A stretch of 64,000 nucleotides of DNA from Microbacterium invictum. GTDB taxonomy: Bacteria; Actinomycetota; Actinomycetes; Actinomycetales; Microbacteriaceae. Under the pieces are notes generated by a model. It was given only the letters and a program-made list of their open reading frames with translations, was not told the origin of the DNA and did no database searches. The first letter of the stretch is position 1. Each line of letters begins with the position of its first letter. The DNA lies in assembly GCF_034421375.1 (NCBI RefSeq), contig NZ_CP139779.1, positions 2,232,001 to 2,296,000 of the forward strand, read 5' to 3'. The position numbers were made by a program, and so were the translations under genes. Positions 1 through 64,000 of this stretch are shown here, in pieces.

Positions 1-66
1 GAACTTCGCCGGCAGGATCACCCGGCCCTTGTCGTCGAGCTTGGGAGTGTGCGTGCCCAGCAGCAT
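1..66 (-). CDS. mraZ: MraZ, N-terminal 22 residues only (cut by window edge)
   Basis: The 22 codons read [20 protein letters not shown] then KF, which is the first half-repeat of MraZ, the AbrB-fold regulator that opens the division and cell wall (dcw) cluster. The ATG is preceded on the minus strand by a GGGGG ribosome site about 8 nt away. The rest of the gene, and presumably rsmH and the cluster, lie beyond position 1. A triple-repeat MraZ operator sits 45 nt upstream and supports the call. The identity is firm although only the N-terminus is seen. Confidence 0.93.
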
Positions 67-110
67 CGGCGCACCACCCCCTTCTTCGTCCGGCCCTCGA
101 AGATGCTCGC

Positions 111-140
111 CACTTTACTCCACTTTCCTCCACTTTGATA
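111..140 (-). promoter_or_regulatory. MraZ operator: three 10-bp direct repeats
   Basis: On the minus strand the sequence holds AAAGTGG three times with an exact 10-bp period (copies at 111-120, 121-130 and 131-140), directly upstream of mraZ. Tandem GTGG-type boxes spaced one helical turn apart are the known MraZ autoregulatory binding pattern. The rest of 141-285 contains no gene; it has a G/A-rich tract near 225-262 with no assigned role. Confidence 0.85.
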
Positions 141-285
141 CCCCTAGGCCTCGACAACCCGCGATTTTCTGCGGTTGATGGGCGCATGTTCACCCCTCCG
201 CCCACCGGAGCGATCGTGCGCTGTCCGCGGGGAGGAGAGGTGGCGGGGAGGGAAGTGGAGGGGAGGACGCGGAGGGCGCCGGGCA

Positions 286-324
286 CGAAAAAGAGCACCG
301 ACCCGAAGGTCGGTGCTCTGAAAG
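286..324 (-). terminator. Intrinsic terminator of the DUF3040 gene
   Basis: A perfect 12-bp stem (292-303 with 308-319) and a 4-nt loop; on the minus strand it is followed by TTTTTC. It lies 29 nt past the stop of the DUF3040 gene and separates it from mraZ. Confidence 0.85.
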
Positions 325-348
325 CGGATGCCGGCGGTCAGCCGGTGA

Positions 349-717
349 TCATCGTTCGCCCTGTCGGCGGTCCCAGCGATCGTTCATGCGATCCATGAAC
401 GATCCACCGGCGGCGGGGCGCCCGGAGGCGGTCTTCACGGGGCGCGGTGCGGTCTTCGGTGCACCCCGAGCGGGGGTCACGGCGAGGATGACGCCACCCA
501 GCATCACCACGAACGCAATCACTCCGACGACGATGAGCTTCAGCGCGACACCGGCGATGAGGCCACCGAGGCCCAGCAGCACGAGGATCGTGCCGTAGAC
601 GATGTTGCGATAGCTGAGGGCGCGCCCTTCGCGCGCGCTGACCACGTCGGCGTCGTTTCGCATGAGATGGCGTTCCATCTCATCGAGCAGACGCTGCTCC
701 TGTTCGGAGAGTGGCAT
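349..717 (-). CDS. DUF3040 two-TM membrane protein
   Basis: 122-aa protein. The N-terminal MPLSEQEQRLLDEMERHL segment is the amphipathic DUF3040 signature. Two membrane helices follow at about 40-58 and 61-80, then a basic, proline-rich tail. The function of the family is unknown. It sits between mraZ and the polyprenyl synthase gene, like Rv2169c, the DUF3040 protein near mraZ in M. tuberculosis, so the neighbourhood is conserved. The gene has its own terminator. Its start faces idsA, so the 718-779 gap carries divergent promoters. Confidence 0.88.
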   Translation of the reverse strand: MPLSEQEQRLLDEMERHLMRNDADVVSAREGRALSYRNIVYGTILVLLGLGGLIAGVALKLIVVGVIAFVVMLGGVILAVTPARGAPKTAPRPVKTASGRPAAGGSFMDRMNDRWDRRQGER

Positions 718-767
718 GGGTCCCCCTCTGGATCCGGTTGGACGATTCTACGCGTCCCGCTGATTAC

Positions 768-773
768 TAGGCT
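768..773 (+). promoter_or_regulatory. -10 element TAGGCT, leaderless promoter of the polyprenyl synthase gene
   Basis: TAGGCT ends exactly 6 nt before the GTG at 780, so the expected +1 is the G of the start codon. No ribosome site exists in the interval. No good -35 is visible. Confidence 0.55.
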
Positions 774-779
774 AGGGCC

Positions 780-1883
780 GTGTCATCTTCCGCGGGCGCC
801 GTAGAGGCTGTTTCTCAGCGACTGAACAACTTCCTTGCACGTCAGCGTGCCCAGGCGAAGGAGCTCGGCGACGAGGCGGCGATCATCATCGACGCCGCGG
901 ACGATGCGCTGACCGGCGGCAAGCGCTTGCGGGGCCGTTTCCTCATCGCGGGATGGCGCGCGGTCAACGAGGCGCAGTCACGTGCGAGCGAGCCGCCCTC
1001 GCCGGTGATCGGAGCGGCGGCGGCGCTCGAGGTCTTCCACGCCGCGGCTCTCGTCCACGACGACGTCATCGACAACTCCGACACCCGCCGCGGCCGCCCC
1101 TCCGCCCATCGCGCGCTCGAGACGAGGCATCGCTCTCTGGGATGGCGCGGCGACGCCGCCGCCTTCGGCCGGTCGGGCGCCATCCTGCTCGGCGATCTGC
1201 TGGTCGCCTGGAGCGACGACCTCTTCGAGGAATCCCTCGCCGAGTTGGACCGCGCGGAGGATGCCGCGGCCGCGACCGCGCGCGAGGAGTACGCGCGCAT
1301 GCGTCGCGAGGTCACGGTCGGCCAGTTCCTCGACATCGCCGAGGAGTCTGCCTTCCGGGTCGCGCCGGACGAGGAGCACGCCGATCGGGCGCTGCGGGTG
1401 GCGTCGTTCAAATCCGCGCGCTACAGCATCCAGCAGCCCCTCGTCATCGGCGCCGCCCTCGCCGGTGGTGCCGATGATCAGCGCGCCGCCCTCGCCGCGT
1501 TCGGCCACCCCCTGGGCATGGCCTTCCAGCTCCGCGACGACGTGCTCGGGGTCTTCGGGGATTCCGCCGAGACCGGCAAGCCCGCCGGTGACGACCTGCG
1601 CGAGGGCAAACGGACCGTCCTGATCGCCTACGCCCGCGAGGCCATCGGTGCGTCGGCGCGGCGGATCGTCGACGAGCTGATCGGCGACCCCGACCTGGAC
1701 GACGAGCAGATCGGCTCGCTCCAGCGCACGATCATCGACAGCGGAGCGCTGGCTCGCGTCGAAACGCTGATCGAGGAGTACTCGCGGGAAGCCGCCCGCG
1801 CACTGTCGGGGGCCGATCTCGGGCACGGCGCCGTCAACGACCTGCGCGAACTGGCCCGGGCGGCGACCGTTCGCGTCGCCTGA
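780..1883 (+). CDS. idsA: Polyprenyl (geranylgeranyl-type) diphosphate synthase
   Basis: 367-aa trans-prenyltransferase that condenses isopentenyl diphosphate with allylic diphosphates to supply precursors of quinones, carotenoids or polyprenyl carriers. The first Asp-rich motif is HDDVIDNSDTRRG (D94, D95, D98) and the second is LRDDVLG near residue 252. The substrate entrance motif GGKRLRG is at 46-52. Length is normal. The GTG start has no ribosome site but lies 6 nt after a -10 hexamer, which suggests a leaderless mRNA. It stands alone, convergent with the Rv2175c-like gene. Placement beside the Rv2175c-pknL homologues mirrors idsA2 of M. tuberculosis; chain length of the product is not decidable from sequence. 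Confidence 0.9.
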   Translation: MSSSAGAVEAVSQRLNNFLARQRAQAKELGDEAAIIIDAADDALTGGKRLRGRFLIAGWRAVNEAQSRASEPPSPVIGAAAALEVFHAAALVHDDVIDNSDTRRGRPSAHRALETRHRSLGWRGDAAAFGRSGAILLGDLLVAWSDDLFEESLAELDRAEDAAAATAREEYARMRREVTVGQFLDIAEESAFRVAPDEEHADRALRVASFKSARYSIQQPLVIGAALAGGADDQRAALAAFGHPLGMAFQLRDDVLGVFGDSAETGKPAGDDLREGKRTVLIAYAREAIGASARRIVDELIGDPDLDDEQIGSLQRTIIDSGALARVETLIEEYSREAARALSGADLGHGAVNDLRELARAATVRVA

Positions 1884-1895
1884 TCGAGCGCACAC

Positions 1896-2243
1896 TCAGG
1901 CGAGGGTCTGCGCGACCCGCCGCACCTCGCTCTTCCGGCCGGCGCGAAGCGCCTCGATGGGTGCGACGCCGATGGACTCCTCGGGGCTCAGCAACCAGTC
2001 GATCGCCTCGTCGTCGCTGAAGCCGGCGTCGCCGAGCACGATGACCGTGCCGCGCAGGGATGCCAGCGGCTTGCCGTCGACGATGAACACGGCCGGCACC
2101 GCGAGGGCGCCGTGCCGACGGGAGCCGACGAGGGCGCGGTCGTCGAGGAGGCGACGGACCCGCCCGAGCGGGAGGTCGAGCTGCTCGACGAGTTCGGGAA
2201 GGGTGAGCCAGTCGGTTGCTGCAGGTGCGTCGTTCTCCGCCAC
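1896..2243 (-). CDS. Rv2175c-type DNA-binding protein
   Basis: 115 aa from a GTG start. The N-terminal part (about 12-40) is a short winged-helix motif, TLPELVEQLDLPLGRVRRLL. The C-terminal part (about 75-110) contains the GFSDDEAIDWLLSPEES signature of the Rv2175c family. In M. tuberculosis this DNA-binding protein is a substrate of the kinase PknL, and a PknL-type kinase is encoded 1.2 kb away, so a kinase-substrate pairing is likely. The gene is divergent from the LysM gene. Target DNA is unknown. Confidence 0.85.
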   Translation of the reverse strand: MAENDAPAATDWLTLPELVEQLDLPLGRVRRLLDDRALVGSRRHGALAVPAVFIVDGKPLASLRGTVIVLGDAGFSDDEAIDWLLSPEESIGVAPIEALRAGRKSEVRRVAQTLA

Positions 2244-2368
2244 GGAGCAACTATCTCACCCTGACCGACATGAGGACATCCTCATCTGTCACATCCGTCA
2301 CTTTCGTTGACACTGATGTACACACGTGACACGGTGTCTCGGGGAGAAGCCCCGCAGAGAGGACCGCC

Positions 2369-3418
2369 ATGTCTCGCTCACACCCCGTCCGGCGTACCAC
2401 GGTCCGCCTCGGCCTTCCCGCGACCGCTCTCGGCGCCCTCGCGGTGGCGATGCTGCCGGCACCCGCCGTCGCCGCACCGGAGGCCGCACCCCTGATCCGA
2501 GACCGTGCCGAGCGGACGGCGTCCGGCGATGCCGCCCGGTTGCTCTCCGCCGTATCCGAAGCCGTGTCCGCGCACGCCGCCGCGCCCGACACCGTGGTCG
2601 TCCAGCCCGGCGACACGGTCAGCGCGATCGCCTCCCGCCATGGTCTGCGCACCACCGACGTCCTGGCCCTCAACGGGCTCGGGTGGAGCAGTCTCATCCA
2701 CCCCGGCCAGGTGATCCGCCTGACGGGTGCCGCCGCCGCATCCACCGCCCCCAGCGCACCGGCGGCTCCCAGTGCGCCGGCGAGCACTTCCACGACGGGG
2801 TACACGGTCGTGGCCGGCGACACGATCAGCGCGATCGCTCGCCGACACGGGGTGTCGACCCGGTCGGTCCTGGACGCCAACGGGCTGCAGTCCTCCTCGA
2901 TCATCTACCCCGGGCAGGCGATCGCCATCCCGGTGGCGGGCACTGCGGCACCCGCGGCCGCGCCCGCTGCGGCACCTGCCCCCGCTCCCGTCCCGGCGGC
3001 GGAGACGGTGACCCTCGACGACGAGCAGATCGGCAACGTCCGGACCATCATCGCGGTGGGCCGCGAACTCGGCGTCTCCGACCGGGGCATCGCGATCGCC
3101 CTCGGCACCTCGATGGTCGAGTCGTGGCTCCGCAATCTCGACTGGGGCGACCGCGACTCGCTGGGGCTGTTCCAGCAGCGGCCGAGCACCGGGTGGGGTA
3201 GCGCGGACGAGGTCCGGGACCCGGTTCGGGCGACCAAGGCGTTCTTCGGCGGCCCCTCGGATCCGAACGGCTCGCGCACCCGCGGGCTGCTCGACGTCGC
3301 GGGGTGGGAGTCGATGTCTTTCGCCGGCGCCGCGCAGGCCGTGCAGATCTCGGCGTTCCCTGATCGCTATGCGAAGTGGGAGGCGCCCGCCTACGCGTGG
3401 CTCGCCACCTACGGGTGA
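2369..3418 (+). CDS. Secreted double-LysM protein with lysozyme/transglycosylase-like C-terminus
   Basis: 349 aa. A signal peptide is visible (basic RSHPVRR, hydrophobic core, AVA cleavage near 35). Two LysM domains follow at about 75-118 and 145-188, separated by an Ala/Pro/Ser linker. A second Ala/Pro linker leads to a C-terminal domain (217-349) with GTSMVESW (candidate catalytic E251) and SLGLFQQRPSTGWG, resembling phage-type lysozyme or transglycosylase folds. The likely role is peptidoglycan binding and cleavage outside the cell. The ATG has an AGAGAGG ribosome site. It lies between the Rv2175c-like gene and the PASTA kinase, both cell-wall-signal genes. Enzyme activity is inferred, not shown. 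Confidence 0.85.
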   Translation: MSRSHPVRRTTVRLGLPATALGALAVAMLPAPAVAAPEAAPLIRDRAERTASGDAARLLSAVSEAVSAHAAAPDTVVVQPGDTVSAIASRHGLRTTDVLALNGLGWSSLIHPGQVIRLTGAAAASTAPSAPAAPSAPASTSTTGYTVVAGDTISAIARRHGVSTRSVLDANGLQSSSIIYPGQAIAIPVAGTAAPAAAPAAAPAPAPVPAAETVTLDDEQIGNVRTIIAVGRELGVSDRGIAIALGTSMVESWLRNLDWGDRDSLGLFQQRPSTGWGSADEVRDPVRATKAFFGGPSDPNGSRTRGLLDVAGWESMSFAGAAQAVQISAFPDRYAKWEAPAYAWLATYG

Positions 3419-3483
3419 TCCGGTCTGAACGCCGGGGTGAGCCGCTCCGCTGGCTCCCACCTCGCCGTCCGTAGACTCTGATC

Positions 3484-5424
3484 GTGAGCACGAGTCAGCA
3501 GGCCGACCCGCTGATCGGACGTCTCGTCGACGGCCGATACCGGGTCCGCGCGCGCATCGCGCGCGGCGGCATGGCGACCGTGTACGTGGCCACAGACCTG
3601 CGGTTGGAACGCCGCATCGCCCTGAAGGTGATGCACGGCCACCTCAGCGACGACTCCGTCTTCCAGAGCCGCTTCATCCAGGAGGCCCGCGCCGCCGCGA
3701 GGCTCGCCGACCCGCACGTGGTCAACGTCTTCGACCAGGGCCAGGACGGCGACATGGCGTACCTCGTCATGGAGTACCTGCCGGGGATCACGCTGCGCGA
3801 GCTGATGCGCGAGCAGCGTCGCCTGACGATCCCCCAGACGATCACGATCATGGACGCGGTGCTGTCAGGCCTGGCCGCAGCCCACCGCGCCGGCATCATC
3901 CACCGCGACGTCAAGCCCGAGAACGTGCTCCTCGCCGAGGACGGCCGCATCAAGATCGGCGACTTCGGACTGGCGCGCGCAGCGACGGCCAACACCGCCA
4001 GCGGGGCACAGCTTCTCGGCACGATCGCCTACCTCGCCCCCGAGCTCGTCACCCGAGGCGTCGCCGACGCCCGCTCCGACATCTACGCCCTCGGCATCAT
4101 GCTCTACGAGATGCTGGTGGGAGAGCAGCCCTACAAGGGCGAGCAGCCGATGCAGATCGCCTTTCAGCACGCGACCGATTCGGTGCCGCGCCCGAGCGCG
4201 AAGAACCCCGGCGTGCCCGAGCAGCTCGACGAGCTCGTCCTGTGGTCGACGGAGAAGAATCCCGACGAGCGTCCGGTCGACGCCCGCGAGATGCTCGATC
4301 GGCTGCGGGAGATCGAACGGCAGCTCGGCGTCGCGCCGCAGGTCACCCGCACGGCCGGACGCGGCGTCCCCGACGATGACGGGCTGCCCTCCGGAGAGCT
4401 GACCCAGGTGCTGCCCGCCGCGGCGACCGGCCCCGCCGCCATCGTCGGCGACACCGACAACGCCGCGCGGCTGCGTCAGGTCACCCGCCGCCGTGCCGTT
4501 CGCGGAGGCTGGCTGCTCGCTCTGGTCGTAATTCTGGCCGCCCTGGCCGCCGGCGTCGGCTGGTGGTTCGGGTCCGGCCCCGGATCCCTCGTGGCGGTGC
4601 CTGATGTCCGCGGCGTCACCTTCGCCGAAGCCCAGACCACCCTCGGCGAGCAGTCCCTGCGTGCCGAGGAGCGCGGTGAGAACAGCATCGACGTGGAGAC
4701 GGGCCTGGTGATCGAGACCGATCCCCCGGCCGGGTCGCGCCTCGACAAGGATGCACTGGTCACGGTCATCGTCTCGCTGGGGCCTGCCGAGGTCGCACTC
4801 GGCCGGGTGGTCGACCTCCCCGCCGAGCAGGTGCGCGATCAGCTGGCGCAGAACGTCATCACCACGCGAGCGGACGCGGAATTCTTCACCGATGCGCCCG
4901 CCGGAACCGTGGTCGGCATGCGGATCCATCCCCGCGCCGGCGGGGACGACATCGACTGCGGCGAGGGCTGCACGGCCCGCCAGGCCGACGAGGCGACGCT
5001 GCTCGTCTCACGCGGCCCGGTGCCGAATGTCGCGGGCGAGTCCGTCGACTCCGCCCGCTCCGAGCTCGGCGGCGTCCAGCTCGCGGTGGCCGATCAGGTC
5101 ATCGAGCAGTCGAGCGAGTCCTACGCCGCCGGCGAGGTGATCGGCATCGCCGATCGCGAGGACGGCGGCTGGTGGCAGCCCGGTGACACGGTGACCCTGA
5201 TCGTCTCGACCGGTCCCCCGCTGTTCGAGATCCCCGACGTGGTCGGACAGACCCGCGACGGAGCGATCGCGACCCTCGAGGACGCCGGCTTCCAGGTGGA
5301 CTACGCGGTCTTCTTCGCCGCCATCCCCGACTCCCTGACCGAGGTGGTCAGCATGGACCCCGGCGCCGGGGAGTTCGTCGTCCGCGGCACGCGGATCTAC
5401 ATCCAACTCACCGTCACCGGCTGA
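3484..5424 (+). CDS. pknL: Ser/Thr protein kinase with four PASTA domains (PknL/StkP type)
   Basis: 646 aa. Kinase domain at about 18-280 with GGMATVYVA, Lys48, HRDVKPEN (140-147), DFG (160-162) and APE (185-187). A juxtamembrane stretch is followed by one membrane helix at about 342-363 and four extracellular PASTA units at about 370-435, 436-513, 514-578 and 579-646. PASTA 2 carries a CGEGC pair that could form a disulfide. PASTA domains bind muropeptides or lipid II, so the kinase senses the cell wall. The GTG start lies 6 nt after TAGACT (3472-3477) with no ribosome site, so the mRNA is probably leaderless. Neighbours match M. tuberculosis pknL, but that protein has no PASTA units, so orthology is by position. 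Confidence 0.92.
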   Translation: MSTSQQADPLIGRLVDGRYRVRARIARGGMATVYVATDLRLERRIALKVMHGHLSDDSVFQSRFIQEARAAARLADPHVVNVFDQGQDGDMAYLVMEYLPGITLRELMREQRRLTIPQTITIMDAVLSGLAAAHRAGIIHRDVKPENVLLAEDGRIKIGDFGLARAATANTASGAQLLGTIAYLAPELVTRGVADARSDIYALGIMLYEMLVGEQPYKGEQPMQIAFQHATDSVPRPSAKNPGVPEQLDELVLWSTEKNPDERPVDAREMLDRLREIERQLGVAPQVTRTAGRGVPDDDGLPSGELTQVLPAAATGPAAIVGDTDNAARLRQVTRRRAVRGGWLLALVVILAALAAGVGWWFGSGPGSLVAVPDVRGVTFAEAQTTLGEQSLRAEERGENSIDVETGLVIETDPPAGSRLDKDALVTVIVSLGPAEVALGRVVDLPAEQVRDQLAQNVITTRADAEFFTDAPAGTVVGMRIHPRAGGDDIDCGEGCTARQADEATLLVSRGPVPNVAGESVDSARSELGGVQLAVADQVIEQSSESYAAGEVIGIADREDGGWWQPGDTVTLIVSTGPPLFEIPDVVGQTRDGAIATLEDAGFQVDYAVFFAAIPDSLTEVVSMDPGAGEFVVRGTRIYIQLTVTG

Positions 5425-5438
5425 CACCGACCCCGGTC

Positions 5439-6776
5439 TCAGCGCTTCTCGAGCTCCTCGGCCACGAGGAACGCCAGCTCCAGGCTCTGCATGTGGTTCA
5501 GACGCGGGTCGCACAGCGATTCGTAGCGCGTCGCGAGGGTCGCCTCGTCGATCATCTCCGACCCGCCGAGGCACTCGGTGACATCGTCGCCGGTGAGCTC
5601 GACGTGGATGCCGCCGGGGAATGTCCCCACCGCGCGGTGCGCCTCGAAGAAGCCGCGGACCTCGTCGACGACGTCGTCGAACCGCCGCGTCTTGTATCCG
5701 GTGGGGGTGGTGATGCCATTGCCGTGCATCGGATCGGTGACCCACAGCGGCATCGCCCCGGAGTCGCGCACGGCCTCGAGCAGGGGCGGCAGTGCGTCCC
5801 GGATCTTGCCGGCGCCCATGCGCGTGATGAAGGTCAGCCGGCCGGGCTCGCGATCGGGGTCGAGCTTGTCGATGAGGGCGAGGGCCGTCTCGGGGGTCGT
5901 GGACGGGCCGAGCTTGACGCCGATGGGATTGCGGATGCGGGAGAAGTAGTCGATGTGCGCGCCGTCGAGGTCGCGCGTGCGCTCCCCCACCCACACGAAG
6001 TGGGCGGAGGTGTTGTAGGGCGTTCCGGTGCGCGAATCGATCCGCGTCATCGGGCGCTCGTAGTCCATGAGCAGACCCTCGTGACCGGTGTAGAACTCCA
6101 CGCGCTTGAGCTCGTCGAAGTCGGCCCCCGCCGCCTCCATGAACTTGATGGCGCGGTCGATCTCCCCCGCGAGGCGCTCGTACTGCTGGTTGGCCGGGTT
6201 CTTCGCGAATCCCTGGTTCCAGCTGTGAACCTCGCGCAGATCGGCGAACCCGCCCTGGGTGAAGGCTCGGATGAGGTTGATGGTCGACGCGGCCGTGTGG
6301 TACCCCTTCAGCAGGCGCGCCGGGTCGGCCTTGCGCGACTCCTCGGTGAAGTCGAACCCGTTGACGATGTCGCCGCGGTAGGCCGGCAGCGTCACCTCGC
6401 CGCGGGTCTCGGTGTCGCTCGAGCGCGGCTTGGCGAACTGCCCCGCCATGCGCCCCATCTTCACCACCGGCATCGACGCGCCGTACGTGAGGACGACAGC
6501 CATCTGCAGCACGGTCTTGATGCGGTTGCGGATCTGCTCCGCCGTGGCACCCGCGAAGGTCTCGGCGCAGTCTCCCCCCTGCAGCAGGAAGGCCTGCCCG
6601 GCGGCTGCGCGGCCGAGACGCTCACGCAGCATGTCGACCTCACCGGCGAAGACGAGGGGCGGAAGGGTGGCCAGCTCCGCGGAGGCCGCCGCCGCGGCGT
6701 CGACGTCGTACCACTGGGGCTGCTGCTTGATGGGCAGGGAACGCCAGTGATCGAGACCGTCGAGGGGAGCGAGCAT
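5439..6776 (-). CDS. aroG: Class II 3-deoxy-7-phosphoheptulonate (DAHP) synthase
   Basis: 445 aa, cytosolic. It joins phosphoenolpyruvate and erythrose 4-phosphate in the first step of the shikimate pathway. Class II signatures are LQGGDCAETF (metal-binding Cys near 68), KMGRMAGQFAKPRS, the YHTAASTINLIRAF segment, WVGERTRDLDGAH and DPMHGNG. Length fits the plant-like, actinobacterial class. It is convergent with the kinase gene (14-bp gap) and 52 bp from the next gene upstream. Rv2178c has the same position in M. tuberculosis, so the arrangement with pknL is old. Confidence 0.95.
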   Translation of the reverse strand: MLAPLDGLDHWRSLPIKQQPQWYDVDAAAAASAELATLPPLVFAGEVDMLRERLGRAAAGQAFLLQGGDCAETFAGATAEQIRNRIKTVLQMAVVLTYGASMPVVKMGRMAGQFAKPRSSDTETRGEVTLPAYRGDIVNGFDFTEESRKADPARLLKGYHTAASTINLIRAFTQGGFADLREVHSWNQGFAKNPANQQYERLAGEIDRAIKFMEAAGADFDELKRVEFYTGHEGLLMDYERPMTRIDSRTGTPYNTSAHFVWVGERTRDLDGAHIDYFSRIRNPIGVKLGPSTTPETALALIDKLDPDREPGRLTFITRMGAGKIRDALPPLLEAVRDSGAMPLWVTDPMHGNGITTPTGYKTRRFDDVVDEVRGFFEAHRAVGTFPGGIHVELTGDDVTECLGGSEMIDEATLATRYESLCDPRLNHMQSLELAFLVAEELEKR

Positions 6777-6828
6777 CCGATCAGTCTAGCGACGCCGCCC
6801 CTCGCTCCGGTGCGCGGCCACGGGGTTG

Positions 6829-7524
6829 TTACGCCGCTCGGCCCCGGGGCTTCAAGCGGTCCTTGACGGTGGAGGCGTAGACATCCTCGTACTCCTGCTC
6901 CCCCAGTCGCTGGAGGGCGACCATGATCTCGTCGGTGATCGAGCGCAGGATGTAGCGATCGCCCTCCATGCCCGCGAAGCGGGAGAAGTCCAACGGTTCG
7001 CCGATGACGACGCCGACCCGTGCGACGCGCGGGACGCGCGTGCCGATCGGCATCATCGTGTCGGTGTCGACCATGACCACCGGCACGACCGGGACCCGCG
7101 CCTCCAGCGCCATGCGGGCGAGGCCCGTGCGGCCGCGGTACAGCTTGCCGTCGGGGCTGCGCGTGCCTTCGGGATAGATCCCGAGGAGGTCACCGCGGCC
7201 CAGGACCTGCAGGCCCGTGTTCAGCGATGCCTCGGAGGCCTTCCCCCCGGACCTGTCGATCGGGATCTGGCCCGTGGCCTTGAAGAAGACGCGGGTCGCC
7301 CAGCCCTTGAGGCCCCGGCCGGTGAAGTAGTCGCTCTTGGCCAGGAACGACATCGGCCGGTCGATCATCAGCGGCAGGAAGATCGAGTCCGCGAAGGACA
7401 GGTGGTTGCTCGCGAGGATCGCCGCACCCTCGGCGGGGACGTTCCGACGACCGACGACCCAGGGTCGGAAGATCGCCTTGAGGATGGGTCCGATGACGAC
7501 GTACTTCATCAGCCAGTAGAACAT
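6829..7524 (-). CDS. plsC: 1-acyl-sn-glycerol-3-phosphate acyltransferase
   Basis: 231 aa, membrane associated. The HX4D catalytic motif is NHLSFAD (H41, D46) and the second motif is YPEGTRS near 117. A hydrophobic N-terminus (about 4-18) anchors it. It acylates lysophosphatidate to phosphatidate in phospholipid synthesis. The gene lies 6 bp downstream of the glucokinase gene, so the two are very likely cotranscribed. It corresponds in position to Rv2182c. Confidence 0.9.
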   Translation of the reverse strand: MFYWLMKYVVIGPILKAIFRPWVVGRRNVPAEGAAILASNHLSFADSIFLPLMIDRPMSFLAKSDYFTGRGLKGWATRVFFKATGQIPIDRSGGKASEASLNTGLQVLGRGDLLGIYPEGTRSPDGKLYRGRTGLARMALEARVPVVPVVMVDTDTMMPIGTRVPRVARVGVVIGEPLDFSRFAGMEGDRYILRSITDEIMVALQRLGEQEYEDVYASTVKDRLKPRGRAA

Positions 7525-7530
7525 CGACGT

Positions 7531-8475
7531 TCACGCCTCCCGGCCGGCGAGGTCGGCGACGCCGATGAGGCCGGCGTCGTTGCCGAGTCGGGCGATGGCG
7601 AAATCGGCCACCGGACGCTCCCCGTACCCGGGGAGCGAGGTCTCGTAGGCCAGGCGCACCGGTTCGAGCAGGATGTCGCCGAGCTGGGCCACTCCCCCGC
7701 CGATGACGAAGAGCTCCGGATCGAGGACCGCCTGGAACCCTCCGCAGGCTTCGCCCAGCGCCGTCGCCACCCGCCGCAGTGCCTCGAGGGCGCCGGGGTC
7801 GCCGGCCAGGATCAGGTCGGAGATGGCGTGACCGGTCAGCGTGCCGCCGTGCGCGGCGCGGGCCTGGGCGAGAGCCTCGCCGATGCCGCCCGCGTCGGCG
7901 AGCGCCCCTGCCTCGCGTTGCAGGGCGCGCCCCGAGGCGTACTGCTCGAGGCATCCGTTCTGTCCGCACCCGCACGGCAGGCCGTTGCGGGTGAAGCGGA
8001 TGTGTCCGAGCTCGCCGGCGATCCCGTGACCGCCGTGGAACATCCGACCGCCGATGATGACGGCGCCTCCGACGCCTGTGCCCATCGTCAGCATCACCAT
8101 GTCGTCGACCTCGGCGCCCGCACCGAACCGGAACTCCGCCCACCCGGCGGCGTTGGCGTCGTTCTCGATGGTCACGGGGCGCCCGATCCCCGCCTCGAGG
8201 ACGGCTTTGAGGGGTTCGTTGCGCCACGCGATGTTAGGAGCATGGATGACGGTGGCCTGCGCCTTGTCGATGAAGCCTGCGGCGGCGACCCCCACGGCGA
8301 CGGCGCCGTGCCGATCGATGTAGGACCGGGCCATCTCGATGACGGCGGCCGCGAGAGCGTCGGTGTCGGCGGGGGTGTCCACGCGTCCTTTGTCGAGGAT
8401 GCGACCGTCCTGGTCGACGACACCTCCGGCGATCTTCGTCCCGCCGATGTCGATCCCGACTGTGAGCACGCGCAT
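7531..8475 (-). CDS. glk: ROK-family glucokinase
   Basis: 314 aa. It phosphorylates glucose with ATP in the cytosol. The phosphate-binding loop DIGGTK is at 9-14, the sugar-binding ENDANAAGWAEF near 102, and the ROK zinc site CGCGQNGCLEQY at about 168-179. The C-terminal half has VIGGGV. There is no N-terminal helix-turn-helix, so this is a kinase rather than a ROK repressor. A GGAAGGG ribosome site precedes the ATG. It is first in a two-gene unit with the acyltransferase and divergent from the acyl-CoA ligase gene. Confidence 0.92.
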   Translation of the reverse strand: MRVLTVGIDIGGTKIAGGVVDQDGRILDKGRVDTPADTDALAAAVIEMARSYIDRHGAVAVGVAAAGFIDKAQATVIHAPNIAWRNEPLKAVLEAGIGRPVTIENDANAAGWAEFRFGAGAEVDDMVMLTMGTGVGGAVIIGGRMFHGGHGIAGELGHIRFTRNGLPCGCGQNGCLEQYASGRALQREAGALADAGGIGEALAQARAAHGGTLTGHAISDLILAGDPGALEALRRVATALGEACGGFQAVLDPELFVIGGGVAQLGDILLEPVRLAYETSLPGYGERPVADFAIARLGNDAGLIGVADLAGREA

Positions 8476-8602
8476 CCCTTCCGTCCGGGCCTCGCCCGAG
8501 GAGGCGGATCGAGTCTAGTCGCGGGCCCGCTCGCCACACGGCCCGATATGCCTCGACTAGAATCTGAGGACACCCGACCGAATCGGTACCGAAGGAGTTG
8601 CC

Positions 8603-10429
8603 GTGATCCAATTCGATGTTCCGGCCGTGGTCCCCGCCGACCCCGACGCCAACATCAGCGATTTGCTCGTGGAGCGTGTGAAGGCGACCCCCGAACGCCC
8701 GCTCTTCGCCGTCCCCGAGAAGGACGGGTGGCGGGACATCACCGGCGCCCAGTTCCACGCGCAGGTCATCGCGCTGGCCAAGGGCCTGATCGCCGCCGGC
8801 GTCGAGCCGGGCGACAAGATCGCGTTCATCGCCCGGACGACCTACGACTGGACCCTCGTCGACTTCGCTATCTTCTTCGCCGGAGCGGTGATGGTGCCGA
8901 TCTACGAGACGAGCTCCGCCGCGCAGATCTCCTGGATCCTCGCCGACTCCGGGGCCGTCGGCGTCATCGCCGAATCCGCCGAGCACGCCGGCCGCGTCGC
9001 CGAGGTCAAGGCCGAGCTCCCGCTGGTGCGTTCGGTGTGGCAGATGCACTCCGGCGACCTCGACACCCTCGTCGCCCAGGGCAGGGACGTGTCCGACGAA
9101 GAGGTCGAGCGTCGCCGCAACCTCGCCGTCGGCGCCGACATCGCCACCCTCATCTACACCTCGGGGTCGACGGGGCGCCCCAAGGGATGCGTCCTCACCC
9201 ACAGCAACTTTGTCGAGCTCGCCCGCAACTCCGCGGTCGCTCTGAACGAAGTCGTGCAGACGCCCGGGGCATCCACTCTGCTGTTCATCACGACCGCACA
9301 CGTCTTCGCGCGCTTCATCTCCATCCTCAACGTCCACGCGGGCGTCAAGACCGGGCATCAGCCCGACACCAAGCAGCTGCTGCCCGCACTCGGATCGTTC
9401 CAGCCGACGTTCCTCCTGGCGGTGCCGCGGGTGTTCGAGAAGGTCTACAACTCGGCCGAGCAGAAGGCGGAGGCCGGGGGCAAGGGGAAGATCTTCCGCG
9501 CCGCGGCCCACGCGGCGATCGAGCACTCCGCTCTGCTGCAGGACGGGAAGAAGATCCCGCTCGGCCTCCGGCTGAAGTTCCGCCTGTTCGACCGCCTGGT
9601 CTACAGCAAGCTGCGGGCTGCGATGGGCGGACGCGTCACCTACGCGGTATCGGGCTCCGCGCCGCTGGGCGAGCGTCTCGGGCACTTCTTCCACAGCCTG
9701 GGCGTGGTCATCCTCGAGGGCTACGGTCTCACCGAGACCACGGCGCCCGCCACGGTGAACCTCGCGACGAAGTCGAAGATCGGCACTGTCGGTCCGGCAC
9801 TGCCGGGGGTCAGCGTCCGGCTCGCCGACGACGGCGAGATCGAGGTGCGCGGCATCAACGTCTTCAAGGAGTACTGGCGCAACCCCGAGGCCACGGCCGC
9901 CGCGTTCGACGGCGACTGGTTCAAGACCGGCGACATCGGCACGTTCGACACCGAGGGGTTCCTCAAGATCACCGGCCGCAAGAAGGAGATCATCGTCACC
10001 GCCGGCGGCAAGAACGTCGCGCCCGCCGCACTCGAAGACCCGATCCGAGCCAACCCCATCGTCGGGCAGGTGGTCGTCGTCGGCGATCAAAAGCCGTTCA
10101 TCTCGGCGCTGATCACGCTCGACCCCGAGATGCTGCCGACGTGGTTGGCCAACAACGGCCTTCCGGGCGACATGTCGCTGGCCGACGCGGCGAAGAACGA
10201 CAAGGTCCGCGCCGAAGTGCAGCGGGCCGTCGACACCGCCAACGCCACCGTTTCGCGTGCGGAATCCATCCGGAAGTTCACGATCCTGCCGTCGGAGTGG
10301 ACGGAGGCCAGCGGCCACCTCACGCCGAAGATGAGCATCAAGCGTCACACGATCGTGTCCGACTTCCGTGGCGAGATCGACGAGATCTACTCCGCACCCG
10401 TGAACACCACGAACGTCTCGATCCCCTGA
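8603..10429 (+). CDS. Long-chain fatty acid-CoA ligase (FadD15 type)
   Basis: 608-aa AMP-forming ligase. The ATP loop YTSGSTGRPKG lies near 183-193, GYGLTETTAP near 373, the TGD motif near 440, and the catalytic Lys region GRKKEIIVTAGGKNVAP near 457-473. It activates fatty acids to acyl-CoA through an acyl-adenylate. The GTG has a strong AAGGAG site 6 nt upstream. It ends in a perfect terminator shared with def. FadD15 (Rv2187) occupies the same neighbourhood in M. tuberculosis. Chain-length preference cannot be read from sequence. Confidence 0.92.
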   Translation: MIQFDVPAVVPADPDANISDLLVERVKATPERPLFAVPEKDGWRDITGAQFHAQVIALAKGLIAAGVEPGDKIAFIARTTYDWTLVDFAIFFAGAVMVPIYETSSAAQISWILADSGAVGVIAESAEHAGRVAEVKAELPLVRSVWQMHSGDLDTLVAQGRDVSDEEVERRRNLAVGADIATLIYTSGSTGRPKGCVLTHSNFVELARNSAVALNEVVQTPGASTLLFITTAHVFARFISILNVHAGVKTGHQPDTKQLLPALGSFQPTFLLAVPRVFEKVYNSAEQKAEAGGKGKIFRAAAHAAIEHSALLQDGKKIPLGLRLKFRLFDRLVYSKLRAAMGGRVTYAVSGSAPLGERLGHFFHSLGVVILEGYGLTETTAPATVNLATKSKIGTVGPALPGVSVRLADDGEIEVRGINVFKEYWRNPEATAAAFDGDWFKTGDIGTFDTEGFLKITGRKKEIIVTAGGKNVAPAALEDPIRANPIVGQVVVVGDQKPFISALITLDPEMLPTWLANNGLPGDMSLADAAKNDKVRAEVQRAVDTANATVSRAESIRKFTILPSEWTEASGHLTPKMSIKRHTIVSDFRGEIDEIYSAPVNTTNVSIP

Positions 10430-10444
10430 CGTCCGAGTGCCGAT

Positions 10445-10497
10445 CTGACACGAGCCGGATCAACGACGCTGCGCGGCATTGATCCGGCTCGTGTCAG
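10445..10497. terminator. Bidirectional terminator with 19-bp perfect stem
   Basis: Arms 10445-10463 and 10479-10497 are perfectly complementary around a 15-nt loop. It lies between the convergent fadD-like gene and def, and the right arm contains the def stop codon. There is no strong T run on either side. Confidence 0.8.
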
Positions 10498-10985
10498 AAC
10501 CAGTCGGACTCGCGGACCTCGCGCATCGCGATCTTCCGGTCGTCGGGGCGGAGCCGCGACAGGTAGAGCATGCCGTCGAGGTGGTCGGTCTCATGCTGGA
10601 GCGCCTGGGCGAGAAGGCCCTCGCCCTCGATGACGCGTTCGGCGCCGTCGAGGTCGATGCCACGGACCCGGGCGTAGGGATGACGCATCGCGTCGTGCCA
10701 CAGGCCCGGCACCGACAGGCATCCCTCCCCCGTCGGGACGGGCTCGCCCGAGACCTCTTCGAGGACGGGGTTCAAGATGTATCCGATGTCGCCGTCGATG
10801 TTCCAGCTGAACGCCCGCAGCGGCACGCCGATCTGCGGGGCGGCGACGCCGGCGCGCCCGGGGAGCTCGACAGTGTCGATCAGGTCCTGCACCAGCGCAC
10901 GGATTCCATCGTCGATCTCGGTGATGGGCGCGCTGGGCGCGCGGAGGACAGGGTCGCCGAACAGGCGGATGGGTCGAACCGTCAT
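10494..10985 (-). CDS. def: Peptide deformylase
   Basis: 163-aa metalloenzyme that removes the N-formyl group from new proteins. The three motifs are present: GVAAPQIG (46-53, slightly divergent from the usual GxGLAAPQ), EGCLSVPG (metal Cys89) and QHETDHLDG (metal His131 and His135, catalytic Glu132). The stop codon sits inside the 19-bp terminator stem. It follows a MinD/ParA-like gene with a 10-bp gap, so the two are probably cotranscribed. No methionyl-tRNA formyltransferase is nearby. Confidence 0.95.
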
Positions 10986-10995
10986 CGGACCGCGC

Positions 10996-12594
10996 TCACG
11001 CGGCCGGGGCGAGGGAGCGCAGCCCCTCGACGACGGTCGCCGCCAGCTCGCGCGCGGCGAGACGCGTGGCGGGCTGCAGGTCGCGGAACGTGATGGCGCT
11101 CCCCGCCGCGATCTGCGGATCGAACGGCATGCGGATCACCTGGCGCACCCGGCTGCGGAAGTGCGTCTCGAGCTCGTCGGGCCGCACCACCGGGGGCCCC
11201 GGGCGGGAGTTGTTCAGCACGACGACGGCGTTCTTCACGTGCTCGGCGTACCCGTTGGTCTCGAGCCACGTCAGGGTCTCGGACGCCAGACGCGCCTCGT
11301 CGACGCTGAGGCCCGCCACCACGACGATCTGATCGGCGAGCTCGAGCGTGGCCCCCATGACCGAGTGCACGATGCCGGTGCCGGTGTCGGTCAGAACGAT
11401 CGAGTAGTAGTGCGCCGCGAGAGTGGCCACGTCGTGGTAGTCGCGGTCGCTGAACGCCTCCGAGACCCGGGGGTCTGCGTCGGAGGCGAGCACGTCCAGT
11501 CGCGTCTCGTCGCGCGCGACGATCTGCGAGATGTCGTTGTAGCCGGTCACTTCGGCGCGGGCGCGCGCGAGGTCGCGGACCGTCTTGCCGTTCGCGCGGG
11601 CGATGCGCTCGGCCAGCGTCCCTCGATCGGGGTTGGCGTCGACGGCGATGACACGATCGTCGCGGGCGTCGGCGAGAGCCATGCCGAGCAGTGTCGTGAT
11701 GGTCGTCTTGCCGACTCCTCCCTTCCGCGAGAGGACCGGCACGAAGCGCGCGCCGCCGGTGAGGGGCACGCCGATGCGACGGTCGAGTTCCTTCCGCGCC
11801 CGTGCGCGCTTGCTGTCGCCCAGATTCACCCGCCGTCCGGTCAGCGAGTACACCAGGTGGCGCCACACGCCCTCGGGTTCGGGACGGACGAGGTGACGCT
11901 GATCGAGGAGGCGGTCGGGAGTCAGCAGATCGGAGGTCTCGCGGGTTCCCTCGAACTCGCCGAGACGCTTGGAGGTCAGCTCCAGGTCGTTGCGCGTCGT
12001 CACCCGTTCAGCCGAGTGAGCGCGAGACGGGCGCTCGGGCTGATCGGGATGCTGCAGCTGCCACCGTGTCGCGGGGACCGAACCGGTGCGGGTGGTCGGC
12101 GGCGCCGTGTCGGAACCGACCGCAGCGGTCGCCGCGGCGACCGCGGAGACGCCGGTGACCGTGGCCGCGGCCGGAGTGTCTTCGGGGGCGTCCTCGACGA
12201 CGTCGGCATCCACGTGATCCGGGTGCGGGGAATCGGCGGGCACGTCGACGGCGTCCTGCGCCGGGTGTCCGTCCTCCTCGACGATCTCGGCCTCGGCGGT
12301 CTCGGCCGGCGGCTCGATCGCGACCGGCTCGCCGACCGGCGAGGCCGCCTCTGCTCCATCCGGCTCGCCGATCTCGAGGGCCGGGATCTCGTCGCGAGGC
12401 TGCGGCACCTCGTCGTCCACGACGTCCTCGTCGTCGAGGGCGTCTTCGTCGGTCGGGGAGGGGAGGATGACGCTGACCTGGGCGGTCTGACCGCCCAGGA
12501 CTCCGAGAGCAGTCGTGTCGATGCTCACGGTGTCGGGGAGGACGCCGTTCTCATCGTCGTCCTCGGGCGTTTCATCGAAGGCGTCGGGCGTCAC
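10996..12594 (-). CDS. MinD/ParA-type ATPase with long acidic disordered N-terminus
   Basis: 532 aa. Residues 1 to about 240 are acidic, Pro/Ala-rich and look disordered. Residues 242-275 carry [16 protein letters not shown], a signature of actinobacterial MinD-like proteins linked to type VII secretion (EspI-like). The deviant Walker A is [10 protein letters not shown] (289-298), followed by [14 protein letters not shown]. The C-terminus resembles MinD/ParA through residue 530. No ESX genes are in the window, so the partner is unknown. The GTG start has a CCAGGAGA ribosome site. It probably heads a unit with def. The role in secretion or positioning is inference. Confidence 0.85.
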
Positions 12595-12652
12595 TGGGGG
12601 TCTCCTGGAACAGGCACATCACTGCGCACTCACGGTGAGGCGCCGTTCCAGG

Positions 12653-15600
12653 CTAGTGCGCGGGGCGGATGACGACCAAAAGGTCGCCCGCCTCGACCTG
12701 TGCGGTCGGGGCGATCGCGATGCGCTCGACGACGCCGTCGACGGGGGCGGTGATGGCCGCCTCCATCTTCATCGCCTCGATCGACGCGATCGGCTGCCCC
12801 GCCGTCACGGTGGCATCGACCTCGGTCTTGACCGTGACCACCCCGGCGAAGGGCGCGGCCACCTGGCCCGGCCGCGACGTGTCGGCGCGCTCGGCCTGGC
12901 GGGTCTCGACGCTGATGCTGCGATCGCGCACGTACACGGGGCGGAGCTGTCCGTTCAGCGTGGTCATGACGGTGCGCATGCCCTTGGCGTCCGCCTCGCC
13001 GATGGCCTCCAGGCCCACGTAGAGCTGGACGCCGGGATCGATCTCGGCGACGTGCTCTTCGCCCGGGGTGAGTCCGTAGAGGTAGTCGGGGGTCCCCAGG
13101 GTCGACAGATCTCCGAAGGTCTCGCGGGCCTTCTCGAATTCGCGCGCCGGCCCGGGGAAGAGGAGCCGGTTGAGGGTCCGCCGCCGCGACGCGGCGTCGC
13201 CGGCCAGCCCCGCCGTCTCCTCCGGCGTCAGGGGCGGGATCTCGATCGACACGTTCCGGCCGGCGAGCACCTTCGTGCGGAAGGGTTCGGGCCAGCCGCC
13301 GGGGAGGTCGCCCAGCTCACCGGCCATGAAACCGACGACCGAGTCGGGGATGTCGTAGTTCTGGGGGTTCTCGGCGAAGTCGGCGGGGTCGGCCTTGGCC
13401 GCCACGAGCGCGAGGGCGAGATCGCCCACGACCTTCGAGGACGGTGTCACCTTGGGGATGCGTCCGAGGATGCGGTCCGCGGCGGCGTACATGTCCTCGA
13501 TGAGCTCGAAGTCGTCGGCGAGGCCCAGTGCGATGGCCTGCTGACGCAGGTTCGAGAGCTGACCACCGGGGATCTCGTGGTGGTACACGCGGCCGGTGGG
13601 GCCGGCCAGGCCCGACTCGAAGGGGCGGTAGAGGTGCCGCACCCCCTCCCAGTAGGGCTCGAGGTCGCTCACGGCCTGGAGGTCGATGCCGGTGTCGCGC
13701 TCGGTGTGCGCCAGCGCCGCGACCAGGGCCGACAGCGAGGGCTGACTGGTCGTGCCGGCCAGAGGCGCGGCGGCCGCGTCGACGGCGTCGACCCCGGCCG
13801 CGCTCGCGGCCAGCAGCGTCGCCAGCTGTCCCCCGGCGGTGTCGTGGGTATGCAGGTGCACCGGGAGGTCGAACCGCTCGCGAAGGGCCGTCACGAGGCG
13901 TGCGGCCGCGGCGGGGCGCAGGAGCCCGGCCATGTCCTTGATCGCGAGGATGTGCGCGCCCGAGGCGACGATCTGATCGGCGAGGCGCAGGTAGTAGTCC
14001 AGCGTGTACAGCTGCTCTGCGGGGTCGAGGAGGTCGCCGGTGTAGCAGACCGCGACCTCGGCGACGGCGGTCCCGGTGTCGAGGACCGAGCGGATGGCGG
14101 GGACCATCTGGTCGACGTCGTTGAGGGCGTCGAAGATGCGGAAGATGTCCACGCCCGTCGAGGCGGCCTCGCGGACGAAGGCGTCGGTGACCTCGACCGG
14201 TCTCGGCGTGTAGCCGACGGTGTTGCGGCCGCGCAGCAGCATCTGGATCGGGATGTTGGGGACGGCGCCGCGCACCGCCGCGAGACGCTCCCACGGATCC
14301 TCGGCGAGGAACCGCAGCGCCACGTCGTAGGTCGCCCCACCCCAGGCCTCGATCGACAGCAGCTCGGGAGTCATCCTCGCCACGTGCGGCGCGCAGCGGA
14401 CGAGGTCCCGCGTGCGCACCCGGGTCGCCAGAAGTGACTGATGCGCATCGCGGTAGGTCGTCTCGGTCACCGCCAACGGCGTCTGCTCCCGGAGGGCACG
14501 GGCGAAACCCGCGGGACCCAGCTCGCGCAGACGCTGGAGGTTGCCCGGGGGCGCCGGGGCGAGCAGGTCGATGTCGGGGAGCTTGCTCCCCGGCGACACC
14601 GACACCGGCTTCTCGCCGTAGGGCCGGTTCACCGTGACATCGGCCAGCCAGTTCAGCAGCTTGGTCGCGCGGTCTCGCGACGGGTGGCTGGTGAGCAGGC
14701 GAGGACGCTCTTCGATGAACGCGGTGCTCAGATCCCCTGCCACGAACGCGGGGTCGTCGAGCACGGCGCGCAGGAACGGGATGTTGGTGGCGACACCGCG
14801 GATGCGGAATTCCGCCAGGGCACGCCGGGCGCGCGCGACGGCGGCGGGGTAGTCACGCCCTCGACAGGTGAGCTTGGCCAGCATCGAGTCGAAGTGGGGG
14901 CTGATCTGCGAGCCCGCTGCCGTCGTCCCGCCGTCCAGTCGGATGCCGGCGCCGCCGGGCGAACGGTAGGTGGTGATCCTGCCGGTGTCGGGACGGAACC
15001 CCTGGGAGGGGTCCTCGGTGGTGATGCGGCACTGCAGGGCGGCGCCGCGCAGCACGATGCGATCCTGCGAAAGACCCAGGTCGTCCAGGCTCTCCCCCGC
15101 GGCGATCCGCATCTGGGACTGGACGAGGTCGACGTCCGTCACCTCCTCGGTGACGGTGTGCTCGACCTGGATGCGGGGGTTCATCTCGATGAAGACATGC
15201 TGGCCCGCCCGCTCCCCCGCCGTGTCGACCAGGAACTCGACGGTGCCGGCGTTGACGTAGCCGATCGACTCGGTGAAGGCCACCGCGTCGCGGTGGATGC
15301 GCTGACGCAGATCGTCGTCGAGGTTCGGTGCGGGGGCGATCTCGATGACCTTCTGATGGCGGCGCTGCACCGAGCAGTCGCGCTCGAAGAGGTGGACGGT
15401 GTGCCCCGTGGCATCCGCGAGGATCTGCACCTCGATATGCCGCGGCCGGACGACCGCCTGCTCGAGGAAGACGCGCGGGTCGCCGAAGGCGGCACCGGCC
15501 TCGCGCATCGCCTCGGCGATCGCGGGGGGCAGTTCGGCCGCGCTCTCCACGCGGCGCATTCCGCGGCCTCCGCCGCCGGCGACGGCCTTGACGAAGATGG

Positions 15601-16060
15601 GGAACCCGATGTCGGCAGCCTGCGACACCAGTTCCTCGACGTCGTCGGAGGCCTCGGTCGAGCGCAGCACCGGCACCCCGGCTGCCACGGCATGCTCCTT
15701 GGCGGTCACCTTGTTCCCGGCCATCGCGAGAGCCCGGGCGGGAGGCCCGATGAAGGTGATGCCGTTCTCGGCGGCGCGGGAGGCCAGCTCGGGGTTCTCG
15801 GAGAGGAATCCGTAGCCCGGATAGATCGCGTCGGCACCGGATTCCAGCGCGACCCGGATGATCTCGTCGACGTCGAGATAGGCGCGCACCGGGTGACCCG
15901 GCTCACCGATGACATAGGACTCGTCGGCCTTCTGCCGGTGCAGCGAACCGCGGTCTTCGAAGGGGAAGACCGCGACGGTGCGGGCTCCCAGCTCGTAGGC
16001 GGCGCGGAAGGCGCGGATCGCGATTTCACCGCGATTGGCGACCAGGATCTTCTCGAACAT
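12653..16060 (-). CDS. pyc: Pyruvate carboxylase
   Basis: 1135 aa, biotin enzyme that carboxylates pyruvate to oxaloacetate to refill the TCA cycle. Domains in order are biotin carboxylase (about 1-450, with ATP-grasp GGGGRGMRRVESA and FIEMNPRIQVEHTVTEEV), carboxyltransferase (about 530-800, with FRIFDALNDVDQM), the PC-specific linker domain, and a C-terminal biotinyl domain with EAMKMEAAI (biotin Lys near 1100). I chose the ATG at 16060 over an in-frame GTG two codons upstream because it lies 5 nt from GCGAGG. It is divergent from the ParA gene. Confidence 0.95.
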   Translation of the reverse strand: MFEKILVANRGEIAIRAFRAAYELGARTVAVFPFEDRGSLHRQKADESYVIGEPGHPVRAYLDVDEIIRVALESGADAIYPGYGFLSENPELASRAAENGITFIGPPARALAMAGNKVTAKEHAVAAGVPVLRSTEASDDVEELVSQAADIGFPIFVKAVAGGGGRGMRRVESAAELPPAIAEAMREAGAAFGDPRVFLEQAVVRPRHIEVQILADATGHTVHLFERDCSVQRRHQKVIEIAPAPNLDDDLRQRIHRDAVAFTESIGYVNAGTVEFLVDTAGERAGQHVFIEMNPRIQVEHTVTEEVTDVDLVQSQMRIAAGESLDDLGLSQDRIVLRGAALQCRITTEDPSQGFRPDTGRITTYRSPGGAGIRLDGGTTAAGSQISPHFDSMLAKLTCRGRDYPAAVARARRALAEFRIRGVATNIPFLRAVLDDPAFVAGDLSTAFIEERPRLLTSHPSRDRATKLLNWLADVTVNRPYGEKPVSVSPGSKLPDIDLLAPAPPGNLQRLRELGPAGFARALREQTPLAVTETTYRDAHQSLLATRVRTRDLVRCAPHVARMTPELLSIEAWGGATYDVALRFLAEDPWERLAAVRGAVPNIPIQMLLRGRNTVGYTPRPVEVTDAFVREAASTGVDIFRIFDALNDVDQMVPAIRSVLDTGTAVAEVAVCYTGDLLDPAEQLYTLDYYLRLADQIVASGAHILAIKDMAGLLRPAAAARLVTALRERFDLPVHLHTHDTAGGQLATLLAASAAGVDAVDAAAAPLAGTTSQPSLSALVAALAHTERDTGIDLQAVSDLEPYWEGVRHLYRPFESGLAGPTGRVYHHEIPGGQLSNLRQQAIALGLADDFELIEDMYAAADRILGRIPKVTPSSKVVGDLALALVAAKADPADFAENPQNYDIPDSVVGFMAGELGDLPGGWPEPFRTKVLAGRNVSIEIPPLTPEETAGLAGDAASRRRTLNRLLFPGPAREFEKARETFGDLSTLGTPDYLYGLTPGEEHVAEIDPGVQLYVGLEAIGEADAKGMRTVMTTLNGQLRPVYVRDRSISVETRQAERADTSRPGQVAAPFAGVVTVKTEVDATVTAGQPIASIEAMKMEAAITAPVDGVVERIAIAPTAQVEAGDLLVVIRPAH

Positions 16061-16134
16061 GCACACCTCGCGGTTGGGCCGTGTGGTCTGGGCTGTGTGT
16101 GCTCTCAGCCTAGGGGACGGTAACGTAGTGCCTC

Positions 16135-16944
16135 GTGCACGTACTCTCCGTCAGCTCGCTCAAGGGCGGGGTCGGCAAGACGACCGTGACGCTCGGACTC
16201 GCTTCGGCCGCTTTCGCGCGGGGAGTCCGGACGTTGGTCGTCGACCTGGACCCGCAGTCCGACGTGTCGACGGGGATGGACATCCAGGTCGCCGGTCGCC
16301 TCAACATCGCCGATGTCCTGGCCAATCCGAAGGAGAAGGTCGTCCGGCAGGCGATCACCTCCTCCGGCTGGGCGAAGGTGCACCCCGGGACGATCGACGT
16401 GATGATCGGAAGCCCCTCGGCGATCAATTTCGACGGACCGCACCCGAGCGTGCGCGACGTGTGGAAGCTCGAAGAGGCGCTGGCCACGATCGAGGCCGAC
16501 TACGACCTCGTTCTCATCGACTGCGCGCCCTCCCTGAACGCCCTGACGCGCACCGCATGGGCCGCGAGCGACCGCGTCATCGTCGTCACCGAGCCGGGCC
16601 TGTTCTCCGTCGCCGCCGCCGACCGTGCGCTGCGCGCCATCGAAGAGATCCGTCGCGGCCTGTCCCCCCGCCTCCAGCCGCTGGGACTCGTCGTCAACCG
16701 TGTGCGTCCGCAGTCGATCGAGCACCAGTTCCGCATCAAGGAGCTCCGTGACATGTTCGGCCCGCTCGTCCTGAGCCCGCAGCTGCCCGAGCGGACCTCA
16801 CTCCAGCAGGCGCAGGGCGCCGCGAAGCCCCTGCACATCTGGCCGGGCGACTCAGCGCAGGAGCTCGCGGCCGACTTCGACGCGCTGCTGGACCGGGTGA
16901 TCCGCACCGGGCGCATCCCCACGCCGGGCGAAACGCGCGTCTGA
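16135..16944 (+). CDS. ParA-family ATPase
   Basis: 269 aa. Deviant Walker [11 protein letters not shown] (about 8-17), DLDPQSDVSTG, and DYDLVLIDCAPSLNALT are typical of ParA/Soj proteins that position DNA or protein cargo. No parB or parS-type site is adjacent, so it is an orphan of the PldP kind rather than the chromosome segregation ParA. The GTG start lies 8 nt after TAACGT, close to leaderless. It is divergent from pyc and convergent with the MerR gene, next to the GarA/FtsR group. Confidence 0.85.
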   Translation: MHVLSVSSLKGGVGKTTVTLGLASAAFARGVRTLVVDLDPQSDVSTGMDIQVAGRLNIADVLANPKEKVVRQAITSSGWAKVHPGTIDVMIGSPSAINFDGPHPSVRDVWKLEEALATIEADYDLVLIDCAPSLNALTRTAWAASDRVIVVTEPGLFSVAAADRALRAIEEIRRGLSPRLQPLGLVVNRVRPQSIEHQFRIKELRDMFGPLVLSPQLPERTSLQQAQGAAKPLHIWPGDSAQELAADFDALLDRVIRTGRIPTPGETRV

Positions 16945-17003
16945 CCCGAGGGTGCCTCGGCGCGACCGGTTCGCCTCAGGGCGTCCGAGCCGTGATCGTC
17001 GGC

Positions 17004-17549
17004 TCAGGCCGAGCGCGCGGTACGACGGGCGGCGAGCTCGTCGACGGGATCCGGTGCCTGCGGATCGAACTCCACGAGGGTGGACTCCACCTCGCGCAGC
17101 ACCTTGCCCACCGCGATCCCGAAGACACCCTGCCCGCGGCTGACGAGGTCGATGACCTCGTCGTTCGAGGTGCAGAGGTAGACCGAGGCCCCGTCGCTCA
17201 TGAGTGTCGTGCCGGCGAGGTCGCGGATGCCGGCGGCGCGGAGCTGCTCGACGGCGGTGCGGATCTGCTGCAGGGAGATGCCGGTGTCGAGCAGCCGCTT
17301 GACGAGCTTCAGGACCAGGATGTCGCGGAAGCCGTACAGACGCTGCGATCCCGAGCCGCTCGCGCCGCGCACGGTCGGCTCGACGAGCTGCGTGCGGGCC
17401 CAGTAGTCCAGCTGGCGATAGGTGATGCCGGCGGCGCGGGCCGCGACGGCGCCGCGATAACCCACTTCGTCGTCCATCTGCGGGAGCCCGTCGGTGAACA
17501 GGAGGTCGGCGACGAAGCCGGGTTCGTCGGCCGCTTCACGAGCGGTCAT
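17004..17549 (-). CDS. MerR-family regulator (Rv1830 type)
   Basis: 181 aa from the ATG at 17549, which has a GAGGAGG site 5 nt upstream; an upstream in-frame GTG at 17579 has no such site. The MerR helix-turn-helix starts at GYRGAVAARAAGITYRQLDY, followed by GSGSQRLYGFRDILVLKLVK. The C-terminus (VYLCTSNDEVIDLVSRGQG) is a ligand-like domain shared with Rv1830. In M. tuberculosis the order is garA, ftsR (Rv1828), a nuclease gene, Rv1830. Here the nuclease gene is absent and 115 bp separate this gene from ftsR. Confidence 0.85.
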   Translation of the reverse strand: MTAREAADEPGFVADLLFTDGLPQMDDEVGYRGAVAARAAGITYRQLDYWARTQLVEPTVRGASGSGSQRLYGFRDILVLKLVKRLLDTGISLQQIRTAVEQLRAAGIRDLAGTTLMSDGASVYLCTSNDEVIDLVSRGQGVFGIAVGKVLREVESTLVEFDPQAPDPVDELAARRTARSA

Positions 17550-17664
17550 GCGATCCTCCTCACGGAACGGGGTGCGCACTCCACGCTAGATGAGCCCTGC
17601 CTCCCGGGCAATGACATCCGCCTCAACGCGTCGGCGTGTCGCGGCCGGGCGAGGCTGGTCGCCG

Positions 17665-18360
17665 TCATCCGAGAAGGCGATCGAGGGCGGTGCGCAGCAG
17701 GATCGCGCGCACCTCTTCGAGTTTGCGCGCGAGCTCGGGGGCGACCTCTCCGGCACGGCCTCGCGAGGCGGCATCGGTGCGTCGCAGCAGCGGCGCGAGG
17801 GAGGACTCGATGAGCGAGGCGTCGCGCTCCGCGCTCTGCTTGACACTGCGGACGTGGCGCGGCTCGATGCCGTGACGATCGAGGGCGACCAGCGCCCGCA
17901 GCAGCGTCACGGACTGGTCGGTGTAGCTCTCGGCGGCGGTGATGATCCCGGTGCTGATCGCGTCGTTCAGCAACTGAGGCGCCGCACCGGCGGCCGCCAG
18001 CAGCTCGTCGCGGCGATACCGGCGAGGGGCGGGCACGATCGACGGCGGCGGCGCCGACGTCGGCGGAGCGGGGTCTCTCCCGGCGTCGACGTCGGCGAGG
18101 TAGTCGCGGATGACGCTGAGCGGCAGGTAGTGGTCGCGTTGCAACGTCAGGGCGAGGCGCAGACGATCCAGATCCGCGGGCGAGAACTTGCGGTACCCCG
18201 ACTCGGTGCGGACGGGCGTCACGATCCCCTGAACCTCGAGGAACCGGAGTTTGCTCGAGGTCAGACTCGGGAACTCCGGCGACAGCCTCGCGAGCACCTG
18301 ACCGATGCTGAGAAGGCCCACTGACGACGATCGCTGGCGGGCGGAGGAGGCCGGGGCCAT
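17665..18360 (-). CDS. ftsR: FtsR-like MerR regulator
   Basis: 231 aa. The MerR domain (about 14-85) reads LSIGQVLARLSPEFPSLTSS, FLEVQGIVTP and GYRKFSPADLDRL, matching Rv1828/FtsR, which controls ftsZ in Corynebacterium. A Pro/Ala linker is followed by a helical C-terminal domain (about 120-231). Its ATG overlaps the stop of the FHA gene by one base (TGATG), so translation is coupled. The target is inferred from the family. Confidence 0.88.
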   Translation of the reverse strand: MAPASSARQRSSSVGLLSIGQVLARLSPEFPSLTSSKLRFLEVQGIVTPVRTESGYRKFSPADLDRLRLALTLQRDHYLPLSVIRDYLADVDAGRDPAPPTSAPPPSIVPAPRRYRRDELLAAAGAAPQLLNDAISTGIITAAESYTDQSVTLLRALVALDRHGIEPRHVRSVKQSAERDASLIESSLAPLLRRTDAASRGRAGEVAPELARKLEEVRAILLRTALDRLLG

Positions 18361-18851
18361 CAGCCCGCCTGCGGCAGGTCTGCGGGAGAGACGAAGAAGT
18401 TGAGGCGGAACTTGCCGACGCGCAGCTCCGAGCCGTTCGTGAGCACCGCACGGTCCACTCGCTCGCCGTTGACGTAGGTGCCGTTCAGCGAGCGCTGGTC
18501 CACCAGCTCGAACGCCGTCCCCTGCCGGGTGATCTCCGCGTGACGCCGCGACACGGTGACGTCGTCGAAGAAGATGTCGGCCTCGGGGTGGCGACCCACG
18601 GTGGTCACATCGGTGTCGAGGAGGTACCGCGCACCCGCCGTCGGCCCCGAGCGAACCAGCAGCAGCGCCGCACCCGACGGCAGCGCGTCGATGGCCTCGA
18701 GCTCCGCGGTGTTCAGAGCGCTGCCGAAGGGGACGAAGGACAGATCGGCGTCGTGGCCGAACGTCTGCGTCGTGTCCGAACCGCGATCGGCGCCGTCATC
18801 GCCCGGCAGGCGTCGGATTTCACCAGAGTCTGGTCGCCGATTGTCGTCCAC
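18360..18851 (-). CDS. garA: GarA/OdhI-type FHA domain protein
   Basis: 163 aa. The N-terminal tail carries SDTTQTFGHD near 25-34, with the adjacent Thr pair that PknB or PknG phosphorylates in GarA and OdhI. The FHA domain (about 80-150) has TTVGRHPEADIFFDD, VSRRHAEI and DQRSLNGTYVNG. The unphosphorylated form inhibits 2-oxoglutarate dehydrogenase and glutamate dehydrogenase in relatives. The GTG at 18851 was chosen for its AAGGAGG site 7 nt upstream. It is the first gene of garA-ftsR. Lpd, a component of such dehydrogenases, is encoded 1.7 kb away. Confidence 0.9.
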   Translation of the reverse strand: MDDNRRPDSGEIRRLPGDDGADRGSDTTQTFGHDADLSFVPFGSALNTAELEAIDALPSGAALLLVRSGPTAGARYLLDTDVTTVGRHPEADIFFDDVTVSRRHAEITRQGTAFELVDQRSLNGTYVNGERVDRAVLTNGSELRVGKFRLNFFVSPADLPQAG

Positions 18852-19031
18852 GTCGTGCCCTCCTTCGGTGAGCCAGCCTATCCGACGCCTTCGCGCCGTG
18901 ACGACCGGCTCGGCGCACCCGTCGACGACCGTGCCGCGGGGCGATTGTTTCGGCCTGTGTCGACGACCGCGACCGCGGGCGCGCCGCGACCTAGTCTGGC
19001 CGACATCCGAAACTACCCACAGGAGTCCGAC

Positions 19032-19370
19032 GTGTCGAGTCCGCATCGCTTCCCCGCACCCATCGAGGTGAAGGGGCGTGCGGTCTGCATGTGCGCACGC
19101 GGACTCCGCTGCACCTCGGTAGCTCCGGGGCACGCGATGCACCTTATCCAGGCGCGCCTCATCGCGGCCACACCCCGCGAGTGGACCGACGCGATCGTGG
19201 AATCGGCGGAGGAGGGTCTCGTGGTGCTGCGCACGCTCGACGGATCGCGCGTCGATGCCTGGTCGGCCGCTCCTCCCGAGGATCTCCTGCCCGGCGCGCC
19301 GGTCGCGCTGCACGCGCGTCATCACGCCCTCGCCCTCGGGCGGGTCCGCCTCAACGTCGCCCTGCTCTGA
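19032..19370 (+). CDS. Hypothetical protein with CxC-C cluster
   Basis: 112 aa from a GTG with AGGAG 6 nt upstream. I do not recognise a family. An N-terminal stretch contains VCMCARGLRC, three cysteines within 8 residues, and the middle has RLIAATPREWTDAIVESAEEG. No signal peptide or membrane helix is seen. It lies between the garA promoter region and the convergent copper-binding gene (19-bp gap). The Cys cluster next to copper genes might bind metal, but that is speculation. Confidence 0.65.
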   Translation: MSSPHRFPAPIEVKGRAVCMCARGLRCTSVAPGHAMHLIQARLIAATPREWTDAIVESAEEGLVVLRTLDGSRVDAWSAAPPEDLLPGAPVALHARHHALALGRVRLNVALL

Positions 19371-19389
19371 CCCGATCGGGGCCCGGTAC

Positions 19390-19788
19390 TCAGGCCTGCG
19401 CGAGCACCGACTCCCGCATCGCCATGCAGGCGTCCATGCACGCCTGACACGACTGCGCGCACATGCGGCAGACCTCGCTCATGTCGGCGTGGCGCATGCA
19501 CTCGTCCATGCAGAGCTGACACATCGCGATGCAGGCGTCGAGCATCGACACCATCACCGCAGGGGTCATCCCCGACATCCGCAGCATGGCCCGGAGCATC
19601 GTGTTGCACATATCGGCGCAGTTCATGCAGGCGGGCGCGCAATCCATCATCTGCGTCGCGCACACCGTGCAGGCCTGTTCGCAGGCGGCGCACGCATCCA
19701 TGCACGCCTGCATCAGGTCCATGTCCATGCGCGCGTCCGCGCCCCTCATCGACGTCGAGCCCATCGCATCCATCATCATGCGGTCCAT
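19390..19788 (-). CDS. Cys-rich four-helix bundle copper-binding protein (Csp/DUF326 type)
   Basis: 132 aa with 18 cysteines and very many methionines. CxxxC and CxxC pairs recur through the chain: CMDACAACEQACTVC, CAPACMNCADMC, CIAMCQLCMDEC and CRMCAQSCQACMDAC. This pattern belongs to the DUF326 family, to which the copper storage proteins Csp1/Csp3 belong; these line the core of a four-helix bundle with thiols that bind Cu(I). No signal peptide is seen, so it is probably cytosolic (Csp3-like). It is divergent from a CopC gene, which supports a copper role. The ATG at 19788 was chosen because an upstream extension lacks the pattern. Confidence 0.88.
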   Translation of the reverse strand: MDRMMMDAMGSTSMRGADARMDMDLMQACMDACAACEQACTVCATQMMDCAPACMNCADMCNTMLRAMLRMSGMTPAVMVSMLDACIAMCQLCMDECMRHADMSEVCRMCAQSCQACMDACMAMRESVLAQA

Positions 19789-19851
19789 CCCGTGCCTCGC
19801 TCTCGTTCTCGCGCAACGGGCAGGTCCGCCCGCCTGAGCCCAGGGTAGGCG

Positions 19852-19887
19852 CCCAGGCTCCATTGATGAAGACCCCTTTAGCCTGGG
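19852..19887. promoter_or_regulatory. 8-bp inverted repeat spanning the copC promoter and start region
   Basis: CCCAGGCT (19852-19859) and AGCCTGGG (19880-19887) are exact inverse copies 20 bp apart. The right arm overlaps a -10-like TAGCCT (19879-19884) placed 7 nt before the copC ATG. It could be a repressor site for the divergent copper genes or an RNA fold over the copC start. Confidence 0.4.
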
Positions 19888-19891
19888 AGTC

Positions 19892-20539
19892 ATGCGTCGC
19901 TCCGCACTGCGTATCCGGCCCGCACGGGCACTCCTGGCCGTCCTGCTCGGGCTCACGGCGGTGTTCGTCCTCCCCGTCGCCGCGTCGGCCCACGACGAGC
20001 TGATCGGCTCCGACCCGGCGCCCGGCAGCAGCGCTGAGCAGAGCCCGACGGCGATCACGCTCACCTTCAGCGGTCTCGTCTCGCAGGAGCCCGGTGCCAC
20101 CGTGATCGAGGTGACGGATGCCGCGGGGGCGGCGCTCGTCGACGGATCGCCGACCATCACCGACAACGTCGTCTCACAGCCGATCGCCCCGGCGCAGGCC
20201 GGCGCCGTCACGGTGCTGTGGAAGGTCGTCTCCAGCGACGGCCACCCGATCTCCGGAGAGCTGACGTTCACCGTCACCGGTGGCGCTTCGCCGTCCCCGA
20301 CCCCGGACGCCACGGCCACCGCATCGGAGCCCGCCGCGAGCCCCTCGGCCTCGGCCTCGGAGACCGCCGCCGCACCCTCGCCGACCGCCGATCCCGAACC
20401 CGCGTCCTCCACGGCCGCGATCGTGCCGTGGATCATCGTCGGGGTCGTCGCGGCAGCCGCGGGAGGGGCGATCGTCTACCTTCTCCTCGCCCGCGCGCAG
20501 GGCCGCACCCCGGGCACCGGCGGCGGTGCCGACCGATAG
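19892..20539 (+). CDS. CopC-domain copper-binding protein, secreted and membrane-anchored
   Basis: 215 aa. Signal peptide 1 to about 33 ends VAASA before HDELIGSDPAPG, which gives the mature N-terminal His of the CopC copper site. DGHPISGELTFTV near 120 supplies the second copper-ligand His. A Pro/Ser/Ala linker (about 133-175) is followed by a membrane helix at about 179-203 and a basic tail. It binds Cu(II) outside the membrane. No CopD partner is fused or adjacent. It is divergent from the Cys-rich copper protein and upstream of lpd (9-bp gap). Confidence 0.88.
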   Translation: MRRSALRIRPARALLAVLLGLTAVFVLPVAASAHDELIGSDPAPGSSAEQSPTAITLTFSGLVSQEPGATVIEVTDAAGAALVDGSPTITDNVVSQPIAPAQAGAVTVLWKVVSSDGHPISGELTFTVTGGASPSPTPDATATASEPAASPSASASETAAAPSPTADPEPASSTAAIVPWIIVGVVAAAAGGAIVYLLLARAQGRTPGTGGGADR

Positions 20540-20548
20540 GCTGAGAGC

Positions 20549-21946
20549 ATGCCTCACTACGACGTCGTCATCCTCGGCGCCGGCCCCGGCGGGTACGTCG
20601 CGGCCGTCCGCAGCGCCCAGCTCGGTCTTTCCGTCGCCATCATCGAAGAGAAGTACTGGGGAGGCGTCTGCCTCAACGTGGGGTGCATCCCCTCGAAGGC
20701 GCTCCTGAAGAACGCCGACCTCGCCCACCAGGTCCTGCACAAGGCCGACCTGTTCGGGATCTCCGGCGACGTGCACTTCGACTTCGGAGTGGCCTGGGAC
20801 CGCAGCCGCAAGGTCGCCGACACCCACGTCAAGGGCATCCACTACCTGATGAAGAAGAACAAGGTCACCGAGTACGAGGGCCGCGGCACCTTCACCGACG
20901 CGAACACCATCGAGGTGAAGAAGTCGGACGGCGCGACCGAGACGGTCACCTTCGATAACGCGATCATCGCCACCGGCGCCAAGGTCCGCCAGCTGCCCGG
21001 CGTCGAGATCGGCGGGAACATCGTCACCTACGAGGAGCAGATCCTCTCGCGCGAGCTCCCGTCCTCGATCGTCATCGTCGGCGCCGGGGCGATCGGCATG
21101 GAGTTCGCCTTCGTCATGTCGAACTACGGCGTGAAGGTCACGATCGTCGAATTCCTCGACCGGGCGCTCCCCAACGAGGATGCGGACGTGTCGAAGGAGA
21201 TCGCCCGGCAGTACAAGAACTACGGCATCGACATCCTCACCTCGACCAAGGTCGACACCGTCACCGACCACGGTGACCGGGTCACCGTCACCTACACCGG
21301 CAAGGACGGCAACAGCGGTTCGATCGACGCGGACAAGGTGATGGTCTCCATCGGCTGGGTCCCCAACGTCGAGGGCTACGGGCTGGACAAGACGGGCGTC
21401 GAGCTGACCGAGCGCGGCGCGATCGGGATCGACGACTACATGCGCACCAGCGTGCCGCACATCTATGCGATCGGCGACGTCACCGCGAAGCTGCAGCTGG
21501 CCCACGTCGCCGAGGCCCAGGGCGTGGTCGCGGCCGAGACGATCGGCAAGGCCGAGACCATGCCGCTCGGCGACTACCGGATGATGCCCCGCGCGACCTT
21601 CTGCACCCCTCAGGTCGCGTCGTTCGGTCTGACCGAGCAGCAGGCCCGTGACGCCGGCTACGACGTCAAGGTCGCGAAGTTCCCCTTCAGCGCCAACGGC
21701 AAGGCCAACGGACTGGGCGAGCCGGTCGGCTTCGTCAAGCTCATCGCGGACGGCGAGCACCTCGAGCTGCTCGGCGGTCACCTCATCGGCCCCGATGTCT
21801 CGGAGCTGCTCCCCGAGCTGACCCTCGCGCAGAAGTGGGACCTCACCGCCCTCGAGGCCGCGCGCAATGTCCACACCCACCCGACGCTGTCGGAGGCCCT
21901 GCAGGAGGGCTTCCACGGTCTCGTGGGTCACATGATCAACCTCTAG
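20549..21946 (+). CDS. lpd: Dihydrolipoyl dehydrogenase
   Basis: 465-aa FAD enzyme, E3 of pyruvate and 2-oxoglutarate dehydrogenase complexes. FAD motif GAGPGGYVA (9-17), redox-active disulfide [13 protein letters not shown] (about 37-49), NAD motif [10 protein letters not shown], and the C-terminal HTHPTLSE with the catalytic His-Glu pair. TAGGCT at 20537-20542 ends 6 nt before the ATG, so a leaderless transcript is likely even though copC stops 9 bp upstream. No E1 or E2 gene is adjacent. Confidence 0.95.
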
Positions 21947-21964
21947 GCTTCGCGCCCGCAGGAC

Positions 21965-22603
21965 TCAACGCCCGAGCGCCCGCCCGATCTTCGATTCCGA
22001 CGATGCCGGGCGGGCGCCGGCGTTCCGGGCGAGGTCGGCGACGGCCCGGAGGAAGCCTTCACCGTCGTCGGGCGCCGCAGGACCGAGTTCGATCTCCCAC
22101 TCTCGCCAAGAGCGCTCCGTGCCGGTGGCCTCGTCACGGGTCTGCACGTGGTCGTCGAGGAATTCGGCGACGACGCCCCCCGCGGCATCCTTCATCTCGA
22201 CGGCGAGCCTCCGGTTGCGCACGCGCGCGATGGGCTGCACGGGATCCGCCGTCAGCCGCGCGATCTCCGCGTGGACGGCGGCCGGGAGGGTACCGGGCTC
22301 CCCCAAGGGCCACCCGAGCTCCACGCGCCCCGCACCCTGTCGCGGACCCTTCAGATGCCATCCGGCGTCGGGACCGCCCGTGCGTCGTCGCAACGCATAA
22401 CCGGCGCGACCGAGCGCGAAGTCGGACGTGTCGTAGTACTGAGCGTCGAGCTCGCGCACGTCGGCGACGGTCACCTCCGCGACCTCGGGCAGAACGCTCC
22501 AATCCGGGGGTGCCGCGTCCGCATCGACGTCGAGCTTGATCTCGACCTCGACGGAGCGGATCGGCGCGCCGGACTCAGTCGTCGCTCGAGGGTCCGATCT
22601 CAT
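21965..22603 (-). CDS. CYTH-domain protein (triphosphate-binding)
   Basis: 212 aa. The N-terminal VEVEIKLDV is the ExExK motif of the CYTH superfamily, which binds triphosphates in a tunnel fold (adenylate cyclase class IV, thiamine triphosphatase, polyphosphatase). Further charged strand motifs are YALRRRTGG, ARVRNRRLAVEMK and EIELG. There is no CHAD domain. The ATG has GGAGG 6 nt upstream and overlaps the preceding small gene by 29 nt. Substrate is unknown. Confidence 0.85.
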   Translation of the reverse strand: MRSDPRATTESGAPIRSVEVEIKLDVDADAAPPDWSVLPEVAEVTVADVRELDAQYYDTSDFALGRAGYALRRRTGGPDAGWHLKGPRQGAGRVELGWPLGEPGTLPAAVHAEIARLTADPVQPIARVRNRRLAVEMKDAAGGVVAEFLDDHVQTRDEATGTERSWREWEIELGPAAPDDGEGFLRAVADLARNAGARPASSESKIGRALGR

Positions 22604-22793
22604 CGGTCGCCTCCACGAACCAGAACTCCGCCTCGGTCGGGCCGTCGTGCTCGCCGGTGTGCTGCGCGTCGCCCTTCCGGCGGTAGACGACCTGTCCTTC
22701 GCCGTAGGGGACGATGAGCGAGTCGAGGTCGGGCGCCTCCAGGGGCAGGACCTGCCCGTCGAGCGGACCGCCGTGCAGTCGTGCAATAGCCAT
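22575..22793 (-). CDS. Small conserved hypothetical protein
   Basis: 72 aa, rich in acidic residues, containing LHGGPLDGQVLPLEAPD, VVYRRKGD and EAEFWFVEA. This resembles short actinobacterial proteins of unknown function. TACACT (22800-22805) ends 6 nt before the ATG, which predicts a leaderless mRNA. It is upstream of and overlaps the CYTH gene, so the two form a unit divergent from glgP. Confidence 0.8.
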   Translation of the reverse strand: MAIARLHGGPLDGQVLPLEAPDLDSLIVPYGEGQVVYRRKGDAQHTGEHDGPTEAEFWFVEATDEIGPSSDD

Positions 22794-22866
22794 ACCCCGA
22801 GTGTATCGACGGCGATCTGGGCGATGAGGGGGTTGCGCATCATCCCGCTCGCCTACACTTCACAGC

Positions 22867-25428
22867 GTGAAGGCCATCCGCACGTTCGCCGTTCGTCCCG
22901 TTCTCTCCGAGCAGCTCGCCCCGCTCGACCGCCTCGCCACCAACTGGCGATGGGCCTGGTCGGACGAGACGAAGGCGCTGTTCGCCTCGATGGATCCGGC
23001 CCGGTGGGAGGAGGTCGGCGGAAACCCCGAGCAGCTTCTCGGAGCGCTCGGGCAGGACAGGCTGGACGCGCTGTCGCAGGATGCCGACTTCGTCGCCCGC
23101 GTGCACGCCGAAGCGGAGCGCCTCGACGCCTACCTCCGCGACGACCGGTGGTACCAGGGGCTCGAGGGCGACAAGCCTGTCCACATCGCCTACTTCTCAC
23201 CCGAGTTCGGCGTCGACGGAACCCTGCCGCAGTACTCCGGCGGCCTCGGCATCCTCGCCGGCGACCACCTGAAGAGCGCATCGGACCTGGGCGTCCCACT
23301 CACCGGTGTCGGGCTGTTCTACCGGGCGGGCTACTTCCGCCAGTCGATCGGCGACGACGGCTGGCAGCGGGAGAGCTACCCGCTCCTCGACCCGTACGGT
23401 CTCGGACTGACCCTGCTGCGCGACGCCGACGGCGCCCCGGTCGAGATCGGTCTCGACCTCCCCGCCGGGCGGCATCTGGCCGCCCGCGTCTGGGTGGCCC
23501 AGATCGGCCGGGTCCCCCTCCTGCTTCTCGACGCCGACACCCCCACCAATCCCGACGACCTCCGCCAGGTGACCGACCGCCTCTACGGCGGGGGCGGCGA
23601 GCATCGCCTCCTCCAGGAGCTCCTCCTCGGTGTCGGCGGTGTGCGTGCGGTGCGGGCCTGGTGCGCGCTGACCGGCGCGCCGAGCCCCGAGGTCTACCAC
23701 ACCAACGAGGGTCACGCGGGGTTCCAGGGACTGGAGCGGATGTCGGAGCTCATCGTCGAGGCGGGCGTGAGCTTCGACCAGGCACTCGCCCAGGTGCGCG
23801 CCTCGACCGTCTTCACCACCCACACCCCGGTCCCGGCAGGCATCGACCGCTTTCCGCGCGACCTCGTCACCACCTACCTGCAGAGTCCACTCTTCACGTC
23901 TCTGCCCGCCGAGCCCGCGCTCGACCTCGGACTGGAGTCGTACCCCGGCGGCGACCCGCACGTGTTCAACATGGCCGTCCTCGGCCTGCATCTCGGGCAG
24001 CACGCCAACGGCGTGTCGCTCCTGCACGGATCGGTGAGCCGCCGGATGTTCGGGTCGCTCTGGCCCGCCGTCGACGCCGACGAGGTGCCGATCACGTCGA
24101 TCACGAACGGAGTCCACGCCCCGACCTGGGTGCACCCCGCTCTCACCGCCCTCAGCGAGCGCGCCTTCGGCGACGTGCACATCGATCGCCACGACTGGCG
24201 CTCGCGCGAGGTCGTCAGCGACCAGGAGCTGTGGGGGGTGCGCACCCAGATGAAGCAGGAGCTCGTCGCCGAGGCACGGCGGCGCCTGGGAGCCGCCGCC
24301 CGTTCGGCCGGGAACGCCGCCGTTCCGGCGTGGATCGACGAGATCCTCGACCCGGGCGTCCTCACGATCGGCTTCGCGCGACGCGTGCCGACGTACAAGC
24401 GTCTGACGCTGATGCTGCGGGACCCCGAGCGTCTCACCCGGATCCTCACCGATCCCGAGCGACCGGTGCAGCTGGTCATCGGCGGCAAGTCGCACCCGGC
24501 CGATGACTCGGGCAAGATCCTGATCCAGCAGCTCGTGCGGTTCAGCCGCGACCCGCGGGTGCGCGGGCGCATCGTCTTCCTCCCCGATTACGACATCTCC
24601 CTGGCCAAGACCCTCTACCCCGGCTGCGACGTGTGGCTGAACAACCCGCTGCGTCCCCTGGAGGCGTGCGGCACCTCGGGTATGAAGGCCGCGCTCAACG
24701 GCGTGCTGAACCTGTCGATCCTCGACGGATGGTGGGACGAGTGGTACGACGGCAAGAACGGGTGGGCGATCCCCACCGCCGACACCGCGGCCAGCGACGA
24801 GGAACGCGATGACGCCGAGGCGGCCGCGCTCTACGACCTCATCGAGCACCAGCTCGTGCCGCGCTTCTACGAGCGCACCGGGGGCGTGCCGGTCGGGTGG
24901 CTCGACATGGTGCGTCACACCATGACCGACCTCGGCAAGAAGGTCACCAGCGACCGGATGGTGCGCGACTACGTCACACGGCTGTACGTCCCCTCTGCCG
25001 TGAACGAGCGCGCCCTGCGTGCCGACGACTTCGCTCAGGCACGCTCGCTCGCCGCGTTCGTCACCCGAGTGCGCAGCGCCTGGGGCGCCGTCTCGATCGC
25101 GCACGTGGAGGGTTCGGATGCGACCACACGCGCGTCCACTGGCGAGACGCTCGAGATCGAAGCCTCCGTGCGCCTGGACGGCCTCTCGCCCGACGACGTC
25201 GCCGTGGAGCTGGTGTACGGACGCACCGACGAAGACGACGTCATCGGCGCGGAGCGCACCTCCGTGCCGTTGCAGGCGCAGGGACCGGCCGTGGACGGGG
25301 TCACTCCCTACCGCGGTTCGCTGCCGCTGCAGATCACGGGCACCTTCGGCTACACCGTCCGGGTCGTCCCGCGTCATCCGTTCCTGGTGTCCCCCGTGGA
25401 GCTGGGTCTCGTGACCTACGCCGGATGA
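22867..25428 (+). CDS. glgP: Alpha-glucan (glycogen) phosphorylase, GT35
   Basis: 853 aa, PLP enzyme that releases glucose 1-phosphate from glycogen or maltodextrin. The PLP lysine lies in GTSGMKAALNG (K607). Other signatures are PEFGVDGTLPQYSGGLG near 115, YHTNEGHAGFQGLER near 280, and THTPVPAG near 320. It belongs to the short type with an N-terminal DUF3417. GTG start follows TACACT (22854-22859) by 7 nt with no ribosome site. The stop overlaps the GATase start by 4 bp. Confidence 0.95.
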   Translation: MKAIRTFAVRPVLSEQLAPLDRLATNWRWAWSDETKALFASMDPARWEEVGGNPEQLLGALGQDRLDALSQDADFVARVHAEAERLDAYLRDDRWYQGLEGDKPVHIAYFSPEFGVDGTLPQYSGGLGILAGDHLKSASDLGVPLTGVGLFYRAGYFRQSIGDDGWQRESYPLLDPYGLGLTLLRDADGAPVEIGLDLPAGRHLAARVWVAQIGRVPLLLLDADTPTNPDDLRQVTDRLYGGGGEHRLLQELLLGVGGVRAVRAWCALTGAPSPEVYHTNEGHAGFQGLERMSELIVEAGVSFDQALAQVRASTVFTTHTPVPAGIDRFPRDLVTTYLQSPLFTSLPAEPALDLGLESYPGGDPHVFNMAVLGLHLGQHANGVSLLHGSVSRRMFGSLWPAVDADEVPITSITNGVHAPTWVHPALTALSERAFGDVHIDRHDWRSREVVSDQELWGVRTQMKQELVAEARRRLGAAARSAGNAAVPAWIDEILDPGVLTIGFARRVPTYKRLTLMLRDPERLTRILTDPERPVQLVIGGKSHPADDSGKILIQQLVRFSRDPRVRGRIVFLPDYDISLAKTLYPGCDVWLNNPLRPLEACGTSGMKAALNGVLNLSILDGWWDEWYDGKNGWAIPTADTAASDEERDDAEAAALYDLIEHQLVPRFYERTGGVPVGWLDMVRHTMTDLGKKVTSDRMVRDYVTRLYVPSAVNERALRADDFAQARSLAAFVTRVRSAWGAVSIAHVEGSDATTRASTGETLEIEASVRLDGLSPDDVAVELVYGRTDEDDVIGAERTSVPLQAQGPAVDGVTPYRGSLPLQITGTFGYTVRVVPRHPFLVSPVELGLVTYAG

Positions 25429-26165
25429 CCCGGCCGAAGCCCTTCGTGCTCCTCGCCACGCGTGCCGAGGACGTCCCCGCCGACGAGGAGTACGCCCTCT
25501 TTCTGCGCTTCGCCGGGCTCGATGAGCGCGACCTCATCCGAATCCGGATGGAAGCGGGACCGCTCCCCGATCTCGATCTCGATGCGCTGTCGGGGGTCTT
25601 CGTCGGAGGCGGTCCGTTCAACGCCTCCGATCCCCCGGAGAAGAAGACGGCGGTGCAGCGACGGGTCGAGGCGGAGTTCGCCGGTCTGCTCGACGAGGTG
25701 GTCGCCCGCGACTTCCCGTTCCTCGGAGCCTGCTACGGGATCGGGACCCTCGGGAGTCATCAGCGCGCCGCGATCGACCGCACCTATGCGGAGCCGATCA
25801 GCGTCGTCCCGGTCACCCTCACCGATGCCGGCGCCGACGAACCGCTGCTGGCGGGATTCCCTCGCACCTTCGACGCGTTCGTCGGCCACAAGGAGGCCGT
25901 GTCGATCCTCCCCGACTCCGCCGTGCTGCTGGCGTCGTCGCCGACCTGTCCGGTGCAGATGTTCCGTGTCGGACGGAACGTCTTCGCCACCCAGTTCCAC
26001 CCCGAACTCGACCTCGAGGGCATGCGGACCCGTGTGCGCGCCTACGCCGGCTACGGCTACTTCGCCGCCGACGAGCTGGAGCTGACCCTCGCCGCGGTGC
26101 GACGGGCGCCGGTCGTGCATCCGCCCCGGCTGCTGCGGGCGTTCGTGGAGCGCTACGCGCGCTGA
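25425..26165 (+). CDS. Class I glutamine amidotransferase-like protein
   Basis: 246 aa. The nucleophile elbow is GACYGIGTLG (Cys near 101) and the His-Glu pair is QFHPELD near 188. It lacks a synthetase partner domain and resembles stand-alone GMP-synthase-like amidotransferases. Overlap ATGA with glgP implies coupled translation, though no shared pathway is obvious. Substrate unknown. Confidence 0.88.
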   Translation: MTRPKPFVLLATRAEDVPADEEYALFLRFAGLDERDLIRIRMEAGPLPDLDLDALSGVFVGGGPFNASDPPEKKTAVQRRVEAEFAGLLDEVVARDFPFLGACYGIGTLGSHQRAAIDRTYAEPISVVPVTLTDAGADEPLLAGFPRTFDAFVGHKEAVSILPDSAVLLASSPTCPVQMFRVGRNVFATQFHPELDLEGMRTRVRAYAGYGYFAADELELTLAAVRRAPVVHPPRLLRAFVERYAR

Positions 26166-26176
26166 TCGCCCGCTCG

Positions 26177-26902
26177 TCAGCCGCTGATGACGGCGGCGAC
26201 CCTGGCCTCGGCGACCGGCGTCACCGTCGCGAGAGCCGGGCCCAGTCCGATGTCGACGAGCGTGACAGGTCCCGACAGCACCGGTCCGCGCCCGCGGACG
26301 AGCCCCGCCTTCACGCCGCCGAAGGTGATGGTCTCGTCGGCGACCGGCACGAGCTCGTCGCCCGCCCCGGTGTCGGGGTCGAGGCCGCTCGGAAGGTCGA
26401 CGGCCAGGATGCGGGGGCGCGGCGCACGACGTGCGCGGAGGGCGACGGCCGCATCGCGGACACCACCGCGCAGCGGACCGCCGCCGCCGAGCCCCGTCAT
26501 CCCGTCGAGGATGAGTCCGATGCCGGGCTCGTCGAGGGCTGACAGGTCGACCACCCGCGCACCGGCGCTCACCGCGGCGGCGAGGCCCGCCTCATGCGCG
26601 CCCGCGCTGACGAGAACGACGTCCACACCGGTCCCGGCGGCTGCCAGTTCGGCACCGGCGAAGAGAGCGTCGCCGCCGTTGTCACCTCGCCCGGCGAGGA
26701 CGAGGACTCGGGGGCCGGATGCCGCGACGCGCCGTGCCGCCGTGATCCGCGCCAGCGCATGGGCTGCGCGCGCCATGAGCGGCACGCCGGCCGCGAGGAG
26801 TGGGGCCTCCGCAGCCCGGATGTCGGCGGCGGCATAGGCCGGTACGCGGAGCCGGCCTGGCCGCGGAGGACCGTCATCCGTCGTCGCGCGGTGCCCCGGC
26901 AT
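26177..26902 (-). CDS. nnrE: NAD(P)H-hydrate epimerase (YjeF N-terminal domain)
   Basis: 241 aa. It contains AGRGDNGGDALFAGAEL (about 70-86) and DGMTGLGGGGPLRGG, with DLPSGLDPDTG later, as in YjeF_N epimerases that repair damaged NAD(P)HX. The ADP-dependent dehydratase half is absent, so this is the stand-alone form; a partner nnrD is not in the window. The chosen ATG (26902) overlaps the end of the YihY gene by 29 nt; the start is less certain than the family. Confidence 0.87.
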   Translation of the reverse strand: MPGHRATTDDGPPRPGRLRVPAYAAADIRAAEAPLLAAGVPLMARAAHALARITAARRVAASGPRVLVLAGRGDNGGDALFAGAELAAAGTGVDVVLVSAGAHEAGLAAAVSAGARVVDLSALDEPGIGLILDGMTGLGGGGPLRGGVRDAAVALRARRAPRPRILAVDLPSGLDPDTGAGDELVPVADETITFGGVKAGLVRGRGPVLSGPVTLVDIGLGPALATVTPVAEARVAAVISG

Positions 26903-27947
26903 CCGTCTTCGCCTCCCCCGCCCGCTTCGCTTTCGCGGCGGCATCTGCCTTCAACTTCCGCTCCCCCGCCTCGGCCGCGCGGGCGGCCTCGAGTTCGTCG
27001 GCGGCTGCCTGCACCGACAGCTCGGCGCGCTTCACGCGGCGCTGGAAGAAGGTCGCCGCGCCGTACCGGGCGCTGACGCGATCACGCTCCTCTTCGATGC
27101 CGGTGACGATGTACGCCGAGGCGAGGAGGATCACCTGGGTCGAGAGGTTCAGCCAGAGGAGCAGGGCGATGAGGGAGGCGAAGGTCGCCAGGAGCGGGTT
27201 GGACCCCGCACCCCCGATGAAGAGGCTCGACAGCTGCTGCAGCACGGTGAGCCCTGCGGCGCCGAGGAGCGAGCCGCTCAGGAGCGAGCGGCGTGACGGC
27301 TTCGTGCCCGACAGGGCGCGGAACGCGACGGCGACCACCGCGGCATCGAGGAGGAAGACGACGACGATGGTCGTCGTCCGCGTGGCGATCTGCAGCAGCA
27401 GGCTGTCGTCGGAGAGCCCCAGCCAGCCGCCGACGAGGGAGATCCCCGCGCCGCCGATGACGGTCGCCGCCGCCGACGCCCCGAGCGCCGCGCCGATCCC
27501 GATCGCGAGAAGCAGATTGCGCAACAGCACCCACAGCCAGAACGCGTCGTCGGTGAGTTCGTTCGCGAGACGCCGGATGGCGGTGCGAAGCGACCCGATC
27601 GCGCCGATCGCGGCGCCGATGAGACCGATCGAGGCGATGACCCCGGCCACGGTGAGACCCGCCGGCGCCTGAATATCATCGAGGTCGATCAGGCCGCCCT
27701 CGCCGACGAGACCGGGGACCACGGAGTCGACCGCGTCGATCAACGCCTGCCAGGCGACCGGATTGCCGGCCAGCCATATCGACGCGATCGAGAATCCGAG
27801 CAGCACCCCGGCGAAAAGGCTGAACAGGGTGCGATAGGTCACGCTGTCGGCGAGCATCGGGCCCTGTCGCTCGGTGTACAGGAGAAGGGCGCGGACGGGT
27901 TTGAGCGTCAGGGCGCGGGCGATCGCGCGCTCGATCAGATTCGGCAT
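26874..27947 (-). CDS. YihY/BrkB-family integral membrane protein
   Basis: 357 aa from the ATG at 27947. Six or so hydrophobic helices lie between about residues 35 and 290, with the family motif DSVTYRTLFSLFAG near the first helix and ALLLWLNLSTQVILLASAY near the last. The C-terminus (about 310-357) is a charged Ala/Lys-rich tail. Function is unclear; the family was once called RNase BN in error. It overlaps nnrE downstream. Confidence 0.87.
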   Translation of the reverse strand: MPNLIERAIARALTLKPVRALLLYTERQGPMLADSVTYRTLFSLFAGVLLGFSIASIWLAGNPVAWQALIDAVDSVVPGLVGEGGLIDLDDIQAPAGLTVAGVIASIGLIGAAIGAIGSLRTAIRRLANELTDDAFWLWVLLRNLLLAIGIGAALGASAAATVIGGAGISLVGGWLGLSDDSLLLQIATRTTTIVVVFLLDAAVVAVAFRALSGTKPSRRSLLSGSLLGAAGLTVLQQLSSLFIGGAGSNPLLATFASLIALLLWLNLSTQVILLASAYIVTGIEEERDRVSARYGAATFFQRRVKRAELSVQAAADELEAARAAEAGERKLKADAAAKAKRAGEAKTDAGAPRDDG

Positions 27948-28056
27948 GGGCGTAGTCCCCCGTCGACGGTCGATGACTGATGTCCCACCCACAAACTATG
28001 GGGTGTCGCCATCCGCGTCGGGGCCGTTGAGAAATGACCGGTCGCAGGGTAGGGGC

Positions 28057-28554
28057 CTATACGACCAGAGACCCGGCGACACCGCCGGCGACGCTCACGC
28101 CGATCACGAGCCAGGCGCCGATGAGCATCGCCGGCCCGAAGGCGATGCGGGTGCGGCGGTCGGCGCGCCGGCTCAGCACGAGGACGACGCCCGTCACCCC
28201 GCCGACCACGAACCCGGCCACGGCGCCGACGGCCAGCACCTCCCACCCGAGCCACCCGAGATAGAGCCCGAGGACGCCGGCGAGCTTGACGTCGCCGCCC
28301 CCGAGCCCCCGGCTCGAGAGGACGCGCAGCAGCAGATAGAAGCCGAAGAGAAGCACCATGCCGGCCAGCGCCCGCCCGAGTGCGGCCGGCGGAGCGCCGG
28401 CGAGGACGGCACCGAGCAGGAGGGCTCCGCCGATGCCGTAGCTGGGCAGCACGATCCGGTTGGGCAGCCGATGATGACGCAGATCGATCACGGCGAGCAC
28501 GATGCTGACCACGCCCAGGTAGGCGAACGCCGTGATCTCCAGAGCCGTCGACAC
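28057..28554 (-). CDS. A24-type prepilin peptidase-like protein
   Basis: 165 aa, all membrane. The two catalytic aspartates of type IV prepilin peptidases are present: IDLRHHRLPN (D24) and GLGGGDVKLAG (D88). There is no N-terminal methylase domain, as in short TadV/FppA types. No Tad or pilin genes are in the window. A GTG start lies about 7 nt after TAGCTT. Cleavage of pilin-like leaders elsewhere in the genome is inferred. Confidence 0.85.
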   Translation of the reverse strand: MSTALEITAFAYLGVVSIVLAVIDLRHHRLPNRIVLPSYGIGGALLLGAVLAGAPPAALGRALAGMVLLFGFYLLLRVLSSRGLGGGDVKLAGVLGLYLGWLGWEVLAVGAVAGFVVGGVTGVVLVLSRRADRRTRIAFGPAMLIGAWLVIGVSVAGGVAGSLVV

Positions 28555-28640
28555 CCGAGCGAAGCTAACAGACCCGACGGGGCCGCTTCACGGTGGCATC
28601 CCCCGCTGTGGAGAACTCGCCGTCGGTCACCCGCGGCGTG

Positions 28641-29633
28641 TCACCAGAGGGGGTGGATCGCCGCGCGCAGGTGGCGGTCGTACACGTCGTGCACGGCGGC
28701 GTCGAAACCGTCGAGATCGACGGCACCGTCGAGCAGGGCGCCCGCCTCGGCGTTCGAGGTCGCCTGGGCGACGTTGCGCGCGCCCGGGATGACGGTCGTC
28801 ACACCGGGCTGCGAGGCGATCCACGCGAGCGTCGCCGCCGGGAGGGTCACTCCCTCCGGCAGGGCACGCGCCAATTCGGATGCCGCGGCCAGGCCGGTCT
28901 CGTAATCGACCCCCGAGAAGGTCTCTCCGCGGTCGAAGGCCTCCCCGTGCCGGTTGTAGCTGCGGTGGTCGTTCTCGGCGAACGTCGTGGCGGCGGTGTA
29001 CTTCCCCGAGAGCAGCCCCGAGGCGAGGGGCACGCGCGCGAAGACGGCCACCTCCGCCGCCGCGGCGGCGGGCAGCACCTCGTCGAGGGGCTTCAGACGG
29101 AACGGGTTGAAGATGATCTGGATGTTGGTGATGTGCGGCCGAGCGACGGCGGCGAGCGCCTGCGCGACGGTCTCGACCGAGACCCCGTAGGCGGCGATGC
29201 GGCCTTCGGCCACGAGCGCGTCCAGCGCGTCGTAGACCGCGTCGGATTCGATCACCGCTGTCGGCGGGCAGTGCAACTGCACCAGGTCGAGGGTGTCGAC
29301 GCCGAGGTTGGCCCGTGAGCGGTCGTTCCAGGCGCGGAAGGCCTCGAGGGTGTAGTTCTCGGCCTTCTGCTCCACCCGTCGCCCCATCTTGGTCGCGACG
29401 GTGATCGCGTGCCCGGGCCGGTCGGCGAGGAACCGTCCGATGAGCGACTCGCTGCGTCCGTCGCCGTAGACGTCGGCGGTGTCGAACAGGGTCACACCCT
29501 GGTCGACCGAGGCCTCGAGGACGGCGAGTGCATCGTCCTCGGAGACATCCCCCCAGTCGGCGCCGAGCTGCCAGGTTCCCAGGCCGATGGCGGAGACGTC
29601 GCGGCCGGTGCGGCCGAGGGGACGATGCTGCAT
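28641..29633 (-). CDS. Aldo/keto reductase
   Basis: 330 aa, NADP-dependent TIM-barrel oxidoreductase. The catalytic tetrad is D51 and Y56 (FDTADVYGDG), K82 (ATKMG) and H121 (LQLHCPP). C-terminal TTVIPGARN is part of the cofactor site. It belongs to the YghZ/Gcy-like open branch and its substrate is unknown. It is not closely coupled to its neighbours (86 bp and 63 bp gaps). Confidence 0.92.
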   Translation of the reverse strand: MQHRPLGRTGRDVSAIGLGTWQLGADWGDVSEDDALAVLEASVDQGVTLFDTADVYGDGRSESLIGRFLADRPGHAITVATKMGRRVEQKAENYTLEAFRAWNDRSRANLGVDTLDLVQLHCPPTAVIESDAVYDALDALVAEGRIAAYGVSVETVAQALAAVARPHITNIQIIFNPFRLKPLDEVLPAAAAAEVAVFARVPLASGLLSGKYTAATTFAENDHRSYNRHGEAFDRGETFSGVDYETGLAAASELARALPEGVTLPAATLAWIASQPGVTTVIPGARNVAQATSNAEAGALLDGAVDLDGFDAAVHDVYDRHLRAAIHPLW

Positions 29634-29696
29634 GGGGACGACCTTTCGAGAGAGGGGGGCGTGGCCAGCGTAGCGGCCGGGTGCCGGTGTTCGGCG

Positions 29697-30665
29697 TCAG
29701 GGCGTGATCAGCACGGGGGTTCCCATCGGCAGTTCGGAGAGCCGTTGGATCGCCGCCGGGTCGAGCCGGATGCACCCGTTCGAGATGGCACCCGAGCGGG
29801 CGTCGTGATAGTGGAAGGCGGTGATCGCGACATCCGCCCCGCCGAACCCGTCGAGGGTCGGCGACTGCACCGACAGATAGACCAGCGGATATCCGCGCGT
29901 GTACCCGAAAGAGGGCTCGACGCGGGTGGTCATGATGAACGAGCGCCCCGTCGGCGTGGGGGTCCCTTCGACGCCCGAGCCGAAGTCGGTGGCGATGCGC
30001 TCGCTCCCGCCCGGGCCCACGATGTCGATGGTGCGTGCCGAGAGCGAGACCTCCACTCGCGCATCCACCGCGGCGAAGGTCACGTCCTGTGCGCGGAGCC
30101 ACCCGGTGAGCTGACCGGGGTTCCCCGTCGACGGGGTCGCCTGGCGCCCCGTGAGCAGCACCCGCACCCAGTGCTCCTGACGCTCGACCACGGGCACCGT
30201 CGTACCGCCGTAGACGTATTCCGCCGGGAGCACGGCAACGGGGTCGCCGGTGGGGTCGGAGAAGACGGGCGCCCCCGCACCGGCCGCGGTGACGACCTCG
30301 CCGGTGGGAGCGCTCGCCGGGTCGGGGTCGACCGGCAGCGACGGGATGACGGCGAAGACATCGACCTGGGGCAGCGCGCCGAGATCGTACGACGCGGTGT
30401 TCGCAGCGAATCCGACGGGGGCCGGCGCCGGCGTCGCGACGGGCGTCGGCGTCGCCGACGGCGTCACCACCGTCGGCGTGGGTGCGGGAGCGGCGACCGG
30501 CGCGGCGTCGGGGCGCAGGAGCCAGGCCCCGGTGAATCCGGCCACGAGGACGACCACACCGATCGCCACGGCGATCCAGGACCGCGACGAGGTCCGGCCG
30601 GTGTTCGGTGATGGGGGCACTCCCCCATGTTCCGTCGGCGACGGCGGCGGTGCAACCGCGCTCAC
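29697..30665 (-). CDS. L,D-transpeptidase (YkuD)
   Basis: 322 aa. A cytoplasmic N-terminus rich in Pro is followed by one membrane helix (about 30-50), an Ala/Pro/Thr linker (about 52-85) and an extracellular YkuD domain (about 200-322). The catalytic motif is HYHDARSGAISNGCIRL. It makes 3-3 peptide crosslinks or anchors proteins in peptidoglycan. Its GTG overlaps the stop of the glycosylase gene by 4 bp. Confidence 0.92.
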   Translation of the reverse strand: MSAVAPPPSPTEHGGVPPSPNTGRTSSRSWIAVAIGVVVLVAGFTGAWLLRPDAAPVAAPAPTPTVVTPSATPTPVATPAPAPVGFAANTASYDLGALPQVDVFAVIPSLPVDPDPASAPTGEVVTAAGAGAPVFSDPTGDPVAVLPAEYVYGGTTVPVVERQEHWVRVLLTGRQATPSTGNPGQLTGWLRAQDVTFAAVDARVEVSLSARTIDIVGPGGSERIATDFGSGVEGTPTPTGRSFIMTTRVEPSFGYTRGYPLVYLSVQSPTLDGFGGADVAITAFHYHDARSGAISNGCIRLDPAAIQRLSELPMGTPVLITP

Positions 30666-31231
30666 GCAATCACTCCCGCGGCACGGGCGGGCTCGGCGTA
30701 GGCACGGGCGAGGGAGTCGATGGTGTCGTGGGCGTTGAGTCCGCTGGGATTGGGCACGACCCAGAGTCGGGCGCCGCCCAGCGGCTCGGGCTGCTCGCCG
30801 CTGACGGCACGGGGGCGGTTGAAGCCCTGCCGGTACGCGGTGAGCCCCACGACGGCGACGACCGGCGGGCGCCGCTCGGCGACGAGCACCGCCAGGGCGT
30901 GCGCGCCGGCGCGGAGTTCGTCGCGGGAGAGCTCGTCGGCACGGGCGGTCGCGCGAGGCACCAGGTTCGTGATGCCGATGCCCCGCACCACGAGCAGGTC
31001 GCGGTCCGCTGGCGCCATCCCGTCGTCGGTGATCGTCGGATGGTGCGGCAGGACTCCCGCCGCGACGAGTGCCGGGTAGAAGCGGTTGCCCGGACGGGCG
31101 AAGTGAGCTCCGGTCGCCGCCGTCCAGAGCCCCGGGTTGATACCCACGAAGAGCAGGCGAAGCGGTTCGGGGAGCAGGTCGGGCACCGTCCGGTTGCGGA
31201 ATCGCTCGAGGTCAGCGGCGCGGAATCCCAT
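30662..31231 (-). CDS. mug: Mug-type mismatch-specific uracil/thymine DNA glycosylase
   Basis: 189 aa. Motif 1 is LLFVGINPGLW (27-37) followed by GAHFARPGNRFYPAL; motif 2 is VPNPSGLNAH near 160. It removes uracil or thymine from G:U and G:T mismatches. The ATG at 31231 was chosen from the family start; a longer ORF upstream is not conserved-looking. Stop overlaps the L,D-transpeptidase start (GTGA). Confidence 0.92.
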   Translation of the reverse strand: MGFRAADLERFRNRTVPDLLPEPLRLLFVGINPGLWTAATGAHFARPGNRFYPALVAAGVLPHHPTITDDGMAPADRDLLVVRGIGITNLVPRATARADELSRDELRAGAHALAVLVAERRPPVVAVVGLTAYRQGFNRPRAVSGEQPEPLGGARLWVVPNPSGLNAHDTIDSLARAYAEPARAAGVIA

Positions 31232-31272
31232 GCCTCCAGTGTGGAGGCCGTCGATGGTGCGCGGGTCGCTCG

Positions 31273-31644
31273 TCAGCTCTCGCGGACGTCCCCGTCGACG
31301 TAGAACCATCGACCGTCCTCCCGGACGAAGCGCGACCGCTCGTGGAGGATGCCCACGCCTCCCCCGGTGCGGTAGGTGGCACGGAACTCGACGACTCCCT
31401 CGGCGTCGCCGCTTCCACCCCCGACGGTGTCGACGATCTGCAGGCCCCGCCAGACGGGGTCGTCCTTGAGGTCCAGGGTCTTCGGCCGGGTGGAGGGATG
31501 CCACGTGCGCAGCAGCCACGCGACATCACCGTCGCGAAACGCCCGGAATCGCGATCGCATCAACTCCTCGGCGGTCTCCGGTTCGATGGGCACCGAACGA
31601 CGGGCGTCCGGGGGCGGCGAGGTGTCGCGCCCTCCGTCGGTCAC
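31273..31644 (-). CDS. YchJ-like protein lacking SEC-C motifs
   Basis: 123 aa. The middle (about 21-120) matches the YchJ core: TAEELMRSRFRAFRDGDV, LLRTWHPSTRP, VVEFRATY and LHERSRFVREDGRWFYVDG. Typical YchJ proteins have a Cys-rich SEC-C zinc motif at the N-terminus; here it is replaced by a Pro/Arg-rich 15-residue leader. It overlaps the VOC gene stop by 4 bp. Function unknown. Confidence 0.88.
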   Translation of the reverse strand: MTDGGRDTSPPPDARRSVPIEPETAEELMRSRFRAFRDGDVAWLLRTWHPSTRPKTLDLKDDPVWRGLQIVDTVGGGSGDAEGVVEFRATYRTGGGVGILHERSRFVREDGRWFYVDGDVRES

Positions 31645-32036
31645 GCCGGGCTCACCAGCTGCACAAGGTTGCCGCAGGTGTCATCCAGCACCGCCGTCCG
31701 CACGGGACCGCCGGCTGCGGGCGCCTGCACGAACGTCACCCCGGCCGAGACGAGCTCGCCGTAGGCCGCATCCACATCGTCGACGGCGAAGGATGCCGCG
31801 GGAATCCCCTGCTCCGCGAGCGCGCGCGTGTACTCCCGCGCTGCGGGGTTCTCATCCGGCTCGAGCAGCAGCTCGACGCCGTCGGGGGCGTCGCTTCCGA
31901 CCACCGTCAGCCACCGGTACTCCCCGAGCGGGATGTCGTTCTTCACCGAGAACCCCAGCCTGTCGGTGTAGAACCGAAGTGCCTTCTCCTGGTCGTCGAC
32001 GAACACGCTCATCACGTGCAACCGTGCTTTCACCAT
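31641..32036 (-). CDS. VOC (glyoxalase-fold) family protein
   Basis: 131 aa. It has the two beta-alpha-beta-beta-beta modules of the vicinal oxygen chelate fold, with DQEKALRFYTDRLGFSVKND and FAVDDVDAAYGELVSAGVTF. The ATG at 32036 has AGGAGA 8 nt upstream. It lies 13 bp downstream of the ArsR gene, so it is probably in the ArsR operon, as in many ArsR-glyoxalase pairs. Substrate unknown. Confidence 0.9.
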   Translation of the reverse strand: MVKARLHVMSVFVDDQEKALRFYTDRLGFSVKNDIPLGEYRWLTVVGSDAPDGVELLLEPDENPAAREYTRALAEQGIPAASFAVDDVDAAYGELVSAGVTFVQAPAAGGPVRTAVLDDTCGNLVQLVSPA

Positions 32037-32049
32037 CACCTGTCTCCTG

Positions 32050-32316
32050 TCAATCGAGGGGCCATCGCGCGGCGATCTCACGCAGCGGCTCGGGGTTCAT
32101 CCGATGGATCTTCGTCCTGCCCACGCGCGCCGTGCGCACCAGATCGCTCTCCTCGAGGATCATCAGGTGCTGCGACACCGCCTGCCGCGACGACGTCGTA
32201 CCCGCGGCGAGAAGGCGGGTGCAGATCTCGAACAGCGTCATCTCCGCACCTCCGGCGAGCAGATCGAGGATCTGACGACGCGTCGGATCCGCGATCGCCC
32301 GGTACACGTCGGACAC
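32050..32316 (-). CDS. ArsR-family transcriptional regulator
   Basis: 88 aa. Winged helix with VYRAIADPTRRQILDLL, recognition helix SSRQAVSQHLMILEESDL and wing VRTARVGRTKIHRM. There are no metal-binding cysteine pairs in the alpha3 site (one Cys, in EICTRL), so it is likely not a metal sensor. The GTG at 32316 fits the family start and lies 6 nt after TATTGT, so its mRNA is probably leaderless. Operon with the VOC and YchJ-like genes. Confidence 0.88.
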   Translation of the reverse strand: MSDVYRAIADPTRRQILDLLAGGAEMTLFEICTRLLAAGTTSSRQAVSQHLMILEESDLVRTARVGRTKIHRMNPEPLREIAARWPLD

Positions 32317-32322
32317 GAGACC

Positions 32323-32352
32323 ACAATAGGCAAGTGATGGCTTGCATGTCAA
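32323..32352 (-). promoter_or_regulatory. Strong promoter with internal operator for the ArsR operon
   Basis: On the minus strand TTGACA (32347-32352) and TATTGT (32323-32328) are 18 bp apart. In the spacer, GCAAG and CTTGC (32330-32334 and 32341-32345) form a 5-bp dyad with a 6-bp gap, a plausible ArsR autoregulation site. Transcription should start at the GTG itself. Confidence 0.75.
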
Positions 32353-32367
32353 CGATCCTGCACCTGG

Positions 32368-32392
32368 TTGACTCTCACACCGTGTCATGGTC
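32368..32392 (+). promoter_or_regulatory. MerR-type operator/promoter remnant
   Basis: TTGACT at 32368-32373 starts an imperfect dyad (GACTCTCACAC against CGTGTCATGGTC, 32370-32392), the typical layout of MerR-controlled promoters. It sits just before the truncated MerR gene and back to back with the ArsR promoter. Confidence 0.45.
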
Positions 32393-32396
32393 GAGT

Positions 32397-32570
32397 GTGG
32401 CCGTCACGCACTACTCGATCGGAGAGTTCGCTGCCCGGGGGCGGATGAGCGTGCGGATGCTGCGACACTACGACGCCATCGATCTGCGCATCCTCGCGAG
32501 CGTGGACGCTCGCAGGGGATACCGCCGATACGCGATCGATCAGTTGCCGCTGCTGATCCGGATCGTCGGT
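32397..32570 (+). pseudogene. Truncated MerR-family regulator
   Basis: From the GTG at 32397 the frame reads YSIGEFAARGRMSVRMLRHY, then DAIDLRILASVDARRGYRRYAIDQ, then LPLLIRIV. This is a complete MerR DNA-binding head. Similarity stops at about 32570, where a normal protein continues for 200 or more residues; the frame then runs antisense through another small gene. About 58 of the expected 250 or more residues remain. It may be an inactive relic. Confidence 0.75.
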
Positions 32571-32611
32571 CACCCGTCGCGGCGCCGCCGACTGACCGCC
32601 TCCAGCTCGGA

Positions 32612-32818
32612 TCAGTCGGGGTCGACGGCGTCGTCGCCGGTCGGGCCCATCCCCGGGCGCACAGGGGCGTCCGGATCGATGTCGATGCGGCGGATGCCGT
32701 CGTGCTCGCTGACACGGATCCGGGGGGCGGCATCCTCCTCCGTCGCCTCCGGCGCGCGGGTCAGCTGATCGTGCCGGTCTTTCGCTCGCTGGGTGTCGTC
32801 GTCGGTGGGAGTCTCCAT
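32612..32818 (-). CDS. Small acidic hypothetical protein
   Basis: 68 aa from the ATG at 32818, which is preceded by GGTGGGG. It is highly acidic with IRVSEHDGIRRIDIDPDAP and ends DDAVDPD. No family is recognised. It lies in the decayed zone between the MerR and Old Yellow Enzyme fragments. The remaining sequence from 32819 to 33011 holds no gene that I can identify. Confidence 0.5.
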   Translation of the reverse strand: METPTDDDTQRAKDRHDQLTRAPEATEEDAAPRIRVSEHDGIRRIDIDPDAPVRPGMGPTGDDAVDPD

Positions 32819-33011
32819 CACCCCACCGTAGGAGCGCGTACGACGCACGCCTTGGGCTTGACACCCGCGGAGAGCGAGGGCGCCGATCCGGGAATAGCCA
32901 CCGCAGCGATCCCGTTGGCCTCGCCCGGAGCGGTGCTCGTCCGGAGCACCGACGACGAACGGACGATCCCCCCGTGATTCTCTTCTCCCCCACCACCGTC
33001 GGATCCTTCAT

Positions 33012-33380
33012 GGTCGGGCCGTCGCGGCCGAGGTCGGCGGCGAGCGCGTCGGCATCCGGATCTCTCCCGCGCACAACATCCAGGACGTCTGGGAGCGCGA
33101 CGCCGACGAGACGCGGGCGACGTATCTCGCGCTCGTCGAAGGACTTGCCGCTCTCGGGCTCGCGTACCTCAGCATCCTCCACGAGAACCCCACCGACGAG
33201 CTGCCGCAGGGACTTCGCCGGGTGTTCGGCGGCACCCTCATCGCCAACTCGGGATTCGGCCGCGTGACAACCCGCGACGAGGCACTGCGCACCGTCGGCA
33301 AGGACGTCGCCGACCTGGTGGCCGTCGGTCGCGTCACGAACGAGGCCGCCCGGCCCTCTGCTCGGGCGCAACCCGTCAGA
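33012..33380 (+). pseudogene. C-terminal fragment of an Old Yellow Enzyme (alkene reductase)
   Basis: From 33012 the frame reads GRAVAAEVGGERVGIRISPA, HNIQDVWERDADETRATYLA, then LIANSGFGRVTTRDEA and VAVGR. These are the FMN phosphate-binding half of bacterial OYE/NemA enzymes. The N-terminal two thirds, including the catalytic residues, are missing, and after VAVGR (about 33333) the expected C-terminus is lost. There is no start codon with a ribosome site. It is a remnant of a flavin enoate reductase gene. Confidence 0.8.
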
Positions 33381-33428
33381 AAATGCTGCCTCCCCGGCGT
33401 CCTGACCGCACCCATCGACGGGTCGCGG

Positions 33429-33520
33429 AGCCTCCGGCGACGGGGGCCCACCAGACACCACGCCGAGGAACGCGAAAGGGCCGGCCCTTCGGCCGACCCT
33501 TTCGCATTCCGGTCGGGATG
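33429..33520. repeat. 92-bp direct repeat, copy 1
   Basis: Identical over 92 bp to 33561-33652. It begins AGCCTCCGGCGACGGGGG, contains a copy of the tRNA terminator hairpin (33472-33505), and ends TCGGGATG, the 8 bp that form the 3' end of tRNA-Pro in copy 2. The copies are separated by 40 unrelated bp (period 132 bp). Confidence 0.95.
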
Positions 33521-33560
33521 CGCCCCATCGCCCCTCCACACGGCGCTCCGCGCCGCGCGA

Positions 33561-33644
33561 AGCCTCCGGCGACGGGGGCCCACCAGACACCACGCCGAGG
33601 AACGCGAAAGGGCCGGCCCTTCGGCCGACCCTTTCGCATTCCGG

Positions 33645-33652
<8 letters not shown>
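33561..33652. repeat. 92-bp direct repeat, copy 2, overlapping the tRNA-Pro 3' end
   Basis: The last 8 bp (33645-33652) belong to the acceptor stem and discriminator of tRNA-Pro. The rest is the tRNA downstream region. A tRNA 3' end repeated nearby is the classic trace of site-specific integration or of a local duplication. Confidence 0.95.
33604..33637 (-). terminator. Terminator of tRNA-Pro
   Basis: A 15-bp stem, GCGAAAGGG... paired with ...CCCTTTCGC, with one G-T wobble, lying 8 nt past the tRNA 3' end. A second identical copy is at 33472-33505 in repeat copy 1. Confidence 0.75.
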
Positions 33653-33718
<66 letters not shown>

Positions 33719-33815
33719 AAGTCCCCGCCGAGGCGCGGACAACTCCCCCATCCTACCGGCTCGTCAGAGCGCGCGCGAACGCGCGCAGGCGCGATGGGCC
33801 GGGTACTCTCCCCCC

Positions 33816-34519
33816 ATGGCCTCGACGCGGACTCCCCCTCGCCCGCCGTCGACCGCAGCCCGCCGTCTCGTGCTCCCGTTCGCCCCGTACATGCTCGTGG
33901 CGATCGTGCACGTCGTCGCGCTCGCTGCCGGTGCATCTGCCATCGCCGGCCCGACCAAACTGCTTCTCATGCCGCTCCTGGCCGTCGGCGTCGCCACGAC
34001 CCTCCGCGGCGCGACCCCCCGGGCCCCGGCCATCCTGCTGTTCGTCGCGATTGCGCTGTCGTGGCTCGGTGACGGCGCGGGCACCTTCTTCCCCTTCGCA
34101 CCCACCGTGCCGATGATGCTGCTCTGCTTCGGGCTGGCCCACATCGCCTACATCGTCCTGTTCTGGCATTTCCTCGCCCGGCGACCGGTCCCGCCGTGGA
34201 CGATCGTGTACGCCGTGTGGTGGGGAGCGCTCCTCGCCGTGCTGTGGCCGCACCTCGGACCACTCCTCATCCCCGTCGCGCTCTACGGCCTCGTGCTCGG
34301 GGGCACCGCGGTCGCCGCCTCCCGGGGGGCGCGCTGATCGCCGTCGGCGGAGCGTTCTTCCTCACCTCCGACTCGATCCTCGCCTTCGACCTGTTCTGGC
34401 CCGGCGCGCCGACGGGCGTCACCGGCCCCCTGGTGATGCTCACCTACACGCTCGGCCAGGGACTCATCGCCCTCGGCGTCGTCCGCGCCATCTCTTCCGG
34501 CCGGGGAGGCACGAGGTGA
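33816..34519 (+). pseudogene. Lysoplasmalogenase (YhhN family), frameshifted
   Basis: The first part (33816-34337) is a multi-helix membrane protein with APYMLVAIVHVVALAAG, SWLGDGAGTFF and LFWHFLARRP, matching YhhN/TMEM86 lysoplasmalogenases. After VAASRGAR it stops. The family sequence continues in the next frame as LIAVGGAFFLTSDSILAFDL up to 34519. The shift falls at a run of six G (34324-34329); one added G would restore the reading frame. Either the gene is broken, the run slips in expression, or the read has an error. The next gene overlaps its end by 4 bp. Confidence 0.85.
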
Positions 34520-34884
34520 CCGACGGCACCACACGGGTCGACGCCTGGCTCTGGGCGATCCGCGTGTACAAGACCCGCTCCGCCGCGACGACCGCATGCC
34601 GGGCGGGACATGTCCGCGTCAACGGAGAGCGGGCCAAAGCCGCGGTGCAGGTGAAGCCCGGTGACGAGCTGCGCGTGCGCATCCAGGGGTTCGACCGCAT
34701 CCTGGTCGTGCGTCAGACGATCTCCAAGCGCGTCGGCGCCGCGGTCGCAGCATCCGCCTTCGAGGATCGCACGCCGCCTCCGCCACCGCGCGAGCTCGCG
34801 GGCTCGGTTCCGGTGCGAGACCGCGGGGCGGGCAGGCCGACCAAGCGCGAGCGACGCGACCTCGATCGCCTCCGAGGTCGCTGA
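34516..34884 (+). CDS. S4-domain RNA-binding protein (Hsp15-like)
   Basis: 122 aa. The S4 fold covers RVDAWLWAIRVYKTRSAA, TACRAGHVRVNGERAKAAVQ and VKPGDELRV (about 7-60), as in Hsp15, which binds free 50S subunits with blocked peptidyl-tRNA. A basic C-terminal tail ends KRERRDLDRLRGR. The GTG overlaps the stop of the lysoplasmalogenase gene (GTGA), so expression may be coupled to it. Confidence 0.9.
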   Translation: MTDGTTRVDAWLWAIRVYKTRSAATTACRAGHVRVNGERAKAAVQVKPGDELRVRIQGFDRILVVRQTISKRVGAAVAASAFEDRTPPPPPRELAGSVPVRDRGAGRPTKRERRDLDRLRGR

Positions 34885-34924
34885 CGGCAGGGCGCATGTC
34901 GATGGCGGGGGCTACCGTCGGTCC

Positions 34925-35512
34925 ATGAGCGTAGAGATCCTGCCCGCCACCTCCGAACGCCACGACGACGCCGTCCATGCCCTCGCACACGGCGACGGAC
35001 TGAGCTGTCTGTGCCAGTGGTGGATGGTCCGCCCCTCCGATTTCGCCGCGTTGACTCAGCAGGACAGAGAGCGGATGCTGCGCGACGACCTCTCCGCTCC
35101 TGTCGCGCCGGGCCTCGTCGCCTACCGCGACGGCGAAGCCGCCGGCTGGGTCAGAGTCGGCCCTCGGCCGGCTCAGGCGCGCATCGCACGCACCCGCGCG
35201 ATCCTCGGTCACAGTCACGAGCCGCTCGACGACCCGTCCGTCTGGGCGGTCACCTGCTTCGCGATCCGCCGCGAGCATCGCGGCGAGGGCTTGATGCGCG
35301 AACTCCTCGACGCCGCCGTGGCGCACGCCCGGGCACACGGCGCCCGTGTCATCGAGGGGTACCCCCTCGACCCCTCGGTGAAGAAGCGCACAGCGAACGA
35401 CCTCTACCACGGCACCGTCTCGGTCTTTGAGAGCGCCGGCTTCGAGGTCGTCGCTCGCCCGAAACCCGGCAGCGCGATCGTCGCGCTGCCGGCGGGCGGC
35501 GCGGCAGACTGA
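34925..35512 (+). CDS. GNAT-family N-acetyltransferase
   Basis: 195 aa. The acetyl-CoA-binding motif region reads VTCFAIRREHRGEGLMRELLDAAVAHARAHGA, where R-x-x-G-x-G/A is RGEGLM. C-terminal VFESAGFEVVARPKPG is typical. An N-terminal SCLCQWWMV motif is seen in a subgroup of GNAT proteins. TACCGT (34913-34918) ends 6 nt before the ATG, so a leaderless mRNA is likely. Substrate unknown. Confidence 0.88.
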   Translation: MSVEILPATSERHDDAVHALAHGDGLSCLCQWWMVRPSDFAALTQQDRERMLRDDLSAPVAPGLVAYRDGEAAGWVRVGPRPAQARIARTRAILGHSHEPLDDPSVWAVTCFAIRREHRGEGLMRELLDAAVAHARAHGARVIEGYPLDPSVKKRTANDLYHGTVSVFESAGFEVVARPKPGSAIVALPAGGAAD

Positions 35513-35560
35513 CGCTCGCCCCCGACCGAGGCCTCGATACCGGGCGGGATCCCCTGAGGA

Positions 35561-36481
35561 CTACGGCGCGGTGTAATCCGGCAGCAGATCGAGCAGCCAC
35601 CGGGCCCCGTGTGTCGTCGCCCCGGCCGCGCTCACCCGCGCCGCCAGCTCGCGATCGCTCGTGACCACCGTGACGGCTTCACCGCGGGCCGCGGCCGCCC
35701 CGGCCGCCGCGACGATCTCGTCGTCGCCCGAATGAGAGGCCGCGACGACCTCGAGCCCCTCCGCCTGCGGTACCTCTGCGCGCCGGGATTCGCCCTCGAC
35801 CACGGCGATCATGCGCGCAAACCAGGTGTCACCCTGCAGCCCGAGAGCCCGAGCGTCGACGCCGGCGTCCGCGAGCCCTCCGACGCGGTGAAGAAGGCGG
35901 CTCGCCGCGCCCGCGCGATCGCGCCACCACCCGTCGGGAACCGCGCCGACCACATTGGCCACATCGATGATCACCGTGGGGCGGATCCGCAGACTCTCGC
36001 GCAGCGATGGCCAGGCCGCCCCGAAACCGGGATGGAGCGGATACTCCTCGACCTCGTCGACGCCCACCCACCCGAGCTCCAGACTCTCGGGATCGGCGAT
36101 CACCGGCTCGAAAGGCACCGTCACCTCGGCGGCGACGGTCGTGTAGGTCCAGACCCCCAGGTCGAGCACGCTGACGAACCGGGGACGCACCGACCCCGCG
36201 GGGACGCCTGCTTCCTCACGCGCCTCGCGCAGCGCGGCATCCGTCGCGCCCTCGCCCTGGTGGCGCGCACCACCGGGCAGCCCCCAGGTCCCGCCGAAGT
36301 GGCTCCACCCGACGCGGTGCTGCAGGAGCACGCCGCGCTCCGGATCGACGGCGAGAAGCCCGGCCGCCCCGAACCGTCCCCAGAACCGCTCCCCCGACGC
36401 CGTCTCGACCCAGGCGTCGCCGGGATCGCGCGGCCCGCTCGGACGACGCGGCCCATCGCGGCCGGAGGGTGGGATGGTCAC
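35561..36481 (-). CDS. Nudix hydrolase fused to a YacP/NYN-type nuclease domain
   Basis: 306 aa. The N-terminal domain (about 30-155) has a full Nudix box (GX5EX7REUXEEXGU) starting at GARHQGE. From about 168 a second domain begins TVIIDVANVVGAVPDGWW, with a later D-D-E-I and TSDRELAARV, the acidic signature of the NYN/YacP PIN-like ribonuclease fold. The domain pair suggests combined nucleotide clean-up and RNA processing, but this is inference. GTG start. It is convergent with the GNAT gene. Confidence 0.85.
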   Translation of the reverse strand: MTIPPSGRDGPRRPSGPRDPGDAWVETASGERFWGRFGAAGLLAVDPERGVLLQHRVGWSHFGGTWGLPGGARHQGEGATDAALREAREEAGVPAGSVRPRFVSVLDLGVWTYTTVAAEVTVPFEPVIADPESLELGWVGVDEVEEYPLHPGFGAAWPSLRESLRIRPTVIIDVANVVGAVPDGWWRDRAGAASRLLHRVGGLADAGVDARALGLQGDTWFARMIAVVEGESRRAEVPQAEGLEVVAASHSGDDEIVAAAGAAAARGEAVTVVTSDRELAARVSAAGATTHGARWLLDLLPDYTAP

Positions 36482-36557
36482 CCCTTCAGCCTGTCACAGC
36501 ACCGCGGGCCCAGGCCCCGGCACCGTCATCGGATGTCACCTGGCGGGGCCTTCCGAC

Positions 36558-38111
36558 TCAGCGCTGACGACGCTCCCGCACCCGCATGTTCAGCACGATC
36601 GGCGTGCCCTCGAAGCCGTAGAGCTCCCGCAGGCGGCGCTGGATGAAGCGGCGATACCCGGGATCGAGGAATCCGGTGGTGAAGAGCACGAACGTCGGCG
36701 GACGCGTCGACGCCTGCGTTCCGAACAGGATGCGGGGCTGCTTGCCGCCGCGGAGCGGGTGCGGGTGCTCGGCGACCAGCTCGGAGAGGAAGGCGTTGAA
36801 CTTGCCGGTGGAGATCCGCTGATCCCACGACGCCAGCGCCGTCTCCAGCGCCGGGACGAGCTTGTCGAGGTGCCGGCCGGTCCGGGCGGAGATGTTGACG
36901 CGCGGCGCCCAGGCTACGTGCGCGAGGTCCTGCTCGATCTCGCGCTCGAGGTAGCGACGACGGTCGGCGTTCTCGAGATCGGTGTCGTTCAGACGATCCC
37001 ACTTGTTGAACGCCAGCACCAGCGCGCGTCCGGATTCGAGCACGAGGTCGATGATGCGGACGTCCTGCTCGCTGAGCGACTCCGAGACGTCGAGCACGAC
37101 GACGGCGACCTCCGCCTTCTCCAGCGCGGCAGACGTGCGCAGCGACGCATAGAAGTCCGCGCCCTGCTGAAGGTGCACCCGGCGGCGGATGCCGGCCGTG
37201 TCGACGAACCGCCAGAGCTTCCCGCCGAGTTCGACGATCTCGTCGACCGGGTCACGGGTGGTGCCCGCGAGCTCGTTGACGACGACTCGCTCCTCACCGG
37301 CGGCCTTGTTCAGCAGCGACGACTTGCCGACGTTCGGTCGACCGAGGATCGCCACGCGACGCGGGCCGCCGATCTCCTGCTTGGCGACCGCCGAGACCTC
37401 CGGCAGCACCTTCATCAGCTCGTCGAGGAGGTCCGCCACGCCGCGCCCGTGGATGGCGGAGACGGGGTGGGGCTGGCCGAGGCCGAGGTTCCACAGCGCG
37501 GCGGCTTCGGGCTCCTGCCGGGCATCGTCGATCTTGTTCGCGACGAGGAAGACGGGCTTGCCGCTCTTGCGCAGCAGCTTCACGACATGCTCGTCGGTGG
37601 AGGTCGCACCGACCATGGCGTCGACGACGAACATCACGACGTCGCAGAGGTCGATGGCGATCTCGGCCTGCGCCGCGACCGAGGCGTCGATGCCGCGGGC
37701 GTCGGGCTCCCACCCTCCGGTGTCGACGAGGGTGTAGCGCCGGTCCATCCACTCGGCTTTGTAGGTCACCCGGTCGCGGGTCACCCCGGGGGTGTCTTCG
37801 ACCACGGCCTCGCGGCGACCGAGGATGCGGTTCACGAGAGCGGACTTGCCGACGTTGGGACGCCCGACGATGGCGACGACCGGGAGCGCAGGGAGGAATT
37901 CGACCCCGTCGCCCTCGTCGACCAGACCGGCCAGGAGCGCAGAATCCTCTTCTTCGAGGTCGTAGTCCGACAGGCTCGCCCGGAGCGTCGCCGCGCGCTG
38001 CTCGGCGAGGTCGTCGTCGATGTCGGCGAGGGTCTCGGCAAGGCGGTCTTCTCCCCCGTCGTACTCGCCGTCGTCGGCGAGGGCGTCGGTGGGACGCGTG
38101 TCATCGGACAT
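36558..38111 (-). CDS. der: Ribosome-associated GTPase Der (EngA)
   Basis: 517 aa. An acidic N-terminal extension (about 1-75) precedes two GTPase domains: P-loops [12 protein letters not shown] (about 83-94) and [12 protein letters not shown], with NKID and NKWD specificity motifs, then a C-terminal KH-like domain. It is required for 50S subunit assembly. The ATG at 38111 has GGGAG 6 nt upstream and overlaps cmk by 11 nt. It is the last gene of the long minus-strand unit. Confidence 0.95.
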
Positions 38112-38790
38112 CGGGGACTCCCGTCTCCACGAGCGAGCGCACGACACCGAGGACGGCGTCGACGGTCTGAGCGAAATCGAGATCGGTCGAGTCGACCACC
38201 GTCACCCCGGGCGCGGCGGTGAGGAAGTCGACGACCGTGCTGTCGGACGAGTCGCGCCGCTCGAGGGCGGCCGCGACGGCGGCGGTGTCGTCGGTGTCGA
38301 GCTCGGCCGATCGCCGCGCCGCCCGCACACCCGGATCGGCCGTGAGGAGGATGCGGACGGGAGCGTCCGGCGCGACCACCGTGGTGATGTCGCGCCCTTC
38401 GACGACGACTCCCGGCCTGGTCGTCCCCACGATGAGCCGCCGGAACAGGGCGGTGATCGACCGCCGGACCGGCGCGACGCGGGCGACGCCGCTGACGGCG
38501 TCGGTGACACGCTGCTCGCGGATGGCGGCGGTGACGTCGACCAGTCCGACACGGACGCGGTAGTGCTCGGGGTCGAGCGAGATCTCGACGTCGAAGTCGC
38601 CGGCCAGCTCGAGAACCGCGGTGGCGTCGGAGGTGTCGGCACCGTGCTCGAGGGCGTGCCACGCGAGCGCGCGATAGGCGGCGCCGGTGTCGAGGTAGCC
38701 GAAGCCGAGCCGACGCGCCACCTCCTTCGACACGCTCGATTTCCCGCTTCCTGCGGGGCCGTCGATGGCGACGACGAGAGGATCAGTCAT
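38101..38790 (-). CDS. cmk: Cytidylate kinase
   Basis: 229 aa. P-loop [11 protein letters not shown] (9-19), then [17 protein letters not shown] and [20 protein letters not shown], as in CMP kinases. It converts CMP/dCMP to the diphosphates. The start overlaps the prephenate dehydrogenase stop by 8 bp, and the stop overlaps der. The order rluB-tyrA-cmk-der differs from M. tuberculosis (rluB-cmk-der) by the inserted tyrA. Confidence 0.95.
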
Positions 38791-39916
38791 GGGTGGTGCT
38801 CGCAATCTTCCAGCCGCGGGACTCCAGCCCCGCGATCGCGGGGCGGACGGCGTAGGGGACGACACTGATCTCCGCGAGGCCGAACAGCGCTCCCGGCGAA
38901 TGCTCCAGTCGCAGATCCTCGACGTTCACCTCGAGCTCGCCGAGATCGCCGAAGAGCCTGCCGAGCTGTCCGGGTCGGTCGTCGACCATGACGACGACGG
39001 TCTCGAAACGCCTGTTCTGCCCGTGCTTTCCGGGCAGGCGCTCGACGCCGTCGTTGCCGCGACGGATCGTATCGGCGAGCGAACGACGGGCACCGGGGGC
39101 TTCCGGGGCGCGGAGAGCGTCGGAGACGTCGGCCAGATCGGCCGCGACAGCGTCGAGGACGGATGCCACGGGTCCGGCGTTCGCCCCGAGGATCTGCACC
39201 CACAGCTCCGGGGCCGAGGCGGCGATGCGGGTCGTGTCACGGACTCCCTGACCCGCGAGGCGCAGGAAGCCGTCGGGGGCGTCGACGAAGCGCGCAGCGA
39301 GAAGACTCGCGACCAGCTGAGGAACGTGCGACATGAGCGCGACGGCGGCGTCGTGGTCCTCCGGGGTCATCTCCAGCGGTGTCGCACCGAGATCGAGCGC
39401 GAGGGCTTCGACGACGGCGAGGTCGCGTGCCGGAGTCTCTTCGTCGCGGCAGACCACCCACGGTCTTCCCATGAAGATGTCGGCACGGGCGGCGATCGCC
39501 CCGCCGCGCTCCCGTCCGGCCAGCGGGTGCGACCCGATGTAGTGGGTCAGATCGACCCCGCGTTCGCGGAGCGTGCGGAGCGGCTCGAGCTTGACGCTGG
39601 CGACATCCGTCACGACCGCTTCGGGGTGGCGACGCAGCTCCCGCTCGATGACGTCGGCAGTGACATCGGGCGGGACGGCGACGACGATGAGTGCCGGATC
39701 GTCGTCCTCGCGAGTCGCTCGACCCGCGCCGTAGTCGATCGCCAGCCGCAGCTGCGAGGGAGAGGTGTCGTCGAGGGCGACGTCGACGCCGAGGGCGCTC
39801 AGCGCATGACCGATGCTCGCCCCGAGCAGCCCCGAGCCGACGATGCGCACCGTCCCCTGAACCCGCGGCGCGAGCGGCGGGGCCGGGCGCGCGGCAGAGC
39901 TGTTCTCGAGGGTCAC
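38783..39916 (-). CDS. tyrA: Prephenate dehydrogenase with C-terminal ACT domain
   Basis: 377 aa, tyrosine synthesis. NAD motif [11 protein letters not shown] (26-36), catalytic-site [14 protein letters not shown] (His130), and [13 protein letters not shown]. The C-terminus (about 305-377) is an ACT domain with [16 protein letters not shown], which suggests feedback control by tyrosine. GTG start with CAGGAGA upstream; overlaps rluB by 4 bp. Confidence 0.93.
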
Positions 39917-40677
39917 GGGTTCTCCTGGCGCGACAGGGTCAGAAGCGCGCCGCGTTCCACTGTAGTCAACTCCCGCGCCTGCCCCACGGCCAGGGTTCCC
40001 AGGTGCAGCGGTCCGAACTGCCGCCGCACCAGCTCGAGGACCGGATGCCCCACCTCGGCCATCATCCGGCGCACGATGCGGTTGCGCCCCGAATGGAGGG
40101 TGAGCTCGACGAGGGATTCGTCCTCCGTGGGAGAGGCCGACAGCAGCCGCGCCTTGTCCGCCGCGATGGGTCCGTCCTCCAGCTCGACGCCGCGGGTCAG
40201 GCGCGCGATGGTCTGCGCGGTGACGCGCCCCGCGACCTTGGCGACGTACACCTTCGTCACCCCGAACGAGGGGTGGGCGAGGACGTGCGCGAGGGCGCCG
40301 TCGTTGGTGAGCACCAGCAGGCCGCTGGTGTCGGCGTCCAGCCGGCCGACGTTGTACAGCCGTTCCGGCCACGGCGCCGTGAACGAGCGCAGGTCCGGCC
40401 TGCCGCGATCGTCCTTGAGGGAACTCACCACCCCGCGCGGCTTGTTGAGCATCACGTACCGCTTGGACTGGTCCAGCTGCACGGCGACGCCGTCGACGTC
40501 GATGAGATCGGTGTCGGGGTCGACCCGCGACCCGAGTTCGGTCACCGTCTGCCCGTTGACCCGCACCCGCCCGTCGACGATCATCTGCTCGGCGACGCGC
40601 CGTGACGCCACGCCGGCGCCCGCCAGCGCCTTCTGCAGACGCACGCCCTCGGATCCGCGGTCGGTGGTCTCGCTCAT
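39913..40677 (-). CDS. rluB: 23S rRNA pseudouridine synthase (RluB/RsuA family)
   Basis: 254 aa. N-terminal S4 domain (about 11-70; VRLQKALAGAGVASRR), then the synthase domain with catalytic Asp114 in GRLDADTSGL, and LHSGRNRIVRRMM near the C-terminus. It modifies rRNA uridines. Overlaps scpB and tyrA by 4 bp each, within the segregation/condensin-linked operon. Confidence 0.92.
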   Translation of the reverse strand: MSETTDRGSEGVRLQKALAGAGVASRRVAEQMIVDGRVRVNGQTVTELGSRVDPDTDLIDVDGVAVQLDQSKRYVMLNKPRGVVSSLKDDRGRPDLRSFTAPWPERLYNVGRLDADTSGLLVLTNDGALAHVLAHPSFGVTKVYVAKVAGRVTAQTIARLTRGVELEDGPIAADKARLLSASPTEDESLVELTLHSGRNRIVRRMMAEVGHPVLELVRRQFGPLHLGTLAVGQARELTTVERGALLTLSRQENP

Positions 40678-41273
40678 CGGATGTCCTCGAAACCGTCGGC
40701 GCCGTCATCCAAGAGGGGTGAGATCGGCGGCAGTTCGTCCAGGGAGTTGATCCCGAGGTTGATCAGCAGCGCGTCGGTCGTCTCGTAGTGGATCGCGCCC
40801 GTGTCGGGATCGGTGAACGCCTCGGTGATGAGACCGCGGGCGAGCAGGGTGCGCACCACCGAATCGACATTCACCGCTCGGATCGCTGCGACCTGGCCGC
40901 GGGTGACGGGCTGCTTGTACGCGATCACCGCCAGGGTCTCGAGCGCCGCCTGCGACAGCCGCGCCGGCGCCTGGCCGCCGACGAACTCGCTCACGAGGTC
41001 GTCGTATTCGGCGCGGACGTACAGGCGCCACCCCCCTCCCACCTCGCGCAGCTCGAACCCGCGGCGGGGGCCTCCGCTCTCGCCGTCGTAGTCGGCGACG
41101 AGCGCCTCGACGGCCTGACGGACGGCGGCGACAGGAGCCCCCACCGCGGTCGCGAGGCTCACCAGGCTCTGCGGCTCCTCCACCACCAGCAGGATTGCTT
41201 CGAGTCGCCGCGCCACGGACGTCGGCGTCAGCGCCGCGGGGACGGATTCGGTCACGGTCTGCTCATCGGTCAT
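40674..41273 (-). CDS. scpB: Segregation and condensation protein B
   Basis: 199 aa from the ATG at 41273. Two winged-helix domains; family motifs EAILLVVEEPQSL, LETLAVIAYKQPVTRGQVAAIRAV and DSVVRTLLARGLI. With ScpA it forms the kleisin complex of Smc. Start overlaps scpA by 11 nt. Confidence 0.94.
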   Translation of the reverse strand: MTDEQTVTESVPAALTPTSVARRLEAILLVVEEPQSLVSLATAVGAPVAAVRQAVEALVADYDGESGGPRRGFELREVGGGWRLYVRAEYDDLVSEFVGGQAPARLSQAALETLAVIAYKQPVTRGQVAAIRAVNVDSVVRTLLARGLITEAFTDPDTGAIHYETTDALLINLGINSLDELPPISPLLDDGADGFEDIR

Positions 41274-42108
41274 AGTCGGCTCCCAGGCTGGCGAGACTCT
41301 CATCGCTCCATCGGTCGGCGGTCCACCGCAGGGTCAGCTCGCCCAGCGGCTCCAGCTGCTCGAACGACAGCGCCGCATGGCGGAACAGCTCGAGCACGGA
41401 GAGGAATCGCGCGACGATCACCCCCTGCTGGTCCACGCCGGCGATCAGCTCGCGGAAGGAAAGCGATCCCGCGCCTCGCAGGAGCGCAACCACCACCGCG
41501 GCCTGCTCGCGGATGCTGACGAGCGGCGCATGCAGGTGATCGAGCCGGACCTGGGGGATCTCCTTCGGGGTGAGGGCGAGCAGGGCGAGGGCGGCGAAGT
41601 CGGCGGCACTGAGGGTCCACACGAGTTCCGGCGTCGACGAGCGGTAGCGCTCGTCCAATCGGACGGCGCGGGCGTGTCGGCGGTCCTCGGTCTGGAGTCG
41701 CTCGGCGAACCAGGCCGACACCTGCTTGAACGCGCGGTACTGCAGCAGCCGGGCGAAGAGAAGGTCGCGGGCCTCCAGGAGCGCGACCGACTCGGCGTCG
41801 ACGAGCTCCCCCTGCGGAAGGAGCCCGGCGACCTTCATGTCCAGGAGGGTCGCGGCCACGACCAGGAACTCCGACGCCTCCTCGAGCTCTTCGGCGGGGT
41901 CGAGCCGACGGAGATAGGCGATGAACTCATCGGTGACCGCGCTGAGCGAGACCTCGGTGATGTCGAGCTCGCGCTGCGAGATCAGCGTCAGCAGGAGGTC
42001 GAACGGACCGTCGAAGACGCCGAGCGAGACGCGGAAGCCGTCGGCGCGATCCCCGGGCCCGTCCGCCGGCTCCGAGGGACCGTGGGGGGTCTCAGGCGAC
42101 GGCGCCAC
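41263..42108 (-). CDS. scpA: Segregation and condensation protein A (kleisin)
   Basis: 281 aa from a GTG. N-terminal FDGPFDLLLTLISQRELDI is the kleisin SMC-binding head; C-terminal FLSVLELFRHAALSFEQ contacts the Smc cap. It binds Smc and ScpB in chromosome condensation. Overlaps parA by 17 nt. Confidence 0.94.
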   Translation of the reverse strand: MAPSPETPHGPSEPADGPGDRADGFRVSLGVFDGPFDLLLTLISQRELDITEVSLSAVTDEFIAYLRRLDPAEELEEASEFLVVAATLLDMKVAGLLPQGELVDAESVALLEARDLLFARLLQYRAFKQVSAWFAERLQTEDRRHARAVRLDERYRSSTPELVWTLSAADFAALALLALTPKEIPQVRLDHLHAPLVSIREQAAVVVALLRGAGSLSFRELIAGVDQQGVIVARFLSVLELFRHAALSFEQLEPLGELTLRWTADRWSDESLASLGADYDR

Positions 42109-42997
42109 GCGCGACCAGCTCCCGCGCGAGCCGCAGGTAAGCCTGTGCCGCGGCGTGCTCGGGCGCGAACTCGGTGATCGGCATGCCCGACACGGACGCG
42201 TCGGGAAACTTCACGGTGCGTCCGATGACCGTCTCCAGCACCTCGTCGCCGAAGGCGTCGACGACGCGCTCGAGCACCTCGCGGGAGTGGAGCGTGCGCG
42301 CGTCGTACATCGTGGCGAGCACGCCGTCCAGTGTGATCGTCGGATTGAGGCGATCGCGGACCTTGTCGATGGTCTCGATCAGAAGCGCGACGCCGCGGAG
42401 CGCGAAGAACTCGCACTCGAGAGGGATGAGCACACCGTGGCTCGCCGTGAGGGCATTGACGGTGAGGAGTCCGAGCGAGGGCTGGCAGTCCACGAGGATG
42501 ACGTCGTAGTCGCCCGACACCTTGCGCAGCACACGCGCGAGGGTGGTCTCCCGGGCGACCTCGTTGACCAGGTGGACTTCGGCGGCCGACAGATCGATGT
42601 TGGCGGGGAGGACGTCGAGGTTCTCCACGCGCGTCGAGACGATGACCTCGGCCGGATCCCGCTTCGTGTCGAGCAGAAGGTCGTAGATCGTCGGGATCTC
42701 GTGGGTCTGAATGCCCAGTCCCGCCGACAGCGCCCCCTGCGGATCGAAATCGACGGCGAGGACGCGACGGCCGTAGCCGGCGAGGGCGGCGGCGAGATTG
42801 ATGGTCGTCGTCGTCTTTCCCACTCCGCCCTTCTGGTTGCACAGCGAGATGATGCGCGCGGGGCCGTGGCCGTCCAGCTTCGGCGGCGTGGGAAAACCCC
42901 GATACGGGCGACCGGTGGGACCGATCGGGACGTCACTGACGGCGGCCTTCTTCGCGCTTCGCGTGCTACCGGCCACGACTCTCCTGACTTCCGACAT
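42092..42997 (-). CDS. ParA/Soj ATPase of the scpAB operon
   Basis: 301 aa from the ATG at 42997. Walker [19 protein letters not shown] (about 54-71), VDFDPQGALSAGLG, and VILVDCQPSLGLLTVNAL. It corresponds to Rv1708, the ParA gene next to scpA in M. tuberculosis; no ParB follows. A GTG 8 codons inside (VAGSTRSAKK) has a better ribosome site (AGGAG) and could be the true start. TACAAT (43007-43012) is a candidate -10 box 9 nt before the ATG. Confidence 0.9.
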   Translation of the reverse strand: MSEVRRVVAGSTRSAKKAAVSDVPIGPTGRPYRGFPTPPKLDGHGPARIISLCNQKGGVGKTTTTINLAAALAGYGRRVLAVDFDPQGALSAGLGIQTHEIPTIYDLLLDTKRDPAEVIVSTRVENLDVLPANIDLSAAEVHLVNEVARETTLARVLRKVSGDYDVILVDCQPSLGLLTVNALTASHGVLIPLECEFFALRGVALLIETIDKVRDRLNPTITLDGVLATMYDARTLHSREVLERVVDAFGDEVLETVIGRTVKFPDASVSGMPITEFAPEHAAAQAYLRLARELVARGAVA

Positions 42998-43055
42998 GTC
43001 TGATCGATTGTACTGACGCGCGCCGCCGCCTCCGGGGAGGCTCACCCATCGCGGC

Positions 43056-44006
43056 TCAGCGGGCCCGAGGATGACTGGTCGCGTAGACGTCGCGCAGGGC
43101 CTCGACACTGACGTGCGTGTAGATCTGCGTCGTGGTGACCGAGGCATGCCCGAGGAGCTCCTGCACGACGCGTACGTCGGCTCCGCCCTGCAAGAGGTGA
43201 GTGGCGAAGGAGTGCCTCAGTGTGTGGGGTGACACGTGCGCGGTGAGTTTCGCGCGCTCCGCGGCCTGTTGGATCACCAGCCACGCGCTCTGCCGCGACA
43301 GCGGCGCACCGCGGGCGCCGAGGAAGAGCCGAGGGGTCGCCCGACCACGGCGCGACAGCTCGGGGCGGGCGCGGGTGAGGTAGGCACCGAGTGCGGCCTG
43401 GGCATACGACCCCACCGGCACGATCCGCTCCTTGGCGCCCTTTCCGCGCAGACGCAGGACGGCGGGGTGCGCCACGTCGTCCACATCGAGCTGCACGGCC
43501 TCGGACACGCGCGCACCCGTGGCGTAGAGCAGTTCGAGGAGCGCCCGATCCCGCAGACCCACCTCGTCGCCCGGTTGCGCGGCGCCGGGCGCCGGCCCCG
43601 CGGCATCCAGCAGCTGCTCCACCTGCGCGATGGTCAGCGCCTTCGGCAGCCGCCGGGGCGCCCGGGGAGGCTGCAGGGCTCGGGAGGGGTCGCCCTCCTG
43701 CAGGCCCTCCTGGACGAGGAACCGGTGGAGCCCGCGCACCGAGGACTGCAGACGCGCGAGGCTGGATGCCGCCGGGGCGGGCTGTTCGCGCGCACGCTCG
43801 GCCGCGAACTCCGCGATGAGCTCGACGGTGACGTCGGTGAGGTCGGTGACCCCACGCGCGCCGAGCCACTCCCTGTAGATCCCGAGATCCCTCCGGTAGG
43901 CAGCGACGGTGTGGTCGGAGAGCCCCCGCTCGATCGTGATGTGGCGGAGGTAGGCGTTCACCGCCCGGTCAGGCGTCACCGTGCCGGCCTGCGGGGGGGT
44001 GATCAT
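43056..44006 (-). CDS. xerD: Tyrosine recombinase XerD
   Basis: 316 aa. SAM-like N-terminal core-binding domain (about 11-105) and catalytic domain with R166 (GARVSEA), K189, H261 and R264 ([10 protein letters not shown]), H287 (LLGH) and Y296 (IYTHV). It resolves chromosome dimers at dif. Its position in the conserved pyrG-nudix-xerD-parA order shows it is the housekeeping enzyme, not one from an integrated element. Confidence 0.94.
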
Positions 44007-44014
44007 CGCCGCGC

Positions 44015-48014
<4,000 letters not shown>

Positions 48015-48018
<4 letters not shown>

Positions 48019-48983
48019 GTCGGCCGCTTGCGTCCGGACGCGGTCGTCGGACCGCGCCACCCCTCGACCGGCAGTCGGAATTTGCGCACGAGACGGTCGG
48101 TGAAGGCCGCCGGATGCAGGCGGGCGAGCCGGACCGGATGAGAAGCGCGCCGCACCACGACGCGGGCGCCCGGAGGGAGATCGTGGGAGCGGCGTCCGTC
48201 GCACCACAGGATGCCGGTGTCGTCGGTCCGATCGAGGACTTCGATGGCGACCGCGTGCTCGGGCCCGACCACGAGGGGCCGAGCGAACAGAGCGTGCGCC
48301 GAGAGAGGCACCACCGAGATCGCCTGCACGGTCGGCCAGATGATCGGGCCTCCCGCCGAGAAGTTGTACGCGGTGGAACCGGTCGGCGTCGAGACGACTA
48401 CGCCGTCGCATCCGAAGCTCGACAGCGGGCGACCATCGACCTCGATGACGACCTCCAGCATCCGCTGGCGGCTGGCCTTCTCCACGGTCGCCTCGTTCAG
48501 CGCCCAGGTGTCGTAGACGACCGCGCCCGAAGCGTCCTTGACACGCACCGACAGCGTCAGCCTCTCCTCGACCTGGTAGTCGCGGGCGATCACCATGCGC
48601 ACGGCATCGTCCATGTCATCCGGCTCGATCTCCGCCAGGAATCCGACGTGGCCCATGTTGATGCCGAGCACCGGCGCGCGCCCGTCGCGGACGAGCTCGG
48701 CGGCCCGGAGGATCGTGCCGTCGCCGCCCAGCACGATTGCGAGCTCGATGTCGTCGATCGCGACATCGTCGCCCAGGCGACCGATGCGCGTGCGCGCAGC
48801 GTCCGGCTCTCCTGCGCGGAAGAGCCGCTCGGTCAGCAGTCTCATCTCGGCCGTGTCGTCGGCGGGGAGGACGGGTCGTGCACCGGCGGAGTGGAGCGCC
48901 TCGATCACGCGGGTCGCCGCGTCGATCGTCGCCGGTCGGTGAGCGTGCGCGACGACCAGGATGTTGCGCTCCGCCTCGGTCAT
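48015..48983 (-). CDS. nadK: NAD kinase
   Basis: 322 aa. GGDGTILRA near 84, GHVGFLAE, NEATVEK and STPTGSTAYNFSAGGPI are the four family motifs. It makes NADP from NAD. Overlaps tlyA and recN by 4 bp each, exactly the Rv1694-Rv1696 order. Confidence 0.95.
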
Positions 48984-49780
48984 CGCTCCCCTGCCACGTC
49001 GTTCACGGTCCCGAGCCATTCTGTCGGGTTTTGTCCCTCCCCCGGTCGGAGGTGGATGAGGAACTCGCGATTGCCGCGCGCGCCGAGGAGAGGCGATGCG
49101 ATCACCCCCGCCGTTCCGATACCGAGGTCCCACGCACTCCAGAGGACGCCCGCCACCGCATCGGCGCGGGCGGAGGGGTCGGTGACGAGTCCTTCCCTCA
49201 CTCCGGTCCGCCCCACTTCGAACTGGGGCTTGACCAGCAGCACGACATCGGCCGCGGTGGGCGTGACCTGCGCGATCCCGGGAAGGATGAGGCGCAGCGA
49301 GATGAAGGACAGGTCGCCGACGACGATCTCCGGACCGCCGGGGCCCGCCCCCCACGCCCGCCAATCGTCGCGGGTCATATCGCGGGCGTTGAAGCCCTCC
49401 ACGACCACCACGCCGGCATCGGCACGGATTCGGGGGTCGAGCTGGCCGTGCCCGACGTCGACCGCGACCACCGTGGCAGCGCCGCGCTCCCGAAGGACCT
49501 GGGTGAACCCGCCCGTCGATGCGCCGAGGTCGAGGGCGATCCGATCCCGGGGCTCGACGTCGAACGCGTCGAGCGCGGCTGCGAGCTTCACCGCCCCGCG
49601 GCTGACGTAATGGTCGGCCGCGACGACGTCGATCACGGCGTCGCCGTCCACGCGGTGCGAAGCTTTGAGGATCTCCACACCGTCGACGCGTACCGCGCCC
49701 GCTGCGATGAGCGAAGCGGCGTGGGTACGCGATCGCGCGAGTCCGCGGGCAGCCAGCGCCGCATCCAGGCGATCCGTCAT
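48980..49780 (-). CDS. tlyA: TlyA, 16S/23S rRNA 2'-O-methyltransferase
   Basis: 266 aa. N-terminal S4 domain (about 3-60, LDAALAARGLARSRTHAASL) and FtsJ-like methyltransferase with SAM motif ALDLGASTGGFTQVL and KPQFEVGR. In mycobacteria it methylates C1409 of 16S and C1920 of 23S rRNA, and its loss gives capreomycin resistance. Coupled to the 57-aa gene upstream (ATGA overlap). Confidence 0.93.
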   Translation of the reverse strand: MTDRLDAALAARGLARSRTHAASLIAAGAVRVDGVEILKASHRVDGDAVIDVVAADHYVSRGAVKLAAALDAFDVEPRDRIALDLGASTGGFTQVLRERGAATVVAVDVGHGQLDPRIRADAGVVVVEGFNARDMTRDDWRAWGAGPGGPEIVVGDLSFISLRLILPGIAQVTPTAADVVLLVKPQFEVGRTGVREGLVTDPSARADAVAGVLWSAWDLGIGTAGVIASPLLGARGNREFLIHLRPGEGQNPTEWLGTVNDVAGER

Positions 49781-49950
49781 CGCTGCGTCGGATCGCCGCC
49801 GAGGCTCTGATCCAGTCGCCGCGCGAGATCGTCGTGGATCGCGGCGAAGGCGTCGGCGCGCTCGGCCAGAGGCTGGGACTCGATGATCTCCAAGGCGGAC
49901 AGCAGCTCTGACGGCGTCGCATCCACGTCATCATCCCCGCGCCCTGCCAT
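49777..49950 (-). CDS. 57-aa Rv1693-like small protein
   Basis: Reads MAGRGDDDVDATPSELLSAL, then EIIESQPLAERADAFAAIHD, DLARRLDQSLGGDPTQR. It is helical and acidic, with a weak GTGAGG ribosome site. Rv1693 is a 58-aa hypothetical protein at the same place, between the HAD phosphatase gene and tlyA. The stop overlaps the tlyA start (ATGA). It is the first gene of the long minus-strand unit. Function unknown. Confidence 0.85.
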   Translation of the reverse strand: MAGRGDDDVDATPSELLSALEIIESQPLAERADAFAAIHDDLARRLDQSLGGDPTQR

Positions 49951-50098
49951 CCTCACAGAATACTGTCAATCCGATCGAGGGACGGCTCCGAACAGATACC
50001 GTCATAGACCTCTGCACCCGATGACGTCGGCCTGAGAACGCGGGAGTGGGCACCCGTGTCGACGGTGTCGGGTTCGGAGCGATGGAAGGAAAAGAACC

Positions 50099-50112
50099 TT
50101 GACGGTCGTCAA
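50099..50112. promoter_or_regulatory. Palindrome at the LuxR gene start
   Basis: TTGACGGTCGTCAA, a 5-bp dyad around GGTC. It coincides with the predicted TTG start codon. It may be an autoregulatory site or chance. Confidence 0.3.
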
Positions 50113-51682
50113 TCCGTCGTCGCACCAGCCCGAAGCGACACACCGAATCACGTTCACGCAGCAATCGTCTCCGGAGGACGAAGAGAGTGGATGGCTCGCC
50201 GCCTTCCGCCACGGAGATCACGCCCTCCGCGCCTGGGTCCTGTCCCACCCGCCCGAGGTGTGGTCGCGTGATCCGGGCCTCCTCCTGGCCATGGCCGCCA
50301 CGTACCGATGGGAAGGTGAGGCAGGCACCTGGCGAGCCCTGCCCTACCTGGAGAAGGCCGAGGCTCTGATCGAGGAGAACCCGTCGACGCCTGCTCGGCT
50401 GAGGGCGACCGCTGCACTCCTGCGATCGATGAACGAACGCTCCCGAGGCGACCTCGACGCGGCGTTCGACTATGCCGAACGAACGCTCGGCATCCTGTCC
50501 TCGGCGCACAGCGAGGTCCGCGACCGCCTCGACCTGCGCTCGGCGGCCCTGCTCAAACGCGGGACGATCCGGATGCTGCGAGGCGAGTTCCACCAGGCCC
50601 GGCTTGACCTCGAGCAGGGTCTGCGAGACGCTGACTCCGACCTGACTCCGAGAAAGCGGGTAGAGGCTCTCGGGTTCCTCACGATGGTCGAGTTCTTCAC
50701 CGGAAGCATTCCCGACGCCGTGCGCGTGCTCCGTGCGGCACGACCCATCGCCGACCGCATGCCCGGCGGCCTCTGGTCCGCCCCACTGGAGATCGCGGAA
50801 CTGCTCATCGCCGCGGAACGTGGCGAGCTCGCACGACATGCTGCAACTCTTGATCGACTCGCGACAGACGTGGAAGGCTCCGAGTTCGAGTTCCTCGCGC
50901 AGCACCTGCGGATCCTGCTCGCCGAGGAGCTCGGCGATCTCGACGGTCGCTTCGATATTGTCCGCCGCATGCGCACACTCGAGCGTCAGGGCGCGGGTGC
51001 GGAATTGCTTCGCCTGCTGCGCACGGGCGATCGTGCCGCCGCACTGCTGGACTCGGGAGATCTCACTCGAGCCAACATCGTCTTGCGCGGCGACCACGAT
51101 CCAGGTCACCTGATCTGCATGGCGGCGCTGCGTGCACGAGCCGCCCTCGCCATCGGGGATGCTCGCGGCGCGATCGTGGAAACCCGATCATGCGTACTCG
51201 ATGAGGACCATCCCACCCGTTCGCTGCTCGCCTCAGCCGCCGTGGAGGCGGAGGCTCGGGTCGCGCTCGGCGATTTGGGCTCAGCGGACGCGACATTCCG
51301 ACACCTGCTTCGTGAGTGCGCCACCGGCGGCACCTTCCGCGTGTTCCGCACCATCCCCGGGCGAGTACTCGCACGGCTGGTCGCTCGCGCCGACGGGCGA
51401 ACCGACCTCACGACGGCGGAGCGAGCGGTGCTGGACGTGCTCGCGGCTTCGCTCGATGCGCCTGAGCCCGATCGGAGCGCCGCGGTGGCGCTCACGCCGC
51501 GTGAGCACGTCGTGCTGGCTCGGCTGGCGGCCGGAGAATCTCCCCGGGCGATCGCCCACGCTCTCCACGTGTCGCTCAATACGGTCAAGTCTCAGCTGCG
51601 CAGCGCCTACCGCAAGCTCGGAGCCACATCCAAGGCCGGAGCCGTCGAGCGGGCACAGAGCCTCGGATTACTGACCGCCTGA
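50099..51682 (+). CDS. LuxR-type regulator with TPR-like sensor region
   Basis: 527 aa. The C-terminal LuxR helix-turn-helix (about 465-525) reads LTPREHVVLARLAAGESPRA, IAHALHVSLNTVKSQLRSAY, RKLGATSKAGAVERA. The N-terminal 440 residues are helical repeats resembling the MalT/TPR region, without a P-loop. The TTG start follows GGAAGG by 10 nt and overlaps the stop of a 6-codon ORF (ATG at 50082). It ends at a perfect terminator. It is not part of the Rv1691-Rv1713 order, so it came with the adjacent cassette or independently; it may regulate it. Confidence 0.85.
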   Translation: MTVVNPSSHQPEATHRITFTQQSSPEDEESGWLAAFRHGDHALRAWVLSHPPEVWSRDPGLLLAMAATYRWEGEAGTWRALPYLEKAEALIEENPSTPARLRATAALLRSMNERSRGDLDAAFDYAERTLGILSSAHSEVRDRLDLRSAALLKRGTIRMLRGEFHQARLDLEQGLRDADSDLTPRKRVEALGFLTMVEFFTGSIPDAVRVLRAARPIADRMPGGLWSAPLEIAELLIAAERGELARHAATLDRLATDVEGSEFEFLAQHLRILLAEELGDLDGRFDIVRRMRTLERQGAGAELLRLLRTGDRAAALLDSGDLTRANIVLRGDHDPGHLICMAALRARAALAIGDARGAIVETRSCVLDEDHPTRSLLASAAVEAEARVALGDLGSADATFRHLLRECATGGTFRVFRTIPGRVLARLVARADGRTDLTTAERAVLDVLAASLDAPEPDRSAAVALTPREHVVLARLAAGESPRAIAHALHVSLNTVKSQLRSAYRKLGATSKAGAVERAQSLGLLTA

Positions 51683-51693
51683 CGAAGGATCAC

Positions 51694-51732
51694 CGGAAGG
51701 GCCGGGAGGGAATTCTCCTCCCGGCCCTTCCG
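51694..51732 (+). terminator. Terminator of the LuxR gene, 16-bp perfect stem
   Basis: Arms 51694-51709 and 51717-51732 are fully complementary, with a 7-nt loop and no T run. It lies 12 nt past the stop and insulates the glycosyltransferase cassette from the LuxR gene. Confidence 0.85.
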
Positions 51733-51898
51733 CTGTGCCCCCCTCCCGGGGGGGGGTCGCCCGCTTCACCCTTGCGCCACCCCAGCCACCTCCCCGGTCA
51801 CCCACTTTCCCTCCGTGAAACGCTCCGGATCCCACACATTCCCTCCCCTCCTCATCCGACCGTTCGAGTTGGACTGATGGTCGCCGAAAGGAGACGCA

Positions 51899-52942
51899 AT
51901 GCTGTTCGCAGTCATCCCCGCCCACAACGAGGAGGCAGGCATCGCCCATGCCGTCCTCGGGCTGCAGCAGCAAACTACTCCGCCGGACCACATCGTGGTC
52001 GTTCCCGACAACTGCACGGACTCCACCGCCGCCATCGCCGCGGAGCTGGGTGCGGATGTCTGGCCGACGACGGAGAACACCGCGAAGAAGGCCGGTGCCC
52101 TCAATCAGGTCCTGGCGGTGATGCTGGAGGAGTTGGAAGACCACGACCTGATCCTCGTTCAGGACGCCGACTCCGCTCTCGACGAGGCATTCATCGCCAC
52201 GGCGCTGCGCGAGCTCGCCTCCCCCCGCATCGGCGCCGTCGGGGGCGTTTTCCGCGGTTCTGAGGGAGGCGGGTTCGTCGGGCACCTGCAGCGGAACGAG
52301 TACGCGCGGTACGGGCGTGATGTCCGCCGGCTAGAGGGCAAGTGCCTCGTGGTCACGGGAACAGCCGCCGTCATGCGCGTCGGGGTGCTTCGTCGGATCA
52401 GTCTGGCCCGTGCGAAGGGCCTGCTTCCCGCCGGTGACGGGCACGGCGGTGTCTACGACACGACGGTCCTCACCGAGGACAACGAACTGACCTTCGCCAT
52501 CAAGCACCTCGGCTACGAAGTCTTGAGTCCTGCGGGATGCACGCTGACGACTGAGATCATGCCGACGTGGGGAGAGCTATGGCGCCAGCGTTTGCGGTGG
52601 AAGCGCGGTGCGGTGGAGAACTGCGTGCAGTACGGGCTGACGCGGGTGACGTGGCCGTACTGGGGGCGGCAGCTGCTGACAATGGCGGGATGCGTCGTGA
52701 CCTACCTGTATCTGGCGACCATCGTCTTCGCCGTCGTGACGGGGCAGTTAGGCCTGCAGCCATTCTGGCTGTGCGTCACGGCGATCTTCGTGGTCGAGCG
52801 TGTCGTCACCGTACGGGACCGCGGCTGGCGCTACATGCTGCCCGCCGCACTGATGTACGAACTGCTGCTGGACGTCTTCCTGCAGCTGGTCCACACGAAG
52901 GCTTACCTCGACGCGCTGACCCGACGTCAACGCGCCTGGTAG
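51899..52942 (+). CDS. Membrane GT2 family glycosyltransferase
   Basis: 347 aa. GT-A fold from residue 1: AVIPAHNEE (4-12), DNCTDST near 37, DAD (89-91), TED (192-194) and QRLRW (230-234), the Q/RxxRW motif of processive beta-glycosyltransferases such as hyaluronan, chitin and PNAG synthases. Three membrane helices follow at about 258-281, 287-302 and 311-331; there is no N-terminal helix. It is short for a synthase. AAAGGAG lies 5 nt before the ATG. It is followed 18 bp later by the 59-aa gene. Probably makes or transfers a membrane-linked sugar; acceptor and sugar are unknown. Confidence 0.9.
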   Translation: MLFAVIPAHNEEAGIAHAVLGLQQQTTPPDHIVVVPDNCTDSTAAIAAELGADVWPTTENTAKKAGALNQVLAVMLEELEDHDLILVQDADSALDEAFIATALRELASPRIGAVGGVFRGSEGGGFVGHLQRNEYARYGRDVRRLEGKCLVVTGTAAVMRVGVLRRISLARAKGLLPAGDGHGGVYDTTVLTEDNELTFAIKHLGYEVLSPAGCTLTTEIMPTWGELWRQRLRWKRGAVENCVQYGLTRVTWPYWGRQLLTMAGCVVTYLYLATIVFAVVTGQLGLQPFWLCVTAIFVVERVVTVRDRGWRYMLPAALMYELLLDVFLQLVHTKAYLDALTRRQRAW

Positions 52943-52960
52943 GGGGAAAAGGAGACCCAC

Positions 52961-53140
52961 ATGTACAACGACGCCATCTCAGCGACGGGCGCGGGAGCGG
53001 GAGCGGGAGTGCTCGCCGCGACCGGGTTCGACTCGCTCTGGCTCGGCCTTGCCGCGTTCGCTCTGATCGCTGCGGGCACCGCGGTGATGCGCATCGTGCC
53101 GCGTCGGCGGCGCGCCCTCGCGCATACCTCGTCGGAGTGA
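52961..53140 (+). CDS. 59-aa peptide with LAATG sorting-like signal
   Basis: MYNDAISATGAGAGAG at 1-16, then VLAATG (motif 18-22), a hydrophobic helix (about 26-43) and RIVPRRRR (44-51) with a short tail. LAxTG plus helix plus positive tail is the class E sortase signal layout. There is no signal peptide, and the segment before the motif is only 17 residues and Gly/Ala rich. The ribosome site AAAAGGAGACCCAC closely copies that of the preceding glycosyltransferase gene. The stop lies inside the downstream terminator. Alternatively it is a small membrane subunit of the GT2 enzyme. No family recognised. Confidence 0.8.
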   Translation: MYNDAISATGAGAGAGVLAATGFDSLWLGLAAFALIAAGTAVMRIVPRRRRALAHTSSE

Positions 53141-53177
53141 CGAGAAGGGGGATGCCGTGCATCCCCCTTCTCGTCAC
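53137..53177. terminator. Bidirectional terminator, 17-bp perfect stem
   Basis: Arms 53137-53153 and 53161-53177, 7-nt loop. It includes both the stop codon of the 59-aa gene (plus strand) and the stop of the HAD gene (minus strand). Confidence 0.88.
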
Positions 53178-54208
53178 GGCCGATGGAACGGGTCGGCGTA
53201 GAGCCGCTCGGGCATACGGAATCCGAAAATCGCACGCCCGGTGTTCCAGATCGCCGTCGCACCGGCACGAAGCAGGTCGATCGGCCGGTCGCCGTCGCTG
53301 TCGATGAGCACGTCGCCGCCGTCGATCCGCACACGCGCACGGCCCACCGTGACGGTGTCGCCCGAGACCCGGGTGGCGGGGTAGGGCTCGTGCAGCTCGC
53401 GAAGATCGGCCAGCAGATAGGTGGGCCGGGAGCCGGGCGGAGCGGCCAGCACCTGCTTCGGCCGATCGATCCCGGTCAGCACCAGCGCTGAGTCGATGCC
53501 GGCACGCCCCGCGCCGAGAATGTCAGTGTCGAGCCGGTCACCGATGAACAAAGGGTGCCGCGCCCCGAATCGTGAGACGGCCTCCTCGAAGATCGGCGTC
53601 TCGGGCTTCCCCGCCACCGTCGCCAGACGGCCCACGGCGGTGTGCACGGCGGATACGAGCGTGCCGTTGCCCGGGGCGATGCCACGCGCCTGCGGGATGG
53701 TCCAGTCGGTGTTCGTGGCGATCCAGGGGATCCCGCCATCCCCCTCGGGCACCTTCAGCGCATAAGCCGCCTCGGCCAGATGCCGCCACCCCACGTCGGG
53801 AGCAAACCCCTGCACCACGGCTGCCGGTGAGTCCTCGGCGCTGCGCGTCACGACGAATCCGGCCTTCTCGACCTCCTGTGTGAGGCCCTCACCCCCCACG
53901 ACGAGAATGGACGATCCCGCCGGGATTCGCGTCGCGAGCAACCTCATCGCCGCCTGCGGACTCGTCACGACCTCCTCGGCACTCGTCGGGAGACCGAGGG
54001 ATGTCAGGTGCTCGGCCACCGCGGCGTCGGTCCGAGAGGCGTTGTTGGTGATGTAAGCGAGGCGGCGACCGTTTCTCGCATCAGTGAGGGCGTCCACCGC
54101 GTACGGCAGCGCGCCCGAACCCGCGTAGACCACGCCGTCGAGATCAGCCAGGACGACGTCCACGCCCTCCAGCGGTGTCGGGTCCGCACGCCTGCCGAAC
54201 AGAGCCAT
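53174..54208 (-). CDS. HAD-IIA phosphatase (NagD-like)
   Basis: 344 aa. Motif I DLDGVVYAGSG near 18-28, motif II TNNASRT, C-terminal FIGDRLDTDILGAGRAGID. NagD-like HAD phosphatases act on sugar phosphates, UMP or phosphoglycolate. The last 60 residues (VSGDTVTVGRARVRIDGG) are an extra domain. Corresponds to Rv1692. TGATG overlap with the TPR gene implies translational coupling. Confidence 0.92.
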   Translation of the reverse strand: MALFGRRADPTPLEGVDVVLADLDGVVYAGSGALPYAVDALTDARNGRRLAYITNNASRTDAAVAEHLTSLGLPTSAEEVVTSPQAAMRLLATRIPAGSSILVVGGEGLTQEVEKAGFVVTRSAEDSPAAVVQGFAPDVGWRHLAEAAYALKVPEGDGGIPWIATNTDWTIPQARGIAPGNGTLVSAVHTAVGRLATVAGKPETPIFEEAVSRFGARHPLFIGDRLDTDILGAGRAGIDSALVLTGIDRPKQVLAAPPGSRPTYLLADLRELHEPYPATRVSGDTVTVGRARVRIDGGDVLIDSDGDRPIDLLRAGATAIWNTGRAIFGFRMPERLYADPFHRP

Positions 54209-55350
54209 CAGTCGCGCTCCCCCTCGCCGCCGCCCGCGTCGCTCGGTTCCTTCCCTGCATCGACATCGACCACCTCTTCGGCGACGTCGTCGATCTCGAC
54301 GGTCTCCCACTGGTCGTCGCCGTTCGCGCCGGCGATGACGTCCTCGGCGACGATAGCCCGCGCGCGCCACGACACCGCCTCCTCGTCGCGCCCCAGCTCC
54401 TCCAGCACCGCCGCTCGCGCGGCGAACAGATCCGCACTCCACGGAAAGGCCCGGTCCGGGTCGAGTTCGGGGATGTCCAGCTCCTGCAGCGCACGCTCGG
54501 TCTCCCCGAGATCCAGCCGCGCACCCGACATGGCGATCGCCAGGTGCACGCGGACGTCGACCGGAAGCGTCATGCGATCCACAGCTCGGCCCACCTCGAG
54601 GGCACGATCGGGTCGGCCGACCCCGCGCTCGCTGTCGACCATCAACGCGATCTGATCATCACGTCCCGAGATCCTTCGGTAGGTGCGGAGTTCTCGAAGA
54701 GCCAAGGCGAAGTCACCGACCGCATACGCGGTGATCGCGGCCGTCTCGCGAACGACGGCGACGCGACCGGCACGGCGGGTCGCCGCCAGGGCGTGTTGGT
54801 GCGCACGTGCAGGATCATCGTCGATGATCGACGCAGCCATCGCGAGATGACGCGCGACGGCCTCGGCATTCTCCTTGCTCAGCGTCTTCAGCTGATTCCG
54901 GGCCGCCGGATCGAGCGAACGCGCGGTGATGTCCTCCGGCAACTCCGGCTCGGGGACGCGCTCCGACTGCGGAGGCCGCGACCGGCGCTCGTCCCCGGCG
55001 CCACGGTGATCGCCGCGACGGGGACCGGCCCCGCGGTCGCCCCCAGGACCACCGCTGCGCTCGCCCTCCCGACGGGGCGCGCTGCGTCGATCACCGGCGC
55101 GCGGGCGATCTCCCTCACGACGAGGCGCCGAACGACGATCGTCGTCTCGGCGCGGCGAGGTGCGGTCGGAATCGCCACGTTCAGGCCGGCCCCGTCCCGA
55201 GCCGGCGCGATCGGATGCCGATGGGCGATCCCCCGAAGGCCGCCGGGGACGGTCATGGCGGCCACCGTGGCCTGCAGCGTCCTTTCCGCGGCTATCGCGG
55301 GACGGACGGTCTCTGCGATCGTCCGATCCTCCGCGTCGATCCTCGGTCAT
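54208..55350 (-). CDS. TPR-type protein with Arg/Asp/Gly-rich N-terminus (Rv1691-like)
   Basis: 380 aa from the ATG with GAGGAGA upstream. Residues 1 to about 130 are an extreme Arg/Asp/Gly/Ser-rich, disordered region with a repeated DRRSAPRREG. From about 145 to 330 the chain is helical repeat: NQLKTLSKENAEAVARHLAM, HALAATRRAGRVAVVRE and ALALRELRTYRRI. The C-terminus is acidic. The Rv1691-like core is conserved; the basic N-terminus suggests RNA or nucleic acid contact, inferred only. Confidence 0.85.
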   Translation of the reverse strand: MTEDRRGGSDDRRDRPSRDSRGKDAAGHGGRHDRPRRPSGDRPSASDRAGSGRGRPERGDSDRTSPRRDDDRRSAPRREGDRPRAGDRRSAPRREGERSGGPGGDRGAGPRRGDHRGAGDERRSRPPQSERVPEPELPEDITARSLDPAARNQLKTLSKENAEAVARHLAMAASIIDDDPARAHQHALAATRRAGRVAVVRETAAITAYAVGDFALALRELRTYRRISGRDDQIALMVDSERGVGRPDRALEVGRAVDRMTLPVDVRVHLAIAMSGARLDLGETERALQELDIPELDPDRAFPWSADLFAARAAVLEELGRDEEAVSWRARAIVAEDVIAGANGDDQWETVEIDDVAEEVVDVDAGKEPSDAGGGEGERD

Positions 55351-55388
55351 GACGCTCTCCTCTCCGACCCGATGCGGGCCGTTAACGC

Positions 55389-55420
55389 GAAATGGCCACC
55401 CAGCACTGGGTGGCCATTTC
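55389..55420 (-). terminator. rrn operon terminator
   Basis: A perfect 14-bp stem (55389-55402 with 55407-55420) and a 4-nt loop, 10 nt beyond the 5S 3' end. Confidence 0.85.
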
Positions 55421-55430
55421 TCGAAAGAAG

Positions 55431-55548
55431 TCCGGCGGTGTCCTACTCTCCCACAGGGTCGCCCCTGCAGTACCATCGGCGCTGAGAGGCTTAGCTTCCG
55501 GGTTCGGAATGGGACCGGGCGTTTCCCTCTCGCTATGGCCGCCGAAAC
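55431..55548 (-). rRNA. rrf: 5S rRNA
   Basis: The minus strand opens GTTTCGGCGGCCATAGCG, contains CCCATTCCGAACCCGGAAG and AGCGCCGATGGTACTGC, and closes GGACACCGCCGGAC, which pairs with the 5' end. Ends are placed by stem pairing. Confidence 0.95.
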
Positions 55549-55602
55549 ACTATTGATGTTTCAGTCTGCACAACAAAAGTCATTGTCATGCGGTTCTCGA
55601 CC

Positions 55603-55630
55603 GTACATCGAGAACCACTCAGTGGACGCG
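55603..55630 (-). other. 23S rRNA processing stem, 3' half
   Basis: The 28 nt here are complementary, with 5 mismatches, to 58821-58848 on the other side of the 23S gene. The arms would form the long stem that RNase III cuts to free pre-23S. Confidence 0.7.
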
Positions 55631-55649
55631 AACAACACAAACGAAGTGT

Positions 55650-60655
<5,006 letters not shown>

Positions 60656-61352
60656 AAGAAATGTTGCTGCGAGCCGGTCGGAATAGACCGACAGCAGCGA
60701 GTTTGATCTGACCAAAGGGATGTCATTGCTGACTATCCGTTGCCGACCCGAAGGTCGGTCTTTGATCCAAAGGAATCTCTATCCGGCTTACGCCGGAACG
60801 AGGTTATTTGGCATTTGACAAGTGCACGCTGTTGAGTTCTCAAGGATCGGATGCTCCTGCTTTCTGGCCTCTCGACCATCTCCGCAGGGCAACTTCTCTA
60901 GCTTAGCCCCCGTGTTCGACTCCGTCAAATCGTGTCGTCCTGACCCGAGAAGGATTCGGAAGACGCTCGATCAGGCCGATCGTCGGGGGGGCTCCCCATC
61001 GTAGACCTTCCGGCCGACGAGTCTCAAGTCCGAGCTGCTGCTCTCTTCGAGGGGGATGTTCTCCGCTTGAGGGGGGTGAGGCTCTCGGCCTCTCTCGCTT
61101 CCCTTTGGGGCGAACAAGTAATAATTTACGTGCGCCCTGCAGGACTGGCAAATCGCGCCCGCATCCCGGGCGTGTCGCGCCTGCGATCCGCGGAAACACG
61201 CGGGTGCACCCGACGCCGACCCGTCGGCACGGGCGTACGCGGGATCGATGATCTCAGGCGCAGCCGGGCTCGTCGTTCGACGGTGAGCGCATCGGCCCTG
61301 CATGGGCGTCGACATCCGGGGGCCTTCGGAAAGGCGCGACGGACGGACAAGG
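60656..61352 (-). promoter_or_regulatory. rrn leader and upstream region with two candidate promoters; no gene
   Basis: A 697-bp stretch before tyrS. Two promoters on the minus strand: P1 TTGCCA (61146-61151)-17 bp-TAAATT (61123-61128), in an AT-rich patch, and P2 TTGACG (60923-60928)-17 bp-TAAGCT (60900-60905). The leader holds the 16S stem arm (60822-60834) and a boxA-like GAGAACT. ORFs here have poor codon bias and are not called. Confidence 0.7.
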
Positions 61353-62657
61353 TCAGCGGACGAAGACGCCCGCGAGCGTCTTCTTTCCGCGACGGAGTAC
61401 CGAGACTCCGCCCGGCAGCGATCCGGCGACCGTGGCCGCGTCGTCGCCGACGCGGACTCCGTCGAGCGAGACCCCGCCCTGCGTGATCGCCCGTCGCGCC
61501 TCGGAGAGGCTCGCGACCAGCCCGGTCTCCACGAGCGCCTGCACCACGGATGCACCGCGATCCATCTCGGCGTGGGGAAGCTCGCGAAGAGCGTGAGCGA
61601 GTGTGTCCGCATCCAGCGTGTGCAGGTCACCCTGCCCGAAGAGCGCTTCGGATGCGGCGATCACCGATGCGGTGGCATCCTCCCCGTGCACGATCGCGGT
61701 CACCTCTTCGGCGAGGCGCCTCTGCGCAGCACGGCGGAACGGCTCCGCCTCGACGAGCCGTTCGAACTGCTCGATCTCCGCACGCGAGAGGAACGTGAAG
61801 ATCTTCAACCGCGAGATGACGTCGGCATCATCGGTGTTCAGCCAGAACTGATACATCCGGTAGGGACTGCACATCGCGGCATCGAGCCAGATGGCGTTCC
61901 CCTCGCTCTTGCCGAACTTCGTTCCGTCACTGTTGGTGATCAGCGGCGTGCCGATGGCGTGCACCGGTGTGTGCTCGACGTAGTGAATCAGGTCGACGCC
62001 ACTGGTGAGATTGCCCCACTGATCCGACCCGCCGGTCTGCAGGACGCATCCGTAGGTGCGGTGCAGCTCAAGGTAATCCAAGCCCTGCAGGATCTGGTAG
62101 CTGAACTCGGTGTAGCTGATGCCCGCCTCGGAATTCAGTCGCGCACTGACGGCGTCCTTGCTGAGCATCTTGCCGACGCGGTAGTGCTTGCCGATTTCGC
62201 GGAGGAAGTCGATGGCCGACAGCGGTGCCGTCCAGTCGAGGTTGTTCACGATGCGTGCGGCGTTGTCGCCGTCGAAACTCAGGAATCGCTCGACCTGAGC
62301 GCGGAGGTATCCGACCCACTCCGCCACGGTCTCCTTGGTGTTCAAGGTCCGTTCGCTCGAGGGGCGCGGATCGCCGATCAGACCTGTCGACCCGCCCACC
62401 AGACCGAGCGGGCGATGACCGGCGAGCTGGAGCCGGCGCATGGTGAGCAGCTGCACGAGGTTGCCCAGGTGAAGGCTCGGCGCGGTGGGATCGAAACCGC
62501 AGTAGAAGGTGATCGGCTCGCCGCCGAGGAGCGCCCGCAACTCCCCCGCGTCGGTGGAGACCTGAACGAGCCCGCGCCACACGAGTTCGTCCCAGACGTT
62601 GTCGAAGGACGGATCGTTCGCGGGGGCGGTCGCGTTCACGACGACGGCGGATGACAC
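61353..62657 (-). CDS. tyrS: Tyrosyl-tRNA synthetase
   Basis: 434 aa from a GTG. Class I signatures are TAPSLHLGNL (HIGH-like, about 57-66) and KFGKSEGN (KMSKS-like, near 240). The C-terminus (about 360-434) is an S4 RNA-binding domain. The gene is upstream of rrn on the same strand; in M. tuberculosis tyrS (Rv1689) lies near Rv1691 without an rrn operon between. Confidence 0.95.
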   Translation of the reverse strand: MSSAVVVNATAPANDPSFDNVWDELVWRGLVQVSTDAGELRALLGGEPITFYCGFDPTAPSLHLGNLVQLLTMRRLQLAGHRPLGLVGGSTGLIGDPRPSSERTLNTKETVAEWVGYLRAQVERFLSFDGDNAARIVNNLDWTAPLSAIDFLREIGKHYRVGKMLSKDAVSARLNSEAGISYTEFSYQILQGLDYLELHRTYGCVLQTGGSDQWGNLTSGVDLIHYVEHTPVHAIGTPLITNSDGTKFGKSEGNAIWLDAAMCSPYRMYQFWLNTDDADVISRLKIFTFLSRAEIEQFERLVEAEPFRRAAQRRLAEEVTAIVHGEDATASVIAASEALFGQGDLHTLDADTLAHALRELPHAEMDRGASVVQALVETGLVASLSEARRAITQGGVSLDGVRVGDDAATVAGSLPGGVSVLRRGKKTLAGVFVR

Positions 62658-62766
62658 GCCTGTCAGGCTATCAGCGTGCCCGACACGGGCCGCACGATCG
62701 TGTGGAACCACCCGCACACGCGGACTGGCTGACGGCTGCGTCCGACGTCCGTGGGACACTTTCGAC

Positions 62767-63360
62767 ATGCCGGATGCCGTCGACGCCACCGATCCCCTGG
62801 CCGTCGCGATCGTGGTGGTCTTCCTGTTCCTGTCGCTGTGCACCGCGCTCGTTCTGGTCATCGTCGCCGGCCGCCGTCCTCACGCCTCCCTGCTGTCCAT
62901 CGCGGCGGGCCTCGTCCTGCTGGCGCTCCTCGTCGTCGCCGTCCTCCCGTACAACGTGCCCGTGCTCCTCGGTGCGATCCTCGCGCTGCTCGGCGTGACG
63001 TTGGCCGTGCTCGGCGGCAACCCGTTCACCCGCTGGGTCCTCATCGCCGCCGACGGGCGCACGACCGAGGGCCCACGGGGCGGCATCCTCGTCGAGCTGG
63101 CCGCCGAACACTCCGAGTCACGGCAGGAGGAGATCCTGCGGGGCGGCACGACGATCGGCTTTCTCGAGCGGGCGTCGGTGGCGTTGGGGATCGTCGCGGG
63201 GTTCCCGGCCGTCATCGCCGTGGTCGTCGCGCTGAAGGGTGTCGGTCGATTCTCGGAGTTGGCGACGCCCGCCGCTCGAGAGCGGTTCATCGTCGGCACC
63301 CTCGCCAGCCTCCTCTGGGCGTCCGCCGTCGCGGCGGCCGTATGGATGGCGATCTGGTGA
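62767..63360 (+). CDS. Integral membrane protein of unknown function
   Basis: 197 aa. Five hydrophobic helices: about 12-35, 42-62, 66-84, a fourth near 133-155 after a soluble loop (95-130, EHSESRQEEILRGG), and a C-terminal one (175-195). No family recognised; resembles hypothetical actinobacterial membrane proteins. Divergent from tyrS and convergent with the SatD-like gene. Confidence 0.85.
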   Translation: MPDAVDATDPLAVAIVVVFLFLSLCTALVLVIVAGRRPHASLLSIAAGLVLLALLVVAVLPYNVPVLLGAILALLGVTLAVLGGNPFTRWVLIAADGRTTEGPRGGILVELAAEHSESRQEEILRGGTTIGFLERASVALGIVAGFPAVIAVVVALKGVGRFSELATPAARERFIVGTLASLLWASAVAAAVWMAIW

Positions 63361-63363
63361 AGG

Positions 63364-64000
63364 TCATCCCGGCGCGTCGGCGAGCGCCCGAAGCCCCTCG
63401 ATGAGCGCGCCCGCCTCTGCCGCGGCCAACGCCTGCGACACGGCGGACTGCACGATCCCCTCCGCTGCGGCGAGATCGCTCTGGGTACGGCCGAGCCATC
63501 GCCCGTAGACGAGTCGCCGGGTGCGGGGACTGAGCTGAGCGATCGCGCGGTCTCGCGCAAGCAGTCCGCTGTTGGCCACCCGCACCAGCTCGACCGTCTC
63601 GGGCGTCGCCGTCTCCGATGTCGCCACCCATGTGCGCGCGGTCGGCGCGACGCGCCGGGCGAGCTGCTCGACCTTCTCGATCGCGCCGCGCGCCGCCCAC
63701 CACGCCTCACCTTCGGACAGCGCCCCGCCGACCGAGGGGATCTCCTCGATATCGCCCAGACCGAGCCCGAATCTGAGCTCGACGCCCTCGGGGAGCGCGA
63801 GCTGCAGCAACACGGTGGCGGTCAGAGCCGACGAGAGCTCCCGGTACACACCCTGCATCTCGTCGCCGACCACGGGAACGAGCTCGCGCTCCGGGGTCGG
63901 CCCGTCCGCGGCAACCCGCGCCAGTGCGGCTTCGAGACCGCGTTGCGCCGTCCGCCGGTCCGGGAGTTCCCGCGACGAGACGATGTCAGCGATCACGGCG
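63364..64000 (-). CDS. SatD-family protein, 5' end beyond the window
   Basis: About 212 residues are visible, opening VIADIVSSRELPDR, which is SatD-like (the N-terminus probably lies just outside). Features are VPVVGDEMQGVYRELSSALT, RFGLGLGDIEEIP and a C-terminal helix-turn-helix-like SDLAAAEGIVQSAVSQAL. SatD was described in an acid-sensitive operon of Streptococcus; the molecular role is unknown. A GTG at 63996 could be the start, but the family usually has a residue or two more. Confidence 0.8.
   Translation of the reverse strand, partial: AVIADIVSSRELPDRRTAQRGLEAALARVAADGPTPERELVPVVGDEMQGVYRELSSALTATVLLQLALPEGVELRFGLGLGDIEEIPSVGGALSEGEAWWAARGAIEKVEQLARRVAPTARTWVATSETATPETVELVRVANSGLLARDRAIAQLSPRTRRLVYGRWLGRTQSDLAAAEGIVQSAVSQALAAAEAGALIEGLRALADAPG

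Follow-up and report, generated by a model that had tools for sequence, protein, structure and literature searches.

A membrane glycosyltransferase gene paired with the gene for a small LAxTG protein in Microbacterium invictum and other actinobacteria

The locus analysed here raises the question of what a protein of 59 residues, made up largely of a sortase-type motif, a predicted helix and a basic tail, might do directly behind the gene for a GT2 family membrane glycosyltransferase, and whether the two genes belong together at all. The locus lies in the complete 3.53 Mb genome of Microbacterium invictum (NZ_CP139779.1) and was studied within a window, by which we mean the whole stretch of 64,000 nucleotides (64 kb) that was analysed; all positions are those of the window. 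A preliminary description had reported a GT2 gene with DAD, TED and QRLRW motifs and, 18 bp on, a 59-codon gene encoding LAATG, and both open reading frames were confirmed. The features of the locus are as follows.

50099-51682: LuxR-type regulator gene (GerE domain and a weak TPR-like match).
51694..51732, no strand assigned: perfect inverted repeat (hairpin) separating the pair from the LuxR-type gene; -39.5 kcal/mol, z -6.6, 0/200 shuffles as good.
51887..51895, + strand: GT2 ribosome-binding site AAAGGAGAC, directly 5' of the start.
51899..52942, + strand: GT2 family membrane glycosyltransferase, 347 aa (ORF, Pfam matches, alignment, predicted fold).
52163..52171, + strand: DAD motif, residues 89-91, invariant in 42/42 aligned GT2.
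52472..52480, + strand: TED motif, residues 192-194, invariant in 42/42 aligned GT2.
52586..52600, + strand: QRLRW, the QxxRW motif, residues 230-234; Q230, R231, R233 and W234 invariant in 42/42.
52948..52956, + strand: ribosome-binding site of the peptide gene, AAAGGAGAC, directly 5' of the start.
52961..53140, + strand: 59-codon gene for the 59-aa single-helix partner protein, beginning 18 bp past the GT2 stop.
52961..53011, + strand: 17-residue N-tail MYNDAISATGAGAGAGV, beginning Met-Tyr, without a signal peptide.
53012..53026, + strand: LAATG, class E sortase-type motif, residues 18-22; LAxTG in 45/48 peptides.
53027..53095, + strand: predicted helix, residues 23-45 (residues 377-399 of a fused model, pLDDT about 72).
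53090..53113, + strand: RIVPRRRR basic tail, residues 44-51; Arg44 invariant, Pro47 in 47/48.
53137..53177, no strand assigned: perfect inverted repeat over the peptide stop codon, between convergent genes; -39.4 kcal/mol, z -8.2, 0/200 shuffles as good.

The sequence AAAGGAGAC occurs exactly twice on both strands of the 64 kb, against 0.21 expected, and only at these two starts, so that the near-identity of the two ribosome sites remarked on earlier proved to be exact. The pair had also been said to be flanked by perfect terminators. Strong and perfect hairpins are indeed present on both sides, but a scan for a stem followed by a T run found neither terminator nor T run at them, and since this is so the name 'terminators' is interpretive. 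A scan of the window for sigma-70-type promoters found none, which says little for a G+C-rich actinobacterium.

The LuxR-type regulator gene and the pair both lie at the junction of the HAD gene with the tlyA-side genes. When this junction was compared across 12 loci obtained from 19 same-genus genomes searched, one of the loci being the window's own, the HAD gene, a small gene and tlyA were contiguous in 10 of the 11 others, leaving no room for the pair or the LuxR gene. The earlier account, which set the pair between homologues of Rv1692 and Rv1693 in an order conserved with M. tuberculosis, is amended in that the interval also holds the LuxR-type gene; no LuxR-type regulator was found at the junction in the 11 same-genus loci compared. 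In the eleventh locus (L199) about 1.2 kb of different DNA separates HAD from the small tlyA-side gene, at the same junction as the window's LuxR gene and pair, as if this were a favoured place for insertion.

The constancy of the pair was assessed from both of its members. Relatives of the GT2 were taken as the best 80 of at least 304 confirmed in named genomes, to which were added the 22 of 299 Microbacteriaceae genomes with a GT2 match at E 1e-60 or better. In a tree of the enzymes the window's GT2 belongs to a clade of 42 rows (clade A, support 100/100), with members from Microbacterium, Rathayibacter, Micromonospora, Promicromonospora, Arthrobacter and kin, Amycolatopsis, Streptacidiphilus, Actinomycetospora and Geodermatophilaceae; Herbiconiux carries the pair but was left out of the tree. 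A small gene lies directly after the GT2 in 34/35 clade-A loci from named genomes, and in 33 of these 35 it is an MY-type gene 1 to 69 bases past the GT2 stop. Among the 35 loci are L096, in which the MY-type gene lies behind an interrupted GT2, and L097, which has a GT2 fragment and no small gene. A profile of 48 peptides, in which the GT2 was not used, was run against 396 genomes of the order and matched 16 of them at E 1e-6 or better; small ORFs made up 11 of the matches (the window's own included), and the other 5 were the ends of longer LPxTG proteins. Every one of the 11 small ORFs adjoins a GT2, and no peptide without a GT2 nearby was found among the 16 matches in the 396 genomes. When the protein database was searched with the peptide profile, 282 clusters among the scored candidates reached E 1e-5 or better. 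Thus the pairing of a GT2 with an LAATG-type peptide, put forward earlier as the sign of a system, holds across several actinobacterial families, the partner proteins being 50-70 residues long. The clade-A pair was present in only 3 of 299 Microbacteriaceae genomes and yet spans several families, and so seems to be mobile or often lost. The nearest named peptide (P0002) comes from an unclassified Microbacterium, the nearest GT2s from Rathayibacter and Microbacterium.

Two loci depart from the usual layout. In Herbiconiux (L063, 2141-6698) a second GT2 gene and, by eye, a lipoprotein-like gene lie ahead of the pair, and the GT2 frame has about 180 extra N-terminal residues resembling a decayed second GT2 domain. 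The GT2 of L056 (G046) is extended at its C-terminus by two hydrophobic stretches, with GRLVPVRTF as the end, and a separate partner was not found after it; a fusion of GT2 and peptide was considered as evidence of a complex and set aside, as the peptide-helix profile scored -2.7 bits and 3178 of 4824 scored shuffles were equal or better.

The small protein reads, in order, MYNDAISATGAGAGAGV-LAATG-helix-RIVPRRRR. Inspection of the 17 residues preceding LAATG revealed neither a basic start nor a hydrophobic core, and hence no signal peptide, as had been noted before. Conservation was examined across 48 different peptides, of which 13 came from the protein database and 35 from the window and the loci. 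Met1, Tyr2, Leu18, Leu30, Ala31, Ala41 and Arg44 never change, although Met1 as the true start is partly a choice because starts were placed at Met-Tyr where possible. The motif is LAxTG in 45 peptides, with eight different residues at x, LAYSG in two and neither in one (L075). Among the 121 best-scoring database proteins, hence a biased set, MY occurred within the first 30 residues in all 121, LAxTG in 120 and LAMSG in 1. Two further variants were seen: three loci of one genus outside the 48 (L154, L155 and L156) have LTYAG in place of LAxTG, though their genomes encode sortases, and the peptide of L159 (around 1495-1701), a locus with a GT2 of only 38 percent identity, carries two copies of LAATG at a distance of 10 residues.

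Absence of purifying selection, which the preliminary description held would undo the proposal, was not what was found, as the uncorrected pN/pS of the peptide lay between 0 and 0.38 in 19/19 chosen pairs. In 60 random windows generated by a first-order Markov model of the window there was no ORF with LAxTG, a hydrophobic helix and a basic tail; purifying selection, the random windows and the conservation together rule out a chance ORF. The constancy of the pair in several families and the selection on the peptide led us to regard the GT2 and the LAxTG peptide as a system, and on these sequence comparisons the two very probably act together.

The likely orientation of the peptide in the membrane was judged from its charges. 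In the 47 rows with LAxTG or LAxSG the N-tail is uncharged in 35, has a single acidic residue in 7 and a single basic residue in 5. Under the positive-inside rule of membrane topology, an N-tail that is mostly uncharged and a C-terminus that is basic suggest that the peptide lies with its N-terminus outside and its C-terminus inside.

The window's genome encodes four sortases, one of class E (NF033747, 230.6 bits against a cut-off of 160) and one of class C, both over their cut-offs, and two that are nearest to class F and below the cut-off. At least one sortase was present in 13/13 pair-bearing genomes tested, the three LTYAG genomes included, with the class assigned in the window's genome only. 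The peptide has the LAXTG motif and the hydrophobic helix and basic tail of a class E substrate, in a genome with a class E sortase, but lacks the N-terminal signal peptide of such substrates, and for that reason was not filed as an ordinary one. That a sortase cuts the peptide in clade A nevertheless appears rather likely.

The glycosyltransferase itself matches PF13641 (E 1e-19) and PF00535 (E 9.9e-19) and has the DxD, TED and QxxRW motifs of processive GT2 enzymes of the hyaluronan and cellulose synthase kind; the chain ends at Trp347, and the final Trp is invariant in the 42 aligned sequences. The predicted model (pLDDT 82.8) comprises a GT-A domain and the membrane helices of the hyaluronan/cellulose-synthase fold and resembles PcManGT, hyaluronan synthases and cellulose synthases, and the less confident model of a second member (pLDDT 72.6) gave the same resemblances. 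The enzyme is thus predicted to fold like hyaluronan and cellulose synthases. The N-terminal helix pair of processive GT2s is absent from the window's GT2; none was seen in clade A, whereas in its sister clade, clade B, the pair is present (by eye). The best NCBIfam match was the PgaC/IcaA equivalog TIGR03937, at 65.9 bits below its cut-off of 422.3. The two models, in which GT2 and peptide were fused as a single chain, an arrangement that itself favours contact between them, gave a pLDDT of about 72 for the peptide helix in the first case and of 52-59 in the second; the first aligned to yeast chitin synthase Chs1 over ranges to residue 406-411, into the peptide helix, but this was not repeated with the second, less confident model.

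The earlier suggestion that the peptide is a small subunit of the GT2 was favoured by clade B (20 rows, support 100/99, nearly all Microbacteriaceae), whose enzymes have a single-helix partner without LAxTG encoded at the same place. The 17 aligned clade-B partners have the consensus GILLPESxLxSDxFAVLATFVAINTVMYAALAxAKILPK, followed later by RRxETRSIYP, and by the starts chosen the partner gene overlaps the GT2 stop in 16/18 loci. Comparison of the clade-A and clade-B partners by hhalign aligned the helix and the RIVPR/KILPK end, with a probability of only 12.9 and E 0.0022. LAxTG partners are confined to clade A and two outlying loci, L092 and L159; the tree position of L159 was flagged as a possible long-branch join, and L093, which is joined to it, has a small partner without LAxTG. 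Since clade B too has a small single-helix partner, such a partner seems, on the sequences, to be general for these GT2s, and the small protein is probably a membrane subunit of the GT2 enzyme in a complex that we infer. The peptide was also considered as a replacement for the missing N-terminal helices of the GT2, an idea that was rejected because clade-B enzymes have both the partner and about 120 N-terminal residues with two hydrophobic stretches (by eye), which clade A lacks. In L090 (1991-3304) a GGDEF domain is joined to a stretch that resembles the clade-B partner and scores 53.5 bits against the clade-B profile, a fusion that suggests c-di-GMP control of the sister synthase, and in L089 EAL and GGDEF genes adjoin; the flanks of the other clade-B loci were too short to look.

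Hints on the product came from neighbouring genes, compared in 40 loci (39 with flanks of up to 5 kb and the window). A secreted protein of one similarity cluster (GH16-type) was present in 22 of these: 17 Micrococcaceae, 3 Microbacterium, 1 Rathayibacter and 1 Actinomycetospora. A profile of five Microbacterium, Rathayibacter and Actinomycetospora proteins, one of which has a Pfam GH16 match, matched the endo-1,3-beta-glucanase 3dgt (E 3e-72), and the Micrococcaceae-type protein matched a 1,3-1,4-beta-glucanase weakly (E 0.0037); Pfam GH16 recognised 1/5 of the GH16-type proteins tested, and both the joining of the cluster and the profile comparison were helped by shared C-terminal repeats. 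A polysaccharide deacetylase is encoded near L093 and, by its sequence, near L075. The GH16-type and deacetylase genes thus hint at a beta-glucan or other beta-linked polymer as the product in the relatives, with nothing proven for the window. The GH16 or GH16-like secreted proteins, many with C-terminal repeats, lie beside the pair in varied positions and orientations (L059-L062, L066-L068, L071-L080, L083, L088, L091, L094, L095). In the window's own genome Pfam found no GH16 domain, profile A5 matched only repeats, and profile A4 gave no match in a search without a positive control; with 22/40 loci and none found in this genome, GH16 was rejected as a fixed third part.

On the reading that we prefer, the pair would be a minimal polysaccharide-synthase unit of actinobacteria. 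The GT2 would be a hyaluronan/cellulose-synthase-like membrane glycosyltransferase without the N-terminal hydrophobic pair of the sister clade, and the 59-aa protein its small membrane subunit, in a role comparable to that of PgaD beside PgaC, shared ancestry not being implied. The peptide would insert with its short, nearly uncharged N-tail outside and the RIVPRRRR tail inside, an insertion for which a signal peptide would be unneeded, and because the motif would lie at the outer face of the helix a class E sortase could reach LAxTG. The sortase would cleave the Thr-Gly bond and transfer the MYNN..LAxT peptide onto the cell wall, a step that would anchor the synthase or its product there, or mature the complex. 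The whole chain, from polysaccharide synthase through PgaD-like mini-subunit to an outward N-tail that is a class E sortase substrate, we judge a little likelier to be true than false. Weighing against it are the lack of a signal peptide, the occurrence of partners without LAxTG (L075) or with LTYAG in spite of sortases (L154-L156), a docking of the peptide that was not reproducible between the fused models (helix pLDDT about 72 vs 52-59), the weak case for shared ancestry with the clade-B partner (hhalign probability 12.9) and a GT2 score far below the PgaC cut-off (65.9 vs 422).

Some of these same observations would suit a small protein that is a membrane subunit of the GT2 and nothing else, in which LAxTG plays a structural part at the edge of the membrane and no sortase ever cuts it. 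The clade-B partners do without LAxTG, L075 lacks the motif, L154-L156 have LTYAG and no signal peptide is present; in addition, the Arg-Ile-x-Pro behind the helix hardly varies, a constancy for which a sorting tail would presumably have no need. However, the motif is almost constant at L, A, T and G and free at x, a pattern that sortase recognition predicts and helix packing does not, and LAATG persists in the distant L092 and L159. This alternative is unlikely, although it deserves serious weight.

A different product is envisaged if the GT2 transfers just one sugar, to a lipid or an oligosaccharide, much as PcManGT reportedly does in N-glycan making, with the peptide as a scaffold, and such an activity would not be exclusive of the sortase question. 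The invariant QxxRW, the GH16-type or deacetylase genes near many relatives, which would suit a polymer, and the best NCBIfam match to PgaC/IcaA, though sub-threshold, make a single-sugar transferase improbable. The invariant Met-Tyr start of the peptide bears on the idea that it is an acceptor or primer, on whose N-tail, perhaps at Tyr2, the GT2 or a partner would build a sugar before a sortase fixed the glycan to the wall: Tyr follows Met in 48/48 peptides and MY is present in 121/121 best-scoring database proteins, while many of the following residues vary, and a precedent exists in GspA of Actinomyces oris, described in PMC6381275 as a glycan-carrying wall-anchored protein. On the other side, the N-tail is expected outside the cell. 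The active site of GT2 enzymes is cytoplasmic, and a protein primer is, to our knowledge, no requirement of hyaluronan- or cellulose-type synthases. We therefore hold the acceptor role to be quite improbable. These alternatives are not all exclusive of the preferred reading or of each other, and very doubtful, but worth stating, is a sortase-coupled synthase in which the exposed Met-Tyr-Asn-Asn tail of the mini-subunit would carry the growing glycan or be joined to it, and a class E sortase would move tail and glycan together onto peptidoglycan. Finally, two unrelated genes on one transcript, with the peptide an ordinary small sortase substrate, would accord with the several hydrophobic surface proteins that class E sortases anchor and with short LAXTG proteins being an NCBIfam category, but are scarcely credible given 11/11 small-ORF matches beside a GT2 in the GT2-blind search of 396 genomes of the order and, as supporting evidence only, 112 GT2 loci, most picked by GT2, in which the peptide profile matches after the GT2 and once weakly elsewhere (E 0.018).

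A conserved mini-protein that is little more than a sorting signal, locked to a polysaccharide-synthase-like enzyme, would point either to a novel kind of synthase subunit or to a novel way of attaching glycan to the wall, and the pair hints at an undescribed link between the making of sugar polymers and the cell wall, in a small, testable model in harmless soil bacteria. Sortase substrates are generally regarded as requiring a signal peptide and an exported portion of some size; were the sortase-coupled version true, a polysaccharide would be anchored by a protein-sorting enzyme with no signal peptide, LCP enzyme or lipid carrier involved.

The preliminary description knew of no described system of this form. 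Among the literature matches listed we found none on a small LAXTG protein paired with a GT2; small LAXTG proteins themselves had been noticed, being already named in NCBIfam as NF058583 (LAXTG_small_WW, 'LAXTG motif-containing small protein'). Residues 1-53 of the window's peptide match positions 1-53 of this 54-position model with 27.7 bits against a cut-off of 65, so that the peptide is related to the family and not a member, and 15/16 other LAxTG- or MY-type members tried also match (6/6 and 9/10), the alignments covering most of the length. All matches of the peptide family fall below the cut-off, however, at 24-42 bits against 65, two clade-B partners do not match, and no match over the cut-off was found in the 199 and 396 genomes searched. 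NF058583 was rejected as a whole-genome marker and replaced by profile A1, because most of the matches listed were the tails of long proteins, in frames far over 70 codons. The name of this related family carries no function; the pair gives its relatives a gene context, and the small protein was not wholly unseen before.

With class E sortase substrates such as the chaplins of Streptomyces (PMC5148588) and CwpA/CwpB of Actinoplanes (PMC13251363), the peptide shares LAXTG, hydrophobic helix, basic tail and a class E sortase in the genome, the motif of CwpA/CwpB not being part of the comparison; it differs in having no signal peptide, 17 residues before the motif and a constant GT2 neighbour. 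GspA-LcpA of Actinomyces oris likewise offers a glycan-bearing wall-anchored protein in an actinobacterium, but the GspA glycan is attached by an LCP enzyme and GspA is a normal surface protein, both unlike the peptide here. Exosortase-associated glycosyltransferases and the PEP-CTERM/exopolysaccharide systems also tie a GT2 to a protein-sorting signal, and the window's GT2 matches TIGR03111 and NF053846 weakly (17.3 and 23.5 bits), whereas here it is a mini-protein that carries the signal, an LAxTG motif for an ordinary sortase. Hyaluronan synthases, cellulose synthases and PcManGT, the last a minimal cellulose-synthase-like fold with a part in N-glycan making according to a title cited in PMC10569066, share the predicted fold and the DAD-TED-QxxRW motifs, while the window's GT2 lacks the N-terminal helix pair and ends at Trp347. 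The poly-GlcNAc synthases PgaC-PgaD and IcaA-IcaD likewise combine a GT2 enzyme with a small membrane protein, and c-di-GMP genes are near or fused in the sister-clade loci L089 and L090; here, by contrast, the partner combines a single helix with a sortase motif, and the likeness to PgaD/IcaD is one of arrangement. By this analogy, the arrangement may work like PgaC-PgaD with a sorting signal added.
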